NCBI GenBank assembly: GCA_021325515.1
Contig: JAJPHC010000031.1
Location: 1 to 64,000 of the forward strand
DNA length: 64,000 nt
Reading direction: 5' to 3'
Origin: Acidobacteriota bacterium
Lineage (GTDB): Bacteria; Acidobacteriota; Thermoanaerobaculia; Gp7-AA8
The translations under genes were made by a program, and so were the position numbers. The notes under the pieces are model-generated. The model saw only the letters and a list, made by a program, of their open reading frames with translations. It had not been told where the DNA came from and ran no database searches. Shown here piece by piece: positions 1 through 64,000 of the stretch (the stretch's first letter is position 1; every line of letters starts with the position of its first letter).

Positions 1-41
1 AGGCAATCTCGGCGTCGCTCGTCGTCAACGATGTCCCGCAT
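1..41 (-). CDS. Start of an unidentified gene, cut by the left edge
   Basis: An ATG reading leftward is preceded at close range by a strong purine-rich Shine-Dalgarno stretch (GGAGGAGG). The first 13 codons (MRDIVDDERRRD plus C) are open to the window edge. It lies downstream of modC on the same strand, so it could be the next gene of that transcript. Too little is visible to name a family. The ribosome binding site is the main support, and a chance ATG remains possible. Confidence 0.4.
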   Translation of the reverse strand, partial: MRDIVDDERRRDC

Positions 42-122
42 CGCCTCCTCCTCGCTCCTTGATCTTGCCTCGCAAGCACCACCAGCGGTATTGCGCCGAA
101 TTCGAGGGCAGAGCACTAGGAG

Positions 123-231
123 CGCGGGCGTCCTCGCGCGCAGTGACCGGGCGTCCCGCCCGGTCACGATTCCGCGCGAGGAGAATTAGTCGCCGGGCGG
201 GACGCCCAGCGACTGCGGACGAGACGTCCGC
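123..231. repeat. Cluster of short palindromes with 3-nt loops (REP-like)
   Basis: Consecutive hairpin-forming units are present. 143-167 has an 11-bp stem around TCC. 189-213 has a stem around GGA with one mismatch. 215-231 has a 7-bp stem around AGA. A looser GCGGGCG/TCGCGCGC unit precedes them. The modC stop codon (164-166) lies inside the first palindrome, so the last residues of ModC are repeat-encoded. The form resembles REP-type intergenic elements; the family is not identified. Confidence 0.75.
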
Positions 232-814
232 GCTCCACTTCTATGACTTCATCCGCGATCATCGCCAGTTCCTGTTCGTCGTGGGTCACGTACAGCATCG
301 GCACGTTGAAGTCATCGCGGACGCGTTGCAGCAGCGTCATCACGCGATCGCGCAGCGGGCGGTCGAGCCCGGAGAGCGGCTCGTCGAGCAGCAGCAAACG
401 CGGCGCGGACAGCAGCGCCCGTGCGAGCGCGACCCGCTTCTGCTCTCCGCCGGACAGCGCGGTCACTCCTCGATCGAGCAGATGCCCGATCTCGAGCACT
501 TCGATCACATGCTGCTCATCGTGCTGTCCGCCGTAGCGGATGTTGGATGCAACGGAGAGATGGGGAAAGAGCGCGGTCTCCTGCGGCATGTAGCCGATGC
601 GGCGCTCGCGCGCTGCCAGGCCGCTCAGCGTGACGCCATCCATCGCGATGCGCCCGCGCTTCAGCGGACGCAGTCCCGCGATCGCGTCGAGCAGCGATGT
701 CTTTCCCGCGCCGGAAGGGCCGAAGATCGCGGTGACGCGCGCGCTCATCGTCGCCGTCACCTCGAGCTCGAAGTGTGCGAGCGGCACGACGACATCCTCG
801 AGGATGAGCGTCAT
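164..814 (-). CDS. modC: Molybdate ABC transporter ATP-binding protein (ModC-like, short)
   Basis: ATPase subunit that powers molybdate (or tungstate) import at the inner membrane with ModB and the binding protein ModA. The 216-residue protein shows Walker A GPSGAGKT (32-39), Q-loop MPQE (about 76-79), signature LSGGEQ (120-125) and Walker B LLLLDEP (140-146). The ATG at 814 overlaps the modB stop by 4 bases (ATGA), which fixes the start and implies translational coupling. Full-length ModC is about 350 residues because of a C-terminal TOBE/Mop molybdate-binding domain. Here that domain is absent and the protein ends in an Arg/Ser-rich tail encoded by a palindromic repeat. Substrate assignment rests on the linked modB and modA. 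Confidence 0.85.
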   Translation of the reverse strand: MTLILEDVVVPLAHFELEVTATMSARVTAIFGPSGAGKTSLLDAIAGLRPLKRGRIAMDGVTLSGLAARERRIGYMPQETALFPHLSVASNIRYGGQHDEQHVIEVLEIGHLLDRGVTALSGGEQKRVALARALLSAPRLLLLDEPLSGLDRPLRDRVMTLLQRVRDDFNVPMLYVTHDEQELAMIADEVIEVERGRLVRSRWASRPATNSPRAES

Positions 815-1428
815 GCGCGGCGCCTCGTCAGCTTCTCGCTGAGCCAGATCGCGATGAACGCAACGATGATCCCTGCCGCGACGAGGTCCCACGCCGCGGC
901 GTCCTTCCCCAGTTGCACGCGATCGTAGATCGCGACGGCGAGCGTCGTCGTGCGTCCCGGGATGTTTCCGGCAACGAGAATCGTCGCGCCGAACTCGCCC
1001 AGCGCGCGCGCGAATCCGAGGACGACACCGCTGGAGATGCCGCGAAGGGCGAGCGGGAGTGTGATCGTGAAGAACACGCGCCCCTCGCTCGCGCCGAGCG
1101 TCCGCGCGATCTGCTCATAGCGCAGAGGGACGCCTTCGAACGCCACGCGCGATGCGCGGACGACGAAGGGCGACGCCATGACCATCATCGCGATGACGAC
1201 CGCGCGCCACGTGAAGACCACCTCGCGCGGCACGAGCCGGAGAAGGATGAGGCCCGTCGCCACCGGCGGCATGACGAGCGGCAGCGCGACGATCGTCTCG
1301 ACGATCGACTTGCCGCGCCAGTGGCCGCGCGCGAGCGCGAGCCCCAGCGCGAGCGCAGGAGGGATCAACAGCGCCGTCGCGAGCGCCGCCATCCGGAGCG
1401 TGAACCAGATGATCGACGCGTCGCTCAC
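811..1428 (-). CDS. modB: Molybdate ABC transporter permease ModB
   Basis: Inner-membrane channel subunit of about 205 residues with several hydrophobic helices. It has the permease EAA-type loop that docks on ModC (ARTLGASEGRVFFTITLPLA) followed by the ALGEFGATILVAGNIPG segment typical of ModB/CysT-type permeases. The likely start is the GTG at 1428, which overlaps the modA stop as GTGA. A longer upstream extension in the same frame is Arg-rich, lies over modA and is not believable. Both ends overlap their neighbours by 4 bases, so modA-modB-modC form one operon read leftward. Confidence 0.87.
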   Translation of the reverse strand: MSDASIIWFTLRMAALATALLIPPALALGLALARGHWRGKSIVETIVALPLVMPPVATGLILLRLVPREVVFTWRAVVIAMMVMASPFVVRASRVAFEGVPLRYEQIARTLGASEGRVFFTITLPLALRGISSGVVLGFARALGEFGATILVAGNIPGRTTTLAVAIYDRVQLGKDAAAWDLVAAGIIVAFIAIWLSEKLTRRRA

Positions 1429-2108
1429 TTCACGATGAACCCGTACTTGCGAAAGATTGCCGCGGCGTCGCGCGACTGCAGGAACTCGAGGAAGCGCCGC
1501 GCGGCCGCGCCGTTCTTCGCGTTGCGCAGCACCGCGGCGGGATAGGAGATCGGCGGTCCGTCCTCGATCACGACGCCGAGCCGCGAATCGGTCGCGTAGA
1601 CGATCGCTGTGTCCGCGTTTCCATGGAGCACCGCGGCGAGCGCGGCGCGCACGTTCTCCGCCGGGACGATCTTCCCCTCGACCGTGCTCCACAGCCCGCG
1701 CCGGATGAGCCACTGCTTCGCATAGACGCCGGCAGGCACAGCCTCAGGATTCGCGATCGCGATGCGTCTCGCTTTCGCCAGAGGCGCGCCGACGATCGCC
1801 AGCCGGTTTCCAAGCAGCGGCACGCGCACGGCCGTGGCCACCCGATCCATCTGCGCGTCATCCGCGGAAAGAAAGAGATCCACCGGCGCGCCGTTCACGA
1901 TCTGCGTCGCGAGAGTGCTCGAGGCGCCGAAGTTGAGGATGATCTTCTCCCCCGGCCTCGACTCGTAGAGGTGCGCGATCTCCGTCATCGCATCGCTGAG
2001 ACTCGCCGCCGCGGAGACGGTGACCTCGGCCGCGTGAAGCGAGCAGGCGGCGAAAAGGGCGATGAAGAGAGCTCGTCGCACGGCCGGTATTCTTGCACGG
2101 CATCGCAT
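1425..2108 (-). CDS. modA: Molybdate-binding periplasmic protein ModA
   Basis: Solute-binding protein of 227 residues that captures molybdate in the periplasm and hands it to ModBC. It has an N-terminal signal peptide ending near SLHA/AEVTV, then the ModA/Wtp-type VSAAASLSDAM ligand loop and the GASSTLATQI segment that forms the oxyanion pocket. The ATG at 2108 is preceded by GGAAAGGGAG about 8 bases upstream, which supports this start over a GTG at 2081. First gene of modABC; its start lies only about 20 bp from the divergent cheR start. Confidence 0.9.
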   Translation of the reverse strand: MRCRARIPAVRRALFIALFAACSLHAAEVTVSAAASLSDAMTEIAHLYESRPGEKIILNFGASSTLATQIVNGAPVDLFLSADDAQMDRVATAVRVPLLGNRLAIVGAPLAKARRIAIANPEAVPAGVYAKQWLIRRGLWSTVEGKIVPAENVRAALAAVLHGNADTAIVYATDSRLGVVIEDGPPISYPAAVLRNAKNGAAARRFLEFLQSRDAAAIFRKYGFIVK

Positions 2109-2128
2109 TTGCTCAGCTCCCTTTCCAA

Positions 2129-2986
2129 ATGTCTCAAGCGGCCTTCAATCCCGCGGCCGAGCAGGAAAAACTCGACCTGGAGATGGTGGAGATTCATCTT
2201 CTCACCGAGGGGATCTACCGCCACTACGGATTCGATTTTCGAGACTACTCCCTCCCGTCGATGCGCCGCCGCATCTGGAAGCGCGTGTACGCGGAAGGGC
2301 TGAGCACGATCTCCGCGCTGCAGGAGAAAGTGCTCCACGATTCGGGTTGCATGGAGCGGCTGCTGCTCGACCTCTCGATCAACACGACCGCGATGTTTCG
2401 CGATCCGACCTTCTATCTCGCGTTCCGCAACAAAGTCGTCCCGATCCTCCGCACGTATCCCTTCGTCCGCATCTGGCACGCCGGCTGTTCGACGGGCGAA
2501 GAGGTCTGGTCGATGGCGATGCTGCTGACCGAGGAAGGGATCTACAACCGCTGCCGCATCTACGCGACCGATATCAACGAAGCGGTCCTGCAGAAGGCCA
2601 AGGATGGGATTTTTCCGATCGCATCGATGCAGGAGAACACGAGCAACTACATCAGCGCGGGCGGCAAGGACACGTTCAGCGAGTACTACACCGCGCGTTA
2701 CGACTACGCGATCTTCCGGCCGTCGCTGCGCGAGAACATCGTCTTCGCGCAGCACAACCTCGTCACCGACGCGTCGTTCAACCAGTTCAACGTCATCTTC
2801 TGCCGCAACGTGCTCATCTATTTCAACAACGCGCTGCAGGAGCGCGTGCAGCAGCTCTTCCTCAACAGCCTCGACAACTTCGGCATCCTCGGCCTCGGCA
2901 GGAAGGAGTCGATCCGCTTCACGTCCGTCGCCGACTCGTATGAAGAGATCGACGCGGAAGAGCGTCTGTACCGGAGGGTGCGATGA
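2129..2986 (+). CDS. cheR: CheR-type protein-glutamate methyltransferase
   Basis: SAM-dependent methyltransferase that normally methylates glutamates on chemoreceptors. The 285-residue protein has the all-alpha N-terminal CheR domain (about 15-95, with the LSINTTAMFRDP segment) and the catalytic domain with SAM loop GCSTGEE (119-125), ATDIN (146-150) and FCRNVLIYF (224-232). The ATG at 2129 is preferred over an upstream TTG that would overlap modA. It is followed 19 bp later by cheB and then a hybrid kinase, but no methyl-accepting receptor, CheW or CheA is in the window. Its target is therefore unknown; it may act in a CheBR-type sensory pathway rather than in flagellar taxis. Confidence 0.88.
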   Translation: MSQAAFNPAAEQEKLDLEMVEIHLLTEGIYRHYGFDFRDYSLPSMRRRIWKRVYAEGLSTISALQEKVLHDSGCMERLLLDLSINTTAMFRDPTFYLAFRNKVVPILRTYPFVRIWHAGCSTGEEVWSMAMLLTEEGIYNRCRIYATDINEAVLQKAKDGIFPIASMQENTSNYISAGGKDTFSEYYTARYDYAIFRPSLRENIVFAQHNLVTDASFNQFNVIFCRNVLIYFNNALQERVQQLFLNSLDNFGILGLGRKESIRFTSVADSYEEIDAEERLYRRVR

Positions 2987-3005
2987 GACCTGACGAGAGG
3001 GGGGC

Positions 3006-3581
3006 ATGCGGCAGATAGGCATCATCGTGATCGGCACGTCGCTGGGAGGCATGCACGCGCTCTCGGTTCTGCTCGGCGCGCTGCCGCCCGATTTCGATCC
3101 GCCGATTGCAGCCGTGCAGCATCGCTACCGATTTTCGAATGAGAGTCTGCCCGCGTATCTGCGGACGAAGTCGAAGCTGCCGGTCGTCGATGTCGATGAC
3201 AAGCTGTTCATCCGTCCGCGCCATGTCTATCTCGCGCCGGCGGACTATCACCTGCTGGTCGAGCGCGGATCGTTCGATCTTTCCAAGGATCCGGCGGTGA
3301 AGTATTCGCGTCCGTCGATCGATGTGCTTTTCGAGTCGGCTGCGGATGCGTATCGCGCGCAGTGCGTCGGTGTGCTGCTCACCGGCTCGAACGACGATGG
3401 GGCGCAGGGTCTGGTGCGGATCAAGAAACAGGGAGGATTCGTGATCGTCGAGGATCCGGCATCGGCCGAGGCTCCGGAGATGCCGCAATCGGGAATCGAT
3501 ACAGCGCAAGTGGACCGGATCTTGCCTCTCGAACGCATCGGGCCCTATCTGGTCGAGCTTTGGCGACAGAGCCGCACATGA
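3006..3581 (+). CDS. cheB: CheB-type methylesterase, catalytic domain only
   Basis: Protein-glutamate methylesterase/amidase of 191 residues. The catalytic triad is visible: Ser12 in GTSLGG, His39 in AVQHR and Asp131 in LLTGSNDDGAQG. The N-terminal receiver domain that controls classical CheB by phosphorylation is absent, so activity must be controlled another way, perhaps through the downstream kinase that starts with a free receiver domain. The stop overlaps the next start (ATGA at 3578-3581), so synthesis of the two is probably coupled. Together with CheR it forms an opposing methylation/demethylation pair. Confidence 0.88.
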   Translation: MRQIGIIVIGTSLGGMHALSVLLGALPPDFDPPIAAVQHRYRFSNESLPAYLRTKSKLPVVDVDDKLFIRPRHVYLAPADYHLLVERGSFDLSKDPAVKYSRPSIDVLFESAADAYRAQCVGVLLTGSNDDGAQGLVRIKKQGGFVIVEDPASAEAPEMPQSGIDTAQVDRILPLERIGPYLVELWRQSRT

Positions 3582-5125
3582 CCTCCGACGGAATCGTCAA
3601 CATCCTGCTGGTCGACGACCAGCCAAACAACCTGCTTGCGCTGCAGTCGATCCTTGCTGACGAGGGGCGGCGGCTCATCATCGCGGAATCAGGACGCCAG
3701 GCACTCCGGCATCTGCTCGATACGGAGTTCGCCGTGATTCTGCTCGACGTGCAGATGCCCGGCCTCGACGGATTCGAGACCGCGTCCCTCATCCGCGAAC
3801 GCGAGCGCTCGCGCGACACGCCGATCATCTTTCTGACGGCGATGAGCCGCAGCGAGACGAATGTGTTCCGCGGCTACGAGCTCGGCGCCGTCGACTACAT
3901 CTTCAAGCCGATCCAGCAGGAGATCCTGCGCTCGAAGGTGAACGTCTTCGTCGATCTCTTCAGCAAGCGTGAAGCGATCAAGATGCAGGCGCAGGAGCTC
4001 GCGCGCCTGTCGCGGCAGAATCAACTGATTCTCAATGCCGTCGCGGAAGGAGTGTTCGGCGTCGACCAGGTCGGGCGGACGACGTTCGTCAATCCTGCCG
4101 CTGCAAGAATGATCGGACGGCGGATGGATGAAGTGCGCGGGCAGGACATTCACTCGCTCGTGCATCCGCCGCTGCCGCGCGTCGCGACGTGCAACGTCGA
4201 TGAATGCAGGTTCTACGCGGCGCTGCACCGGCAGGAGTCGCTGACCGAAGGCGAAGATACGTTCTTCCGCGCTGACGGCACGAGTTTCCCCGTCGAGTTC
4301 TCGGCGTCGCAGATGCGCGACGCGGAACGCGAGCCGCTGGGCTCCGTCGTGACGTTCCGCAACGTGACCGAGAAGCGGGAAGCGGCGCTCGCGGCAGAAG
4401 TGGAGCGGCGTTATCGCGAAGCCGAAGCGGCGAATCGCGCGAAAGACAATTTCCTCGCGACGCTGTCGCACGAGTTGCGCACGCCGATGACCTCCATCCT
4501 CGGCTGGGTGCAGTTCCTCCGCATCGGCGGCTACAACGAAGAGGAACTGGAAGAAGCGCTGCGCACGATCGAGACGAGTGCACGCCTGCAGGCGCGGCTC
4601 ATCGATGACATGCTCGACGTCTCGCGCATCGTGCTCGGCAAGTTCCAGGTCGAGATGCGGAGAATGCGCGCCGCGGATGTCGTCGAGGCTGCGCTGCGGA
4701 CCGCGCGTCCCGCGGCCGCGGAGTGCGAGCTGAAGCTGATCGCGAAGATCGAAGATGACGACGCGCAGATCGAAGCGGATGCGGTGCGACTGCAGCAGGT
4801 CATCGGGAACATCCTCTCCAACGCGATCAAGTTCTCACGCCAAGGCGGCGAGATCGAGTTGCGCGTGTTTCGCGAGGATGACCGGCTGCAGATCGCGGTG
4901 ACCGATAAAGGCGAAGGGATCGAGCCGGCGTTTCTTCCCTACGTGTTCGAGCGCCTCCGCCAGGGCAACGCCGCAACTCGCAGCGGCCTCGGGCTCGGCC
5001 TCGCGATCGCACGCCACATCGTCGAGCTGCATCACGGCGAGATTCGCGCCGAGAGCGAAGGCCCCGACAGAGGAACGCGAGTCACCGTGAGCCTGCCAAT
5101 CGTGCACGCGCCCGCAATGGTGTGA
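3578..5125 (+). CDS. Hybrid signalling protein: receiver-PAS-histidine kinase
   Basis: Protein of 515 residues, probably soluble, as no membrane segment is seen. Domains in order: receiver (about 8-125) with phospho-acceptor Asp in ILLDVQMPG near 57; PAS (about 145-265) with an ETLTEGED/FRNVTEKRE tail; HisKA with LSHELRTPM near 297; HATPase_c with N-box NILSNAIKFS near 412, DKGEGI and GLGLGLAI. Having the receiver first is typical of kinases modulated by an upstream phosphorelay. Start chosen at the ATG overlapping the cheB stop. A chemotaxis-like module with CheR and CheB, lacking a receptor, is inferred from gene order. No output regulator is adjacent; its partner must be elsewhere. Confidence 0.87.
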   Translation: MTSDGIVNILLVDDQPNNLLALQSILADEGRRLIIAESGRQALRHLLDTEFAVILLDVQMPGLDGFETASLIRERERSRDTPIIFLTAMSRSETNVFRGYELGAVDYIFKPIQQEILRSKVNVFVDLFSKREAIKMQAQELARLSRQNQLILNAVAEGVFGVDQVGRTTFVNPAAARMIGRRMDEVRGQDIHSLVHPPLPRVATCNVDECRFYAALHRQESLTEGEDTFFRADGTSFPVEFSASQMRDAEREPLGSVVTFRNVTEKREAALAAEVERRYREAEAANRAKDNFLATLSHELRTPMTSILGWVQFLRIGGYNEEELEEALRTIETSARLQARLIDDMLDVSRIVLGKFQVEMRRMRAADVVEAALRTARPAAAECELKLIAKIEDDDAQIEADAVRLQQVIGNILSNAIKFSRQGGEIELRVFREDDRLQIAVTDKGEGIEPAFLPYVFERLRQGNAATRSGLGLGLAIARHIVELHHGEIRAESEGPDRGTRVTVSLPIVHAPAMV

Positions 5126-5227
5126 TGGATGGGACTATGGGACCTATGGGACCTATGGGACCTATAGGCGGAAACGGGTATCCACCTATAGGTCCCATAG
5201 GTCCCATAGGTCCCATCGTCCCATCCA
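5126..5227. repeat. Inverted array of the 9-mer GGGACCTAT, copy 1
   Basis: Two 43-nt arms (5126-5168 and 5185-5227) are reverse complements with a single mismatch and enclose a 16-nt loop. Each arm holds about three and a half tandem GGGACCTAT units ending in CCTATAGG. The element fills the whole gap between two convergent genes: it begins one base after the hybrid kinase stop and ends one base before the glycosidase stop. RNA from either side would form a very long hairpin, which may act as a two-way terminator or 3'-end stabiliser. A near-identical second copy is at 17719-17821. Confidence 0.93.
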
Positions 5228-6673
5228 CTATCGCGATGCTCTTCGCCGCGGGGGCTCCACTCGCACGAACAGCGGGTTTGCTTCGCTGGGCGCGAGTGCG
5301 CTCGCGTTCATGCTGGTCTGATTGCCGTACATGTCGGTCGCGGTGACGTTGCCTTTGACCGTCGACGGGACACCGCTCCAGAGAACGTAGACGTCTGATC
5401 CGCGAACGGTGAACTTGTACTGGCCGCTCGCGATTTTCGTCGCCGCGCTGAATCCGCCGAGCTCCGCCTCCACGAGTCGATTCACGTAGTAGGGGAGATA
5501 CGTGCGGCCATCGGGAGTCGTGAACGATGCGGCGTCGGGAAAGAATCGCGAGACGCCGCCGGCGAGTCCGGCCGCGTCAAAGCGGATGAACCATGCGCCT
5601 GCCTGCGCTTCCGTCATGCCGGCGAAATTGCCGGCAGTGCCGAGTTGTACGCCGTACTCGGTCACCCACACCGGTTTCGTGGGACCGAGAAGCTCGCGCG
5701 CGCGCCGGATCTGCGTTTCGAAGTTGTCGATGCTGCCGAAGCCTGCGGATTTTCCGTCGTTGTAGTGGATGGCGATCACGTCGATGTACTGCGCGCCGCC
5801 GAGGGCGGCGTAGTCGCGCCAGAAGGTCGTGCCGGGGAGGTTGTCGCTTTCGCGCCAGAGCGGAATGCCGGCGCCTCCGTTGAGGACCTTGCAGTTGGGA
5901 CACGACTGATGAATGAGCTCGTACGAGGTCTTCATCAAGGTCATGAACGCGGCGGCGTCATTGCGGAACAGCCCGCAATGATCGCCTTCCGGCTCGTTGT
6001 GAATCTGCCAGAAGAGGACAGGAGTCGTGAGGCCGGGCATGTCGTTGATGCCATCGCCGTCGTAGCGCTCGACGATGTCGGCGAGGAACGCGGAGTACTC
6101 GGCGAGATCCTTGTAGCGGTCCATGCGCCGGTCGAAGGTGAGATAGAAGAAGTCTTCGTTGAGCAGCCGCTGGCACTGCTCGTCCGTGGTGGGCCCGTAG
6201 CCTGCGGCGATGAGCTCCCAGCCTGCGTAGGGCATGACGGTGCCGACATAACGGCCGCCTGCGTTCTGCACGGCGGTGATCACTGCGTCGAGCGCCTCGT
6301 GTCTGAACGTGCCGCGCGAGACTTCGAGCATGCCCCAGGGAACGTTCTGCACGTCGCGAAACCAGGGGAGATCGCTTGCGATGAGCGGCGGCAGATACGA
6401 CGAGCCGCGTTGCGCGAGCATTTGCCTTGCCGATGCGAGAGCAGCGGAATCGTTGTAGAACGCGGCCGGCCCTTTCGTGTGAATGACATCGAGCGCGGCG
6501 GCGCCAACGAATGCGGTGTTGATCGCGCCGAGGGCGCCGAAATGCGCATCGTCGGGAGCGAGAGGAGGGATGGAGCGCAGCCATGCGGCCGCCTTCGCGG
6601 CTTCCGTCGTATCGGCGGCGCGGAGTGGAAGCGCGAAGACTAGAAGGAGGAGCGCGAGCCTCTTCGGAGTCAT
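5228..6673 (-). CDS. Secreted TIM-barrel glycoside hydrolase (clan GH-A-like)
   Basis: Protein of about 481 residues with a signal peptide (cleavage near LPLRA/ADTT). The two expected clan GH-A glutamates are visible: acid/base in FWQIHNEPEGDH and nucleophile in VWVTEYGVQ. A short C-terminal beta domain (about 400-470, with VYVLWSG) resembles those following GH39-like barrels. The family and substrate cannot be fixed from sequence alone. The ATG at 6673 overlaps the stop of the upstream TetR gene (ATGA), giving an operon of membrane protein, TetR and glycosidase. The stop lies directly against the inverted GGGACCTAT array. Confidence 0.7.
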   Translation of the reverse strand: MTPKRLALLLLVFALPLRAADTTEAAKAAAWLRSIPPLAPDDAHFGALGAINTAFVGAAALDVIHTKGPAAFYNDSAALASARQMLAQRGSSYLPPLIASDLPWFRDVQNVPWGMLEVSRGTFRHEALDAVITAVQNAGGRYVGTVMPYAGWELIAAGYGPTTDEQCQRLLNEDFFYLTFDRRMDRYKDLAEYSAFLADIVERYDGDGINDMPGLTTPVLFWQIHNEPEGDHCGLFRNDAAAFMTLMKTSYELIHQSCPNCKVLNGGAGIPLWRESDNLPGTTFWRDYAALGGAQYIDVIAIHYNDGKSAGFGSIDNFETQIRRARELLGPTKPVWVTEYGVQLGTAGNFAGMTEAQAGAWFIRFDAAGLAGGVSRFFPDAASFTTPDGRTYLPYYVNRLVEAELGGFSAATKIASGQYKFTVRGSDVYVLWSGVPSTVKGNVTATDMYGNQTSMNASALAPSEANPLFVRVEPPRRRASR

Positions 6674-7278
6674 GTCCAAAGATAATGCTCGATGACGCTC
6701 GCGGCCAGATCGAGCTCGCGTTGGAAGGCGCGTGGGGAAAGGGAGGCGGCGCGTGCGAGGAGAGACCAGAAGTGCCGGTCCATCATCTGCGCGAACGGCT
6801 GCAGATCGAGGTTGCGGCGCGCGCGTGGATGCTTCGCGAGCTGCTCGAAGAATTTCAGAATGCGGCGCGACGTCCAGCGTTCGATCCGCTCGCGCAGAGC
6901 GCTGAGCTCAGGATCGGACGCACAGACTTCGTGGAATGCGCGCACAACGCCGTAGTGCCGCCGGTCCTCGCGCAGGGCGCGGCCGAGAAACCTGCGGAGG
7001 TTCGTGTCGCGCGCAAGCTCGAGACTCTCGATCGACTGCATCAGCTCATCGACGAGGACGAGAAGCAGTTGGCGTTTGGAGCGGAAGTAGAGATAGAACG
7101 CTCCTGAGGCGGCACCGGCGCGCGAGGCGATGTCCTCGATCGACGTCGCGCCGTAACCGTTTTCCGCGAAGAGCTTGCGGGCGGCGTCGAGGAGGCGCTG
7201 TCTGCGTGCGATGCTGCGCTGCTGTTGCGGTTGCGGCGGCAGTTCGTCTTGCGCGAGAGCGCGCGGCGCGTTTTTCAT
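6670..7278 (-). CDS. TetR-family transcriptional regulator
   Basis: DNA-binding repressor of 202 residues. The N-terminal helix-turn-helix (about 24-70) has the typical LLDAARKLFAENGYGATSIE and SGAFYLYFRSKRQLL elements. The C-terminal ligand domain is variable and gives no ligand. Start chosen at the ATG at 7278, which overlaps the stop of the upstream small membrane protein by 4 bases; its own stop overlaps the glycosidase start. It probably regulates this three-gene unit, but no operator was identified here. Confidence 0.87.
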   Translation of the reverse strand: MKNAPRALAQDELPPQPQQQRSIARRQRLLDAARKLFAENGYGATSIEDIASRAGAASGAFYLYFRSKRQLLLVLVDELMQSIESLELARDTNLRRFLGRALREDRRHYGVVRAFHEVCASDPELSALRERIERWTSRRILKFFEQLAKHPRARRNLDLQPFAQMMDRHFWSLLARAASLSPRAFQRELDLAASVIEHYLWT

Positions 7279-7604
7279 CGGCGGGCAATCGCGCCCGCAA
7301 CTGCGCCGCCGCAGCAGGCGAGCATCCATCCGCCGAAGAGGCCGGCCGCGGCGGGTGCAAGGTTCGGATAGACGGCGGGAAAGAAGACGCAGGCGATCGA
7401 GTCGAGGACGAGCGTCGGCAGGATGATCAGCAGGACGGCCGTGTGCGTGCGCGCGATTCGCGGGACGAGCAGCGCCATGACCGTGAAGCTGGCGGCATAG
7501 AGTCCGAGCGAGGCGAGGCCGGGCCGCAGCAGCCATTGCCCCGCCAGCCGGATGGCGATGGTGCCGGCGAGCCAGAGAACGATTCCGCGCAGCAGCATGA
7601 ACAT
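7275..7604 (-). CDS. Small four-helix membrane protein (DUF5367-like)
   Basis: A 109-residue, almost entirely hydrophobic protein with about four membrane helices (LLRGIVLWLAGTIAIRLAGQ, then LASLGLYAASFTVMALLVP, VLLIILPTLVLDSIACVFF and a final helix ending AGAIARR). The pattern of an N-terminal helix with WL..T.AIRL and a conserved LD near the third helix resembles DUF5367 proteins, whose function is unknown. It is the first gene of a three-gene overlapping unit with TetR and the glycosidase. A codon two residues in (7598) could also start translation. Identification is by recall, not alignment. Confidence 0.6.
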   Translation of the reverse strand: MFMLLRGIVLWLAGTIAIRLAGQWLLRPGLASLGLYAASFTVMALLVPRIARTHTAVLLIILPTLVLDSIACVFFPAVYPNLAPAAAGLFGGWMLACCGGAVAGAIARR

Positions 7605-7656
7605 GAATATGGGTTCAGGTTCATGAGTCTGGCAAGGGGGGTGCGAAAATCGATGG

Positions 7657-8253
7657 TCATGCGGCGCGGGTGCGCTTCGCCATGAGGACGGCTGCCGCCT
7701 TTCCGAGGGCGAGCCATTCGAGCAGCAGGATCAGCGTGTTGATTCGAACCTGCGGCACTGCGTGCGTCGCGTCGAGGCGGGCGTCGAGCACGAAGAGAAC
7801 CGGAGGGACCTTGCTCGTAGGTGCCAGCGCATGTTGCTCGACGGGCACGAACAGCGCCGAGATCGCGAGTAGCGCGGCGCAAGCCAGGAGTGCAGCGCGG
7901 CGATTGCGCGGCAGCTCCCTTGCGGCGGCGAATGTGGCGATGGCCATCATCGCGAACGCAGCGGCCGCGAACACTCCGAAGCGCGGACTCAGACGAAGCA
8001 GGCACCACGCGTAGGAGGCGGTAAACAGCATGCCGGCGATCCGCCACAGGATGCCGGGCCGCCGGCGCACCAAGCCGTAGGCAGCACCTGCCAGAAACCC
8101 GAGCGGCGCCAGCACCAGGAAAGCAAAGAGTGGGGCGTCATTCGAGTGAGGCCACCAGAGAAGCGCACCGATGAACCCCAGGACCAGGGTCGCGGCTCCG
8201 GCGGCGAAGGCAAAAGGGAGGATGGTCGTGGCTGGGGAGAGTGGACGAGTCAT
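7657..8253 (-). CDS. Multi-spanning membrane protein of unknown function
   Basis: A 198-residue protein with about six predicted hydrophobic helices and short Arg-rich cytoplasmic loops (LVRRRPG, RELPRNRRAA). No catalytic or transport signature was recognised. It lies just upstream, on the same strand, of the membrane protein-TetR-glycosidase unit, with a 52-bp gap, so co-transcription is possible. Ala/Leu-rich composition and normal codon use support a real gene. Confidence 0.65.
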   Translation of the reverse strand: MTRPLSPATTILPFAFAAGAATLVLGFIGALLWWPHSNDAPLFAFLVLAPLGFLAGAAYGLVRRRPGILWRIAGMLFTASYAWCLLRLSPRFGVFAAAAFAMMAIATFAAARELPRNRRAALLACAALLAISALFVPVEQHALAPTSKVPPVLFVLDARLDATHAVPQVRINTLILLLEWLALGKAAAVLMAKRTRAA

Positions 8254-8295
8254 TGTGAATGTTTGAGGTTGGGCGAACCTTCAGACACCTTCTGA

Positions 8296-9453
8296 TCACC
8301 GTGATTCATTCGCGATGCGCTGAAACGCGCGGAACGTGTCGGTCCGGTCCCGATGGCGGATCGCTTGTTCGACTTTGGAATCGAACTCAGGACCGTCCGT
8401 CGGTTTCGCATCAACGTAGAGAAAGAAACACCGCGTCTGAAATGCGGTCATCGACTCGAAACCGTGCGTTGCCGCGTAACGAGCCATCGCATCCAGCCAC
8501 TTCGCATCAAGTGCTTCGAATCCCTTGTAACCAAAGCCGAGTGCCGACTCCGACTCCATCGACTTCCCATGCTCGTGCCTGGTACCGGGAAGAATGAAAT
8601 GCGGGCGCCACGTCTCCTCGATGTAGATCGGCTTCTTCGCGCTGTGCGCCACGGCCGCCATGTGGTCCATTCGCTCGATCGCTGCTGCGTCGCTCACATA
8701 GTTGTCGGCTGTCAGGAATTGCAGCACGGGGATCCTGGAGAATTCCTCGAAGAACGGAGTCTCCCGTGCGCTGGTGCCGGCGAAGCAGCCCGCACCGATG
8801 CGCGTCCTGGGCGAAGCGCGGCGAACAACGGAGGCCGTGGCTTCGATGAAGGCGCGCCACTGCTCGGGACGCGTCTCGATGTGCATGCGCGCTGACATGG
8901 TCGTCGGCTCGTGAACGAGAACGAATTCATCGGGCTGAAGACGAGAAGCCCACGATTCGTAGCGGCTGATCGCTTCTTTCTGATATTGCTCGAAGGTGGT
9001 GATCCCGCCGCGGGAAGGTTCGGTTGCCTCCGGGTTGATGGCGACCTTGAGGCCGAGCTTTCTGATGTGATTCACAAGAGCGGTGTACTTCGCCTCGACC
9101 TGAGCCTCGTCCCGTGCTGTAACGAGCGGATTGATCTCGATCCGTTGCGCTCCCGCCTCTTTCAATGCGTCTGCGTAAGCGAGAAGCACGTCATCAGGGA
9201 CGCGCGCAATGGTCGAGCCATGAGCAAGGATCAAATTGCAGCCGAGGACGATGGGCTTCCTGGGCAGCCGCGCATCGGCCGCGTCGATCCGCGCAATGTC
9301 GGCTTCCGTCTTCGACAGATACTCCGCGAGGCCGGGCTGTTCGGAGTCGCCGGCCGCTTCGCGATTGCGTGGGCGCCGCTCGGTTCGAGATGCGGCCGAC
9401 GCAAGGGTGATCAGAAGCAGAGAAGCGGCAAAAAGACGGAGTAGCGTTCTCAT
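8296..9453 (-). CDS. Secreted TIM-barrel glycosidase-like protein
   Basis: A 385-residue protein with an N-terminal signal peptide (LFAASLLLITLASA). The barrel-like order of motifs suggests a retaining glycosidase: FVLVHEPTT supplies a candidate acid/base Glu near strand 4, and KPIYIEETWRPHF a candidate nucleophile near strand 7. LGCNLILAHGST and the regularly spaced strands support a TIM barrel. The normal NEP motif is replaced by HEP, so catalysis is not certain. It does not look closely related to the other glycosidase at 5.2-6.7 kb. Substrate unknown. Confidence 0.58.
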   Translation of the reverse strand: MRTLLRLFAASLLLITLASAASRTERRPRNREAAGDSEQPGLAEYLSKTEADIARIDAADARLPRKPIVLGCNLILAHGSTIARVPDDVLLAYADALKEAGAQRIEINPLVTARDEAQVEAKYTALVNHIRKLGLKVAINPEATEPSRGGITTFEQYQKEAISRYESWASRLQPDEFVLVHEPTTMSARMHIETRPEQWRAFIEATASVVRRASPRTRIGAGCFAGTSARETPFFEEFSRIPVLQFLTADNYVSDAAAIERMDHMAAVAHSAKKPIYIEETWRPHFILPGTRHEHGKSMESESALGFGYKGFEALDAKWLDAMARYAATHGFESMTAFQTRCFFLYVDAKPTDGPEFDSKVEQAIRHRDRTDTFRAFQRIANESR

Positions 9454-9604
9454 GACTCTCGAAGCAGGAAGCGCGAATGGAATGCTCGAACAATCGAGTG
9501 AGAGATCGATCTCAGTCTCCGTCCGCGCCCGGTGCCGTGTAAAGGACTTGTTGGAAACAACGGCTGGAACTCGCTCGAGGCCGGCGACAACCGCTCATGC
9601 TCAC

Positions 9605-10102
9605 TCATGGTGCAGGATGCAGAGCAACGTGGACCGAGTCAGGGAACTGTCTGTAAGCTGCGCCCGTCTTTGAATCGACGAGGAATGGCGCTGCGGCGCC
9701 TGCGGCGAAGCCGATTTTGAACGACGCGTCCGCGGCGTCGTGGGCGCCCTGACTATCGCCGAGGACGAACGGAATTGCAGCGACGAGTCCCGTTGCCGCT
9801 CCCAATACGATCGCCGGAAGGGCGTTTGCGTAAAGCGCGCGACTCCGGTCGCGCCGCAGCACGATGTGTGCGCTTTCGTAACCATCCTTGTGGAGCGTGA
9901 TCGTGCAGCCGTCCGCGTTGCGCCGCACGCTTACGATCGCTGGTGTGCGGGCGCTGCCGCCGCGGCCCGCGCCGCACTGTGCAAGCTCGATGTCGGCGCC
10001 GCTCGGCTCCGATGTAACCGGAATCTTCTGAAATCGTCCATGGGTCACCGTCGCGCAGCCCGTCAGGTACTGAAGGATCAGGATTGCTGCAAGCCGTTTC
10101 AT
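9605..10102 (-). CDS. Lipoprotein with PEGA-like domain
   Basis: A 165-residue lipoprotein with lipobox LTGC at about residues 12-15. The following VTSEPSGADIEL ... ITLHKDGYE pattern is typical of PEGA-like beta domains found in envelope proteins. A glycine/alanine-rich hydrophobic stretch (AIVLGAATGLVAAIPFVLGD) follows and may be a membrane hairpin. The ATG at 10102 has a good Shine-Dalgarno (GGAGGC) that touches the palindromic operator shared with the divergent TetR gene, so the lipoprotein is a likely target of that regulator. Function in the envelope is unknown. Confidence 0.68.
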   Translation of the reverse strand: MKRLAAILILQYLTGCATVTHGRFQKIPVTSEPSGADIELAQCGAGRGGSARTPAIVSVRRNADGCTITLHKDGYESAHIVLRRDRSRALYANALPAIVLGAATGLVAAIPFVLGDSQGAHDAADASFKIGFAAGAAAPFLVDSKTGAAYRQFPDSVHVALHPAP

Positions 10103-10110
10103 GTGCGCCT

Positions 10111-10128
10111 CCATACCGTACGGTATGG
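10111..10128. promoter_or_regulatory. Perfect 18-bp palindrome, candidate TetR operator
   Basis: CCATACCGTACGGTATGG is a perfect palindrome in the 47-bp gap between the divergent lipoprotein and TetR-family genes. A partial echo (AGTACCGGGCAGTATGG) overlaps the TetR start. Size, symmetry and position match operators bound by TetR dimers, so the regulator probably represses itself and the lipoprotein gene. Binding is inferred. Confidence 0.65.
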
Positions 10129-10149
10129 AATAGTACAGTACCGGGCAGT

Positions 10150-10737
10150 ATGGAGAACTCGAAATCTTCACCCGACACGCGTCGCAGCGCATTCGACTGG
10201 GAGGAGGCGGCGCTCAGGGCGCTTGCCTCGGGCGGAGTACACGCCGTCTCGATTCCGCAGCTCGCCCGGGAGCTGGGAGTCACGAAGGGGAGCTTCTACT
10301 GGCACTTCACCAGCTTCGAAGAGCTGCTAGAACGGTCGCTTAGACGATGGGAGGAGCGCGATCGTGACGCGCTGAAAAGGCTCGGGGCCGTTGCCGATCC
10401 ACGTGCGCGGCTCGAGGCTCTGTTTCGTGAAGCGGTCGACGCGCCGCAGGCCCATGGGCTCTACATTGCTCTGTCCGGTTCTGCGGTGCCACGAGTATCA
10501 GCCGCGATTCGCCGGGTCTCCCAGAAGCGCGTGGCGTTTCTCGTGGGCGCCTACCAGGAGCTTGGGTTCTCCGGTGGTGATGCTCGTCGCCGTGCGTTGC
10601 TCGTTTACAGCGCGTATATCGGACTACTGCACTTGCGGCACGAAGGCTCCGCAATGCGGACCGCGGCTGCGCTTGATGAGTACGTCGCGCATGCGGCGGA
10701 ATCGCTCATTCCGAAGAGGCGTTCGCGAAGGAGCTGA
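10150..10737 (+). CDS. TetR-family transcriptional regulator
   Basis: A 195-residue repressor. The HTH (about 15-60) reads AALRALASGGVHAVSIPQLA then GVTKGSFYWHFTSFEELL, the standard TetR recognition-helix pattern. The C-terminal domain carries no recognisable ligand signature. The ATG at 10150 has no obvious Shine-Dalgarno and lies 21 bp past a perfect palindrome, suggesting autoregulation and possibly a very short leader. Its neighbour across the operator is the PEGA-like lipoprotein. Confidence 0.87.
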   Translation: MENSKSSPDTRRSAFDWEEAALRALASGGVHAVSIPQLARELGVTKGSFYWHFTSFEELLERSLRRWEERDRDALKRLGAVADPRARLEALFREAVDAPQAHGLYIALSGSAVPRVSAAIRRVSQKRVAFLVGAYQELGFSGGDARRRALLVYSAYIGLLHLRHEGSAMRTAAALDEYVAHAAESLIPKRRSRRS

Positions 10738-10839
10738 TCGCCGCAGTTGCAAGTCACTGAGACGTCGACGAGATTTCGTTGACCGCCCATGGCGGAGCAG
10801 GGATAAGAAACGGATAGCGGATTTCGATTCTCAGGGCAC

Positions 10840-10914
10840 TGGCTGGGGAGGGTGGATTCGAACCACCGAATGTCGGCTCCAAAGACCGATGCCTTACCAC
10901 TTGGCGACTCCCCA
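10840..10914 (-). tRNA. tRNA-Gln (anticodon TTG)
   Basis: A complete 75-nt cloverleaf on the minus strand, with acceptor TGGGGAG/CTCCCCA, D-arm with GCCAAGTGGTAAGGC, anticodon stem TCGGT/GCCGA around the loop CTTTGGA (anticodon TTG), T-arm GGTTCGAATCC and encoded CCA. The sequence matches the usual bacterial glutamine tRNA pattern. Confidence 0.96.
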
Positions 10915-10952
10915 TCATGGTTGTGCGTTGCTCTACAAAACAGCGGCGGCTG

Positions 10953-11429
10953 CTATTCCTTTTCCCGGGCGATGGCGCCTACCTTCGCCTTCGTCGCGCG
11001 GAGGTAATCAGCGGGTGACAGGATCAACTGTGCACCTCGCATTCCTGCCGAGATCGAGATGATATCGAACAGCTCGATCGTTTCATCGGCGAAGACGGGA
11101 TAGTCCTTCTTCGCAGCCAGCGCGGTGACGCCGCCGCGAATGTATCCCGTCAGTGGCTGCACTTCCTTCAGCGCCACGGTGTCGATCTTCTTGTCGCCGG
11201 AGAGTTGCGCGAGCGCTTTCAGATCGAGCTGCTGATCGCCGGGGACGACCGCGAAACAGACGCCATGCCGGTCGCCGCGCGCAACGAGAGTCTTGAACAC
11301 CTGCTCCGGCGGCAGTCCGACTTTTTTCGCGACGCTCTCCGCGGCGAGATCATCCGGATCGACCTCGTACTCGCGCACCTCGTAGCGGATGCCGAGGGAG
11401 TCGAGGAGGCGGGCGGCGTTGGTCTTCAT
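10953..11429 (-). CDS. ybaK: YbaK/EbsC-type aminoacyl-tRNA deacylase
   Basis: A 158-residue trans-editing enzyme that hydrolyses mischarged tRNA (Cys-tRNA(Pro) in the best known members). Family features visible: an N-terminal Y-E-V-R-E-Y strand, [21 protein letters not shown], the conserved lysine strand FKTLVARGD, the [16 protein letters not shown] segment and the late [15 protein letters not shown] plus [17 protein letters not shown] block. Start taken at 11429 because this Met begins the conserved fold. Located between tRNA-Gln and the S53 peptidase, with no operon partner. Confidence 0.88.
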
Positions 11430-11458
11430 TCGTGCGGTAGCATAAGCGCGATCCAATC

Positions 11459-13036
11459 ATGAAGCCGCTTCCCGGAAGCCATAAGGAGCCGGCGGACAAC
11501 GCGCGGCCGGCGGGCGATGTCGATCCCGAGCACGTCGTCAGCGTGACCGTGATCCTTCGCCCGAAGGAGAGTCTCGACCTCGATGCGCAGAGAGGGCGTC
11601 TGACGCGGCAGCAGTTCGCGGAGATGCATGGCGCGGATTCGGGCGACGTGGCGCGTGTCGAAGAGTGGGCCGCCTCGCATCATCTCAGCGTTGCAGAAGT
11701 GAATCTCGGTGCGCGCTCGGTCGTTTTGCGCGGCCGTGCCGCGGATCTGCAGCAGGCGTTCGGCGTCGAGTTGAAGTTGTACGAGACCGCGAAGCAGGAG
11801 CTCTTTCGCGGCCGCAGCGGTCCGGTGATGATCCCCGAGGAATTGGAAGGGATCATCGAGTCGGTGTTCGGCCTCGATGACCGGCCGGTTGCGAAGCCGC
11901 ATCTGCGCCGCGTTGCCGAACCGAAGCTGCTGGTTCGCCGGCAGGTGGCGGGACGTGTCCACAAGTCGCTCAGCGTCCGCGAGGTCGCATCGATGTATCG
12001 CTTCCCGAAGAAGCTCGATGGCCGGGGGCAGTGCATTGCGATCATCGAGCTTGGAGGCGGATATCGGAAGAGCGACATCGACGCCTATTGCAAGTCGATC
12101 GGCATCGCGCCGCCGGCGATCACCGCGGTCGGTGTCGGCGATTCGCGGAATCATCCGGGACGCGACGAGGCATCGGATGGCGAAGTCACGCTCGATATCG
12201 AAGTCGCTCTTGCGGTCGCGCCGAAGGCGAAGATCGTCGTCTACTTCACATCGAATACGAATGCCGGCTTTCTCAACGCGGTCAATGCGGCCATTCATGA
12301 TGATGTCCGCAATCCGTCGATCGTCTCGATCAGTTGGGGCGGCGCGGAGCCGACGTGGACGGATGCCTCGCGCCGCAGCTTCGATGCCGCGTTTCAGGCC
12401 GCGGCGTCGATGGGCGTGACCGTGCTGGCAGCGGCGGGCGACGACGGCTCATCCGACGGAGTCGAGGATGGCAGGCCGCACGTCGATTTTCCGGCGTCGA
12501 GCCCGCATGTGCTTGCGTGCGGCGGGACGCGGCTCACTGCGAGGTCGGAGACCGTCTGGAACAACGGGCCGAAGGGCGAGGGCGCGGGAGGGGGAGGCGT
12601 CAGCGATTACTTCGCACGGCCGGCGTATCAGTCGAGGGTCCGCGTGCCGAAGTCGCCGAAAGGGATCGACGGTCGAGGTGTGCCCGATGTGTGCGGCAAT
12701 GCGGATCCGATGACGGGCTACCGGGTGATCTTCGAAGGAAAGCCGGTGGTGATCGGAGGGACGAGCGCGGTGGCGCCGCTGCTCGCCGGTCTGGTCGCGC
12801 TGCTGAATCAGGCGCGAAAGAGGAAGCGGCTGCCGACGCTCGGATTCATCAATCCCGACCTCTACAAGCGCCGCGACATCTGCCGCGAGGTGACGCGCAA
12901 GAACAACGACTACACCGGCAAGCTCGGCGTCTACAACGCCGGCCGTGGCTGGAACCCCTGCGCCGGCCTCGGCAGCGTCCTCGCGCACAAATGGTTAAGT
13001 TGGTTTTCGGGGGTCACACCTGGAAAATCAACTTAA
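11459..13036 (+). CDS. S53-family (sedolisin/kumamolisin) serine-carboxyl peptidase
   Basis: A 525-residue proenzyme. The N-terminal 170 residues form the pro-kumamolisin activation domain (VSVTVILRPKES to KPHLRR). The catalytic domain shows the Glu242-x-x-x-Asp246 pair (EVTLDIE), the oxyanion Asp in AAAGDDGSSDG (about 325-335) and the nucleophile Ser436 in GGTSAVAPL; a late Asp/Gly-rich region is consistent with the calcium site. No signal peptide is seen, which is common for bacterial members. The natural protein probably ended near GSVLAHKW. The final residues (LSWFSGVTPGKST) and the stop come from the 94-bp palindrome that begins at 12994. Confidence 0.9.
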   Translation: MKPLPGSHKEPADNARPAGDVDPEHVVSVTVILRPKESLDLDAQRGRLTRQQFAEMHGADSGDVARVEEWAASHHLSVAEVNLGARSVVLRGRAADLQQAFGVELKLYETAKQELFRGRSGPVMIPEELEGIIESVFGLDDRPVAKPHLRRVAEPKLLVRRQVAGRVHKSLSVREVASMYRFPKKLDGRGQCIAIIELGGGYRKSDIDAYCKSIGIAPPAITAVGVGDSRNHPGRDEASDGEVTLDIEVALAVAPKAKIVVYFTSNTNAGFLNAVNAAIHDDVRNPSIVSISWGGAEPTWTDASRRSFDAAFQAAASMGVTVLAAAGDDGSSDGVEDGRPHVDFPASSPHVLACGGTRLTARSETVWNNGPKGEGAGGGGVSDYFARPAYQSRVRVPKSPKGIDGRGVPDVCGNADPMTGYRVIFEGKPVVIGGTSAVAPLLAGLVALLNQARKRKRLPTLGFINPDLYKRRDICREVTRKNNDYTGKLGVYNAGRGWNPCAGLGSVLAHKWLSWFSGVTPGKST

Positions 13037-13087
13037 CGAGCTCGTTAAGTTGATTTTCCAGGTGTGACCCCCGAAAACCAACTTAAC
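12994..13087. repeat. Perfect 94-bp palindrome (head-to-head repeat dimer)
   Basis: Left arm 12994-13040 and right arm 13041-13087 are exact reverse complements with no spacer. Each 47-nt arm is itself an imperfect hairpin: GTTAAGTTGGTTTTC, a GGGGGTCACACCTG centre, and GAAAATCAACTTAAC with one mismatch. This is the layout of a REP/BIME dimer. The palindrome contains the stop codons of both convergent genes (TAA at 13034-13036, and TAA read leftward at 13085-13083). Confidence 0.95.
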
Positions 13088-14042
13088 GGAGGAGTTGGCG
13101 GCGGTGGTTGATTCGGTCGGTGGCGCCCCAGGAGTATTTGTACTCTTCGGCGCCGCGGAGGAAGTCGAAGGAGGTGGCTCCTTCGTTCACGGCGCTTTCG
13201 ACGGCGTGCGCCACGATGAGGCTGCCGAGGCTGAGGCGATCGAGGGTGGGGTCGTAGCCGCTCAGGTAGTAGTAGACGGTTCCCTGATGCGCGAATCCGT
13301 AGAACACCGCGACGATCCTGCCATTCATCTTCATCGCGTACATGCGCAGCGCACCCGCGGCGAGAAATCCTCGCGCGGCTTCGCGATGGAACGACTGCGT
13401 CACGTCATCGGCAAGCACGCCCGGCAATCCGCGCCGCTGCCAGCGCGCCGCGTGCAACTCGAAGAGTGCGGCGAGCTGCTCATCGAGCGTCTCCGGCGCC
13501 GCACTCTCATACGTCACGGTCGCTTCACGCGCAGCGAGGCGCCTGTAGTAACGGAGCTTTTTCCGTGCATGCGCCGACAGCAGCCCGGAGAGCTCCTCGC
13601 CGGCGTTCTCGATCGACAGCACCGGGCACGGCTCCATCTCCTCCCGATACTCGTTCCACCCTTCGGGCAGTGATGCCGTAAGGACTGCCGACGAAGGGCG
13701 GAGTTGCTGCAGGTCCCACATCTGGCAGGAGACATCCGCCAGCGTCGCGATCAACGAGGTCGCATCGCCATCCATCGTGAGCACGTCGAGGTAATCGCTG
13801 ATCCCGGTGCCGAGGAACATGCCGAGCGATTCTCCCGAATCCTCGTCGCGCAGGACGTAGAGCGGCGCGAGCGCATTCGCTGAACTGACGATGGCGAGCT
13901 CGCCTCCCGATCCGAAGTGCTTCCACCAGGGAAGCAGCCATTGCGGAGACTGAAAGGGCGTCGCGCCCGGCGCGTTGCGCCACAGCGATTCCCATTGTGG
14001 AAGGAGTGATTCGAGGCCCTCGAGCGTGGTCACGAGTTGCAT
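13083..14042 (-). CDS. BioF2/GNAT-fold acyltransferase-like protein
   Basis: A 319-residue cytoplasmic protein of the Acetyltransf_6 (BioF2, CelD-like) type. Visible features: TPFQSPQWLLPWWKHFG near the N-terminus (the typical FQSP.W...WW opening), a middle LSAHARKKLRYYRRLA basic helix, and the C-terminal fold with RIVAVFYGFAHQGTVYYYLSGYDP and FDFLRGAEEYKYSWG. Relatives occur in polysaccharide and peptidoglycan-related clusters and transfer acyl or aminoacyl groups, but the substrate here is unknown. The stop codon is supplied by the edge of the 94-bp palindrome. Convergent with the S53 peptidase. Confidence 0.78.
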   Translation of the reverse strand: MQLVTTLEGLESLLPQWESLWRNAPGATPFQSPQWLLPWWKHFGSGGELAIVSSANALAPLYVLRDEDSGESLGMFLGTGISDYLDVLTMDGDATSLIATLADVSCQMWDLQQLRPSSAVLTASLPEGWNEYREEMEPCPVLSIENAGEELSGLLSAHARKKLRYYRRLAAREATVTYESAAPETLDEQLAALFELHAARWQRRGLPGVLADDVTQSFHREAARGFLAAGALRMYAMKMNGRIVAVFYGFAHQGTVYYYLSGYDPTLDRLSLGSLIVAHAVESAVNEGATSFDFLRGAEEYKYSWGATDRINHRRQLLR

Positions 14043-14071
14043 GCGGCGCGGATTGTAAAGAACAATCAGCC

Positions 14072-14842
14072 ATGCGCAGAGCCTGGCTGGTACTTTTTCT
14101 CGTCCTCGCTCACTCTGCGACAGCCACTCCTGCTGCGGAACCCTTCCGCGTCATCGCGAACATCTACTCCATCGGCGTCTCCGATGCGACCGTCTTTCTG
14201 ATCGCGACGCCGAAAGGGCTCGTGCTGCTGAATACCGGTGCCGCGGGTGAAGAGGCGAAGATCCGCGCCAACATCAAGAAGCTCGGATTCGACCTCGGAG
14301 ATGTGAAGATCATCCTCGTGTCGCAGGCTGACGCCGCGCACGTCGGCAATCTCTATTCATTCCGCCGCGAGACCGGAGCTCGCCTCATGGTGTCGGACGC
14401 CGATGCCCGGCTGCTGATCCATCCTGTCGAGAAGTTTCCGGCGCCGGTGATCGATCAGACGATCGCGGACGGCGATCACGTGGCGATCGGCGGCCTGATC
14501 TTCACGGCTCACGTGACGCCCGGCTCGACGCCCGGCTGCACGACATGGACGACGACGGTCCGCTGGGAGCGGAAGCCGTTCGCCGTCGTCTTCGCATGCG
14601 ATCCAACGCTTCCCGCCGCGCTGAAACTCGGCGAGGACTCACGGGCAACTTACCGGCATACGTTCGAGGTCTTTCGCACGATGCAGCCCGATGTGTTTCT
14701 CGCCGCGCGCGGAAGTCTCTTCGATTTCGAGGGGAAGGCCGCGAAGCGCACGGAGAAGGGAACGAATCCATTCGTCGACCGCGACGGATGGAAGAAGTTC
14801 GTCGACGAAACGGAAGCACGGTTCAACGCGTCGCAGAAGTAG
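14072..14842 (+). CDS. Secreted subclass B3 metallo-beta-lactamase-fold protein lacking zinc ligands
   Basis: A 256-residue protein with a signal peptide (LVLFLVLAHSATA). Order of elements follows subclass B3 MBL proteins: FRVIANIYSIGVSDATVFLI, LLNTGA, VGNLYSFRRETGARLMVS, FTAHVTPGSTPGCTTWT. The zinc motif H-x-H-x-D-H is replaced by S-Q-A-D-A-A-H, the next His (TPGHTPG) is Ser, and the last (PHPGASNW-like) is AARGSLF. A dinuclear zinc site therefore cannot form. It may be a pseudoenzyme with a binding role. The reading frame is intact, so it is not a decaying pseudogene. It is followed on the same strand by the diguanylate cyclase, 32 bp away. Confidence 0.75.
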   Translation: MRRAWLVLFLVLAHSATATPAAEPFRVIANIYSIGVSDATVFLIATPKGLVLLNTGAAGEEAKIRANIKKLGFDLGDVKIILVSQADAAHVGNLYSFRRETGARLMVSDADARLLIHPVEKFPAPVIDQTIADGDHVAIGGLIFTAHVTPGSTPGCTTWTTTVRWERKPFAVVFACDPTLPAALKLGEDSRATYRHTFEVFRTMQPDVFLAARGSLFDFEGKAAKRTEKGTNPFVDRDGWKKFVDETEARFNASQK

Positions 14843-14874
14843 CTGTCATCCTTGCGTTACCATCGGGACATCCA

Positions 14875-17718
14875 ATGCGGGTCCGCCTCCTGGTGCTGGT
14901 CACGATTTTCCTTCTCGCGGCATCCGTCCATCCGCGCGAGCGAAGCTTTCGGCTGATCACCTTCTATTACACGGGGGAGCACAGCGGCGCAGGAACGCAG
15001 AACTTCGACGTCATTCAGGATGACCGCGGGCTGATCTACGTCGGCAATCTCGCCGGCGTGCTCGAGTACGACGGCGTCCGCTGGCGCGTCATCTCGCTGC
15101 CGCATGAAGCACCTGCGCTCCGGCTCAAGATCGTCAAGCCGGGCGTGATCGCCGTCGGCTCCGCGCCGGAGTTCGGCTATCTCGAGCGCGATGCGACAGG
15201 GACGATGCAGTACGTGTCGCTCGTGAAGCAGGTACCGAAAGACGCCGGCGACCTCGAGCAGATCGTACAACTCGATGTGCACGACGGCGTTGCGATCTAC
15301 TCGTTCAGCTCCGGCGTCCTCCTGCGCTGGGATGGGAAGAGTCTGACCAGAATCGGCGAGCCCGATCCTTCGCGCACGACGCTTGCCGTCGGCAACGGCG
15401 ACGTCATCACGTTGAAGGATCTCCGGACGATCCGCGGCAATGAGCTGGTGCCGATTCCGAACACGAGCTTCTTCGGCGGCAAGCGCGTTCGCCACGTGCT
15501 TCCGCTGGCGGATGGCAAGTTGCTGGTCTGGGTTTCGCGCGAAGGGCTCTTTCTGTTCGACGGATCATCGATCACGCCTTTCGCTCCACAGCTCTCGCAG
15601 CAGATCAGGCGCGATGCGGTCGCGGACATGATTCCGCTGACCGGCGGCAGAATCGCGGTGGTCACCCGCAGGCAGGGCATTCAGATCGTGCGGCAGGATG
15701 GCAGCGTCGAAGAAGCGATCGACGCCGGCACAGGACTTCCCGACAGCGACATCAATCACGGATTCGTCGATGCCGATGGAGCGCTCTGGCTCGCGATGGA
15801 CAACGGGCTCTCTCGCGTCGATGTCTCGTCGCCGTTTTCCTTGATCGATACCCGCGGCGGACTTCGAGGCAGTGTCGAGTCGCTCCTGCGCTTCAAGGGC
15901 GTGCTGTACGCCGGCACGACCAGCGGCCTCTATCGCATTACGACGACTCCCGAAGGGAAGCTCGCGGAGCAGATCGGAGCGGAGCAGCGCCTGACGGGGG
16001 GCTGGTCGCTCGTGTCGGTTGGCAACGACATCCTCTGCGGCGCCAATGACGCCGTTTACGTCGTGCACGACGGCACCTCGGTCGAGCGCCTCGAGGCGAC
16101 CGACTCGACGACGCCGTACGCCATGGTGGTGTCCAGCCACGATCCGAATCTCGTCTACGCCGGAACGGATCGCGGACTCCTCATGCTGCGGCGAACGGAG
16201 AACGGTTGGACGAGCAGCGGACTTCTTCCCGACTCGCCTCCGATGATCCGGACGATCACCGAAGAGGATGATGGCTCGCTGTGGCTCGGGACGTCGTTCA
16301 ACGGAGTCTCCCACGCGACGTTCCGTCCGAAACCGCAGTTCAAGCAGTATGGAAAAGATGCGGTTTACCCTGTTCATCTCGCGGGCCGGCTCGTCTTCCT
16401 CGTCGATTCGAAGCGCGTCTGCACGCTCGATGCGCGCGGACGGTTCACGATGGATCCGATTCTCGGCTCGATCGGCGAAGGCGATGAGATCAGCGCGATC
16501 GCCGAGGATCGCGAGAAGCGCATATGGGCTTCGTCGCGCAGCACGGGAGTGGGCGTTCCTTCGGCCGGGGGGAAGTATCGATTCGTCCCGAAGGCGCTCG
16601 CTGCGATCCCCGGTACCTCGGTCGACGTCATTCTTCCCGAGGAGGATGGCGTCATCTGGTTCGGCAGCGAGCGCGGCCTGGTGCGCTTCGATTCGCATTC
16701 GCAGGACTCCGTCGCCGCCGCACCGCGCGAGCCGCTTCTGCGCGGCGTGACGCTCGAAGGGAAGCCGGTGGAAATGCCGCGCAATGTTCCCTTCGGGCGC
16801 GCGCGTCTCCGCTTCGATGTCTCAGCCGCCTCCTACGATCCCGGCACGATGTATCAGTACCGGCTCGACCCTGTCGATGAGTCGTGGGGACCATGGACCG
16901 ACGAGCCGTTCACGGAGTTCCGAAATCTCTGGGAAGGCGACTACAGGCTGCTGGTGCGCACGAAGAACATTCGCGGCGCGGTGAGCAGCGTCGTGAAAGT
17001 GCCGTTCCATGTTTCGCCGCCGTGGTATCGCACGCCTCTCGCATGGATCGCCTGGCTCGTGATCGCGATTGCAGGAATCGGAATCCTGTTGCGGCTGCGC
17101 ACGCGAGCGCTCCGGCGCCGCGCGCGTATGCTGGAGAAGGAAGTCGCGGAGCGCACGCACGAACTGCAGGATGCAGTCGAGCGGCTGCGCATCGCGAACG
17201 TGAGACTGGAAGAGCTGTCGTTCGATGATCCTCTGACGGGGATCGCGAACCGGCGCCAGTTCGACGAGACGCTGCGCGCCGAATGGAGCCGCGCACGCCG
17301 CGCGCAAACGCCTCTCGCGCTGATCTTCATCGACATCGACTGGTTCAAGGCGCTCAACGACTCGCGCGGGCATCAGGTCGGCGATCAGTATCTGCGCGCG
17401 GTGGCCGACTATCTGAGCTCGAGCGCGCAGCGGAGCGGAGATCTCGTCTCGCGGTATGGAGGAGAGGAGTTCGCCCTCGTGTTGCCGAACACGGAGCTCG
17501 CCGCCGCCGCGCAGTTCGCAGAACGGCTGCGGAACGGAATCGAAGAGCTGTCGCTGCGCCACGATGCCGCCCCCGGCGGCCACCTCACAGCCAGCTTCGG
17601 TGTGGTGTCCGTGATCCCCGACGGCGACTGGACGCCAGCGGATGCGGTCGCTGCCGCAGATCGCGCGCTGTACATGGCGAAAGCCGAGGGGCGGAACAGG
17701 GTGGAGGTGGCGGCTTGA
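14875..17718 (+). CDS. Periplasmic beta-propeller sensor diguanylate cyclase
   Basis: A 947-residue inner-membrane protein that should make cyclic di-GMP from GTP. Signal peptide (LLVLVTIFLLAASVHP), then two propeller-like halves of Reg_prop repeats (about 35-630, e.g. DDRGLIYVGNLAGVLEYDG and EEDGVIWFGSERGLVRFD), a Y_Y_Y domain (about 640-712), one membrane helix (721-740), a short coiled coil (REEVAERTHEL-like region) and GGDEF (about 780-945). Active-site GGEEF is at 862-866. An intact inhibitory site RSGD is at 853-856, exactly five residues upstream. This is the layout of hybrid-two-component-like sensors with a cyclase output. The stop codon abuts the second GGGACCTAT array. Confidence 0.9.
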   Translation: MRVRLLVLVTIFLLAASVHPRERSFRLITFYYTGEHSGAGTQNFDVIQDDRGLIYVGNLAGVLEYDGVRWRVISLPHEAPALRLKIVKPGVIAVGSAPEFGYLERDATGTMQYVSLVKQVPKDAGDLEQIVQLDVHDGVAIYSFSSGVLLRWDGKSLTRIGEPDPSRTTLAVGNGDVITLKDLRTIRGNELVPIPNTSFFGGKRVRHVLPLADGKLLVWVSREGLFLFDGSSITPFAPQLSQQIRRDAVADMIPLTGGRIAVVTRRQGIQIVRQDGSVEEAIDAGTGLPDSDINHGFVDADGALWLAMDNGLSRVDVSSPFSLIDTRGGLRGSVESLLRFKGVLYAGTTSGLYRITTTPEGKLAEQIGAEQRLTGGWSLVSVGNDILCGANDAVYVVHDGTSVERLEATDSTTPYAMVVSSHDPNLVYAGTDRGLLMLRRTENGWTSSGLLPDSPPMIRTITEEDDGSLWLGTSFNGVSHATFRPKPQFKQYGKDAVYPVHLAGRLVFLVDSKRVCTLDARGRFTMDPILGSIGEGDEISAIAEDREKRIWASSRSTGVGVPSAGGKYRFVPKALAAIPGTSVDVILPEEDGVIWFGSERGLVRFDSHSQDSVAAAPREPLLRGVTLEGKPVEMPRNVPFGRARLRFDVSAASYDPGTMYQYRLDPVDESWGPWTDEPFTEFRNLWEGDYRLLVRTKNIRGAVSSVVKVPFHVSPPWYRTPLAWIAWLVIAIAGIGILLRLRTRALRRRARMLEKEVAERTHELQDAVERLRIANVRLEELSFDDPLTGIANRRQFDETLRAEWSRARRAQTPLALIFIDIDWFKALNDSRGHQVGDQYLRAVADYLSSSAQRSGDLVSRYGGEEFALVLPNTELAAAAQFAERLRNGIEELSLRHDAAPGGHLTASFGVVSVIPDGDWTPADAVAAADRALYMAKAEGRNRVEVAA

Positions 17719-17821
17719 TGGGACTATGGGACCTATGGGACCTATGGGACCTATAGGAAGAGACCGAAGAACGTTCCGCCCATAGGTCCTATAGGTCCTA
17801 TAGGTCCCATCCGTCCCATCC
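17719..17821. repeat. Inverted array of the 9-mer GGGACCTAT, copy 2
   Basis: Left arm 17719-17757 and right arm about 17779-17821 are reverse complements with a few mismatches (CCTATAGG variants) around a loop of about 21 nt. The left arm repeats TGGGACTAT-GGGACCTAT-GGGACCTAT as in copy 1 at 5126-5227. It starts directly after the TGA of the diguanylate cyclase. The following gene is in the same direction, so a hairpin here would separate two plus-strand genes. Confidence 0.92.
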
Positions 17822-17895
17822 TCCCTCCGGAATTTGTCCCCTCTTTTGCGCAGTTCCGCTAAATAACTTTTATCGTCCCAAGGAGACCCATCTTG

Positions 17896-20800
17896 ATGCG
17901 CCCACAGGTGTACTGGCTTACGTGTGTCTTTTTGATGCTGTTTGCTGCAGTCGCCGGCGCGACGACGATCGTCATGCCTACTGACGATCAGCTCATCGCA
18001 AAATCGCCGCTCATCGTCGAAGGAACGGTCGTGCAGTCGGCCGCGGTCGATCGCGGAAGTTCGATCTGGACCGAGACCACCGTCGCCGTGTCGAAGGTGC
18101 TGAAGGGAACGGCGGCGGAGACGGTCACCATCCGCGAGATCGGCGGCCAGATCGACAACAAGTTGACCAAAGTATTCGGCGCGCCGGAGTATCACAACGG
18201 CGAGCACGTGCTGTTGTTTCTCACGCCGACTCCGCGCGGCGACTACCAGACGGTCGATCTCTATGTCGGGAAGTTCGTCGAAGAGAGAACGCTTGCCGGA
18301 GAGAAGCTCTGGTCGCGGCATGATGACGTCAACGACGTCACGCTGCTCGACAGGGACTTCGATCCGATCGCGCCGGCGCACATGCAACGCGACGCGGAGC
18401 GCTTCGAGCAGTATGTCGGCGACCGCGCAGCGGGGCGCGCCGGCATCCGCGGCTACGAAGTCGCGAATCCGGTGATCGCGCACCAGCAGGAAGCGAGTCC
18501 GTCGCGCATCGAGTCGCAGTTCACGATGATCTCGGAGCCGACGATCTATCGCTGGTTCGCATTCGATCAGGGGCAAACCGTGAAGTGGTACAGCAACGGG
18601 ACGCAGCCCGGTTACACGAACGGCGGCGTCAATGAGATCCAGACGGCGATCAACGTCTGGAGCGGCTACTCCGCGGCCCTCATCCGCTACGCGTACAGCG
18701 GCACGACGGCGACGCTTGGCGGGCTCAGTTCCCCCAACGGCATCAACGAGATTCTCTTCAACGATCCGAAGAATGAGATCTCGGGTTCATGGAATCCGTC
18801 GACGGGCGGAGTCGTCGGGCAGGGCGGCTTCAACGCCGTGTCAGGAAGCGCGACGTGGAATGGGCCCTTCACCGCCGACGCGTCGCACACGCAGCGCGCG
18901 TACACCGCGTGGAACATCACCGAGGGAAATCTGACGATTCAGGACAACGTGTCGCCGTCGGCGGGCATCTCGAGCTCGACGCTTGCCGAGATCGTAGCCC
19001 ACGAGTTCGGCCACACCCTCGGCTTCGGCCACAGCAGCGATGCGACCGCGCTGATGTACGCGACGGTCTCGCCCGGCGGGCCGTCGCTGCGCGCCGACGA
19101 TCAGGTTGCCGCGCGGTGGCTCTATCCGAACGGTACGCCCGCGCCGCCGCCGGCTGCGTCCGCGCCTGCCGCGCCGTCGAATCTCGTCGCGTCCGGCAGC
19201 GGCCTCAACGTCACTCTGTCGTGGACCGACAACGCGTCTAACGAGACGCTGCAGTCGGTCTACATGGCCGCGGGATCGGGTTCCTTCTCGAAGGTTGGCG
19301 ATGTCGCGGCGGGAAGCACGTCCGTGACGCTGACCGGATTCACGGCCGGCACCTATCGCTTCTACGTCACCGCGTCGAATGCGACGGGCGAATCGGCGCC
19401 GTCGAACACTGCGTCGGTTACGCTCGGCTCGGCGGTCGCGCTGCAGGCGGCATTCGGCTTCACGCCGCAGAGCGGCATCGCGGGCCAGACGATGTTCACC
19501 TTCAGCGATCAATCGGCGGGCTCGCCGGCGTCGTGGCAGTGGAACTTCGGTGACGGCACCGGCTCGCAGCTTCAGAATCCGTCGAAGCAGTATGCGGCCG
19601 GCGGGACGTACAGCGTCACGCTGACGATCTCGCGCTCCGGCGCGGCTTCGTCGAGCGTGACGCACACGATCACGGTCGCGAACCCGGTCCCGGCGACGCC
19701 GCCGGTCGTTGCTGCATTCGCGTTTGCGCCGGATGCGCCGTCGACGAACCAGAGCGTCGCCTTCACCGATCAGTCGGCGGGATCGCCGGCGTCGTGGTCC
19801 TGGTCATTCGGCGATGGGTTCACGTCGTCGCAGCGCAATCCGCAGCATGCGTTCGCGAGTGCAGGAACCTACAGCGTGACGCTGACCGTCGCGAATGCAG
19901 TCTCGAGCAGCACGGTGACGCGTGCAGTCGCGGTCGTGCAGGCGATCGTGCCGTATCGTTCGCTGGTGCCGGTCATCACACAGACCGAGGGGGCAGGGGG
20001 CTCGTCGTGGCGGACGGAGCTGACGATTTTCAATGCGGGCGTCGAAGGTGTGGCGCCGCAGCTCATCTTCGTGCCGAGCGCGGGAGGTCAGGTGCAGTCG
20101 CGCGCGATCTATCTCGCGCCGCGGCAGTCGGTGACGTACTCGAATGCGCTGCTGGAGATCTTCGGACTCCAGAACACGGCCGGCGGGCTTGGAATCGAGG
20201 CGGACGGCATCACGGCGTCTCCTGATTTGCGCGTGTCGAGCCGCACGTTCACCGATGGAACCGCCGGCTCGTACGGCCAGGCCGTCGGTGGCGTGATGCC
20301 TGCCGATCTTCCGTCGACGACGTACCTGACCGGCCTCGAGTCGGATGCTGCGTTCCGTACGAACGTTGGCCTCGTCAATCGCAGCGCTGCTCCGGTCAAT
20401 GTCAGACTCGAGTTGTTCGATGCCTCGGGCAATCGAGTCGGTCTCACCAGCCTCGGGCTTGCGGCGAACAGCTTCCAGCAACTTCCGCTGACGACTCTCT
20501 TCGGCGGGATCGTGAGCCAGGTGCTGACGATGCGCGTGACGGCCGGCGCCGAGAATGCGGTCAGCACGTACGCCTCCGTCGTCGACAATCGCACGCAGGA
20601 TCCGGTGTACGTGCAGGCGTCTCCTGCGCCCGCCGGCGGACGGATGATCATCCCCGCCGTCGGTCATGTCGCCGGAGCGAACGGGACTTTCTGGCGCAGT
20701 GACGTAACGATGTACAACCCCACCTCGTCGGCGATGACGCTGTCGCTGCAGTATCTGCCGGCGGGTGCCGACGATCGATTCACGCAGGTGCGCACGGTGC

Positions 20801-21309
20801 CGGTCGCTGCCGGGAAGACGCTGATGCTCGCCGACATCCTGACGTGGATGGGCGTTTCGTCCGGCACGGGGGCGCTCGATCTCCGCTGGACCGCGGGGGC
20901 CGGACCTGTGGTCACAAGCCGCACGTACACGACGACGGCATCGGGCGGAACGTACGGCCAGTCGATCGATCCGGTCACGGAGTTCACGAATGATGCGTAC
21001 GTGCCGGGGCTGCGCAGCGATGCGCGCTATCGCTCGAACGTCGGCTTCGCGAATGGCGGCGACGACATCATCGGCGTGACGACCGAGCTGCTCGGAGCGA
21101 ACGGACAGGTGCTCGCCAGCGGATTCGTGACGCTGCAGCCGCGCTCACAAACGCAGATGCCGCTGGCCGCGATGTTCCCCTCGGTGAACGTGCAGGCCCT
21201 CGGCAGTGTGACGCTCAAGGCGCATGTCGATGGTGCGGCGAATCTGTTCGCGTATGGATCGATCGTCGACAACACGTCGGGCGATCCTGTGTTCTACGGC
21301 GGGAAATAG
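17896..21309 (+). CDS. Secreted matrixin-type metalloprotease with FN3 and PKD domains
   Basis: An 1137-residue exported protein. Signal peptide (CVFLMLFAAVAGA). The zinc site HEFGHTLGFGHS (369-379) with downstream ATALM as Met-turn marks a matrixin/metzincin protease. Then an FN3 domain (about 422-512), two PKD domains (about 515-598 and 602-683, each with QSAGSPASW.W.FGDG), and two tandem copies of a beta module of about 230 residues (683-910, SSWRTELTIFNAG; 915-1137, TFWRSDVTMYNPT). The N-terminal 200 residues act as a propeptide-like segment. A Shine-Dalgarno AAGGAG lies 10 bp before the ATG at 17896. Likely extracellular protein turnover or surface binding. Confidence 0.87.
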   Translation: MRPQVYWLTCVFLMLFAAVAGATTIVMPTDDQLIAKSPLIVEGTVVQSAAVDRGSSIWTETTVAVSKVLKGTAAETVTIREIGGQIDNKLTKVFGAPEYHNGEHVLLFLTPTPRGDYQTVDLYVGKFVEERTLAGEKLWSRHDDVNDVTLLDRDFDPIAPAHMQRDAERFEQYVGDRAAGRAGIRGYEVANPVIAHQQEASPSRIESQFTMISEPTIYRWFAFDQGQTVKWYSNGTQPGYTNGGVNEIQTAINVWSGYSAALIRYAYSGTTATLGGLSSPNGINEILFNDPKNEISGSWNPSTGGVVGQGGFNAVSGSATWNGPFTADASHTQRAYTAWNITEGNLTIQDNVSPSAGISSSTLAEIVAHEFGHTLGFGHSSDATALMYATVSPGGPSLRADDQVAARWLYPNGTPAPPPAASAPAAPSNLVASGSGLNVTLSWTDNASNETLQSVYMAAGSGSFSKVGDVAAGSTSVTLTGFTAGTYRFYVTASNATGESAPSNTASVTLGSAVALQAAFGFTPQSGIAGQTMFTFSDQSAGSPASWQWNFGDGTGSQLQNPSKQYAAGGTYSVTLTISRSGAASSSVTHTITVANPVPATPPVVAAFAFAPDAPSTNQSVAFTDQSAGSPASWSWSFGDGFTSSQRNPQHAFASAGTYSVTLTVANAVSSSTVTRAVAVVQAIVPYRSLVPVITQTEGAGGSSWRTELTIFNAGVEGVAPQLIFVPSAGGQVQSRAIYLAPRQSVTYSNALLEIFGLQNTAGGLGIEADGITASPDLRVSSRTFTDGTAGSYGQAVGGVMPADLPSTTYLTGLESDAAFRTNVGLVNRSAAPVNVRLELFDASGNRVGLTSLGLAANSFQQLPLTTLFGGIVSQVLTMRVTAGAENAVSTYASVVDNRTQDPVYVQASPAPAGGRMIIPAVGHVAGANGTFWRSDVTMYNPTSSAMTLSLQYLPAGADDRFTQVRTVPVAAGKTLMLADILTWMGVSSGTGALDLRWTAGAGPVVTSRTYTTTASGGTYGQSIDPVTEFTNDAYVPGLRSDARYRSNVGFANGGDDIIGVTTELLGANGQVLASGFVTLQPRSQTQMPLAAMFPSVNVQALGSVTLKAHVDGAANLFAYGSIVDNTSGDPVFYGGK

Positions 21310-21323
21310 GAGCGCATCCAATC

Positions 21324-21411
21324 ATCCCGGCTGAGCGAAGCGAATCGAGGGATCATCGGCGGCGCCGCGATGTTCCGGTGCCGTCGTTGACCCCTCGACT
21401 TCGCTCGGGGT
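21324..21411. repeat. Inverted GAGCGAAG..CGAGGG repeat pair
   Basis: ATCCCGGCTGAGCGAAGCGA...TCGAGGGATC (21324-21354) is mirrored by GACCCCTCGACTTCGCTCGGGGT (21389-21411), with GC-rich DNA between. The arms share the core GAGCGAAG and CGAGGG in inverted order. It fills the 117-bp gap between the matrixin and MFS genes. A dispersed intergenic repeat is the likely explanation. Confidence 0.6.
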
Positions 21412-21426
21412 AAAACCGGACTCCCC

Positions 21427-22647
21427 ATGTTCCCTGCTCTCCGCGAACACGACTACCGCCGCTTCTGGATCACGCAGTTCATCTCGAACATCGGGTCGTG
21501 GATGCAGTCGGTTGCGCAGGGATGGCTCGTCTATCGCCTGACGAATTCTCCGATGCTTCTGGGGATCGTCGGGTTCGCCGCCTCGGCTCCGTCGATCGTG
21601 CTGATGCTTCCCGGCGGCGTGCTCGCCGATCAGCTCGACCGGCGCAAGGTGCTGCGGCTGTCGCAGTGGGCGCAGACCTTCGCGGCGCTCGCGCTCGGCG
21701 TTTCGATCTGGACGCATCGGATCAACGTCTGGCAGATCATCGCCGCATCGCTGATCACCGGCGTTGCGATGTCCTTCTCGTCGCCTGCGTATCAGGCGAT
21801 GATCGTCGACCTTCTCGATGATCGAAAGAATCTGCCGAACGCAGTCGCGCTGAATTCGCTGCAGTTCAATCTCTCGCGCGCGATCGGACCTCTGCTCGCC
21901 GGCCTCACGCTCGCCGCGTGGGGGAGCGTGTCGTGCTTCATCCTCAATGCGCTGTCGTTTCTCCCTCTCATCCGGGTACTCGGCAGATTGAAGGATCGCC
22001 AGCGCCGCAACGTGACCGTGGAGCAGAGGATGATCGCGCGTCTCGCCGAAGGGTTCCGCTATGTGCGCGGCGAGCGCACGGTGCTGATTCTGTTGTGCGT
22101 GACGATGATCGCGAGTCTCTTCGGCTTTCCGATCATCACGCTCATGCCTGTCGTCGCCCGCACTCTCTTCACCGACGATGCGAGCGGCCTCGGCTACCTG
22201 ATGGCGGCATTCGGCTGCGGTGCTCTCGCCGCGGCGCTGATGCTGGCGCTGCGGATGCCCCCGGTGGAGCGGATGCCGCGAGTGATCAATGGCGCGATGG
22301 CAGTCTTCGGTCTCGCCATCGGAGCCATCGCGTTCGGACACTCGCTTCCGATCGTCGTTCCCCTCGTCTTCGTATCCGGATTGGCGATGGTGTTCTCGTT
22401 CGCGCTGGTGAATACATGGATTCAGCAACGCGTGCCGGACGAAGTTCGCGGCCGCGTGATGAGCATGTACACCTACTCGTTCTTCGCGTTTCTGCCGGTC
22501 GGCAATCTGCTGGCGGGCGCGATCGCGGAGCACGCCGGCCTGAAGAGCGCGCTGCTCGTCATGGGAGGCGGCGTCGTCCTCACTGCGATGATCGTCGCGA
22601 TCGCGCGCGTGGAGCCGCTACCCGATCGAGTCGAGGATCTCGCTTAG
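21427..22647 (+). CDS. MFS efflux transporter (EntS/MFS_3-like)
   Basis: A 406-residue inner-membrane transporter with about 12 helices in two halves. The opening REHDYRRFWITQFISNIGSWMQSVAQGWLVYRL is typical of the MFS_3/EntS-like branch; motif A-like LADQLDRRKVLRLSQ lies between helices 2 and 3. These proteins export small molecules, but no substrate can be assigned. The last 30 bp overlap the end of the convergent hemQ gene. Confidence 0.85.
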   Translation: MFPALREHDYRRFWITQFISNIGSWMQSVAQGWLVYRLTNSPMLLGIVGFAASAPSIVLMLPGGVLADQLDRRKVLRLSQWAQTFAALALGVSIWTHRINVWQIIAASLITGVAMSFSSPAYQAMIVDLLDDRKNLPNAVALNSLQFNLSRAIGPLLAGLTLAAWGSVSCFILNALSFLPLIRVLGRLKDRQRRNVTVEQRMIARLAEGFRYVRGERTVLILLCVTMIASLFGFPIITLMPVVARTLFTDDASGLGYLMAAFGCGALAAALMLALRMPPVERMPRVINGAMAVFGLAIGAIAFGHSLPIVVPLVFVSGLAMVFSFALVNTWIQQRVPDEVRGRVMSMYTYSFFAFLPVGNLLAGAIAEHAGLKSALLVMGGGVVLTAMIVAIARVEPLPDRVEDLA

Positions 22648-23352
22648 CTCCGTCCGGCGGCAGGTGTACATCGGCGTATCGCGCACGGTGTACTTCGACG
22701 ATTCCGTCTCGCGAAGATCCTGCACGAGATCGAGGAACTCGTGCGGCAGATCCGCTTCGAACGCGACGACGAAATCCTGGTCATCGAGCCCGAACGAATA
22801 CGTGGTGTTGATCTTCACGCGCGGATACTTGTGCCCGATCGCGATGTGCTCGTTCATGATGCGCTGGCGATCGGCCATCGGAAGCAGATACCAGTCGCGC
22901 GTCTTGACGAACGGATAGACGAAGAGGAACGGCCGCTTGCCGGGAACGATGCGGAGCCGCCGGCCTTCCTGTCCTTCGTGCACATGCTCGTCGACGTACT
23001 GCGAGTGCTTCGTCATCGAGAGATACGAGAAGGGGACGTCGAGGAAACGGCCGAGGATGGAGCGGTTGATGTCGGCGGCCATCTTCTGCATTGGCTCGAG
23101 GTCGTAGCCGATGCGCCACAGCATGAAGTCGACGCCGGCCTTGAGTCCCATCGTCGAGTAGGGGAGCAGCATCATCGGGCCGGTGTAGCGCTTCACGATC
23201 TCTTCGAACTCGCGCTTCGCCTCGGCTTTGACTTCCGCGGGCTGCGAGCGGAATGCGCGATCGACGCGGAAGAACATGAAGTTGACGAACTGGCGCTGCA
23301 AAGCGGTCTCGGCGGCTGCGGCAGGCTTCTGCTCAGGAGCTGTGGTGGTCAT
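22618..23352 (-). CDS. hemQ: Coproheme decarboxylase / chlorite dismutase-family HemQ
   Basis: A 244-residue enzyme of the chlorite dismutase superfamily that converts coproheme to heme b in the coproporphyrin-dependent pathway. Features: QFVNFMFFRVDRAFR N-terminal ferredoxin-like strand, FVYPFVKTRDWYLLP carrying the candidate catalytic Tyr, MNEHIAIGHKYPRVKINT carrying the proximal heme His, and the SFGLDDQDFVVAFE loop conserved in HemQ. Start at 23352, because the upstream extension lies in AT-rich DNA without family residues. Finding HemQ in a diderm implies the non-classical heme route. Convergent overlap with the MFS gene. Confidence 0.9.
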   Translation of the reverse strand: MTTTAPEQKPAAAAETALQRQFVNFMFFRVDRAFRSQPAEVKAEAKREFEEIVKRYTGPMMLLPYSTMGLKAGVDFMLWRIGYDLEPMQKMAADINRSILGRFLDVPFSYLSMTKHSQYVDEHVHEGQEGRRLRIVPGKRPFLFVYPFVKTRDWYLLPMADRQRIMNEHIAIGHKYPRVKINTTYSFGLDDQDFVVAFEADLPHEFLDLVQDLRETESSKYTVRDTPMYTCRRTELSEILDSIG

Positions 23353-23678
23353 GGGAAGACGGATTGTAGCCCCGTTCGGCGGCGTGATGGGGAAGTCCGA
23401 ATTTTCACCATCCGCAAAGCTCAGACCGCTTTCCATTCAAATTAATAACTGTGTGAAATCTGTGTGAACAGCGCATAAATAGTGGAGTTTCGCTTTCACT
23501 GAATTTACAGGCGGGTTTGTGGAAAGTGAAAACGGCGGATGTCAAGTGCACAAAACGCGCTGCTATGGATGAGGCCATTTATGCCTAAGTGATAGAAAAC
23601 AAAGATAGTTGGTTGATTTCGCCCAAAACGATGTGCAAACTGGAGAAATGCCGCTATTTTTGCGGCTTTTTGCGATTT
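23353..23678. other. AT-rich gap without a protein gene
   Basis: This 326-bp gap between hemQ and the end of tsaC is visibly richer in A and T than its surroundings and contains no credible coding frame. It holds scattered TGTGGAAA/TGTGAA motifs and ends in a plus-strand hairpin with a T-tract at 23650-23671. A small RNA read rightward would fit, but no promoter could be assigned with confidence. It also contains the hemQ upstream region. Confidence 0.5.
23650..23671 (+). terminator. Rho-independent terminator (plus strand)
   Basis: GCCGC, a 7-nt loop TATTTTT, GCGGC and then TTTTT form a textbook intrinsic terminator when read rightward. No annotated plus-strand gene ends nearby, since the MFS gene ended 1 kb earlier. 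Read leftward it would follow tsaC, but the trailing T-tract in that sense is only ATTT. Confidence 0.7.
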
Positions 23679-24305
23679 TCACAGGTTTTTCCGCAGCGTT
23701 TTCCACACTTTCTGTGAAAAGAAAACGTCCCCGGTCCGCTTGATCTCCGGCGTGTCGCTGCTGAGATCCACGATCGTCGAAGGTTCGCCGCTGAGCGCGC
23801 CGGCATCGACGATTCCGTCGAGCAGAGTCTGCAGTGAAAGCTCGAGTGCATCAGGCCGGTCGACAGGAGGTTGCCCGCTGCGATTCGCACTCGTCGACAC
23901 GAGCGGGCCGGTTCTCGCCAGCAGTTCTCGCAACCAGTCGAGCGCAGGCACGCGGCAGGCGAGCGTCTGCGCGCCGCGGCTGGCAGCGATCGGCGTCTGA
24001 AGCGGCAGGATGGCCGTCAACGGCGCAGGCCAGAGCCCATCGAGCTGCTGTCGATATCGCTCTGGAATCGTGATGCCGATTTTCTCGAAGTCCGCAGCAG
24101 ACGCTCCGAGTACGACGAAGGGCTTGTCGCCGTCGCGGCCTTTGATCGCTGCGACTCTGGCGACGGCGTCCTCGCTGTCTGCGAGCGCGTGCAGGCCGTA
24201 GATCGTGTCGGTGGGGAGAAGGAGCACGGCGCCATCGCCGAGGCAATCGGCAATGTCGTCGATCTGCTGGGGAGTGGGAACGTTGGAGAAGTGCCAGTGT
24301 TTCAC
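23679..24305 (-). CDS. tsaC: Threonylcarbamoyl-AMP synthase (TsaC/Sua5/YrdC)
   Basis: A 208-residue enzyme that makes threonylcarbamoyl-adenylate from threonine, bicarbonate and ATP for t6A37 tRNA modification. Family signature: LLLPTDTIYGLHALADSEDAV, RVAAIKGRDGDKPFVVL (the K-x-R/KP ligand region), LWPAPLTAIL, ACRVPALDWLRELL and STSANRSGQPP. It lacks the Sua5 C-terminal domain, so it is the short TsaC type. Partners (TsaD, TsaB, TsaE) are not in the window. Confidence 0.92.
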   Translation of the reverse strand: MKHWHFSNVPTPQQIDDIADCLGDGAVLLLPTDTIYGLHALADSEDAVARVAAIKGRDGDKPFVVLGASAADFEKIGITIPERYRQQLDGLWPAPLTAILPLQTPIAASRGAQTLACRVPALDWLRELLARTGPLVSTSANRSGQPPVDRPDALELSLQTLLDGIVDAGALSGEPSTIVDLSSDTPEIKRTGDVFFSQKVWKTLRKNL

Positions 24306-24329
24306 GCGTGAAAGTTTACGAGATGCCCG

Positions 24330-26039
24330 TCATCCCTGGTTCCTCTCGCCGCGTGCGGGGAGAGGGTGACGAGCGACCGTGAGGAGCTCTCTTGCGTGCG
24401 CGATGGCGGACTGCGAGATCTTCTCGCCGCCGAGCATCCGCGCGAGCTCGTCTACGCGCGCCTCATCATCATCGAGACGCACGATGCGCGCGCGTGTGTG
24501 TCCCGCGGCGTCTTCCTTCCAGACGCGGAAGTGCGTCGTGCCGAAGCTCGCGATCTGCGGAAGATGCGTGACGCAGACGACCTGATTCTTCGCGGAGAGC
24601 TCCTGCAGTTTCTTTCCGACGACTTCCGCGACGCGGCCGCCGATGCCTGCATCGATTTCGTCGAACACGAGCGTGGCCGCGGCCGCGCGGGGTGATGCCT
24701 TGAAGAGAGCGGCGGCGATGGCGAGTTGAATGCGGGAAAGCTCGCCGCCCGACGCGATGCGCTGCATCGGCTTGGGCTCCTCGCCGCGATTCGGCGCGAT
24801 GAGAATCTCGATTCGGTCGGTGCCGTGCGCAGCCTCCGTGTCCGCCTGCTCGCAGACCACGCGCACCGTCGTTCTCTCCATCGCCAGATCGTTCAATTCC
24901 TTCTGGATCGACTGCTGGAACAGAGTTGCGGCCTTCCGGCGCGACGCCGCGAGCTTGTCTGCGGCCTTCCGGTATGCGGCGTGATTCGCGCGCTCCAGCG
25001 ATTGCAGCTTCTCGACGTTCGTCTCGAAATCGGAGAGCCGCTCGTATTCATCCTGGATGCGCGAGAGGTGTTCGAGCACTCCCTCGACGCTGCCGCCGTA
25101 TTTTTTCTTGAGGCGCTCGATCGTCACCAGACGGTCTTCGACGTCCTCGAGGCGCGCGGGATCGTGACGCACGGACTCGCTCAGATTGCCGAGCGTGCGC
25201 GCGAGATCCTGAAGCCGGTAGACGATCTCCTGAAGCTCATCGGCGACCTGCCCGATCTCCGCGACTTCGCGCGACAGCGGCTGGAGCAGATGCGCTGCAC
25301 GGCCGAGCTGCGCCAGCGCGGACGACTCATCGTCGTCGACGAGGGCGAACGCGCCGGACGTTGCTTCGATCATCTCGCGGGCATTGGCGAGGATGTTGCG
25401 CTCGCCGCGCAGCGTCTCCTCCTCAGCCGGATCGAGGCGCGCCTGCGAGATCTCGTCGAGCTGATAGCGGAGGAGATCGAGACGCAGCGCGCGATCGCGT
25501 TGTGCGCCTGTCAGCTCTTCGAGCTGCGCCGCGGCGCGCGTCCAGTCGAGATGCGTCGCACGCGTGGCGTCGAGCAGCGCATCGTGTCCTGCGAACTCGT
25601 CGAGCAGTTCGCGGTATCCCTGTCCGGCGACGCGCTGGTTGGATTCGTGCTGGCCGTGGATCTCGAGCACCGCGTCCATCGCGATCGCGAGATCGCGCAC
25701 CGCGACGGGCGATCCATTCATCAGCACGCGTCCGCGGCCGCTCGTCGCGATCTCGCGGCGAACGATCAGCTCGCCCGATTCCTCGAGCTCAACGCCGATT
25801 TCATCCAGCGTCGTGGCCGCCGAGCGGGGAAGATGAAACACGGCTTCGGCCGACATCTTGTCCGCGCCGCCGCGGATCATCTCCGTCGACCCACGCGCGC
25901 CGCGAAGAAATTCGAGCGAGTCGATGAGGAGCGATTTGCCCGCTCCGGTCTCGCCCGTCAGCACGTTGAGCCCCGGCCCCGGCTCGATGGCGAACTCTTC
26001 AACGATCGCCAGATTGCGTACTTTCAGATACGTAATCAC
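24330..26039 (-). CDS. recN: DNA repair ATPase RecN
   Basis: A 569-residue SMC-like protein of double-strand-break repair. It has an N-terminal ATPase half with ITYLKVRNLAIVEEF and Walker A GETGAGKS (29-36), a long coiled coil with central hinge (about 160-390), and a C-terminal half with SGGELSRIQLAIAAAL (signature) and LVFDEIDAGIGG (Walker B). The likely start is a GTG at 26039, giving the standard N-terminus. The last residues (RHPLPARGERNQG) are encoded by a hairpin repeat at 24342-24365 and are probably not part of the ancestral protein. Confidence 0.92.
   Translation of the reverse strand: MITYLKVRNLAIVEEFAIEPGPGLNVLTGETGAGKSLLIDSLEFLRGARGSTEMIRGGADKMSAEAVFHLPRSAATTLDEIGVELEESGELIVRREIATSGRGRVLMNGSPVAVRDLAIAMDAVLEIHGQHESNQRVAGQGYRELLDEFAGHDALLDATRATHLDWTRAAAQLEELTGAQRDRALRLDLLRYQLDEISQARLDPAEEETLRGERNILANAREMIEATSGAFALVDDDESSALAQLGRAAHLLQPLSREVAEIGQVADELQEIVYRLQDLARTLGNLSESVRHDPARLEDVEDRLVTIERLKKKYGGSVEGVLEHLSRIQDEYERLSDFETNVEKLQSLERANHAAYRKAADKLAASRRKAATLFQQSIQKELNDLAMERTTVRVVCEQADTEAAHGTDRIEILIAPNRGEEPKPMQRIASGGELSRIQLAIAAALFKASPRAAAATLVFDEIDAGIGGRVAEVVGKKLQELSAKNQVVCVTHLPQIASFGTTHFRVWKEDAAGHTRARIVRLDDDEARVDELARMLGGEKISQSAIAHARELLTVARHPLPARGERNQG
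24342..24365. repeat. CCTCTC..GAGAGG hairpin overlapping the recN 3' end
   Basis: CCTCTC-G-CCGC-GT-GCGG-G-GAGAGG forms an almost perfect 24-nt hairpin. It lies wholly within the last codons of recN, whose stop is at 24330-24332. Similar CCTCTCCCCGC..GCGGGGAGAGG elements are common dispersed intergenic hairpins in bacteria. Confidence 0.7.
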
Positions 26040-26087
26040 TTTCCTGCAGTCTACCTCGGCAGCCCGTTTGCTTTGTGCAGAGTCAAG

Positions 26088-27335
26088 ATGACGATCAAGA
26101 ATCTGGCAGTCGCGGCGTTGCTTGCCGCCGCGGTTGCCTGCAGTCGCGAGCAAGCACACGTTACCAAAGAGAAAGTCAAACAGAAGGTTCGCGATACCTT
26201 CGACATCTCCGCGCCGCTCGGACAGGCGGACGACACGGCGGGGCGCGAGAAAGAGCGGTTCGACGAACAGTGGCGCCAGCTGCATTCGTTCAATCCGCAG
26301 CCGGCGCCGGCAGCGCAGCAGCAGCAGGCGGTCTCGAACGAACCGGCGGAACAGCCTCTACAGTTCGTAGAGCGGACGAAGAAGAGCAAAGAGACGTTCA
26401 AGGGAATGACCGCCGATGCGATCAACTCCGCGCCGGTCATGATTCCCATCAAGGGTGACGTCTCCGGACCTTCGGTGCTGAAGGCGCAGATCTTTCTCGA
26501 CCGTTTGCATTTCTCGGTTGGCGCGCTCGACGGACGCTGGGGCCGCAACTCGGCGATCACCGTCTGGTACTGGCAGCGAGCGCATGGCTTGCCGGGCACG
26601 GGCGAGGTCGACGAGGCGACGTTCCGCGCGCTGGCTCGCACGGCGGGGTATGCGCAGGCGGTGACGCAGTACACGCTCACCGCGGACGACGTGAAGGGTC
26701 CGTTCACGCACATTCCCGACAGTCCCTACGAGAAGGCGAAGCTCGACTGCCTCTGCTACGAGACCCTGCGCGAGAAACTCGCCGAGCGCTTTCACTCCAC
26801 CGAGGATTTTCTCGAAACGCTCAACCCTGATGTGAAGTTCTCGGAACTGCAGGCGGGATCGACCATCAACGTTCCCAACGTGCGGCCGCCGGTGACGAGC
26901 GATCAGGCGGACATCGCGAAGATCGTGATCTCGCTGCGCGGGAATTCGTACAACGCGTACGACGCGGCGGGCAACATCATCTTCCACGCGCCGACGACGG
27001 TCGGCTCGACGTACGATCCTTCGCCGACCGAAACGCTGCACGTCGTCGAAGTCGTGCACGATCCGAACTTCCATTACGATCCGACGCTCTATCACGAGGT
27101 GCCGGACTCCGAGCCCGACGCGCACTTGAAGCCGGGGCCGAACTCGCCCGTCGGCGTCGTCTGGATGGCGCTCAGCAAGCCGCACTATGGGATGCACGGC
27201 ACGAATGATCCGGAGTCGATCGGCTACGCGTCATCGCACGGCTGCGTACGGCTGACGAACTGGGATGCGGCGGAGGTCTCGCACAGAATCACGAAGGGAG
27301 TCCCGGTCGCGTTCGTCGACACGAAACACGATTGA
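26088..27335 (+). CDS. L,D-transpeptidase lipoprotein with peptidoglycan-binding domain
   Basis: A 415-residue envelope protein. The N-terminal signal with LAAAVACSRE suggests a lipoprotein with Cys near residue 18. A PG_binding_1-like domain (about 125-185, LKAQIFLDRLHFSVGALDGR and AITVWYWQRAHGLPGTG) is followed by a LysM-like segment and a YkuD catalytic domain. The active site SHGCVRL has nucleophile Cys386 with HYGMHGTNDPESIG upstream. The enzyme should form 3-3 cross-links or attach proteins to peptidoglycan. The start at 26088 is divergent from recN. Its stop is directly followed by a GACAGGCG hairpin repeat. Confidence 0.9.
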   Translation: MTIKNLAVAALLAAAVACSREQAHVTKEKVKQKVRDTFDISAPLGQADDTAGREKERFDEQWRQLHSFNPQPAPAAQQQQAVSNEPAEQPLQFVERTKKSKETFKGMTADAINSAPVMIPIKGDVSGPSVLKAQIFLDRLHFSVGALDGRWGRNSAITVWYWQRAHGLPGTGEVDEATFRALARTAGYAQAVTQYTLTADDVKGPFTHIPDSPYEKAKLDCLCYETLREKLAERFHSTEDFLETLNPDVKFSELQAGSTINVPNVRPPVTSDQADIAKIVISLRGNSYNAYDAAGNIIFHAPTTVGSTYDPSPTETLHVVEVVHDPNFHYDPTLYHEVPDSEPDAHLKPGPNSPVGVVWMALSKPHYGMHGTNDPESIGYASSHGCVRLTNWDAAEVSHRITKGVPVAFVDTKHD

Positions 27336-27336
27336 G

Positions 27337-27426
27337 GTGTAGGACAGGCGCCCTCGCCTGTCGTCTCATCGGACAGGCGGGGGCGCCTGTCCTACACGAA
27401 GACAGGCGGGGGCGCCTGTCCTACAC
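27337..27426. repeat. GACAGGCG/CGCCTGTC hairpin repeat, copy 1
   Basis: GTGTAGGACAGGCGCCC is followed by two tandem inverse copies (GGACAGGCGGGGGCGCCTGTCCTACAC-type units, split here by GAA). It occupies the gap between the L,D-transpeptidase stop and the M16 peptidase stop, and the TAG stop of the M16 gene (27423-27421) lies inside the last unit. The same core recurs at 35876-35936. Confidence 0.85.
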
Positions 27427-28686
27427 GGCGTCTCTCAACATCTCTGTCGTGATCGAAGGCGTCTTCACGTTTCCGATCACGGTCAGCGAGAGCGACTCGG
27501 GATCGACGACCGTGTTCGCGACGCTGAGGATGTCCTCGAGCGTGACGGCGTCGATCTGCTGGATGATCTCATCCGGGCTGAACTGCTTGCCGAAGTAGTA
27601 CTCCTGGCGCGCGATGCCGCTCATGCGGCTGATCGTCGACTCGAGCGACAGGAGGATCGATCCCTTGAGATGCAGCTTCGCCGAGGACAACTCCGCGGCG
27701 GTCGCACCATGGCGCTTGAATTCGCGCATTTCCTCGAGTGTGATGTTCAGCACGCGGCGGAGATTCTTCGGCACGCATGCGGCGTAGACCGCCTGATAGC
27801 CGCCGTGGAGGTATCCGTTGTGAAACGACGCGACGGAGTAGGCGAGGCCTTCCTTCTCGCGAATGCGCTGAAAGAGCCGCGATGACATCCCGCCGCCGAG
27901 AATCGTGTTGAACAGCGCGGCGGCGAAACGCTCCTTCATCTCCTGCGGGTAACCGCGCGAGCCGAGGCAGAGATGGACCTGCTCGAGCTCCTTCTTTTCC
28001 TTGAAGATGACGTGCTGCGACGGCTGGGGCGCGGTCCACGTGTTGCGAACCGGCGAGCGCGAGTCGACTGGAAACGTTTTCTCGAGGAAGGGGACGATCT
28101 GCTCCGCGCGCACATTTCCCGACGCGCAGAAGATGAGATTCGTCGGATGGAAGGTCTCCGCGTAGTGCGCTTCGATCTGCGGCCGCTGCAGCCGCATCAC
28201 CGTCTCCTCGGTTCCGAGGATGGGGCGGCCGAGCGGATGATCGCGCCAGAACGCCGTGACGAAGATTTCGTGCACCAGGTCATCGGGCGTGTCCTCGACC
28301 ATGTTGATCTCTTCGAGGATTACCCGCCGCTCCATCTCCAGATCTTCGTCGGTGAAGCGCGGCGAGGTGACGATGTCGGTCAGCAGATCGAGCGCGGTGC
28401 CGACCTGCTCGTCGAGGACGTGCGCGTAGAACGAGGTGTACTCCTTGCCGGTGAACGCGTCGACGTCGCCGCCGAGGATGTCGATCACCTGCGCGATCTC
28501 GGTGGTGTTGCGGTGTGCCGTTCCCTTGAACACGAGATGTTCGAGAAAGTGCGAGGCGCCGCCATGTTCGACGGACTCCACCGCCGAGCCGCTGCGCAGC
28601 GTATAACCGAGAGCCACCGACCGCACGTAGGGGAGCGTCTCGATGAGAATCGTCAGGCCGGAAGGAAGGGTAATGCGGTCGATCAT
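27421..28686 (-). CDS. M16-family zinc metallopeptidase
   Basis: A 421-residue protein of the pitrilysin/processing peptidase family. The inverted zinc motif HFLEH is at 46-50 (His46, Glu49, His50), with the third ligand Glu expected about 76 residues downstream in ILEEINMVEDTP. The second, inactive half contains the RIREKEGLAYSVASFHNGY segment typical of the family. No signal peptide, so probably cytoplasmic. Downstream of the pilus genes on the same strand, 48 bp after the last pseudopilin, though a functional link is not implied. The stop is inside a repeat element. Confidence 0.9.
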   Translation of the reverse strand: MIDRITLPSGLTILIETLPYVRSVALGYTLRSGSAVESVEHGGASHFLEHLVFKGTAHRNTTEIAQVIDILGGDVDAFTGKEYTSFYAHVLDEQVGTALDLLTDIVTSPRFTDEDLEMERRVILEEINMVEDTPDDLVHEIFVTAFWRDHPLGRPILGTEETVMRLQRPQIEAHYAETFHPTNLIFCASGNVRAEQIVPFLEKTFPVDSRSPVRNTWTAPQPSQHVIFKEKKELEQVHLCLGSRGYPQEMKERFAAALFNTILGGGMSSRLFQRIREKEGLAYSVASFHNGYLHGGYQAVYAACVPKNLRRVLNITLEEMREFKRHGATAAELSSAKLHLKGSILLSLESTISRMSGIARQEYYFGKQFSPDEIIQQIDAVTLEDILSVANTVVDPESLSLTVIGNVKTPSITTEMLRDAV

Positions 28687-28734
28687 GGGCGGGGCGCAGT
28701 TTATGCCGAGCGCAGTCGAGGCATCAAACGCCGG

Positions 28735-29388
28735 CTACTTCCACTGCGCTTCCTGCGCGAGCGCCTGATCGCGAGCCTTGATCTCCGCCTGCAGATCGTT
28801 GAGGGTGTACATCCAGTCGCCGTAGTCATCTGCCCCATTGAGAATGATGTACGACTTGCCCGAGATCGGCGGGCGCACGCCGACGAACGGACCTTTGTAG
28901 TCCTTCGGCGAGTTGACTTTCTGCCCGGTCGGATTGGGTTGATTGGTCTGCGTGCGCTCGCTCGTGTTGCCGGACGTGTCGGTCGAGCGCTCCCATGGAG
29001 AACGCGGCACGGCATTCGGGCCGGGGACATTCGTCGGCGTTCCCTGCGCGGCCGCCTGAGGCGGAACGAGCACCCAGTCGACCTTGCCCGTCAGCGGATC
29101 GGCCCACTCTGCCTTCACCCCGCGCAGCAGGCGCGGGCTGCGCGCGTCCTTGAGTTGATCGAGGCTCACGGGCAGCGACTTATGGACGTTCTGGAATGCG
29201 TCGATGGCGCGCGCGTACTGCTTCATGATGAAGATGGTCTGGCGCTCACGATCGCGCTTGATCGCGATCGACCACTGCCGTGGAACCGTGTAGGCGACGA
29301 AGACCGAGATGATCGTCAGGATGACGAGGACGCCGGCAAGCGTGAAGCCCTGCTCGCTGCTTCGGTCACAACTGGTCGTACGGCACAT
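28735..29388 (-). CDS. Pilin-like protein lacking Glu5
   Basis: A 217-residue pseudopilin. The leader ends SSEQG and mature residues would start FTLAGVLVILTIISVFV, a class III signal with the hydrophobic N-helix. The Glu normally at mature position 5 is Gly, which is unusual for a major pilin and typical of some tip pilins (GspK-like). The C-terminal half is Pro/Asn/Gln-rich then globular (ADDYGDWMYTLNDLQ). Its start at 29388 overlaps the end of the preceding pseudopilin by 23 bp, so the two are co-translated. Confidence 0.82.
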   Translation of the reverse strand: MCRTTSCDRSSEQGFTLAGVLVILTIISVFVAYTVPRQWSIAIKRDRERQTIFIMKQYARAIDAFQNVHKSLPVSLDQLKDARSPRLLRGVKAEWADPLTGKVDWVLVPPQAAAQGTPTNVPGPNAVPRSPWERSTDTSGNTSERTQTNQPNPTGQKVNSPKDYKGPFVGVRPPISGKSYIILNGADDYGDWMYTLNDLQAEIKARDQALAQEAQWK

Positions 29389-29956
29389 TGTCGAGCGTCT
29401 TTCCCTTGGCCTTGCTCTTCACATCGATGATGCCGCCGCCGCCCTGATCGTTTGCCTTCTCCGCCTCGGTTGGCTCGGGCGCGGGATTGTCCTCGGAGCC
29501 GGGCTGATTCTGAACCGTGTCCCAGTCCGCGGTCTTCGTGATGGGATCGGTGGGGATCCTGCGGAGGTAATGCGGAACGAGATCCTTCAGATCGCTGGGA
29601 AACTTCTGCTTGTCGGCGTAGTAGTCGTCGATCGCCTTGCGCATCTCATGCAGATCAGCGCGCAACGCCGCATCCGCCGCCTTGTGCTGTGCGTTGCGCA
29701 CATTGGCCATCGCGATCCCCGCAAGAATCCCGATGATCGTGACGACGACGAGCAGTTCGATGAGAGTGAAGCCGCGGGATGAGAACGATGAACGATGAAC
29801 GGAAGGCAACGATGAACGATGAACGATGAACGATGAACGGGGAGCGCTCACCGTTTCCTGATCCTCATTCATCGGCGCCAGTTGGTTCATCATTCCTCGT
29901 TCCTCGTTCGTCATGAACATCGTTTCTCGCTCGTAGTCACCCAGTTCATCGTTCAT
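29366..29956 (-). CDS. GspG-like pilin with repeat-encoded leader
   Basis: A pseudopilin with cleavage site SSRG/FTLIELLVVVTIIGILAG and Glu5, then the GspG-like KFPSDLKDLVPHYLRRIPTDPITK segment. The open frame runs back to an ATG at 29956, giving about 62 residues before the cleavage site. Most of that is encoded by heptamer repeats (FIVHRSS-like). A TTG at 29809 would give a normal 13-residue leader (PSVHRSSFSSRG after the start). Neither start has a Shine-Dalgarno, so the true N-terminus is open. Middle gene of three pilin-like genes downstream of the secretin. Confidence 0.82.
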   Translation of the reverse strand: MNDELGDYERETMFMTNEERGMMNQLAPMNEDQETVSAPRSSFIVHRSSLPSVHRSSFSSRGFTLIELLVVVTIIGILAGIAMANVRNAQHKAADAALRADLHEMRKAIDDYYADKQKFPSDLKDLVPHYLRRIPTDPITKTADWDTVQNQPGSEDNPAPEPTEAEKANDQGGGGIIDVKSKAKGKTLDNVPYDQL

Positions 29957-30005
29957 CGTTCATCGTTCATCGTTTAGATCATCGTTGAACGTTCATCGTT
30001 ATCCG
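29781..30005. repeat. Inverted heptamer array, GATGAAC family
   Basis: The left arm (about 29781-29842) carries tandem GATGAAC units with a break. The right arm (about 29940-29998) carries the inverse GTTCATC units. Between lie degenerate copies (GTTCATCATTCCTCGTTCCTCGTTCGTC). The array lies over the 5' end and upstream region of the middle pilin gene and supplies its possible ATG at 29956. The unit resembles the GATGAGT heptamer of the array at 37598-37673. Confidence 0.85.
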
Positions 30006-30012
30006 GGCCCGT

Positions 30013-30501
30013 TCACCATTCGTTATAGTGCGTTTTCCCGTCCAGCGAGAGCGTGTGCGAGTTCGAGCGGACCTCGAACACATTGCGGCTCTGGCCGCTC
30101 TGGCTGCCGCTGGCGTCCGGCTCGTCGGTGTCGGCGAGGCAGATCCAGTCGGCTTTGCCTGTCATCGGATCGATGAGGTCGCGCTCGCGCAGGAGGCGGA
30201 CGCTCTTGCCATTCGAGAGCTCGATCGGTTTGGCCAGCTCTTCGAGACTCTTCGGATACGAGCCGACGGCGAGATCGGGAGGCGCCTTGATGTTGTTCGG
30301 TGGATTCGCAACGCGCAGTTCGTGATAGCGATCGATCGCCTCGGTGATCTTCCGCAGCTTCTCGCGCAGCTCGATCTCCTTCTGCCGGCGGATGCCGAAG
30401 CTCGCGACCGGCAGCGCGATCGAGGCAAGGATGGCCACGATGCCGACGACCGTGATCAGTTCGGCGAGCGTGAAGCCACGGCTGTTGCGGGAGCGGCGCA
30501 T
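30013..30501 (-). CDS. Pilin-like protein (GspG/PilE type)
   Basis: A 162-residue pseudopilin. Short leader MRRSRNSRG, then FTLAELITVVGIVAILASIALP with Glu5 intact, a single N-terminal helix (about 10-60) and a globular domain with YPKSLEELAKP and DLIDPMTGKADW, a pattern shared with the next pilin downstream (TDPITKTADW) and typical of GspG-like pilins with a C-terminal calcium-site loop. It is first of the three pilin-like genes, six bp after the secretin stop. It may be the major pilin or a pseudopilin; expression data would be needed to tell. Confidence 0.87.
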   Translation of the reverse strand: MRRSRNSRGFTLAELITVVGIVAILASIALPVASFGIRRQKEIELREKLRKITEAIDRYHELRVANPPNNIKAPPDLAVGSYPKSLEELAKPIELSNGKSVRLLRERDLIDPMTGKADWICLADTDEPDASGSQSGQSRNVFEVRSNSHTLSLDGKTHYNEW

Positions 30502-30507
30502 GGTTGC

Positions 30508-33060
30508 TTACTGGACTTTGGCCCTTCCGCCGGTGATCGCCGACTCGACGGCCGGACCGGACGGTTTGTGCAGCGCAGGATCGTCGAGCACGAGCATCGT
30601 GTCGCCCGAGAGGCCGCCGTGCACGCGCAGCATCGCGACTTCGCCGCCCGATGCAAACTCCAGCGGCTTGCCGGTGCTCGAGAAGAGAATGATGATGCCT
30701 TTGTCCTTGTCGATCTTCACGATGGGGGGTGTTTTCGGATCGCTCACGATCGCCGAGCCGATGGAGACTTCATCGACGGAGAGCGCCATCGGGTCGTAGT
30801 GCATCGTGATGTTGTTCGCCTGCAGTCCATCGAGGTCCATCCCGATGACGTTCCAGACAGCTTCCTGTCCCGGCTTGATGCTGAGGGTCGCAGGCTGCGG
30901 TGAGAGCCGCGGTGCGAGCCGCATCTCTGCCATGGTCGGCTGCGATTGTTCTTCCATCGCGGTGCTCTGCGTCGCCGGCTTTGGTGTGCCGAGAAGGACG
31001 GGCGGCTGCTTCGGCCGGTTAGCCCCAAGCTCCGGATTCTGCGGCTGTTCCGGTTGCGGCGGCGGTGGTGCCGGCTTGGTGAACGGATTCGCCGGGGCGC
31101 TGCCCTGCGCAGGCTGAGGGCCCGTCGTCGCGGGTGCGGCAGTGCTCTGATCCGGAACGATGTAGTTGCCCGGCTCACCATCCGGTGCGAGCTGCAGCGG
31201 ACGGCCATTCGGACCGCGCGGCGGCGGTGCGCTGAACGGATCGGTGCCGGCCTGCGATTCGATGCGCGGCGAGACCCCGCGGAACGTCAGGTTGTTCTGC
31301 GTGCCGACCCACATCGGTGCGAGATCGTCGTCGGTGATGTCGGGGATGCGGATGATGTGCGGCGTCATCGTCAGCACGAGGTCCGTCGAGCTGTGCGATT
31401 TGTTTTCGTTCTGGAAGATGCGGCCGAGAACCGGGATGTCACCGAGGATGGGAATCTTCGTGTTATCGGCGTTATCCGTATGTTGAATGAGTCCGGCGAG
31501 AAAGTTCGTCTCGCCATCTTTGAGCCGGATCGTCGATTCGATGGTGCGTGTGCTGATGATCGGCTGAGGCGGATTCGATCCCGGTGCGTTTCCCGCGAGG
31601 TTTGAGACCTCGACGGTAAGCTTCAGGGTCGCCTCTCGATTGTGGTGAACGCGCGGCTCGATCGACACCTTGATGCCTACGTCCTGATACTGGTACGAGG
31701 TAACTGGTGCCACCGTTCCACCGGCTTGCGTTCCGGTCGTGATGGCGTTGAATGTTGAGACAGGAACTGGGATACGGCTGCCGATATGCAGCGTCGCCTT
31801 CTCACCTTCCGAGATGCGCAGCTCCGGATTCGCGAGCAATTCCGAGTCCGACGCGCTCTTCATCAGGTTGTACGCAAAGCTCGGTACTGTGAAATTGAGA
31901 ACGCCGGCGCTGCCCGGGAACACATGCGTGCCGAACTTGCGGTCTTCGAAGTTCGAACTGAGAGCCCGAATCTGATCGAGCGTCAGTGCGCCGACCGCCT
32001 TGCCATCCGGACCAACCAGGCCGGCCGACACACCAGGCCACGTGGAACCGTTCGCGCCGAGTAACTGCACTCCGATGTTGCGCGCCTTGTTCAGATCGAG
32101 TTGCAGCAACTCCACATCGACGACGACTTCCGCCTTCGCCTTGTCGTTGGCCTCGATGATCTTCTCCGCGATGCGCACCTTGTCCGCCGTATCGCGGATC
32201 GTGATCGCGTTGAGTGCCTTCAGCGGGAAGACGTTGCGCGCTTCGATCATCGTCCGGACGACGTTCGTCACCTGCTCCGCGTCACCGTTCGAGAGATAGA
32301 ACGTGCGGATCACGAGATCTTCGTAGTCGCGGCGCGACTGCGGGTTGTCGGGGATGATGATGATCGTGTGCTCGTCGAGCGGCTTGTAGAAGTGATTCGC
32401 CGCCTGCATCACGCGCTCCAGCGCCTGCTGCGCCGTGACGTCCTTCAGCTCGATCGAAATGCGGTCATCCTTCACCGCCTGATCGAACATCACGTTGATG
32501 CCGAACGCGTTGCCGAGGGCGCGGTAGATGTCCTTCACCGGCGTGTCGCGCGGGAAGCTGAGCGAGATCGGCTGATCGGATGCAGGGTTGAGTTGGGGAG
32601 GGGCCGTCTTCGTGATGTTCTTCGCGCGCTTCTTCCGCTCTTCGAGCGAGTTCTGATCGGCTGAGTGCTGTGCGTCCTGCAGGATCTGAATGACCTTGCC
32701 GAGCTCCACCGCCGCGTACTGGTTCGTCGAGTCGAGCTTCACCGTCAACTGCAGCTCCGTCGCGGCGAGCTCTGCAAGGCGAAGCTGTTCCGAGCCCGTC
32801 GCCGAGACTGCCGCGGCCCGAAGCGATTTCCCCTTCTCGAAGTGCGAGCGCGAAGCCTCGAGCTTCGCGTGCATCAGCTTCATCTTCAGCTCGATGTTGT
32901 CAGGCGAGAGGTCGAGTGCCTTCTGGTACTCGATGACGGCCTGATCCCAGTCGCTCATCGTCTCGGCGGAGCGCGCCTTCTGGTAAGCGTTGTAGCTCGC
33001 GCAGCTCCCAAGCAGGAGCGTGAGCGCGGAGGCGGCCGTTGCGATCTTCAATCGATTCAT
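30508..33060 (-). CDS. pilQ: Outer-membrane secretin lipoprotein with C-terminal cohesin domain (PilQ/GspD-like)
   Basis: An 850-residue protein forming the outer-membrane pore for the pilus. Lipobox LLGSC (Cys near 20), TPR-like helices (about 20-110), STN/N0-like domain (about 155-230, RDTPVKDIYRALGNAFGINVM), N1-type domain (about 240-295), secretin core (about 400-600, with SYQYQDVGIKVSIEPRVH and IPILGDIPVLGRIFQ), a long Pro/Gln-rich linker, and a C-terminal cohesin-like domain (about 730-840, LSIKPGQEAVWNVIG to DDPALHKPSG). The cohesin-like tail is not found in standard PilQ or GspD. The ATG at 33060 gives a proper lipoprotein signal. It follows the PilP-position gene with a 53-bp gap. 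Confidence 0.9.
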   Translation of the reverse strand: MNRLKIATAASALTLLLGSCASYNAYQKARSAETMSDWDQAVIEYQKALDLSPDNIELKMKLMHAKLEASRSHFEKGKSLRAAAVSATGSEQLRLAELAATELQLTVKLDSTNQYAAVELGKVIQILQDAQHSADQNSLEERKKRAKNITKTAPPQLNPASDQPISLSFPRDTPVKDIYRALGNAFGINVMFDQAVKDDRISIELKDVTAQQALERVMQAANHFYKPLDEHTIIIIPDNPQSRRDYEDLVIRTFYLSNGDAEQVTNVVRTMIEARNVFPLKALNAITIRDTADKVRIAEKIIEANDKAKAEVVVDVELLQLDLNKARNIGVQLLGANGSTWPGVSAGLVGPDGKAVGALTLDQIRALSSNFEDRKFGTHVFPGSAGVLNFTVPSFAYNLMKSASDSELLANPELRISEGEKATLHIGSRIPVPVSTFNAITTGTQAGGTVAPVTSYQYQDVGIKVSIEPRVHHNREATLKLTVEVSNLAGNAPGSNPPQPIISTRTIESTIRLKDGETNFLAGLIQHTDNADNTKIPILGDIPVLGRIFQNENKSHSSTDLVLTMTPHIIRIPDITDDDLAPMWVGTQNNLTFRGVSPRIESQAGTDPFSAPPPRGPNGRPLQLAPDGEPGNYIVPDQSTAAPATTGPQPAQGSAPANPFTKPAPPPPQPEQPQNPELGANRPKQPPVLLGTPKPATQSTAMEEQSQPTMAEMRLAPRLSPQPATLSIKPGQEAVWNVIGMDLDGLQANNITMHYDPMALSVDEVSIGSAIVSDPKTPPIVKIDKDKGIIILFSSTGKPLEFASGGEVAMLRVHGGLSGDTMLVLDDPALHKPSGPAVESAITGGRAKVQ

Positions 33061-33113
33061 TTCGTTGTCGTTCTTTCTGACGATGTCTGCTGCGCTACAC
33101 AACGTGTGACGTA

Positions 33114-33797
33114 CTACTGCCCCAATGGGATACGGCGTGTCACAACTTTCGGGAAACCGACGAAGCCGATTTCCACCGACTCGATTCCAATACTTCTGAG
33201 GATGAAGCGCTGCGCGATCGTGTCGCCGGCGTGCGCATTGATGATCTCGTCGCCATTGATGAAGGTCGCGAGCGGGCTGGACGGCGGTCCGAACGTGCCG
33301 ATGTACTTGTACGTGAAATTCGGCGGAACGGGTGGAGGCGGCGGCGGCGGAATCACCGGCGTCGTCTGGCACGCGTCACCGATCCCGTTCTGATCGAGGT
33401 CGGTCTGATCGGGGTTGTACTTGTCGGGACAGTTGTCCTTGAAATCGGGAACGCCGTCCTTGTCGCGGTCAGGCGGCGGTGGAGGCGGCTTGGGTGCAGG
33501 CGGCGGCGGTGGCGGCGGCGGTTCCTTGAAGGCGAACAGATTGCGATCGCTCTTGTAGCTGCCGGCCTGCGCATCGAGCCACTCGAAATGAATCGGCTCG
33601 ATGCCCGGCACGAACGCCTGCTTCTTCGCCGTCACGGCAGGCGCCGTCTTCTCGCCCTCGTCCAATGCGGAGCCGGACGTGTGCTGCTCCTGGCTCACGG
33701 GCTGTGAGTCGGGCATCGCAAACGAATAAATCGCGAAGAGGGCGAGGAGCACCACTCCCGCGATGATCAGGGTCTTCCAGTTCATCCAGTCCTTCAC
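33114..33797 (-). CDS. PilP-position protein with thrombospondin type 3 calcium motif
   Basis: A 227-residue protein with one N-terminal membrane helix (about 8-28) and a periplasmic body. After a Pro-tract there is a thrombospondin type 3 repeat: DRDKDGVPDFKDNCPDKYNP then DQTDLDQNGIGDAC, with the alternating Asp residues that bind calcium and the paired Cys. A second Pro-tract leads to a C-terminal beta domain (YKYIGTFGPPSSPLATFING) resembling the PilP/GspC homology region. By gene order (MNO-X-Q) it should bridge PilNO to the secretin. Start is a GTG overlapping the pilO stop (GTGA); an ATG four codons later is possible. Confidence 0.75.
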   Translation of the reverse strand: MKDWMNWKTLIIAGVVLLALFAIYSFAMPDSQPVSQEQHTSGSALDEGEKTAPAVTAKKQAFVPGIEPIHFEWLDAQAGSYKSDRNLFAFKEPPPPPPPPAPKPPPPPPDRDKDGVPDFKDNCPDKYNPDQTDLDQNGIGDACQTTPVIPPPPPPPVPPNFTYKYIGTFGPPSSPLATFINGDEIINAHAGDTIAQRFILRSIGIESVEIGFVGFPKVVTRRIPLGQ

Positions 33798-34384
33798 AAC
33801 GTTCGATTCGACGGACGCGTCCCCGCCGGTGCCTCCGGGTTTCGGAACAGAGTCTTCAGATGAAGGCTCATCGTCAAGACTCCTTCGCCTCCACTGCTGA
33901 GGCCGACCTGGTCGACGATCACGAACTGCTGCGACAGTTCGAGCAGATTGATGAGACGGCGAACCTGCTGATACGTTCCCTGAACCGTGAAGTTGATCCC
34001 GACGACCGACGCGCCGAGCGAGCCTGTCTTGTCGCTGCCACTGACGTTGCTGAACGAGTAAGTCTGCGGCACGAGCTGGCTCACCACCGCGAGCTTCTTC
34101 ACCTCGGTGATCATCGGCGCGAGGCGCACGGCCTGCGTCGACCAGCGGGTGTTGTAGACGTCCTGAATGTCCTTCTGCAGCTTGCGGTAGCCGGCAAGCT
34201 GCCGCTCCGACGCGATTCGCGTCGCGCGCGCCCGGTCGAGCTGCTCCTGGGCCTGATGCGCGCGATCGGAGTAGTCGGCGAGGCGCGCCTGGAACTGGAC
34301 GCGATACGTGAAGAAGTAGACTAGATTCGCGACGAACAGGACGGCGAGGACGCCGAGGAGGATCTGTTTTTCGCGCCAGATCAT
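33794..34384 (-). CDS. pilO: Type IV pilus inner-membrane platform protein PilO
   Basis: A 196-residue bitopic inner-membrane protein: cytoplasmic stub, one helix (about 8-28), coiled coil (35-90, DRAHQAQEQLDRARATRIAS) and a ferredoxin-like periplasmic domain (VGINFTVQGTYQQVRRLINLLE). PilO pairs with PilN and links the motor platform to the secretin. ATGA overlap with pilN upstream and GTGA overlap with the next gene show a tightly coupled operon. Confidence 0.85.
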   Translation of the reverse strand: MIWREKQILLGVLAVLFVANLVYFFTYRVQFQARLADYSDRAHQAQEQLDRARATRIASERQLAGYRKLQKDIQDVYNTRWSTQAVRLAPMITEVKKLAVVSQLVPQTYSFSNVSGSDKTGSLGASVVGINFTVQGTYQQVRRLINLLELSQQFVIVDQVGLSSGGEGVLTMSLHLKTLFRNPEAPAGTRPSNRTL

Positions 34385-34968
34385 TGCTGCACTCCCGGTA
34401 CGATCTTCAGCGTCACCGGCCTGTAGTCGACGCCGAGCGCAATGCGATAGCTGCCTCCCTGATTTGCTTCGACCGTCGGGAACGGATTCGCAAACCGCGG
34501 ATTCCTGTTGAAGCGGTTCAGCATGTCCACCAGTCCCTCGGACGTCTTGGCCTCGAGTTGCAGTTCGAGGTGAATGATGCCGTCGGGACGGAACGACGGT
34601 ACGATCGAGAGGATGCGCACATCATCGGCGAGCACCTTCTCCAGATCGTCGAGCAACTCGCTCCAGGAGAAAGAGCGCTCCGCAAGTTGCGCGTTGATGA
34701 ACGACGTCTGCTTGGAGAGCGCGACGAGGTCGATCTGCTTGAGCTGCTGCGACACGATCTCGTTGCGGCGATTCTCCTGCTCGGTCTGTGCCGCGAGCGT
34801 CGCGATGCGCGCACGCGTCGTGCGCGTTTCGACGCGGTAACGGAGATAGGTGTCGATGTTCACGAAGAGCAGTGCGGCGACGACGATCGATGCGCCGACG
34901 ACGGTCGCGATGAAGATCCGCTTGTCTTCGTAGGGCCGCGAGGCGAGGTTCAGATGGATCGGTTTCAC
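34381..34968 (-). CDS. pilN: Type IV pilus inner-membrane platform protein PilN
   Basis: A 195-residue bitopic protein. The N-terminal cytoplasmic peptide MKPIHLNLASRPYEDKR has the INLLP-type docking motif that binds PilM (here HLNLASRP), followed by a helix (about 18-38), a coiled coil and a periplasmic ferredoxin-like domain (FRPDGIIHLELQLEAKTSEG). It overlaps pilM and pilO by 4 bases each. Confidence 0.87.
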   Translation of the reverse strand: MKPIHLNLASRPYEDKRIFIATVVGASIVVAALLFVNIDTYLRYRVETRTTRARIATLAAQTEQENRRNEIVSQQLKQIDLVALSKQTSFINAQLAERSFSWSELLDDLEKVLADDVRILSIVPSFRPDGIIHLELQLEAKTSEGLVDMLNRFNRNPRFANPFPTVEANQGGSYRIALGVDYRPVTLKIVPGVQQ

Positions 34969-35861
34969 CCGGTGAATACTCCTGTGCAGGCGACGAGCTC
35001 AGCGTCCGCGCCTCGGAAATCGGCTGGTGACTGCTCCACGAATTCGCGCAGGGCAATCGTCTTCACCGGCGCCGCGAACTCTTCGGAGAGGACATTCGCG
35101 ATGCTGCTCTCGATGCCGTTGCCCGCAACGTAGCACTGTTCGATGACATCGCTGCGCAGCGTCTCGCGCAGATAGCTCGCGGAGAGGCGAATCTCCTGAT
35201 CGAGCGTCCGCTCCGCGCCGAGATTGCGCGAGCGGATGAACAGCGGCTGCTCGCCGCGGAACATCGCCGTCGTGAATTCGTCGTCGCGCACGTAAAGGAA
35301 GAGACGATCGTTCGCCGTCTCGGCTTCCCGCACGGCAACCGCGTTCCAGATGTTGAGGCCGATCGGCTCGATCAGAATGATTTCGAGTCCCGCCGCGGCG
35401 AACAGACGATCGATGTCCGTGAGCGTCTTCTCCACTGCGCTGACCACGAGAAGTTTGACGCCGGCCGCCGTCTTCGCGAGAACCGTGAAGGCGACGCGCA
35501 GCGACTCGGGCGGAATCGGAATCGTCCGTTTCAGACTCCAGCGCACCATCTCCATCGCCTCGGACGCCTTCTCCGGCAGCGAGGGGAGATCGATGATGTT
35601 GATGCGAAACCAGGAGTCGGGCAGCAGCAGCGAGGCCTTGTCCCACTTCCCCGTCTCCATCTTCAAACGGCGAAGTGCCTCGGCCAGCGAGGCTTCGTTC
35701 GTCAGGTTCGGAGTCACGACCGCCGGCGAGAACGTGTCCGCCGCGAGGCGATAGCTCTTCGCGTGCGTAATCTGCAGGTTGGACGATTTGCCGCGCGCCA
35801 GACGAGTGTGCGTGAGCGAGCCGCCGTCGAGAACGATGACGTCCGGGGGGAAAGATCTCAT
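34965..35861 (-). CDS. pilM: Type IV pilus actin-like ATPase PilM
   Basis: A 298-residue cytoplasmic actin-fold protein that binds the PilN tail and couples the motor to the platform. Features: N-terminal VIVLDGGSLTHTRL nucleotide loop, LLVVSAVEKTLTDIDRLFAAAGLE, IEPIGLNIWNA and VAGNGIESSIANVLSEEF (adenosine loop region). The opening is shorter than in typical PilM (about 350 residues). The ATG at 35861 is used because an upstream extension is encoded by a GACAGGCG hairpin repeat. Confidence 0.84.
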   Translation of the reverse strand: MRSFPPDVIVLDGGSLTHTRLARGKSSNLQITHAKSYRLAADTFSPAVVTPNLTNEASLAEALRRLKMETGKWDKASLLLPDSWFRINIIDLPSLPEKASEAMEMVRWSLKRTIPIPPESLRVAFTVLAKTAAGVKLLVVSAVEKTLTDIDRLFAAAGLEIILIEPIGLNIWNAVAVREAETANDRLFLYVRDDEFTTAMFRGEQPLFIRSRNLGAERTLDQEIRLSASYLRETLRSDVIEQCYVAGNGIESSIANVLSEEFAAPVKTIALREFVEQSPADFRGADAELVACTGVFTG

Positions 35862-35875
35862 CAGGTAACTTCCTC

Positions 35876-35936
35876 GTGGAGGGACAGGCGCCTCGCCTGT
35901 CCACCGAGCCGGCAGGCGAGGCCCCTGTCGCTCCAC
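35876..35936. repeat. GACAGGCG/CGCCTGTC hairpin repeat, copy 2
   Basis: Arms 35876-35899 and 35913-35936 (24 nt each, two mismatches) enclose a 13-nt loop. The core GGACAGGCG..CGCCTG matches the element at 27337-27426. It lies in the 106-bp gap between pilB and pilM and could attenuate transcription or shape mRNA processing between them. Confidence 0.82.
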
Positions 35937-35967
35937 CGGAGATTTTCAATCGTGCAGTGGGCCATCA

Positions 35968-37590
<1,623 letters not shown>

Positions 37591-37597
37591 AGTGTTT

Positions 37598-37673
37598 AGT
37601 GATGAGTGATGAGTGATGAGTGCTGAGTGGGTTATTGGGTTTGCTCAGCACTCGGTACTCATCACTCAGCACT
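37598..37673. repeat. Inverted heptamer array, AGTGATG/AGTGCTG family (small)
   Basis: Left arm 37598-37629 holds AGTGATG, AGTGATG, AGTGATG, AGTGCTG, AGTG. After a short loop (TTATTGGG) the right arm (about 37644-37673) carries the inverse units (CAGCACT, ACTCATC, ACTCAGC, ACT). It fills the 90-bp gap between pilC and pilB. Same unit family as the larger array at 54702-54875. Confidence 0.85.
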
Positions 37674-37680
37674 TCTCTCA

Positions 37681-38889
37681 TCATTGCTGTCCCACCGTCG
37701 ACAACTGGAACAACGGCAGATAGAACGCGTAGAGGAGGACAGCGATCACGATTCCCATCACCACGAGGATGATCGGTTCGATCGCGGCCACCAGACGCGA
37801 GAGTCTTGCTTCGATTTCTTCGTCGTAAAACTCGCTGACATTGTTGAGCATTTCCGTCAGCGCCCCGGTCGATTCGCCGACCTTGATCATCTCCACCGCG
37901 AGATCGCTGATGGCTCCGGTTCCCTCCAGCGAGCGCCACAGCGGCTCCCCTTCCCGCACGTTCTGGACCACGGAGAAGATCTTCGCCGAGATGTCCTGGT
38001 TCGTGACCGACTGCGAGGAGATCTCGATCGCCGGAACCATCGGCGTGCCGCCGCTCAGCAGGGTGCCGAGTGACTGGGTGAACTGCATGATCGCGAAGCG
38101 ATGCAGGATGCCGCCGACCATCGGGATGCGCAATTTGATGCGGTCCCAGGTCATCCGGCCGGTGGAGGAGATCCACTTGCGCAGCGAGACCGCGACGATG
38201 ATGAACGTCGCGGCGATGATCCAGAAGTGATCATTGAGAAGCGAGGTCGCCGCGATCGCGAAGCGGGTCACCGGCGGCAGTTCGGCGCCGAAGCCGGCGA
38301 AGAACTCGATGAACTTCGGAATGACTTTCGTCAACATGATGACGATCATGCAGATGGAGAGCGCGATGAGAACGGCGGGGTAGATCAGCGCGCCGACCAC
38401 GCGCTTGCGCAGATTGACGATGATCTTCTGATAGCGCAGAAAGCGGCGAAGCACACCTTCCAGATCGCCGGAGCGCTCGCCGGCGCGCAGCGATGTGGAG
38501 TAGATCGGCGGGAACATGTCGCCGTAGGACGAGAACGCGTCGGAGAGCGCGACGCCCGACTTGATCTTCTCCCGGATCTCGGCCAGCACTTCGCGGAAGC
38601 GCGCATCCTTCTGCCGCTCGAGCATGATGTCGAATGACTGGATGATCGGCAGACCCGCCTTTACGAGCGCGAGCAGTTCCTGATTGAAGAGCAGAAACCG
38701 TTCGGTCGAGATCACGCGCTTGCCGCGTGGGAACAGATCGCGCCATGCGAAAACGCCGCGCCGGGCCTCGAACACGTGCATTCCCTGCCGCTGCAGCTCT
38801 TCCTGAGCGGCGCGGGCCGAGCTTGCCTGCACGGTGCGTTCGACGATCTCTCCGTCGGGCGTTCCGACTCGTACGATGAATTCGGGCAT
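37681..38889 (-). CDS. pilC: Type IV pilus platform protein PilC (GspF family)
   Basis: A 402-residue inner-membrane protein. It has an N-terminal short beta segment, two GspF domains (about 65-190 and 270-395) with the repeated LVKAGLPIIQSFDIM and LLSGGTPMVPAIEISS motifs, SLRAGERSGDLEGVLRR and MIKVGESTGALTEMLNN family signatures, and three membrane helices. It converts PilB ATP turnover into pilin assembly. Lies between HEAT-PilT (upstream) and pilB. Confidence 0.93.
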   Translation of the reverse strand: MPEFIVRVGTPDGEIVERTVQASSARAAQEELQRQGMHVFEARRGVFAWRDLFPRGKRVISTERFLLFNQELLALVKAGLPIIQSFDIMLERQKDARFREVLAEIREKIKSGVALSDAFSSYGDMFPPIYSTSLRAGERSGDLEGVLRRFLRYQKIIVNLRKRVVGALIYPAVLIALSICMIVIMLTKVIPKFIEFFAGFGAELPPVTRFAIAATSLLNDHFWIIAATFIIVAVSLRKWISSTGRMTWDRIKLRIPMVGGILHRFAIMQFTQSLGTLLSGGTPMVPAIEISSQSVTNQDISAKIFSVVQNVREGEPLWRSLEGTGAISDLAVEMIKVGESTGALTEMLNNVSEFYDEEIEARLSRLVAAIEPIILVVMGIVIAVLLYAFYLPLFQLSTVGQQ

Positions 38890-39037
38890 TCAGTTAATCC
38901 GGGCTCCCGTGGTGGGACGGGCCACACGCGCGAAAGTTCTGCATTTTCGGGCGGTTCCGGGGCGCCGGATACAACGGAGGATAGTACCTTGGGATTCCGG
39001 AAATGGAGCGCGGTCGTCGCGCCCGCAGCCGGCGCTC

Positions 39038-41533
39038 CTACCGGAACGCCCCCTGGATGAACTCCGCCGGCACGAGGCTCTCGAAGTCTTCCTTCTTCTG
39101 CGCCGCGAGGTAGGCCGTCTCAGCCGTGATCTCGTTCTTCCGCAGGAGGTCCTTGAGCGCATCGTCGAAGGTCACCATCCCGAGGGCCTTGCCGATCTGC
39201 ATCGCGGAGTAGATCTGGAAGGTCTTTTCGTCGCGGATCATGTTCGCGATGTTCGGCGTTCCTTTGAGGACTTCAAACGCCGCCACCTGGCGCCGCCCTT
39301 CTTTCGCAGGCAGGAGGCGCTGGGCGACGATGTATTTCAGCGATTCGGAGATCGACGCGCGGATCTGCGGCTGCTCATCGATCGTGAAGCTCGAGATCAC
39401 GCGATCGATTGCCTTCGGAGCGCTCGTCGAGTTCAGCGTGCCGAGCACGATGTGCCCTGTCTCCGCGGCCGTGAGCGCGAGCGATACCGACTCGTTGTCG
39501 CGCAGCTCGCCAATCACGATCACATCGGGATCTTCGCGCAGCGCTGCGCGCAGGGCACGCGCGTAGCTCACCGTGTGCGTCCCGACCTCGCGTTGATTGA
39601 TGAGGCAGTTCTTGAAGGGATGGACGAACTCGATCGGATCTTCGAGTGTGATGACGTGATCGCTGCGCGTTTCGTTGAAGAGATTCACGAGCGCGGCGAG
39701 CGTCGTCGATTTGCCCGAGCCCGAAGGTCCGCAGACGATCACCAGCCCCTGGTGATAGTCGGCGATCTCCGCGAGATGGGAGGGAAGCCCGAGCTCGGCG
39801 ATCGTCGGCGGCCGCTCGGGGATGACGCGAAACACGCCGTGATAGCCGCGATGGTCGTAGAAGACGTTCGCGCGATAACGTCCGGCATTCGGGATGTAGT
39901 ACGAGAAGTCGAGCTGGAAGTGCTGCTGTAACAGGGACCACTGCTGTTCGGTCAGCACCTCGCGAATCATCGACTCCGTCTCTTCCGGCGTGAACGGCGG
40001 AGCGTTGACGCGCAGCAGTTCCGAGGCGAGGCGGACGATCGGAGGCTGGCCGACGCTCAGATGGAAGTCGGAGCCGCTCTGATTGCGCGTCGCGATCAGC
40101 AGCGTGTGCAGTTTCGGCTCGCCCGCCTCGGAGCGCGCCTGCAGCGCGGCACTGCGCACGGAAGCGATGTCCGTCGTCTGTGCGGCCGCGGTCTGCGATT
40201 CGAGGATGTCGAGCGCTTTCTGACGGACCGAGCGCTCCGGATCCGTCTGCGCGATCTTCGCGATGATTTGCGGAATGCTCGGATGCTGGAAGTTTCTCAG
40301 CGCGAGCATGACTTCGATGCGCACGTCGGGAAGCGGATCACCGAGCATGCGGCCGAGCGCGTTGAGTGCGCGCGGATCGCCGATGCGTCCCAGCGCTTCG
40401 ATCGCACCCCACTTCATCTCGGGATCCGCGATCGCATTGATCAGCGGCTCGACGGCGCGGGGATCCTTCATGTGCCCCAGCATGTCGGCCGCTGCGATCC
40501 GCACCCACCAGTCGGGATCCTGCAGAAGGCGGATCGTGCCCGGAACCGCACGCGGATCTCCGATGAGGCTCGCGATCTGTACGGCGGCCGCGCGGACATC
40601 CTGATCCTCGTCGTCGAGCAGCGAGATCACCGGCTCGATGAAAGAGTCGCCGAACGTGCGGAGTGCGTCGAGCGCACGATCGCGAACGAAGCCGGCGAGC
40701 GTGCGCGAGAACGCGATGTACTGGCGTGCAACCGCGTTCCTGTCCGGCGTGCGCGCGAGAATCGAGAGCACGGTGTTGCGCGTGGCGGGATTGTCCGAGG
40801 CGACGAAGGGGAGAAGCCGTGCGACGACTTCTGCGGGGCGTTGTTCCGCGGCCTGGGCAAGCGCGGCGGCCATCTTCTGCTGGACCATGTAGCCCGCAGT
40901 GCCGAGGTGCTGGATGAAGAGATCGAGCGAGGAGAGCGGAGCGCGGTCCGCAAGGACCTCCAGCGCCTTGTCGCGCACCGGTCCTTCCTCGGTCTTGACG
41001 AGGGTCTGCCAGCGCACGAGGCTCTTGTCGTCGAGGTCGAGTCCCGCGAGGAGGTTGAGGTACTTCATCACCTCATCGGGGCGTGCATTCGTCAGAAGCT
41101 GCCAGATGAGCGGCTGTAGTGCAGGTGTCGGCGTGAACTCTGCGACGAGCTTGCGGCCGAGCTCCTGAATCTCTCCGAATTCCTTATTGGGAACCGGCGC
41201 TGAGATGAGCTGCATCAGACGCGTCTCGATGTTCGGCACGTTCATCGCGTTGAGCGCGACTGCCGCGGCGCGGAACGCCTGATCGGGCTTGCCGCGCGCC
41301 TCGACGAGAAACGCATCGAGCAGATCGGGAGGATTCTGTTTGCGAAGCCACGCTGCTCCCCAGTCGCGCAGCGCGCGATCGGGCCGAAACAGCATCCAGA
41401 CGATGTCGTTGGCCTTCAGCCCCTCGGCCGCTGCAACCTTGCCGAGGAGGACGTCGCGCTCTTCAGGAGTGGCGTAGCTCTTCGCCGAGAGCTTCTTGAG
41501 CGCATCCTTCGTTTCGGATGTGAAGAGGGCCAT
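39038..41533 (-). CDS. pilT: PilT-family retraction ATPase fused to N-terminal HEAT repeats
   Basis: An 831-residue protein, more than twice the usual 350-370 of PilT. Residues 1-480 are HEAT/armadillo-like helical repeats (DRALDALRTFGDSFIEPVIS, PDWWVRIAAADMLGHMKDPR, IGDPRALNALGRMLGDP). The rest is a full PilT: ELLRVNAPPFTPEET, Walker A GPSGSGKST (about 597-606), Asp box LREDPDVIVIGELRD, and an AIRNLIRE-like tail TPNIANMIRDEKTFQI. The His box is GTLNSTSA instead of GTLHTNSA, so the conserved His is Asn. It may be a retraction ATPase with a docking module or a regulatory PilU-type protein. It heads the leftward pilus gene set. Confidence 0.87.
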   Translation of the reverse strand: MALFTSETKDALKKLSAKSYATPEERDVLLGKVAAAEGLKANDIVWMLFRPDRALRDWGAAWLRKQNPPDLLDAFLVEARGKPDQAFRAAAVALNAMNVPNIETRLMQLISAPVPNKEFGEIQELGRKLVAEFTPTPALQPLIWQLLTNARPDEVMKYLNLLAGLDLDDKSLVRWQTLVKTEEGPVRDKALEVLADRAPLSSLDLFIQHLGTAGYMVQQKMAAALAQAAEQRPAEVVARLLPFVASDNPATRNTVLSILARTPDRNAVARQYIAFSRTLAGFVRDRALDALRTFGDSFIEPVISLLDDEDQDVRAAAVQIASLIGDPRAVPGTIRLLQDPDWWVRIAAADMLGHMKDPRAVEPLINAIADPEMKWGAIEALGRIGDPRALNALGRMLGDPLPDVRIEVMLALRNFQHPSIPQIIAKIAQTDPERSVRQKALDILESQTAAAQTTDIASVRSAALQARSEAGEPKLHTLLIATRNQSGSDFHLSVGQPPIVRLASELLRVNAPPFTPEETESMIREVLTEQQWSLLQQHFQLDFSYYIPNAGRYRANVFYDHRGYHGVFRVIPERPPTIAELGLPSHLAEIADYHQGLVIVCGPSGSGKSTTLAALVNLFNETRSDHVITLEDPIEFVHPFKNCLINQREVGTHTVSYARALRAALREDPDVIVIGELRDNESVSLALTAAETGHIVLGTLNSTSAPKAIDRVISSFTIDEQPQIRASISESLKYIVAQRLLPAKEGRRQVAAFEVLKGTPNIANMIRDEKTFQIYSAMQIGKALGMVTFDDALKDLLRKNEITAETAYLAAQKKEDFESLVPAEFIQGAFR

Positions 41534-41593
41534 GGACTCGAAAAGTATATGCCGGAGCGGGCCCTTTCCATGACGCGGCTACCGTATCATTCG

Positions 41594-44500
41594 ATGATGA
41601 ATCGGGCGTTGTGGCGTGTACCTCTGCTGCTCTTTGTATCGGGTTTCTGTGCAATGACCTACGAAACCGTCTGGCTGCGACAGCTTCGACTCATCTTCGG
41701 AGCGTCGACGGCGGCGTCGGCGGCGGTCGTTGCGATCTTCATGGCCGGTCTCGGTGCAGGCGGCTATTACATCGGCCGCCGCGCGGAGCAATCGCGCAAT
41801 CCATTGAGTCTCTATGGGTGGCTGGAAGTTGGCGTCGCTGCCTCCGCAGTGCTCAGTCTCGGGATTCTCGTAGTGACGCGAAAGATCTATCTGGCGGCCG
41901 GTGGCTCGTTCTTGCTGCCCTATCCGATCGTTACTGTGATCAGGCTCTTCCTCGCAGCATTGATTCTCGGAATTCCTACCACGCTCATGGGAGGAACGCT
42001 GCCGGCCGTATCGCGGGCCATTGAATTCGCGGGAGATCACAGCCGGCGAGGTGTGGCCATCGCGTATGCATTCAATACGCTCGGCGCCGTCCTTGGAGCC
42101 GCGGCAACGACCTTTTACTTTCTGGAACGCGCCGGCAACCGCAACACACTCATTGGCGCCGCGCTGCTCAATTCACTCGTCGGCATGTACGCCATGTTGA
42201 TGTCCAACGCGATCAGACGTTCCAGGAGCGGTCGTGCAGGCCGGGCCGATGAACTGGAGAACGACGAAACAGGAACAGTGGAATCGCGGGGTGAAGTTCT
42301 GGATCACCGGTGGGTTTTCTTCGCCGCGGCGGTGACCGGATTCGTATTTCTATTGATGGAAATCGTCTGGTACCGGATGTTGACGCCTCTGCTCGGAGGC
42401 ACGACGTTTACCTTCGGTTTGATCCTCGCGGTCGCACTATTCGGGATTGGCTCAGGCAGTTTTGCCTATTCCTTGTTTCGTTCCTCGCGTGCCACTGTAG
42501 GAGCGTTTGCACTCACGTGCGCGCTCGAGGCGGTGTTCATTGCAATCCCGTTCTCGCTCGGGGACAGGCTCGCGGTGCTCGCTCTTCTGCTGCGGCCTAT
42601 TGGCATGGTCGGATTCTCCGGATACATCTTCGGCTGGACATTGGTTACGGCGGCCGTAGTCGTGATGCCCGCGTTTCTGTCCGGCCTGCAGTTTCCGATG
42701 CTCGTGTCCTTTCTGGGGAGCGGCCGTCGAGGTGTCGCGAACGAAGTCGGAACTGCGTACGCGTGGAACACAGCAGGCGCCATTGCAGGATCGCTCGCTG
42801 GCGGATTTGGTTTCCTGCCTCTTCTCACGGCCCCCGGAGTCTGGCGACTTGTAGCGGTTCTGTCGGCGCTCGTGGCCATCCTGTTCGTCTTTGCATCGAG
42901 AGATGCAGCGGTGCTGCGCGCTTGTGCGTTCGCCGCCGCCTGCGCAGCGATCGTTCTCATCACGCGTGTAGGTCCGACCGCATTCTGGCGCCACACACCG
43001 ATCGGCGCGGGACGAGTCAATATCGCCGGGATGACCCTGAACAAGTTGCGTGATCTTGGCCAGACGCGGCGGCGGGAGACTCTATGGGAGACGGATGGAG
43101 TCGAAAGCAGCGTGTCGGTCGCAGACGACGAAGGCTATGCGTTCATCGTCAACGGTAAAGGCGACGGTCATTCACGAATGGATGCAGGTACACAAGTAAT
43201 GAGCGGCGTTCTTCCCGGTCTGCTGCATCCCAATCCTCGTACTGCAGTGGTTGTTGGATTGGGGACCGGTTCGACCGCAGGCTGGCTCGCGTCTCTGCCG
43301 GGTATTCAGAGCGTCGACGTGCTCGAGATCGAGCCCTCCATCAGGCACGTGGCTGAGATGTGCGCCGCCGTGAATCGCAATGCCCTCGCGAATCCAAAGG
43401 TGCATGTGATTGCCGGCGACGGGCGCGAATTTCTTCTCGCGCGCAACCGGAAATATGACGTGATTTCGTCCGAGCCTTCGAATCCTTATCGAGCTGGAAT
43501 TGCGAGCCTGTTTACACAAGAGTTCTACAAAGCCTGCGATTCGAAGCTGGAGGATGGCGGAATCTTCGTCCAGTTCCTGCAGGCCTATGAAGTCGATGCC
43601 GCTACGATTGAGACGGTCTATGCCACGATTACGTCTGTTTTTCCTTTCGTCGAGACGTGGCAGTCGCAGTCCGGGGACCTGCTTCTCGTAGGCTCGCGAA
43701 CACCGCTGAAATACGACTATGACTCGCTCGCGGAGCGATTGAAGATCCCTGCAGTACGGGAGGGTGTGTGGGATGTCTGGTGGGCAACCGATCCCGAAGA
43801 TGTCCTTGCACACTATGTCTGTGGGAATTCAACGGCCAGGGCGCTCGCGGCGATGGGACGAATCAACACGGATGACCGTACGACAGTGGAGTACGCGTTT
43901 GCGCGAACACTGGGGCGAGGCGATACATTCAACTCGGCGCAGTTGCGTTCCTATGCGCGCGTACGAGGCGATGATTTTCCGGCGCCCGTCCGATTCGGCG
44001 ATTTGCCGCAGAGGATTCAGCGCCGCAGAGTCTCGATGGGCATTCCCGACAATTCCTTCTTCGATCTGTCGAACGTCAGCCCGGAGCTCTACGCAGCCGG
44101 CAGCGCACAGAACGGCTATGTAGCGGCCGACTACGCGCGCGTCTGGACCGGGTGGCAGTCAGCCGGTCCCGTTCTCACGCCGCTGGAAATCCTCGCGTAT
44201 GCAGAGGCTCTGGCTCAGCGTGGCGACGAACAGGCACTGCCGTACATCGAAAAACTGCGCCTCGCGGCACCGGTGGAAGCCGACATGGTGCTCGCCCGGC
44301 TCCGCTGGCGGCAACGCAGGCTGCAGGAAACTGCAGCGGCGCTGGATCGTGCTTTCCGGATGTATCGAACAACCCCCTGGCCGCTCCCCATCGCGACTCG
44401 CCGCGGCCTCACCCTCATTCTGGAAATTGCACGCGACCAGGACGGCGCCGCGATCGTTTCCAGGTTGATGGACTCGCTGTCGAAGCCGTTTCCGGTTCAG

Positions 44501-44752
44501 GTGTTCGACGAGTACCGGCGTTCTGCGCTGTTGCTGCTGGCGCAGAGGGAGGCGGGCGGGATTGTGTGCTCCGCGACAGAGTACGAACTGATCAAGAGCT
44601 GGGAGCCGGCTTTCCCGTGGCAGCACGATTATCTGGAGGCGCGGGCACGCTGTTACTCGCAGCAGCGGGATCCGCGGGCGGTTCAGGCCAACCGGGATTT
44701 TGAGGCCTACAAGTCAGCCGAGCCACAGCAACTGGGTGCAGCGCTCCGTTGA
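41594..44752 (+). CDS. Membrane protein fused to spermidine synthase-like domain
   Basis: A protein of about 1050 residues. The N-terminal 440 residues contain about 12-14 membrane helices (ETVWLRQLRLIFGAS, then repeated AGLGAGGYYIGRRAE-type motifs in two halves) like fused MFS/spermidine synthases. A Rossmann methyltransferase-like domain follows (about 470-720, VVGLGTGSTAGWLASL, VLEIEPSIRHV, DGREFLLARNRKYDVISSEP, NPYRAGIASLFTQEFY). The last 250 residues are helical, TPR-like. True polyamine synthesis is unproven for this class. The start could be 41549 or 41570; 41594 begins the conserved membrane segment. It sits alone between two blocks of pilus genes on the opposite strand. Confidence 0.78.
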   Translation: MMNRALWRVPLLLFVSGFCAMTYETVWLRQLRLIFGASTAASAAVVAIFMAGLGAGGYYIGRRAEQSRNPLSLYGWLEVGVAASAVLSLGILVVTRKIYLAAGGSFLLPYPIVTVIRLFLAALILGIPTTLMGGTLPAVSRAIEFAGDHSRRGVAIAYAFNTLGAVLGAAATTFYFLERAGNRNTLIGAALLNSLVGMYAMLMSNAIRRSRSGRAGRADELENDETGTVESRGEVLDHRWVFFAAAVTGFVFLLMEIVWYRMLTPLLGGTTFTFGLILAVALFGIGSGSFAYSLFRSSRATVGAFALTCALEAVFIAIPFSLGDRLAVLALLLRPIGMVGFSGYIFGWTLVTAAVVVMPAFLSGLQFPMLVSFLGSGRRGVANEVGTAYAWNTAGAIAGSLAGGFGFLPLLTAPGVWRLVAVLSALVAILFVFASRDAAVLRACAFAAACAAIVLITRVGPTAFWRHTPIGAGRVNIAGMTLNKLRDLGQTRRRETLWETDGVESSVSVADDEGYAFIVNGKGDGHSRMDAGTQVMSGVLPGLLHPNPRTAVVVGLGTGSTAGWLASLPGIQSVDVLEIEPSIRHVAEMCAAVNRNALANPKVHVIAGDGREFLLARNRKYDVISSEPSNPYRAGIASLFTQEFYKACDSKLEDGGIFVQFLQAYEVDAATIETVYATITSVFPFVETWQSQSGDLLLVGSRTPLKYDYDSLAERLKIPAVREGVWDVWWATDPEDVLAHYVCGNSTARALAAMGRINTDDRTTVEYAFARTLGRGDTFNSAQLRSYARVRGDDFPAPVRFGDLPQRIQRRRVSMGIPDNSFFDLSNVSPELYAAGSAQNGYVAADYARVWTGWQSAGPVLTPLEILAYAEALAQRGDEQALPYIEKLRLAAPVEADMVLARLRWRQRRLQETAAALDRAFRMYRTTPWPLPIATRRGLTLILEIARDQDGAAIVSRLMDSLSKPFPVQVFDEYRRSALLLLAQREAGGIVCSATEYELIKSWEPAFPWQHDYLEARARCYSQQRDPRAVQANRDFEAYKSAEPQQLGAALR

Positions 44753-44785
44753 AGCGAGTGCGGGCCTTTGCGGCCCGCACTCGCT
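44753..44785. terminator. Long perfect hairpin between convergent genes
   Basis: AGCGAGTGCGGGCC and GGCCCGCACTCGCT form a perfect 14-bp stem around a TTTGC loop. It starts directly at the stop of the spermidine-synthase fusion and ends 4 bp before the end of the convergent PilX-like gene. There is no T-tract on either side, so it could be a terminator helped by other factors or a 3'-end barrier for both mRNAs. Confidence 0.65.
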
Positions 44786-44789
44786 GTAA

Positions 44790-47186
44790 CTACTGGATCT
44801 GCTCAGAAACGATCATCACGCGAGGGAACGTGACTCCTTTGGGCGGCCAGCCGCCCTTGAGGAGTGTTTCGTCGAAGTAAACCTCGCAAGTGCCCTTGGG
44901 ATCGCTGGATTGACCGAGAACGATCGAGCCGTAATAAACACCATTGCCGGTCGATGTGAACTGGCCCTCGTTGTAGATGACGCCGTTTACGCCGGGAGCC
45001 AACTGGGCCAGACCTCCGTTGTAGTCATACGCGTTGGTCGTGCAGTTCGCCTGCCCCGCGGCGGTGGAGACGTCGGCCGCTGCACACGTAACCGGTGTGC
45101 CGCTCGGATCCCCCGTGTCGGTGACCTTGGGTCTCCCAGCAGTGGAGGGATCGCTCCATCCCAATGTAATCGAGGTTTTGACGCCGTTGTAACGGATATT
45201 CAAATAGGGTTCGTGGGGTTCCGAACAGTTGCAGGTTGGGCAGGTGATGTTGTTGCCCGGTTTGCATCCCGGAAAGTACTCGACTGGGAACCAGTCTGTG
45301 AAGGCGGCGCCACCATCTTCCGGTTTCACAGTGCGCTGCGCCATGAACAGATCGAAGATCTGATTCTTTGTGCCGGTACTGCCGCCTGACGTATTCGTGT
45401 TGCTCCAATCGAGATCCTGATAGTCCCAGCGTCCGTTGAACGCGCCGGCGACGACGAAGTTGCCGGCTGCATCCGTGTCCCAGTCGCCGCGGGTTTGTGT
45501 TCCGGTGGTCGTCTCTACGACTTGCCGGTAACCGATGTCGCGATACGGTTCACCCGGCTGCTGATACCAGCCGGTGCTTCCGCCGCATCCAGTGCTCTTG
45601 ATCTGATCGAGATTCGCATAAACGAATCCCTTGAAGCCGCAGGGGTCTCCGCCACCGGTATCCAGAATTCCGGGTCCGCCATTTTGCGGATTCTGATTAT
45701 TGACGGTTTCGAAAAAGTAAAAACCATTTCCGCTGCTGAGCCATGAGCTCATGCTCTTGGTCGCAACACCATCCGTGTAGTTCGCGCCGTTCTTCGTCAG
45801 ATAGTAGACGCCGGGTTGGCCGCGCCCTCCGAGTGCCGCCGCTTTCCAGAAGTCATAATTGAAGCGCGGCACCTGTACGATCTTATAGTCCGGGCGCGAA
45901 CTGAAGGTCTGATACTGGAAGTAGTGAGTGTAGCCCCACGTGGCAGTGACGGTCGATGCAGTCCATGGATAGGGATGCGGGCTGCTCGTCGCATTGCCTT
46001 GTACCTGGCCCCAGGACCGCAACTGGAACCAAGGGTCGTCTACTGTCTTGTTCGGGATCTCGTATAGCCAGGCATGATTATCGTAGTTGAGGGAGTCGGC
46101 GGTCTTGATCGGGTACATCGTCGGAGGACGTTCCTTCCACGTAACGGAACCGTCAACCACGGTAGCACCCGGTGAGGTTGGCCACGCCGGCTCCGTGCCG
46201 CCCGAAGTACCGGCGCCGACCTGAATTGCGGTGTACTCATGGGCTTGTGCCGCAGCGGATGCCGCCGGCGTTGGCCGTACAGTATCTCCAAGAGGATACG
46301 TTGAATTTCCCTGATAGGAGGTGCCAGCCGCCCACTGGCGGGATGAGTCCCAGCCGCGTTCAATGTGGGCGATGTCCCAGGCGTTGAACCATGGAATCGC
46401 ACTGTACTGTTTCTTGAGACCGGTCGAGACTTCGGATTCGACCGTTCCCCAGTGGACATCGAAGTCACCGTTCGAGCCGACGCCACCAATGGCCTGGAGG
46501 GCGCCGGTAGGACCGGGCAGAGGGAAGGGACCCACGACGATGCGGACAATGGCTTGCGCAACCGCTCCCAGGGTACCGGGCCTCTTCTGAGCAGTGACTC
46601 GTACGGAGGCAATGCCGAAACGCTGGCCGTCTTTCGTGTAATAGCCTGCCGGCTTATTCCCTCCAATGATGGGCGGAGCGTAGATGATGATTTCGGTGAT
46701 TTGCCCATTGTCGAGCGATTGGAACAGAGTGCTGTTCAGCGAGGCGAGGAAGCTCGGTGCTGTCGTCTCGTTGATGATGACATCCGGGTTGTTTTCGTCA
46801 CCACAGAAAAGATCGGGGTAGTCGGGCCCGAATGGAAGATCGCAGATCTTCGTGCCTGCGGTCGGCTTGTAATAACCCGTATAACCACCAATCGTACGAT
46901 TCGCCTTGATGGCGTTGGTATTGGCAGGCATCAGGCCTCGATTGAGGTTCGTCGTCGGGTCCTGAAACCATTGGACGACGAGTTTTGCGCCGGCTTCCGC
47001 GACGGAGACAGTCTGTGCGTGATTGCGCTCATTGAGCGCAATGGCGTTCTCCGTCTCGCTGATCGCAACGAAGGCAAGACCCAGAAGCGAGAGCCCCACC
47101 ATCACCATCAGCGAGACGAGAAGCGCCGAGCCGTCCTGCCGTTTTCCGCGAAGTAGCCTTCTTGCAGCGCGTTTGATGTTCGTCAT
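44790..47186 (-). CDS. Very large PilX-like minor pilin protein
   Basis: A 798-residue protein. The start MTNIKRAARRLLRGKRQDG then SALLVSLMVMVGLSLLGLAF is a PilX_N-type segment with SETENAIALNERNHAQTVSVAEAGA, the family signature. It lacks a classical G/F-T-L-I-E site, as many PilX/GspK-like proteins do. The remaining 740 residues are a large, Gly/Thr/Trp/Tyr-rich extracellular region with several Cys (CPTCNCSEP). Normal PilX is under 200 residues, so this is an unusual tip-like subunit. Last gene of the leftward fimT-pilV-pilW-pilX unit. Confidence 0.82.
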   Translation of the reverse strand: MTNIKRAARRLLRGKRQDGSALLVSLMVMVGLSLLGLAFVAISETENAIALNERNHAQTVSVAEAGAKLVVQWFQDPTTNLNRGLMPANTNAIKANRTIGGYTGYYKPTAGTKICDLPFGPDYPDLFCGDENNPDVIINETTAPSFLASLNSTLFQSLDNGQITEIIIYAPPIIGGNKPAGYYTKDGQRFGIASVRVTAQKRPGTLGAVAQAIVRIVVGPFPLPGPTGALQAIGGVGSNGDFDVHWGTVESEVSTGLKKQYSAIPWFNAWDIAHIERGWDSSRQWAAGTSYQGNSTYPLGDTVRPTPAASAAAQAHEYTAIQVGAGTSGGTEPAWPTSPGATVVDGSVTWKERPPTMYPIKTADSLNYDNHAWLYEIPNKTVDDPWFQLRSWGQVQGNATSSPHPYPWTASTVTATWGYTHYFQYQTFSSRPDYKIVQVPRFNYDFWKAAALGGRGQPGVYYLTKNGANYTDGVATKSMSSWLSSGNGFYFFETVNNQNPQNGGPGILDTGGGDPCGFKGFVYANLDQIKSTGCGGSTGWYQQPGEPYRDIGYRQVVETTTGTQTRGDWDTDAAGNFVVAGAFNGRWDYQDLDWSNTNTSGGSTGTKNQIFDLFMAQRTVKPEDGGAAFTDWFPVEYFPGCKPGNNITCPTCNCSEPHEPYLNIRYNGVKTSITLGWSDPSTAGRPKVTDTGDPSGTPVTCAAADVSTAAGQANCTTNAYDYNGGLAQLAPGVNGVIYNEGQFTSTGNGVYYGSIVLGQSSDPKGTCEVYFDETLLKGGWPPKGVTFPRVMIVSEQIQ

Positions 47187-47194
47187 CGCTTCAC

Positions 47195-50100
47195 CTATTT
47201 GATCGCGCAGTTGAACGTTGTGGTTCCGCCAGCCGCCGTCTTCATGTTGACGACGAAGGACGTGATGTTCGTATCGGCGACCGCATTACCGCCACTGCCA
47301 ACTGTGTAAAGGAGCTTGTAAACCTTCGAGGCTCCCGGCCCGATGGTCTTGTCCGCCGCAGCCACGCTCGTGAAATCGAAGGTCTTGGTGTATGTCACCG
47401 CTCCACTATTACCGCCTGCAGCCGGCAGGTTGGATGTCGACGCTGTTTGCGTCTTCGTGCCGCTCGGATATTCGAGGTAGTTCCAATTGCCCTTCTTGGG
47501 CACGCTGTCGGTAATGACAAACGAAGTGACGGTGACCGTATCCTGGGACAGGTTCTTGAGAGTGACGTCGAGCTCATAGTCGGAGCCCGCTTCCGGCGTT
47601 GTGGCCAGTTTGATCGTGTTTCCATCCACGGCTTCCGTCTGCAGATGGCAGCCGACCGGCGACGCCTGGATGTAGACGGTTGGGAGAGCCTGTGTGCACG
47701 TCGTCGTCGCCGTGAAGGTCATCGTGTGCGTGGCGCCGTCGCCCGTGTCTGTCCAGCTCGTCGACCATGGAGGCGAGCTTCCTCCGGAAAGCGCCGTCTG
47801 CGCGCCGCCATCGAGCGAGACGGTTCCCGCCGTGATCGCGGTGTAGGGAGAAGCGCCCTGGTTCAGCTTCACGACGAGAGAGCTGTTCGACGGTGCGACC
47901 CATGGCGACGTGGTCGTTCCATTGCCGCTGACGGCATTGGTCGACGTGATTGTCACACCGGTGTCGCAGTTGCTGGGAACCGTAATGGTGGACGTCTGTG
48001 TCGCGTCGCCGCAGGCGAACTTGGCGATCACGTAGTAGTCGTAGAAGTCCTGATCGAACGGTGCACTCGTTTCAAACGCCTGCAGAGGAGACGGTTCACT
48101 CCAACTGATCGGAGAGCTAGCGCCGACCATCCCTGTAAGCGTTGCGACTTTGGCGACAGGGCTCGTATACGTGCCGTGACGCACTTTCCGATAGACCTCA
48201 TAGGTGTCGACGTTGATCGCACCGCCGCCCGTATCCGTGGTGACCTTGTTCCACTTGATCGTGACCGGTGAACATTGGGTGGCACCGCAGGTCGTGGTCG
48301 GATCGACCATGAAGCCGGTCGGCGTGCTCGCCTGGTTTGCCGTCACTGTCGCGCTGACTTCGGCGCTCGCATTGCTGATAGCGTCGTTCTTATCGCCCGT
48401 CGTATTCATATTGTCGGCGGCATTGCACCACTCGACGGCTCTGATCTTGTAGTAGTAAGGAGTACAGGCGCTCACCGTCGTGTCATCGAACGACCAGCCG
48501 CCAACACCGTTGCCGACAGGGCCGGAAACGCCGGCATCCACGATCATGTTCGAGGAATTAGGTGTGAAGCCCGAGGACGTGGAGCGGAAGATCTGGAATC
48601 CCTTTAGTTCGTCGGCGACGTTCGTGACCGTAGTCGTGCCGGATGTACACGAGGGAGCGCCGGACGAATTCGACGTTGGAGACGTCCAATAGAGAGAGAT
48701 CTTGGGCGTCGAAGCTCCGCCCGATCCCACAGCGGAGACACCGCCGGGAGGGGAAGGTTTGGTCGAGTTCTTGATGGAGATCGGGCCAACGACGTCGGAC
48801 GGTGCGGAGCCCGCTGCATTTGTCGCGATTACTTTGAAATAGTACGTATTGCCAGCGATGGCCGCGTTCCCGATCTGGGTCATGTCGACGGCATAACTCG
48901 TCAGCGTACCGGCCGGCTCCACGTTCGAAAATGGACCGGTCTGGTTGGTGTCGTAGGCGATGCTGAAACTCTCCGCCCCTGTGCTGCCAGTGCTGTACGA
49001 AGACGGGTCGCCGGGAAGCCACGTGACGAACGGAATTCCACAGTAGCCATAACAGACTGCCACATTGACCGGCTTGGGTGGCGGCTGGAGCGGCGATTGC
49101 GGTTGCGCGATGATTCCGAGATTACGGGGGACGATCGTCGTCGCGAGAGATATTTTCCGGTAGTTTGGCGCGACCGTATCCGTGGGATCGGTATAGGACC
49201 CATCCTTCGTCTCGTTCATGCCGACCAGTGTCACCTTGATGGAGCGGATGTTGCCGCGCACGAGGCGGTCGGCTTGGGTGCGTGTTGCTGCATTCGACGG
49301 GTCGAATTGACCGCCGCCGCCGACATCGGTGATGTTCACAGGCGGATTGCTCAGGTCCTTGAGTGGAATGAGGCCCTGCTGGTCGGTGAAATACTCGAAC
49401 GTAAGGCTGCGGATATTGTCCGCAAGTGGGGTGCGAACCGGACTGCCATCCGGGGCGAGGGTAACGCGATAGAGCGTATACGGTGGGTTGTTGTTCGAGA
49501 GATCGACATTGTCGATCGTGATCAGACGTTCCGGGTTTCCACCCGGATACGCCGTTCGAGAGGGGCTTCCGCCGTTGTTTACGTCCGCATAGAACGTAAC
49601 AGAATCGCTGTTGGCTGCGCCGGGCTTGTCGGAGTGGAGGACGTACGTGACGATCTCGTCGTTGTTGGTCGTCACGATCGGGAAGTAGGCGGACTCCAGC
49701 TCGCTCTCACGGCCATGTTCGTAGTGCTTTGCATCATCAGGCGCGTCGTAGTTGTAGTTCGCGCGGATCGTGATTGCGGAGTGCCAGGCGTATTCGATCT
49801 GTTCATCGGGCGGGTCGAACGCAGCCTGGATCGTGCCTGCCTCGGTCCACACTACACCACCGTCCGTCGTCGTCGATCCGGACCCGGCATTCCAGGTTGG
49901 ACTCGTGGCGGCGGTCGTGCCGGCGGTCGTGCACTTGTACACATGGCCATTGGCGACGTCGGGGAGGGCCATCTGACCGACGACGTACGCCTGCGAGGCG
50001 CGCCGGGTATTGAAGGCGGATGTCGGAACTCCTCCGCGCTTGTAGTCGAACCCCGCAAGACGGATGTCCTGGACGAGCTTGTCGAAGCCGACGCGCGTCG

Positions 50101-50266
50101 TCTGCTGCATCGTCGCGGCCTGTGTGCTGTTCGTGAATACCCGGTTGGCGCGGTCATAGAGGAGCAGCGCCGAAACGAAAATCACGATGAAGACCGCCAT
50201 CGCCGTCATCACTTCGACGAGCGAAAAGCCGCGCTGTCTCGAACGATCCTGAGTGCTGGATGACAT
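47195..50266 (-). CDS. Very large PilW-like minor pilin with FN3-type domains
   Basis: A 1023-residue protein. Leader MSSSTQDRSRQRG and mature GFSLVEVMTAMAVFIVIFVSALLLY give a proper prepilin signal with Glu5; the next 300 residues match PilW (TTRVGFDKLVQDIRLAGFDY). Then come two or three FN3-like domains (about 430-760, with NAAGSAPSDVVGPISI and YEVYRKVRHGTY) and C-terminal beta domains. Normal PilW is about 300 residues. Start at 50266 with Shine-Dalgarno AGAGGAA; an upstream extension overlaps pilV and is out of family. Probably part of the pilus tip complex with surface-binding function. Confidence 0.84.
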   Translation of the reverse strand: MSSSTQDRSRQRGFSLVEVMTAMAVFIVIFVSALLLYDRANRVFTNSTQAATMQQTTRVGFDKLVQDIRLAGFDYKRGGVPTSAFNTRRASQAYVVGQMALPDVANGHVYKCTTAGTTAATSPTWNAGSGSTTTDGGVVWTEAGTIQAAFDPPDEQIEYAWHSAITIRANYNYDAPDDAKHYEHGRESELESAYFPIVTTNNDEIVTYVLHSDKPGAANSDSVTFYADVNNGGSPSRTAYPGGNPERLITIDNVDLSNNNPPYTLYRVTLAPDGSPVRTPLADNIRSLTFEYFTDQQGLIPLKDLSNPPVNITDVGGGGQFDPSNAATRTQADRLVRGNIRSIKVTLVGMNETKDGSYTDPTDTVAPNYRKISLATTIVPRNLGIIAQPQSPLQPPPKPVNVAVCYGYCGIPFVTWLPGDPSSYSTGSTGAESFSIAYDTNQTGPFSNVEPAGTLTSYAVDMTQIGNAAIAGNTYYFKVIATNAAGSAPSDVVGPISIKNSTKPSPPGGVSAVGSGGASTPKISLYWTSPTSNSSGAPSCTSGTTTVTNVADELKGFQIFRSTSSGFTPNSSNMIVDAGVSGPVGNGVGGWSFDDTTVSACTPYYYKIRAVEWCNAADNMNTTGDKNDAISNASAEVSATVTANQASTPTGFMVDPTTTCGATQCSPVTIKWNKVTTDTGGGAINVDTYEVYRKVRHGTYTSPVAKVATLTGMVGASSPISWSEPSPLQAFETSAPFDQDFYDYYVIAKFACGDATQTSTITVPSNCDTGVTITSTNAVSGNGTTTSPWVAPSNSSLVVKLNQGASPYTAITAGTVSLDGGAQTALSGGSSPPWSTSWTDTGDGATHTMTFTATTTCTQALPTVYIQASPVGCHLQTEAVDGNTIKLATTPEAGSDYELDVTLKNLSQDTVTVTSFVITDSVPKKGNWNYLEYPSGTKTQTASTSNLPAAGGNSGAVTYTKTFDFTSVAAADKTIGPGASKVYKLLYTVGSGGNAVADTNITSFVVNMKTAAGGTTTFNCAIK

Positions 50267-50280
50267 ATGTTCCTCTGTAA

Positions 50281-50850
50281 CTAGAAGGTCTTGACCGTGT
50301 CCAAAGTGACATTGCGGTTGCGCTTTGCTCCCGCTGATTCCTGCCATTGGACGATGACGCGTACTCGCAGCACCTGCGCGGTACCGTACTGGGCGGGGGT
50401 GTTGGTTGGATCGTCGGTCGGCTGCAACAGGACCGTGACCGAGCCGTTTGCGAGATCGCTTCCCATCTGCGTCTGCCATTTCGTAAGGAAATCCGGACCT
50501 CCGCTGGTCTGGGTGCTGATGTCGGCTGGCGGAGAAGGGATGACGTTGGGATCGGTCGACCGGATCGAGCAGTTCGTATAGGTCGTCCCCAGAATCGTGA
50601 CGGACGCAGTTCCTGTTGCCGTTGTCGCCATGTTGAAGGCACCGCTATAGATGTCCTTCTTGGTCAGAGGCGCGAAATCCTCGAGCACACGGTTCCCGAT
50701 TGCGATCGCCTTGGTCATCTGCTTGCCGGAGTAGACGTTCCGGCGGCCCCAGACGAACAACGACATGATGGCGATCAATACACTGCCGAGGATCGCCATG
50801 GCGATCATGACTTCAATGAGGCTGTAACCGTTTGACTTCCTTCTCATCAT
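50281..50850 (-). CDS. pilV: Minor pilin PilV-like
   Basis: A 189-residue prepilin with leader MMRRKSNG and mature YSLIEVMIAMAILGSVLIAIMSLF (Glu5 present), the PilV/GspI pattern. The globular domain has RNVYSGKQMTKAIAIGNRVLEDF, typical of PilV. A second Met one codon later could also be used. Located between fimT and pilW with gaps under 20 bp, so co-transcribed. It probably primes pilus assembly with PilW and PilX. Confidence 0.87.
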   Translation of the reverse strand: MMRRKSNGYSLIEVMIAMAILGSVLIAIMSLFVWGRRNVYSGKQMTKAIAIGNRVLEDFAPLTKKDIYSGAFNMATTATGTASVTILGTTYTNCSIRSTDPNVIPSPPADISTQTSGGPDFLTKWQTQMGSDLANGSVTVLLQPTDDPTNTPAQYGTAQVLRVRVIVQWQESAGAKRNRNVTLDTVKTF

Positions 50851-50859
50851 CGAGCTTCC

Positions 50860-51417
50860 TCAAACCTTCGATGGAGTGGTCGTAATCTTGCCCGTTGTAT
50901 AAACGGTGATCAGCATCCGGTTGTACAGGACGTTCGTCCATGTAGTGCCGATCGTCACACTCCCGCTGCTCTGGGAGCCATCGGCTTTGAACTGAATCGT
51001 GCCGTCGTTGTTGAAGTACATATCGTTCTTCGAATTCGAGTCCTGATCGATACACGTAACGCTGTCGAAGTAGAGAGGAGACTCGAGCGTCTTCACGTTG
51101 CCCGACACGCCGCTGATACGAAGTGCCATCAGTAGTTCCTGCGGCATCACCGCCCACGGATCCGAGGTCGTGTTTCGCGAGTAGAACCTGTACGAGTTCG
51201 CGGAGTCGAACTCCAGCTTGACCTGGATGTGCCGGGCCACCGCGAGCTGGCGGCAGTTCCGTACGTCGGCGCAGAAGCTTCGCATCGCTGCCTTCATCTG
51301 CGACGACTGGCGATAGGTCAGAAACTGGGGAACGGTGATGAGGCTCAGCACCCCAATGATCGCCATGACGACGAGGATCTCCGGCAGCGAATAACCAGCA
51401 GTGTGGCGGGATCTCAT
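50860..51417 (-). CDS. Minor pilin FimT/GspH-like
   Basis: A 185-residue prepilin with leader MRSRHTAG and mature YSLPEILVVMAIIGVLSLITVPQF, with Glu5, plus the GspH/FimT domain (FCADVRNCRQLAVARHIQVKLEFD). Start at 51417 has a good Shine-Dalgarno (GGGAGG), whereas the longer frame does not. It is the first gene of the minor pilin unit; the 138 bp in front contain the GGTAC/GTACC hairpin at 51534-51548 near the end of the kinase gene. Confidence 0.86.
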   Translation of the reverse strand: MRSRHTAGYSLPEILVVMAIIGVLSLITVPQFLTYRQSSQMKAAMRSFCADVRNCRQLAVARHIQVKLEFDSANSYRFYSRNTTSDPWAVMPQELLMALRISGVSGNVKTLESPLYFDSVTCIDQDSNSKNDMYFNNDGTIQFKADGSQSSGSVTIGTTWTNVLYNRMLITVYTTGKITTTPSKV

Positions 51418-51555
51418 GGGCGCCTCCCTATGCCGCGTAGATGCCATGAACTCAGTGAACGACTAACTATCGTGTAGAGGGAAGTTTACGATATTTGACC
51501 GGATCGTGCGCTGCGGCTCGACGCGCCCGAACTGGTACCTTTTGTACCATCTCGA

Positions 51556-53247
51556 TCACGCGGCAGGCAGCCGAACCGTCACCTGCGCCCCCTCTCCCGG
51601 AACACCGGTGAGCTCCACGGAGCCCTCGTGCAGCAGAATGATCTTCTTGACCAGCGGGAGACCCATGCCGTAGCCCCCCGGCGAGTCCGACTGGAATGGG
51701 AGGAACAAGCGTGCGACCGCAGCGGGATCCACTCCGATTCCCTCATCCTCGATGCGAAGCAGCGGCTGCGGATCGCTCGACACGGTGACGCGTACCGATC
51801 CCGCGCCTTTCTGGCGAACGGACTCGATCGCGTTTCGCAGCAGGTTGTCGATTGCCCGCTCCAGCAGATGCGCGTCGCCATTGATGATCGCGCTGCTTGC
51901 GCTGTACTCGATGACGGCAGGGCTTGCGTGAGGCGACAGGCGGGCCACCACATCCCCGGCCAATTCCGCGAGATCGAGTCTGTCCGCTTCCAGCGTCATC
52001 GGCTTGGCGAACACCAGCAGTCCATCGACCGCCTCCGCCAGGGAGCGCGCTTCGCGTTGCGCATCTTCGACGAGCCGCTGCACCTCGTGCAGCGGCTTGT
52101 CCCGCGTCAGGCGCAGAGATCCGAGTATCGCGGAGAGTGAGTTCCTGAACTCATGTGCGATTCCGGCCGAGAGCTCGCCCAGATCGGCGAGGTTCTGCAA
52201 TTCGCGAAGGCGGTCTTCGAGCCTTCGCACCGGGGTCAGATCCGTGAACAGAACCAGCATGCCGAGGAATCCGAGATTGACGCCGAGGAGCGGAACGGTC
52301 GTGATCCCGATGATTCTCTCGCCCTGAGCGAGAGGAATGCGGAGCTCCCGTCGATTGATCGGCGTCTGTTCTTCGATGGATGTCCGCAGCAGCGTTGCGA
52401 ATTCACCGTCGCCGAGGGCTTGTTCGATCGTCTCGCCGCGCGTCTCCTCCGCTGTGAGGCAGAGGATTTCTCTGGCGGCGGCGTTCATTTCCACGATGCA
52501 GCCTCGCGCATCGAGAGAGATGAATCCCGACGCGATGCTTCTCGTGAGCGCCGCGGTGACGCGCTCCAGTTCGTCCGCCCGCGTACGCTCGGCCTGGTGC
52601 AGCCGGTGGAGCTCTTCCTCCTGCACTTTCAACCGGGAGATCGAGTCTCGAAACGTGTCGATCAGGAACTGCTGTTCATCATCGTCAGGACTGCGCGTGC
52701 GTATCTCTCCCGCGCTCGTGAGCATTTCCTCCACCGGGCGTGTGATGCGCGGGATGTAGAGCACGAGCAGGATCGTGGCGAATATGGAAGCGCCGACGGT
52801 GATGGCCACGCTGACCTTGAACGCGCGCCGGGCCTGAATCAGCGGTGTCGCGTCGAAGGTCGCGGTCATGGTGCCGTGCGCGAGAGGCTTTCGCACGGTT
52901 TCGATTCCCATCTGTCCGCTGCCCAAACCCTCCGACAGGACCTGCTTCCCAGGTTGCGAGACGGAAACGCCCGCCAGTTCATAGCGGCTCAGGAGTCCAA
53001 TGAGGCGCGGCTGAAGCTCCTCCTGCTCCGCCGGCGTCAACGAGTTGAGCTCGCGCACGGCGAGAGTCGCGCTCTGATCCCATCGCCCGCGGACTGCAAG
53101 CTCCATCTGTTGTTCGAAGCGCTGCAGGAGAACGAGCGCGCCGACGAGAAGCACGAGCAGGAATGTGACGAGGCTGGCGAGGAAGATATGGACGTCACGG
53201 CGAAAGCTCAACCCCGTGAGCCGTGTACGAGCAGGCGCAGCGACCAT
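51556..53247 (-). CDS. PilS/NtrB-like membrane sensor histidine kinase
   Basis: A 563-residue kinase. N-terminal helix (about 20-43), periplasmic domain (44-147), second helix (148-168), HAMP-like linker (170-225), PAS (about 240-350), HisKA with AGIAHEFRNSLSAILG (His near 364) and HATPase_c with NLLRNAIESV, DEGIGVD and GYGMGLPLV. HEFRN(S) is the NtrB/PilS/ZraS-type H-box, usually paired with sigma-54 activators. It lies between pilD and the minor pilin unit, so it may control pilin genes as PilS does, but no response regulator is in the window. Confidence 0.86.
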   Translation of the reverse strand: MVAAPARTRLTGLSFRRDVHIFLASLVTFLLVLLVGALVLLQRFEQQMELAVRGRWDQSATLAVRELNSLTPAEQEELQPRLIGLLSRYELAGVSVSQPGKQVLSEGLGSGQMGIETVRKPLAHGTMTATFDATPLIQARRAFKVSVAITVGASIFATILLVLYIPRITRPVEEMLTSAGEIRTRSPDDDEQQFLIDTFRDSISRLKVQEEELHRLHQAERTRADELERVTAALTRSIASGFISLDARGCIVEMNAAAREILCLTAEETRGETIEQALGDGEFATLLRTSIEEQTPINRRELRIPLAQGERIIGITTVPLLGVNLGFLGMLVLFTDLTPVRRLEDRLRELQNLADLGELSAGIAHEFRNSLSAILGSLRLTRDKPLHEVQRLVEDAQREARSLAEAVDGLLVFAKPMTLEADRLDLAELAGDVVARLSPHASPAVIEYSASSAIINGDAHLLERAIDNLLRNAIESVRQKGAGSVRVTVSSDPQPLLRIEDEGIGVDPAAVARLFLPFQSDSPGGYGMGLPLVKKIILLHEGSVELTGVPGEGAQVTVRLPAA

Positions 53248-53276
53248 GCGGAGAGTGTAGTCCGATCATCCTGCCG

Positions 53277-54074
53277 TCAGCGCAGGAGCAGGGCGAGATA
53301 CCATCCGAGCAGTGCAGGTCCGAAGAAGACCACCACCAAAAGCGAGATACCGAGGAAGATGCCGAAGGGAATCGCGGCCTGCATGCCGCGGGCGCTGCGC
53401 AACGCGACGAGACCTCCGGCGATCGCGCCCGTGATCGACGCGATCATCAGTTCCGGATAGAGCGCGCGCCAGCCGACGACCGCGCCGATCATCGCCAGCA
53501 TCTTCACATCGCCCCAGCCCATGCCTTCCCGTCCGCGGACGAACTGCCACGTCACGCGAATGCCGAAGATGACCAGCGCGCCCATCGCGGCGCCGATCAG
53601 CGAATCGATCCACGACTCCGCGAGCGTGAAGTCGGGGAACCTCTCGCCGAGCTGCAGAAGCCCGATCGCGATTCCGATGACGATGCCGGGATAGGTGATC
53701 ACATCGGGCAGCAATCCGACTTCGAGGTCGATGTAGATGAGCACGATCGTCATCGAAACGATTGCGGCGATCGGGAGAAATGCGGGGGAGACGCCTGTCC
53801 TCTCGAAAATCGCGAGATAGAAAAGAGCATTCGCGAGCTCGATGAGCGGATAACGGATCGAGATCCGCTCGCGGCACCTGCGGCAGCGCGCGCCGAGGAT
53901 CAGATAGCTGACGATCGGGAGGTTGTCGTACCAGCGAATCAGCGCATTGCAGTGGGGACAGTGGCTTGCCGGAAAGACGATCGACTCTTCACGCGGATAG
54001 CGATGAATGACGACATTGAGAAAGCTGCCGATGACCGCGCCGATGGCGAACGCATAGAGGGCGAGGAACATCAT
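53277..54074 (-). CDS. pilD: Prepilin peptidase/N-methyltransferase PilD
   Basis: A 265-residue bifunctional inner-membrane protease that cleaves prepilin leaders and methylates the new N-terminus. N-terminal domain with zinc cysteines CPHC (about 38-41) and CRRC (about 62-65), GSFLNVVIHRYP, then the A24 peptidase domain with catalytic Asp in YIDLEVGLLPD (about 113-123) and GWGDVKM (about 185-191). It processes all pilins in this window. Start Met at 54074 or 54071. Confidence 0.93.
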   Translation of the reverse strand: MMFLALYAFAIGAVIGSFLNVVIHRYPREESIVFPASHCPHCNALIRWYDNLPIVSYLILGARCRRCRERISIRYPLIELANALFYLAIFERTGVSPAFLPIAAIVSMTIVLIYIDLEVGLLPDVITYPGIVIGIAIGLLQLGERFPDFTLAESWIDSLIGAAMGALVIFGIRVTWQFVRGREGMGWGDVKMLAMIGAVVGWRALYPELMIASITGAIAGGLVALRSARGMQAAIPFGIFLGISLLVVVFFGPALLGWYLALLLR

Positions 54075-54089
54075 TCGTGGCGGGCATTA

Positions 54090-54187
54090 TGGCGGAGGCG
54101 CGTCGGAATCGAACCAACCCATCGACGCTTCCGCGCCGACGCAACGGTTTTGAAGACCGCGGGAGCCACCAGACCCCATTCGCCTCC
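54090..54187 (-). tRNA. selC: Selenocysteine tRNA (anticodon TCA)
   Basis: A complete 98-nt tRNA on the minus strand with extended acceptor (GGAGGCG/CGCCTCC), long D-arm (GGTCTGGTGGCTCC), anticodon stem GCGGT/ACCGT around CTTCAAA with anticodon TCA, a long extra arm (TTGCGTCGGCGCGGAAGCGTCGA), T-arm GGTTCGATTCC and encoded GCCA. These are the diagnostic features of bacterial tRNA-Sec. The host therefore likely makes selenoproteins; selA, selB and selD are outside the window. Confidence 0.96.
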
Positions 54188-54243
54188 TCAGGCTCCTCGG
54201 GCAACAAGGAGGAGAGAGGGAGCGGATTCTAACCCGTTGTCCC

Positions 54244-54669
54244 TTAATGCGGCGGATCGGTCAGGAAGCCGACCTTCTGCGCGCCCGCCTCATGCGCCAC
54301 ATCCATCGCCTCGACCGCGCGATCGAACGGCACCTGATCCTCGGAATTGATGAAGACGACGCGATCGGCGGGGGCGCGATTCGCGAGACCGGTTCGGCCG
54401 AGTGCATCGCGAAGGCCCTTCGCGTTGCCGACGTTCTGCGAGTTCAGATAGATGCCGTCATGGCGCACGGTGACGACGAGCTGATTCTGTTCCTGCGGCG
54501 GAGGTGCGCCCTGCACCTCGACCTTCGGCGGCACCTCGACATCCAATCCCATCTGCAGGATCGGCGTCGCCACCATGAAGATGATCAGCAGCACGAGCAC
54601 GACATCGACGAGAGGCGTGATGTTGATCTCGCTGCGAACTCCGCCACCGCTGCTTCCACCAAATCCCAT
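54244..54669 (-). CDS. exbD: ExbD/TolR-family biopolymer transport protein (second copy)
   Basis: A 141-residue inner-membrane protein with a short Gly/Ser-rich N-terminus, one helix with INITPLVDVVLVLLIIFMVATP carrying the conserved proton-path Asp, and the periplasmic domain (VSIRHDGIYLNSQNV-like to HEAGAQKVGFLTDPPH). It works with ExbB to energise TonB or TolA. Start at 54669 with GGAGGAGC in front; a longer frame to 54804 is only repeat sequence. Separated from the first ExbD gene by a long heptamer array. Confidence 0.87.
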   Translation of the reverse strand: MGFGGSSGGGVRSEINITPLVDVVLVLLIIFMVATPILQMGLDVEVPPKVEVQGAPPPQEQNQLVVTVRHDGIYLNSQNVGNAKGLRDALGRTGLANRAPADRVVFINSEDQVPFDRAVEAMDVAHEAGAQKVGFLTDPPH

Positions 54670-54701
54670 TGCTCCTCCAAGGCGAGTAGTACCCAGAACA
54701 G

Positions 54702-54875
54702 AGTGTTGAGTGAAGAGTGACGAGTGACTAGTGACTAGTACCGAGTGCTGAGTACCGAGTACTGAGTGCTGAGTACCGAGTTGACTCGGCTCTGTACTCA
54801 GCACTCAGCACTCAGCACTAGTCACTCATCACTCGTCACTAGTCACTCGTCACTCCTCACTAGTCACTCGTCACT
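54702..54875. repeat. Inverted heptamer array, AGTGCTG/AGTGACT family (large)
   Basis: About eleven left units of the form AGTNNNG (AGTGTTG, AGTGACT, AGTACCG, AGTGCTG, AGTACTG) run 54702-54781, then a 13-nt loop, then about eleven inverse units (ACTCAGC, ACTAGTC, ACTCGTC, ACTCATC) to 54875. It fills the gap between two exbD genes. The total is 174 bp. Same unit family as the array at 37598-37673. Confidence 0.9.
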
Positions 54876-54881
54876 GCCTCT

Positions 54882-55328
54882 TCATACCCCATGCTTCGCG
54901 ATCTGTTCGCCCGCCTGCTGGTTCTGCGTCAGGAAGGCGACCTGGGTGAAGCCGGCGTCGTTCGCTGCCTTCATCACCATGCGCACCTTGCCGTAGTTGA
55001 TCCGCTTGTCGGCCTTCAGCATGACGGCGCGATTCGGATCCTTCTGATGCTCGGCTGCGATGTACTTCGGCACGTCGCGATCGGGAATCCAGTCCTGGCC
55101 GACGAAGATCGTGCCGTCGGGCTTGATCGAAAGAATCAGATCGCCTTCCTTGCCCGGCTTCTTCTCCGCGTGCGGCCCCTCGGGCAGGAGCACGTCGACG
55201 CCCTGCTGGAGCATCGGCGTGACGACCATGAAGATGATGAGCAGCACGAGACAGACGTCGACGAGCGGCGTGACGTTGATGTCGCCTTTGACTTCGTCCG
55301 GACTGCCGCCACCGGCTCCGAATGCCAT
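54882..55328 (-). CDS. exbD: ExbD/TolR-family biopolymer transport protein (first copy)
   Basis: A 148-residue ExbD with one helix (INVTPLVDVCLVLLIIFMVVTP, conserved Asp) and a periplasmic domain (DLILSIKPDGTIFVGQDW to AFLTQNQQAGEQ). It is 12 bp downstream of exbB, the standard operon order. About 40 percent similar to the second copy by eye in the helix region, but its periplasmic part differs, so the two may form a hetero-oligomeric pump. The stop is followed directly by the heptamer array. Confidence 0.9.
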   Translation of the reverse strand: MAFGAGGGSPDEVKGDINVTPLVDVCLVLLIIFMVVTPMLQQGVDVLLPEGPHAEKKPGKEGDLILSIKPDGTIFVGQDWIPDRDVPKYIAAEHQKDPNRAVMLKADKRINYGKVRMVMKAANDAGFTQVAFLTQNQQAGEQIAKHGV

Positions 55329-55340
55329 CGCTCGCCTCCG

Positions 55341-56048
55341 CTACACGCGCGCCCGTGCACGCGCTTCGTTCTTGATGAAGTAGTCGACGAGCTGCGAGGA
55401 GGAGTTGGACATCTCCACCTGGAAGCGATCGACCTTCTGCAGGAAGTAGTTGTAGAGCCATACCGCGGGGATCGCGACGAACAGACCGAAGGCCGTCGTG
55501 ACGAGCGCTTCTGCGATACCGGCGGAGACGGCGCCGAGTCCGCCCGAACCGGTGAGCGCCATCCCCTGGAACGCGTGAATGATGCCGGCGACGGTGCCGA
55601 AGAGACCGACGAACGGCGCGGTCGTCGAGATCGTCGCCAGATTGCCGAGACCTTTCTTCATCTCCGCGGTGGTCATCAGCGTCTCGCGCTCGATCGCGCG
55701 CTTGCCCGATTCGACGATGTCGAAATCTTCGGGCAGATCCTGCGTGCTCTCGTACTGAAACTCGGTGAGTCCCGCGCTGAGCACGCGTGCGAGGTGGCTG
55801 TGCTTGAACTGCTGGCTGTTGGCGTGACGAATCGCTTCCTCCAGCTTGTGGTTCTTCAGCATGGGTGTGACCTCGCGCGCCAGTTTCAGCGACTGTTTCT
55901 TCGCATTCTGGAAGCGCCAGAGACGCTCGATGGCGATGGTCAGCGACCAGACGGACATGATGGCCAGCACGATGACGACGCCCTTGGCGACCCAGTTCAT
56001 CGTGCCCCACATGCTGATCAGGCTGAAATTCGTGTTCATCCCTTCCAT
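55341..56048 (-). CDS. exbB: ExbB/TolQ-family proton channel protein
   Basis: A 235-residue inner-membrane protein with three helices (about 17-38, 135-160, 175-200) and the family pattern ATISTTAPFVGLFGTVAGIIHAFQGMA and EALVTTAFGLFVAIPAVWLYN. It forms the pentameric channel that, with ExbD, uses proton flow to drive TonB. Four genes in the order tonB-exbB-exbD-exbD, same strand, short gaps. Confidence 0.92.
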   Translation of the reverse strand: MEGMNTNFSLISMWGTMNWVAKGVVIVLAIMSVWSLTIAIERLWRFQNAKKQSLKLAREVTPMLKNHKLEEAIRHANSQQFKHSHLARVLSAGLTEFQYESTQDLPEDFDIVESGKRAIERETLMTTAEMKKGLGNLATISTTAPFVGLFGTVAGIIHAFQGMALTGSGGLGAVSAGIAEALVTTAFGLFVAIPAVWLYNYFLQKVDRFQVEMSNSSSQLVDYFIKNEARARARV

Positions 56049-56077
56049 GTGACTCTCCTCTCGAAACCTCTAACTAT

Positions 56078-56839
56078 TTACTGCAGCCTGAAATTGACTG
56101 TCAGCGTAAAGAAGACCGGTACGGGAACTCCATTGAGCGTGCCAGGGTGGTACTTCCACTGGCGCACGGCGTTGACCGCCGCTTCATCGAGACCGAAGCC
56201 GAGGCCTTTGAGGACGCGGGCATCGGTGACGTTGCCGTTGCGGTCGATCACGGCTTCGATGACGACGATCCCCTCGCGCCGCGCCTTGCGGGCGATGTCG
56301 GGGTAGATCGGCTGCGTGCGCGAGATGTTCGTCGGAGCATTCACGTCGCCGCCGACGCGCATCGGTTTGTCGCCGGTGCCGCCGAGCTGTCCGCCGAGCT
56401 GTCCGCCGAGCGTTCCGCCCACCACGCCTCCGACGACGCCTCCGACGACGCCTCCTGCAACTCCTCCTGCTTGTCCACCCACGACCCCTTGTGACGAATT
56501 AGACGTGTCGGTGGATGCTTCCTCGTGCGGAGTCTCCCGCGGAATCTCCGTCGGCTGATGGAACGTAGGCTGTTCGCGCGGAGTCTCCACCTTCACGTGC
56601 GGCGTCGAAGCGCTCGAGGCTGCGGGAGGGGGAGGTGGAGGCGGGGGAGGCGGCGCGGCCTGCACCATGAACGCCTGAATCGGTTTCTGCACCACCTCGG
56701 GATTCTTCTTCACGTACAGCCCGGCGGCGATGACGCCACCGACGATGAAGAGGTGAATGATCGCGGAGATGAGGCCGGTAACCCATCCGGCCTTCTTCTT
56801 ATCGCGCCCGGCGGACTCAATGAGGACGTCATCGAACAT
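56078..56839 (-). CDS. tonB: TonB energy-transducing protein
   Basis: A 253-residue protein with a cytoplasmic stub, one helix (about 22-43), a Pro-rich tract followed by an unusual GVVGGVVGGVVGG/GQLGGQLGG repeat (about 118-150), and a C-terminal TonB domain (about 165-253, ARREGIVVIEAVIDRNGNV and AVRQWKYHPGTLNGVPV). It transmits energy to outer-membrane receptors, none of which is in the window. The Gly-Val repeats probably act as a flexible periplasmic linker in place of the usual Lys-Pro repeat. First gene of the operon. Confidence 0.9.
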   Translation of the reverse strand: MFDDVLIESAGRDKKKAGWVTGLISAIIHLFIVGGVIAAGLYVKKNPEVVQKPIQAFMVQAAPPPPPPPPPPAASSASTPHVKVETPREQPTFHQPTEIPRETPHEEASTDTSNSSQGVVGGQAGGVAGGVVGGVVGGVVGGTLGGQLGGQLGGTGDKPMRVGGDVNAPTNISRTQPIYPDIARKARREGIVVIEAVIDRNGNVTDARVLKGLGFGLDEAAVNAVRQWKYHPGTLNGVPVPVFFTLTVNFRLQ

Positions 56840-56932
56840 GGCGGTTGATCCCTTCGACAGTTCGACACGGTCGCACCGTTAAAACGAACCGCCTGATTTG
56901 TCCTGAAGTCAGCGACGTTAACACCGTCACTC

Positions 56933-57352
56933 TCACGTTGTCACGAAAGGCTCTTGCGGGTCGTATGCCCAACAGCCACAGCCATCGCCAGCGCGGCAGG
57001 TCTTGCGGGGTTTGTGCCTCCTCGCGGAGTGACCGCAAGTCGGGCAGGGATCGAGGGCCGGCTGAGAGGTCTCGCAGCCGCAGATCTGCAGAGGATCAGG
57101 ATGCGGATACTTGTCGCAGATGTAGCGCAGCGGATGGAACGACTCGGGGTGTGCGCAGCGCCCGCAACGCGATTGGCCGGCATCCGGCGCCGGGAGCGGC
57201 GAGCCGGGGCGGCCGACCTGCGGTCTCGGGCGTTGCACCGCGATGCTTGCCGCGCCGAGGGGGGCCTTGAGGTGGGGAAGCTTGCGAGAGAGAGAGAAGA
57301 CCGCAGCCGCGGAACGCGGTTTACCGAAGCTCGGTTTTCGCATTTGCTCCAT
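56933..57352 (-). CDS. Small cysteine-rich protein, probable zinc-binding
   Basis: A 139-residue basic protein with an N-terminal Arg/Pro/Ser-rich tail and a C-terminal Cys/His cluster: CGRCAHPESFH, YICDKYPHPDPLQICGCE, CPTCGHSARRH, CRAGDGCGCW. The spacing suggests two or three zinc ribbons or knuckles. It matches no family I can name. A Met three codons later (57343) has a GGAG in front and may be the true start. A 13-bp palindrome (AACCGAATCGGTT, 57357-57369) lies directly upstream in the divergent gap with tRNA-Ala. Confidence 0.58.
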   Translation of the reverse strand: MEQMRKPSFGKPRSAAAVFSLSRKLPHLKAPLGAASIAVQRPRPQVGRPGSPLPAPDAGQSRCGRCAHPESFHPLRYICDKYPHPDPLQICGCETSQPALDPCPTCGHSARRHKPRKTCRAGDGCGCWAYDPQEPFVTT

Positions 57353-57356
57353 CCTA

Positions 57357-57369
57357 AACCGAATCGGTT
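57357..57369. promoter_or_regulatory. 13-bp palindrome near divergent starts
   Basis: AACCGA-A-TCGGTT is an odd-length perfect palindrome between the cysteine-rich gene (start 57352) and tRNA-Ala (57435). TAGAAT overlaps its right end (57368-57373) and could serve as a -10 element for the tRNA, so the palindrome might bind a regulator or simply be chance. No binding evidence. Confidence 0.3.
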
Positions 57370-57434
57370 AGAATGCGCGCCGCGCGCCGGAATTTTCGAG
57401 ACGCGCCCGCGTTAGCCGACTAGCAACCAATCGT

Positions 57435-57510
57435 GGGGCCGTAGCTCAGCTGGGAGAGCGCCTGAATGGCATTCAGGAGGTCGTGAGTTCGATCCTCATC
57501 GGCTCCACCA
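57435..57510 (+). tRNA. tRNA-Ala (anticodon GGC)
   Basis: A complete 76-nt cloverleaf: acceptor GGGGCCG/CGGCTCC (with a G-T pair), D-arm GCTCAGCTGGGAGAGC, anticodon stem CCTGA/TCAGG around ATGGCAT (anticodon GGC), T-arm GTGAGTTCGATCCTCAT and encoded ACCA. Standard bacterial alanine tRNA. Confidence 0.96.
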
Positions 57511-57530
57511 AACAAAACGAAAACATCGAC

Positions 57531-57560
57531 GGCGGCCAACAGGCCGCCGCTGCTGTTTTT
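57531..57560 (+). terminator. Terminator-like hairpin after tRNA-Ala
   Basis: GGCGGCC, loop AACA, GGCCGCC forms a 7-bp GC stem, with a run of five T residues 8 nt past the stem. It lies 20 bp after the tRNA and 15 bp before the next start codon, so it probably ends the tRNA transcript. Confidence 0.6.
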
Positions 57561-57575
57561 GGCGACAATCAGCGG

Positions 57576-59318
57576 ATGGCGCGACTGCTCGGGTCCCTGG
57601 CTCTGCTCTTCGCTGCGACGCCGCTGTTTGCGCAGAGCTGGATGCAGTGGGGTGCGAACGCGCGTCACGAGAGCTCCGTCGGAGTCGCGGGGCAACGGCT
57701 CGAGCGGATCGACGCGCAGGTCGTCATCGATCCCTTCGTCGAACAGGAGATGACGCTCTCCGGCGACGATCTTCTCGCGCACTATCCGGTGCCGCTCGTC
57801 GACGGCGACGACGTCGTGCTGATCTTCAAGAGCGGCACCTACACCGACAATCAGCATCGCGCGACGCAGTCGTGGAACGTTCGCGCACTGCGCCGCAGCG
57901 GCGCGAGCTACGCGGAGCGATGGATCTATGCGAGCGACTGGAAGCCTGTACCGACGCCCGGCGGCGGCGGGCCGGTGTGGGAGCCGGTGTTCCATCCCGC
58001 GTTGACTGCGGCCGACGTATGGGTGCCCGGCCTCGGCGGAACGATCGATCGCGTCAGCCGCGAGGACGGGCATCGCATCGCGCGCTTGAATCCGTTTGGC
58101 AACGCGATCGACGCATCGATCTTCGTGACCGGACCGCCGGTGATCGATGACTCGGGAACGATCTACTACAACACGGTGAAGCTCGACTTGAATGCGCCAT
58201 GGACGTCGGATGCACAGGGCGCATGGCTGGTGCGCATCGCCTCCGATGGCAGCATGTCGCGCGCGCCGTTCAGCGCGATCGTCGCCGGTGCTCCTTCGGC
58301 GAGTGCGCAGTGTACGAGCGCATTCCCATCGGCGCAGCTTCCGTGGCCGCCGTCTCCCGCAGCAGTGGCTCCGTCGATTCCGTGCGGCTCGCAGCGGCCG
58401 GGAATCAATGTGGCGCCGGCGGTCGCGCCGGACGGCACGATCTACACGATCAGCAGAGCGCACTTCAATGATCGCTGGGGATATCTCGCCGCGGTCAATC
58501 CCGATCTGACGCCGAAGTGGACCGCGTCCCTGCGCAATCGATTGCACGACGGCTGCAATGTGATGATCCCGCCGAATGGAACGCCGGGCGGATGCCGCGC
58601 GGGAGCATTGACCGGTGTCGATCCCGCAGACAATATGCCCGGCTCCGGACGCGTCAGCGACAACGGCACGTCATCGCCGGTCGTCGGGCCCGATGGGCGC
58701 ATCTTCTATGGTGCGTATACGCGCTACAACTATTCGCAGGGACACCTGATGGAGTTCGATGCAGCCGGCAACTTCCAGGGTGCCTATGGATGGGGATGGG
58801 ATCTCACGCCTGCCGTATACCGGCATGATGGAACGTACTCGCTGCTGTTGAAGGAGAATCACTACGACGCGCCGCCGTACTGCTCGGATCGCGTCGCGAG
58901 TTGTCCCGCCGATCGGACGTTGAATACGCCGAACGATCCCGAGCAGTACTTCATCACGCAGCTCAACCCGTCGTTGCAGCCGGAGTGGAAGTTCAGGAAC
59001 AGCGAGACGCGGAGTTGTGTGCGCGCCGATTCCGGCATTCAGTGTGTCGCCGATCATCCGGCGGGATTCGAGTGGTGCGTGAATGCGATCGCAGTCGATG
59101 AATGGGGCGTCGTCTACGCGAATGCGGAGGATGGGAACGTCTATGCGATCGAGCAGGGCGGTACGCTGCGCCAGCGTCTCTTTCTGAATCTCGCTCTCGG
59201 CGCGGCGTACACGCCGCTGTCGATCGGAGGCGATGGCCGGATCTACACGCAGAACGCGGGTGAGCTGTTCGTCGTCGGGGCGGAGCCGCGGGCGAGACGG
59301 CGTGCCGTCAATCGCTGA
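57576..59318 (+). CDS. Secreted PQQ-like beta-propeller protein
   Basis: A 580-residue exported protein with a signal peptide (LGSLALLFAATPLFA). The body is a repeated beta pattern: VIDDSGTIYYNTVK, VAPDGTIYTISRAHF, VGPDGRIFYGAY, VDEWGVVYANAEDGNVYAIE, IGGDGRIYTQ. These repeating DG.I/VY blades are typical of PQQ-binding-like propellers. No catalytic Asp or pyrroloquinoline binding pair was confirmed, so it may be a ligand-binding or structural propeller. Several Cys pairs (DGCNVMIP, PYCSDRVASCPAD) suggest disulfides. Start at 57576, between the tRNA terminator and the conserved signal. Confidence 0.75.
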   Translation: MARLLGSLALLFAATPLFAQSWMQWGANARHESSVGVAGQRLERIDAQVVIDPFVEQEMTLSGDDLLAHYPVPLVDGDDVVLIFKSGTYTDNQHRATQSWNVRALRRSGASYAERWIYASDWKPVPTPGGGGPVWEPVFHPALTAADVWVPGLGGTIDRVSREDGHRIARLNPFGNAIDASIFVTGPPVIDDSGTIYYNTVKLDLNAPWTSDAQGAWLVRIASDGSMSRAPFSAIVAGAPSASAQCTSAFPSAQLPWPPSPAAVAPSIPCGSQRPGINVAPAVAPDGTIYTISRAHFNDRWGYLAAVNPDLTPKWTASLRNRLHDGCNVMIPPNGTPGGCRAGALTGVDPADNMPGSGRVSDNGTSSPVVGPDGRIFYGAYTRYNYSQGHLMEFDAAGNFQGAYGWGWDLTPAVYRHDGTYSLLLKENHYDAPPYCSDRVASCPADRTLNTPNDPEQYFITQLNPSLQPEWKFRNSETRSCVRADSGIQCVADHPAGFEWCVNAIAVDEWGVVYANAEDGNVYAIEQGGTLRQRLFLNLALGAAYTPLSIGGDGRIYTQNAGELFVVGAEPRARRRAVNR

Positions 59319-59521
59319 GCAGGACTGCGGCGGCGCTCGCTGAGCCGCTCCTCGCCTTCTTTTTTTTCACTCTTTTCACCCGAGTCCATGTGACAATCTC
59401 GCCTTCGGTCTCAAGAGCGGGTGGGTTAGCTCGGCGTCCCAAATCAAACAATTCATTTTCCGGGCAGGGTCTGTCTCAGGTCCATGCGTTCGCCAATTTC
59501 GTGTAATCGAAGGAATATCCT
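59319..59521. other. 203-bp leader region before the large Ig-domain gene
   Basis: The gap after the propeller gene contains a weak GCGGC/GCCGC hairpin with a late T-run (about 59361-59368), which may end the upstream transcript. The remainder (about 59380-59521) is a long 5' leader. No known riboswitch pattern could be matched to it. Confidence 0.4.
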
Positions 59522-62500
59522 ATGAATCGTCTCAAGCAAAACGTTCGTCTCCTTTTCCTTCTCGTTCTTGGGCTCTCTCTGCTGCTGGGAGGTGTTGCGC
59601 ACGGCAAGACGCGCAGGACCAGAAAACCAAAACCTGTGCCCGCAGTAGAGAAAGAGGCGGAGAACGAGAGCGGCGCGATCCGCGCAGGATCGATCAAGCC
59701 GGAGCGCAAGTCCGGTGGGGAAGATGACCAGGAGGAGCCAAAGAGCGTCCCTCCTCCGGATCGTCGCTCGTTCGGGTCACCGAAGGAGCTTCGCCTGACG
59801 AAGGCGGCGGGGAGTGGGAAGACGATCGACCTTCGCAAGCTGCCGCGCACCGCTCCGCCCTCGCGTGAACGGGTCGAGCTCGAAGGACCTCAGCCGGCGC
59901 CGGTCGCGGTCGATACGAGGACCGGTCCCCACTTCGAGACGAGCTTCCAGCCGCCGTTCGTGCCGAACGCGCCGGCACCGCCTCCGAACAATGTCTTCGA
60001 AGGTCTCGATCGTTTCAACTGGGGCGCAGGCAGTCCGCCGGATACGAATGGTGATGTGGGTCCGACGCATTACATTCAGACCGTCAATACGTCGATCGGG
60101 GTCTACCGCAAATCAGACGGCTTTCAGGAAGCCGCGTTCACCTTCAACACATTCATGTCGCAGGGCAACTTCGGAAATCTGTGCGACACGAACAACTTCG
60201 GCGATCCCGTGGTGCTGTACGACACGTTCGAGGACCGCTGGGTCCTTACGAACTTCGCGTTTCTGACTGATGGAAGCGGCAACGTCCTCGCGCCGGCGTA
60301 TGAGTGTTTCGCGGTCTCGCTCACCGGAAATCCGGTGACGACCGGGTGGAACTTCTATTCAATCCAGGTCAGCGACAATCTCAACGACTACCCGAAGCTG
60401 GGCATCTGGCCGGACGGCATCTACATGTCGGCCAACATGTTCTCGTTCGGTGCAGGCTCGTCCTTCAAGGGCGCTCGCGTCTGGGCGCTCAACAAGGCGC
60501 AGATGTACGCGGGCAGCCCCACCGTGAAGATCGTGCAGTTCGATGTGGGCGGCGGCGATTTCACCGTGATCCCGTCGAACGCGCGACTGCAGACGGGTAC
60601 GCCGCCCGTCGGCCGTCCGAATCTCTTCGTCTCGACATGGCAGTTCCTCAATGGACTGACGGTTTATAAGTTTCACGTCGACTGGAACAACATTTCTCTG
60701 TCGACGTTCACCGGCCCGGATGTCCCGCTGGCCTCCACGAGCTGGCCGAATGCGGCAGTCGCCAACGTCCCGCAATCAGGGACGTCGCAGCTCCTCGATG
60801 CACTGCAGATTCGTGCGATGGTGCAGAACCAGTACACGAACTTCGGCGGGACCGAGTCGCTGTGGGTTCCGCACACGGTACGGCGCGGCAACACGAGCGG
60901 GTTCGCAGCACCGCGCTGGTATCAGGTCGATGTCACCGGCGGCACCGTGGCCGCGAATCTGCCGCAGGCGACGACCTGGGATCCGGATGGTGCGAACGTC
61001 ATGCATCGCTGGATGCCGAGTCTCGCACTCGACCGCGCGGGGAACATGGCGCTGGGCTACACCACGTCGAGCAGCTCGACGTTCCCTTCGATCAAGTACG
61101 CGGGCCGGCTTGCCTCTGATCCCGTAAACACATTCAGCGAAACCGAACAGACGTTCTTCGCCGGTACCGCATCGCAGTTGAGTTCCACGCGCTGGGGCGA
61201 TTACAGCTCGATGACGCTCGATCCGGACGGATGCACATTCTGGTACACGAGCGAGTACGCAACAGGTCTCGACAACACGACCGTCGATCCGACGTCGTTC
61301 AACAAACGCTGGAAGACGAAGTTCGGATCGTTCGGGCCGTTCCCCGGCTGCACCCCCGTCGGTGCAGGCGGAACGGTGAGCGGCACGGTCACGACCAGCG
61401 GGAATCCGGTCTCCGGCGCGACCGTCAATCTCGGCGCGCGCTCCACGACGACGGACGGAAGCGGCAATTACTCGTTCTCGAGTATTCCTGCAGGTACGTA
61501 TCCGTCGATGACTGCAGCGAAACCGGGATTCGTTTCCGCGTCAGCGTCCAGCATCGCCGTTACCGATGGCGGAACGACGACTCAGAATTTCGCACTTACC
61601 GCCGCCTCGCCGAGCGCATGTCTCACGGACACGACGCAAGGGGACTTTCTCGCGGGTGTGGCGTCGCCGACCGCGGACCTCAATGCGAGCCCAGGCGATG
61701 TGGTTCTTTCCAATGCGCCTGCCATCGATCAGCAGAACACCGCCGGCACGACGACCGGTACGAGCTTCGGGACCACGAGCTGGGGCGGTGAGACGTTCAT
61801 CCCCGCAGTGACCGGCCAGCTCGTCAAAGTTGATGTCCAGCTGTTCTGTTCCGGTTGTACGGGAACAACTCCGAACCTCACACTTTCTGTGCGTGCAACG
61901 AGCGCCGGCCTGCCCACGGGTGCAGATCTGGCCTCGACAACCATTCCGGGGTTCAGCAGCGGCTCCGGGACGTACTACACAGGAACGTTTGGTTCGCCCG
62001 CTACCCTGACATCCGGTACACAGTACGCACTCATTCTCCGTCCGGTGGCAGCGCCGTCGGCTGGCGGCTATTTCTGGATTCGTTCGAGCCCGAGTACTTA
62101 CGCGAATGGCCAGCGTGTCATCTCCACCGACAACGGTGTCACGTGGACAGCGGATTCAACCCGCGACTTCAACTTCAGGGCGTACATGCAGACCGGATAC
62201 GCCGCGTCGGGTAATTTCGTTTCGGGACTGAAAGACTCAAATCCGGCGGCGGGTCTGACGCCGATCTGGTCCACGCTTTCCTGGAACGCCACGCTCCCGG
62301 CCAATACGTCATTGCAGTTCCAGGTGGCCGGCACGAACAATCCGGGCGGTCCGTTCAACTTCGTCGGCCCGGACGGCACGGCGGCAACGTTCTTCACGAC
62401 GTCACCCGCATCCCTTGGGCAGTTCTACAACTTCCGGTATCTCGAGTACAAAGCGTATCTCGCGAGCACGAACAGCGCAGTCACTCCGGCACTCAATGAC

Positions 62501-64000
62501 GTCACGATGTGCTTCAACGACGTCGATTGCAGCGGCACGCCAACGATCACGCCGTCGCCGTCGCAGGTCTGCGCGAATTCGACCGGCAACACCGCGAGTG
62601 GTCCGGCAGGAGCGACTTCCTACTCCTGGTCGATCACGAACGGAACGATCACAGGCGGCGGCACGACCCAGACGGTGACCTACACCGCTGGTGCATCAGG
62701 CAATGTGGTCCTCGGTCTCAACGTCGTCCTGGCGAACGGCTGCCATCAGTCGAATTCCGTCAACGTCACGATCAATCCGATTCCATCCGCTCCGACGATC
62801 GACGGAGCCGACGGCGCTTATTGCAGCGGTTCCGTCATGACGTCGAGCGTGGCCTCCGGCAACCAGTGGTACAAGGACGCCAGCCTCCTACCGGGTGAGA
62901 CGAACCAGACGCTGACCATTACTTTGACCGGCACCTACACGGTCACGCAGACGGTCAACGGCTGCACGAGCCCGCAGTCGGCAGGCCGCGTGGTCTCTTC
63001 GATCACCAACATTCCTGCGACGCCGACGATCAGCGCCGATACGAACGGCACCGGTACGCAGGATCAGGCGTGCCCCGAACAGCCATTGACGCTGCATGCG
63101 AATGGCGCAACGGGTGCGACGTCGTATCAGTGGTACAAGGACATCGATCTCCTCCCGGGTGAAACCAACTCCACGTACCAGGCGACGGGCGCAGCGACGT
63201 ACTACGTGACTGCGACCAACTCGTGCGGTACGACGGTGAAATCGGCGGGCTATGTCGTTCAGAATCCGACGCCGCATTCGCCCTTCGTCAGCTTCCGCAA
63301 TCAGGACTCTTCGGTCACGACGCTCGCCATCTGCCAGGGCAGCAGCCAGATCATCGACTCCGACAGCGCCACCGGTATTCACTGGTGGAAGGACGGCGTC
63401 GATCTCGGCCCCGGCAGCCAGAGCCTCACGGTGACGGCCGCCGGCGTGTACACCGCACAATTGAATGCACTCGGCTGCCACAGCCAGTTCGGGCGCAATG
63501 TGACGGTGACGGTGGATGCGATGCCGCCGACGCCGACGATCTCCGGCGATACCAACGGCACCGGCACGCAGGATCAGGCCTGCCCCGAGCAGCCGCTCAC
63601 TCTGCACGCCAACGGTGCCACCGGTGCGACCTCGTACACCTGGTACAGCGACAACGCGGTGATTCCGAACGAAACCACCTCGACGCTCGTCATGACCGGC
63701 GTGGGCAACATCTCCGTCACCGCGACCAACGGCACCTGCACCACGCCGCACTCGGCGACCTATGTCGTGCAGAACCCGACGCCGCACTCGCCGTTCATCA
63801 GCTTCCGTAACCAGTCTTCTGCGACGACGACGCTGTCGATTTGCCAGGGGCAGAGCCAGATCATCGACTCCGACAGCGCCACGGGAATCCAGTGGTACAA
63901 GGACGGCGTCGCAATTCCGGGTGCGGGGAGCCAGAGCTACACGGCGACTCAGTCGGGTGTCTACACGGCGCAGTTGAATGCGCTCGGCTGCCACAGCCAG
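59522..64000 (+). CDS. Very large secreted protein with Ig-like tandem modules (runs off the window)
   Basis: At least 1493 residues, open to the right edge. Signal peptide (LFLLVLGLSLLLGGVAHG), a charged linker (about 25-150), a propeller-like region (about 160-610, e.g. FNWGAGSPPDTNGDVGPTHY), a carboxypeptidase-regulatory/CNA-B-like domain (about 620-695, GGTVSGTVTTSGNPVSGATV), a jelly-roll-like part (700-960), then Ig-like or PKD-like modules. From residue 1167 a 170-residue unit repeats in tandem; the second copy starts at 1337 and both carry DTNGTGTQDQACPEQPLTL. Each unit has conserved Cys (ACPEQ, ICQGSSQ, LGCHSQ). Likely an extracellular adhesin or sorting substrate; no C-terminal sorting signal is visible in this window. 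Confidence 0.88.
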   Translation, partial: MNRLKQNVRLLFLLVLGLSLLLGGVAHGKTRRTRKPKPVPAVEKEAENESGAIRAGSIKPERKSGGEDDQEEPKSVPPPDRRSFGSPKELRLTKAAGSGKTIDLRKLPRTAPPSRERVELEGPQPAPVAVDTRTGPHFETSFQPPFVPNAPAPPPNNVFEGLDRFNWGAGSPPDTNGDVGPTHYIQTVNTSIGVYRKSDGFQEAAFTFNTFMSQGNFGNLCDTNNFGDPVVLYDTFEDRWVLTNFAFLTDGSGNVLAPAYECFAVSLTGNPVTTGWNFYSIQVSDNLNDYPKLGIWPDGIYMSANMFSFGAGSSFKGARVWALNKAQMYAGSPTVKIVQFDVGGGDFTVIPSNARLQTGTPPVGRPNLFVSTWQFLNGLTVYKFHVDWNNISLSTFTGPDVPLASTSWPNAAVANVPQSGTSQLLDALQIRAMVQNQYTNFGGTESLWVPHTVRRGNTSGFAAPRWYQVDVTGGTVAANLPQATTWDPDGANVMHRWMPSLALDRAGNMALGYTTSSSSTFPSIKYAGRLASDPVNTFSETEQTFFAGTASQLSSTRWGDYSSMTLDPDGCTFWYTSEYATGLDNTTVDPTSFNKRWKTKFGSFGPFPGCTPVGAGGTVSGTVTTSGNPVSGATVNLGARSTTTDGSGNYSFSSIPAGTYPSMTAAKPGFVSASASSIAVTDGGTTTQNFALTAASPSACLTDTTQGDFLAGVASPTADLNASPGDVVLSNAPAIDQQNTAGTTTGTSFGTTSWGGETFIPAVTGQLVKVDVQLFCSGCTGTTPNLTLSVRATSAGLPTGADLASTTIPGFSSGSGTYYTGTFGSPATLTSGTQYALILRPVAAPSAGGYFWIRSSPSTYANGQRVISTDNGVTWTADSTRDFNFRAYMQTGYAASGNFVSGLKDSNPAAGLTPIWSTLSWNATLPANTSLQFQVAGTNNPGGPFNFVGPDGTAATFFTTSPASLGQFYNFRYLEYKAYLASTNSAVTPALNDVTMCFNDVDCSGTPTITPSPSQVCANSTGNTASGPAGATSYSWSITNGTITGGGTTQTVTYTAGASGNVVLGLNVVLANGCHQSNSVNVTINPIPSAPTIDGADGAYCSGSVMTSSVASGNQWYKDASLLPGETNQTLTITLTGTYTVTQTVNGCTSPQSAGRVVSSITNIPATPTISADTNGTGTQDQACPEQPLTLHANGATGATSYQWYKDIDLLPGETNSTYQATGAATYYVTATNSCGTTVKSAGYVVQNPTPHSPFVSFRNQDSSVTTLAICQGSSQIIDSDSATGIHWWKDGVDLGPGSQSLTVTAAGVYTAQLNALGCHSQFGRNVTVTVDAMPPTPTISGDTNGTGTQDQACPEQPLTLHANGATGATSYTWYSDNAVIPNETTSTLVMTGVGNISVTATNGTCTTPHSATYVVQNPTPHSPFISFRNQSSATTTLSICQGQSQIIDSDSATGIQWYKDGVAIPGAGSQSYTATQSGVYTAQLNALGCHSQ

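Follow-up and report, generated by a model that had tools for sequence, protein, structure and literature searches.

Cyanobacterial STRRs are heptameric short tandem repeats that occur in intergenic DNA and are typically direct, and the REPs of E. coli slow 3'-to-5' exonucleases. More generally, REPs are dispersed palindromes, located mostly in intergenic DNA beside the 3' ends of flanking genes and mainly in unidirectional and convergent gaps, where they are plausibly transcribed (PMC3733652). Heptamer repeats of the word TAACTGA, reported from Beggiatoaceae, Cyanobacteria and Bacteroidetes, are direct and mostly situated just upstream of start codons (PMC4679880). For Geobacter metallireducens, the published account (PMC2700814) describes tandem 7-8-mer sites paired on opposite strands at variable distance and dispersed in one genome, which fall into classes 1-3 (units GTTGCTYN, TCTCCGTS and MTYCTGA; 16-48 sites per class) and are annotated as regulator binding sites.

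The element considered here fills the gap between two convergent genes (Table 1) in the window, by which we mean the whole 64,000-nt stretch of DNA analysed. Its two arms, each of 43 nt, enclose a 16-nt loop and are complementary except at one position; the terminal base pair of the hairpin joins the two end bases of the gap, leaving 0 nt over. An initial reading of the letters without database searches (hereafter, the sequence-only reading) had proposed both the arm-and-loop structure, which pairing and folding confirm, and the filling of the gap, which holds to the base, given that the two stop codons bound 5126-5227 exactly and all 102 nt are used. The RNA fold is predicted at -92.5 kcal/mol, versus -38.4 for shuffles (z -16.6), and the DNA fold yields a z of -14.8. 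No Rfam match above the gathering score was found for this interval; the sub-threshold hits, mostly to microRNA precursors, are such as any long hairpin gives. At L227, compared for synteny with this locus, the gene that follows the glycosidase is not the kinase, and the comparison yields no empty site. The window contains the word GGGACCTAT 10 times, where 0.04 occurrences would be expected, and a second array copy has its first base in the stop codon of the gene at 14545-17718 (TGATGGGAC...), with the start of the downstream gene at 17893 or 17908. The window also carries a selenocysteine tRNA gene (54094-54187, minus strand).

Table 1 Features of the window discussed in the text
Feature	Position	Strand	Length	Details
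Histidine kinase gene	3578..5125	+		Pfam REC-PAS-HisKA-HATPase; stop TGA abuts element
Gap between convergent stops	5126-5227		102 nt	Kinase stop TGA 5123-5125; glycosidase stop 5228-5230 (-)
5' arm, purine-rich strand	5126..5168	+		TGGATGGGAC-T-ATGGGACCT x3 -ATAGG
Apical loop	5169..5184		16 nt	CGGAAACGGGTATCCA
3' arm	5185..5227	+		Reverse complement of 5' arm, one mismatch; last base adjoins glycosidase stop
Glycosyl-hydrolase-like gene	5228..6673	-		Weak Pfam match PF11790, E 2e-5; stop TAG abuts element
Second array copy	17718..17825	+		Arms 17720-17758 and 17787-17825
Tandem-heptamer-armed hairpins (GAGTGNY/AGTACYG, AGTGATG, GAACGAT)	54701-54875, 37591-37673, 29783-30000			

The genome (G000; 5.38 Mb, 63 contigs) was sampled in contiguous stretches amounting to 2.06 Mb, which contain 65 arrays, and extrapolation from this sample gives a whole-genome copy number of about 170. 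Fifty-three of the arrays are inverted, bearing out the earlier description of a repeated element that reverses in its middle. The possibility, raised in the same reading, that only two copies exist is not upheld: the double unit GGGACCTATGGGACCTAT is present 108 times exactly and 375 times as near matches, with 0 matches to a reversed-pattern control. Its fixed 9-mer stands as a repeat unit but not as nine fixed bases, as only the heptamer ATRGGAC is invariant and the last two positions of the unit vary, most often being CT or GG in this genome; the opening unit of an arm frequently has a spacing of 8 in place of 9. An exact-word literature search for the unit returned nothing.

The inverted arrays are highly uniform in polarity, the GGGAC arm coming first in 52 of 53 (52:1). 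In the element at 5126-5227, the loop together with the bases preceding it forms an apical motif, ATAGGCGGA, and this non-unit motif (ATRGGYGGA) is common to 30 of the 53 inverted elements of this genome, with an expectation of 0.0016 per element; furthermore, two elements on different contigs possess an identical 16-nt loop. Since the apical motif is not part of the repeat, its sharing indicates that the elements are related by descent. Within elements, same-rank unit variants mirror each other between the arms (base R p=2e-4, NN p=4e-4, against within-element shuffles), evidence that we weigh only moderately because the register was taken from the fold itself, which somewhat favours concordance. 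Mirrored units fit either the copying of one arm from the other or selection on pairing. Internal duplications that include the loop, with at least two loop copies, were observed in G000 at C40:238846-239063, C16:23066-23295 and from C30:60287 onward, and suggest template switching.

Placement was assessed against hexamer-model gene predictions, the model being trained on the sample, by which 32 arrays are co-directional, 17 convergent, 9 divergent and 6 inside a called gene. Where the flanking genes are co-directional, the array lies closer to the upstream stop than to the next start in 29 of 32 cases (median 8.5 versus 51 nt; p=2.6e-6), and the shift towards the stop persists with the 50 nt before the start placed out of bounds (p=0.004). 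Arrays are found in 17 of 112 convergent, 32 of 375 co-directional and 9 of 212 divergent gaps, and are commoner in convergent than in divergent gaps (p=0.001). The median leftover in convergent gaps (n=10) is 4.5 nt per side of the array, and the exact filling at 5126-5227 is the extreme case of a general habit. We regard it as nearly certain that the arrays share descent, are nearly all intergenic, and lie directly after stop codons. A few stop codons lie inside an array; the idea that the element is a routine donor of TGA was rejected, as the stops at arrays (22 TGA, 8 TAG, 2 TAA) resemble the usage of the genome.

A very stable hairpin placed directly behind stops, and serving both directions in convergent gaps, is what a terminator acting on either or both of the adjacent genes would look like. 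However, a U-tract is present at 0 of 57 array-bearing gene ends compared with 27 of 551 other ends under the same crude test, and 13 of the 32 co-directional arrays leave less than 40 nt before the next start, which is too little room for a promoter; on these two grounds the arrays are not an obligatory terminator. Moreover, at C61:161763 the stop is followed first by a distinct canonical U-tract hairpin (ten T) and only then by the array, and G009, a related genome, has arrays between genes whose G000 counterparts adjoin or overlap. We therefore regard termination as very improbable as the explanation for these elements.

The arrays resemble REPs in being palindromic, dispersed, intergenic and in high copy number, and in occupying 3' ends while being depleted in divergent gaps. 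Neither a GTAG nor a CGTC tag is present at 98 array ends, which start with GATGGGAC or a similar sequence and share no tag beyond it, and none of the 7 Y1_Tnp genes of this genome lies within approximately 1.5 kb of a GGGAC array. The missing tag and the lack of an array-flanked Y1 transposase rule out a RAYT-associated REP. Between closely spaced arrays, inspection by eye for a mobiliser gene revealed ordinary chromosomal genes only. Two of the 7 Y1_Tnp genes are flanked by other palindromes, one by GTTAAGTT and one by GTGTAGGACAGGCG. The GTGTAGGACAGGCG family, which possesses a GTAG-type tag and is represented in the window at 27337-27427, has copies flanking a Y1 transposase gene elsewhere in the genome (L158), with which it looks like a RAYT-REP pair. 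A GTTAAGTTGGTTTTC palindrome family, present in the window at 12994-13087, overlaps stop codons and has copies on both sides of a second Y1 transposase gene (L157).

The RAYT-linked palindromes (two families in this genome) touch or overlap stop codons at least as closely as the arrays do, and this has consequences for how the placement is to be interpreted. The sequence-only reading had proposed testing whether copies sit at gene ends beyond chance, as they do (29 of 32; p=2.6e-6), and had treated the lack of such a preference as counting against a maintained element. The converse does not follow: RAYT-linked palindromes and published REPs are placed likewise, so that a preference for gene ends is not by itself evidence of maintained function and points to a REP-like way of life rather than to one function. 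Indeed, the same placement would be produced by a neutral or selfish passenger that spreads, survives behind stops as the least harmful place and has no role for the cell, an explanation that we consider possible, though on balance improbable, and that ranks close behind the one we prefer. Stop-hugging is equally expected of a harmless passenger. The passenger explanation also gains from the lack of a strand-specific pairing signal: among imperfect pairs in co-directional gaps, G-U relative to A-C shows no enrichment on the transcribed strand (GU:AC 24:19 sense, 34:12 antisense), and selection on RNA pairing is consequently not supported. Two observations run the other way, namely that arm pairing is kept despite changes in the units, although arm-to-arm copying achieves this without selection, and that convergent gaps are favoured over divergent ones, although avoidance of promoters predicts that too.

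The distribution of the arrays over genomes is patchy, as befits a passenger. Searching the genome and its relatives for the word, as the sequence-only reading had proposed, recovered arrays in G000 and, among 60 relatives, only in G009 and G016 (both of genus g10), plus one match in G008; in the wider set, any such arrays are found in 11 of 297 Acidobacteriota genomes, of which G000 is by far the richest. The G008 locus L228 contains, at approximately 2930-3040, an inverted CGTCATCCTGAGC...GAGATCCTTCG repeat whose relatives (CTGAGCGAAGCGAAGGATC) are present in G000. In g10, too, the arrays are inverted and for the most part follow stop codons; the GGGAC arm leads in 20 of 21 cases (G009 and G016), and unit variants are mirrored between the arms (NN p=0.0016). 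Their units (GGGACGAAT, GGGACCAAT, GGGACCGAT and others) differ from those of G000, a divergence between genera that likewise suits a passenger, and the apical motif ATRGGYGGA is absent from the fetched g10 array loci. At L234 of G009 an array immediately follows the stop, while the orthologous junction in G000 is an empty 27-nt gap; at L236 an array is present in G009 and the orthologous genes of G000 overlap, the site being empty. We count these filled and empty sites in favour of dispersal. Only one orthologous junction has an array in both genera (L233 in G009, C51:112278 in G000), which independent insertion could explain.

Beyond the phylum, an array 20-mer recurs in more than 80 stretches from a wide range of phyla (chiefly the PVC group, Hydrogenedentes and Prevotella), and ATGGGACCTATGGGACCTAT (L051-L133) is found in Verrucomicrobia, Lentisphaerae, Hydrogenedentes, Planctomycetes, Prevotella and others among the matches listed. 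Descent alone hardly accounts for finding one word in so many phyla, and this recurrence is one of the points that favour a binding array for a sequence-specific protein (a nucleoid protein, a gyrase-like protein or a global regulator), the arms presenting the site in opposite orientations as in the Geobacter proposal. The invariance of ATRGGAC, next to which two bases vary within arrays, fits this, and the Geobacter account provides a published precedent (PMC2700814). Nevertheless, outside this genome the word mostly forms direct arrays (68 of 85 among the matches listed, where gene calls are rough), from which it follows that the inverted build is not essential; in addition, a promoter regulator would not have its sites behind genes, and there is no candidate protein. 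Binding of this kind is in our view unlikely.

The nonamer is not alone in its architecture. At least six further unit families of like build exist in G000 (the 7-mers GAGTGAY, GAACGAT, AAATTGA, CAGAATT and GGGCGCG, and the 8-mer GCGGGCTC), and several such unrelated families in one genome are also in keeping with passengers. Contrary to the initial impression, inverted arrays of short repeats are therefore not unusual in this genome, and Geobacter metallireducens offers a published precedent (PMC2700814). Among short-tandem-repeat hairpins, which cover seven unrelated words including the nonamer, 90 of 93 lead with the purine-rich arm, compared with 22:19 for the remaining hairpins; as elements within a family are not independent, the count by family is 7 of 7. 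At the G009 gene end corresponding to the G000 array at C61:161763 (protein 81% identical), a heptamer hairpin with AGTGCTG units is present instead, and an AGTGCTG heptamer hairpin also occupies the G009 end corresponding to C51:184486, where the protein is 37% identical and orthology uncertain. The sequence GGTGGAACC, seen at the apex of one nonamer and one heptamer hairpin at matching gene ends, was considered as a shared apex and set aside, since the heptamer hairpins do not carry it consistently. One build and one polarity in several unrelated words, the intergenic location, the substitution of one word by another behind corresponding genes of related genera, and recurrence across phyla raise the prospect of a general class of dispersed hairpins with arms of 7-9-nt tandem words, made and moved by one machinery, which we put forward as a doubtful but defensible generalisation.

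The explanation that we prefer, and to which we give about an even chance, is that the arrays are a dispersed REP-like hairpin lacking a RAYT partner, which persists at the first tolerated place behind a stop and caps the mRNA 3' end when transcribed. Location behind a stop codon is where insertion does least harm. Under this explanation, arrays would spread by a copying process, either mobile or conversion-like, their unit number would change through slippage, and the likeness of the arms would be kept by hairpin-templated copying of one arm from the other. Once transcribed, a stem of approximately 40 bp behind the stop may protect the upstream mRNA as a 3' cap, holding back 3'-to-5' exonucleases, and between convergent genes it might hinder read-through RNA. 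The putative capping role, argued by analogy with REPs, falls slightly short of even probability in our estimation. Should capping be real, arrays would determine how strongly the genes of an operon are expressed relative to one another, in a phylum that has been little studied; as passengers, they would represent a mobile palindrome without a known mobiliser. In either case, a kind of repeat that tends to be overlooked becomes a defined and testable family, by virtue of a build shared among several unrelated words, a single rule of polarity, and filled and empty sites.

Among known systems, REP/BIME with RAYT (PMC3733652) is nearest in behaviour, in that the arrays share its dispersed, intergenic, 3'-end placement; however, a REP has a GTAG/CGTC tag and a 20-40-bp body, whereas the arrays are without a tag, carry 9-nt tandem units in their arms and adjoin none of the 7 Y1_Tnp genes. 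The TAACTGA repeats (PMC4679880) are similarly built of one short word in intergenic arrays and are patchy across distant phyla, yet they are direct and start-side where the arrays here are inverted and stop-side. Nearest in architecture are the Geobacter metallireducens pairs (PMC2700814), with tandem short words on opposite strands; the arrays here differ in their 9-nt period with a heptamer core, in their unit consensus, and in a preference for gene ends, none being reported in the available part of that account. Cyanobacterial STRRs share with the arrays the character of intergenic short tandem repeats, but are heptamers and typically direct.
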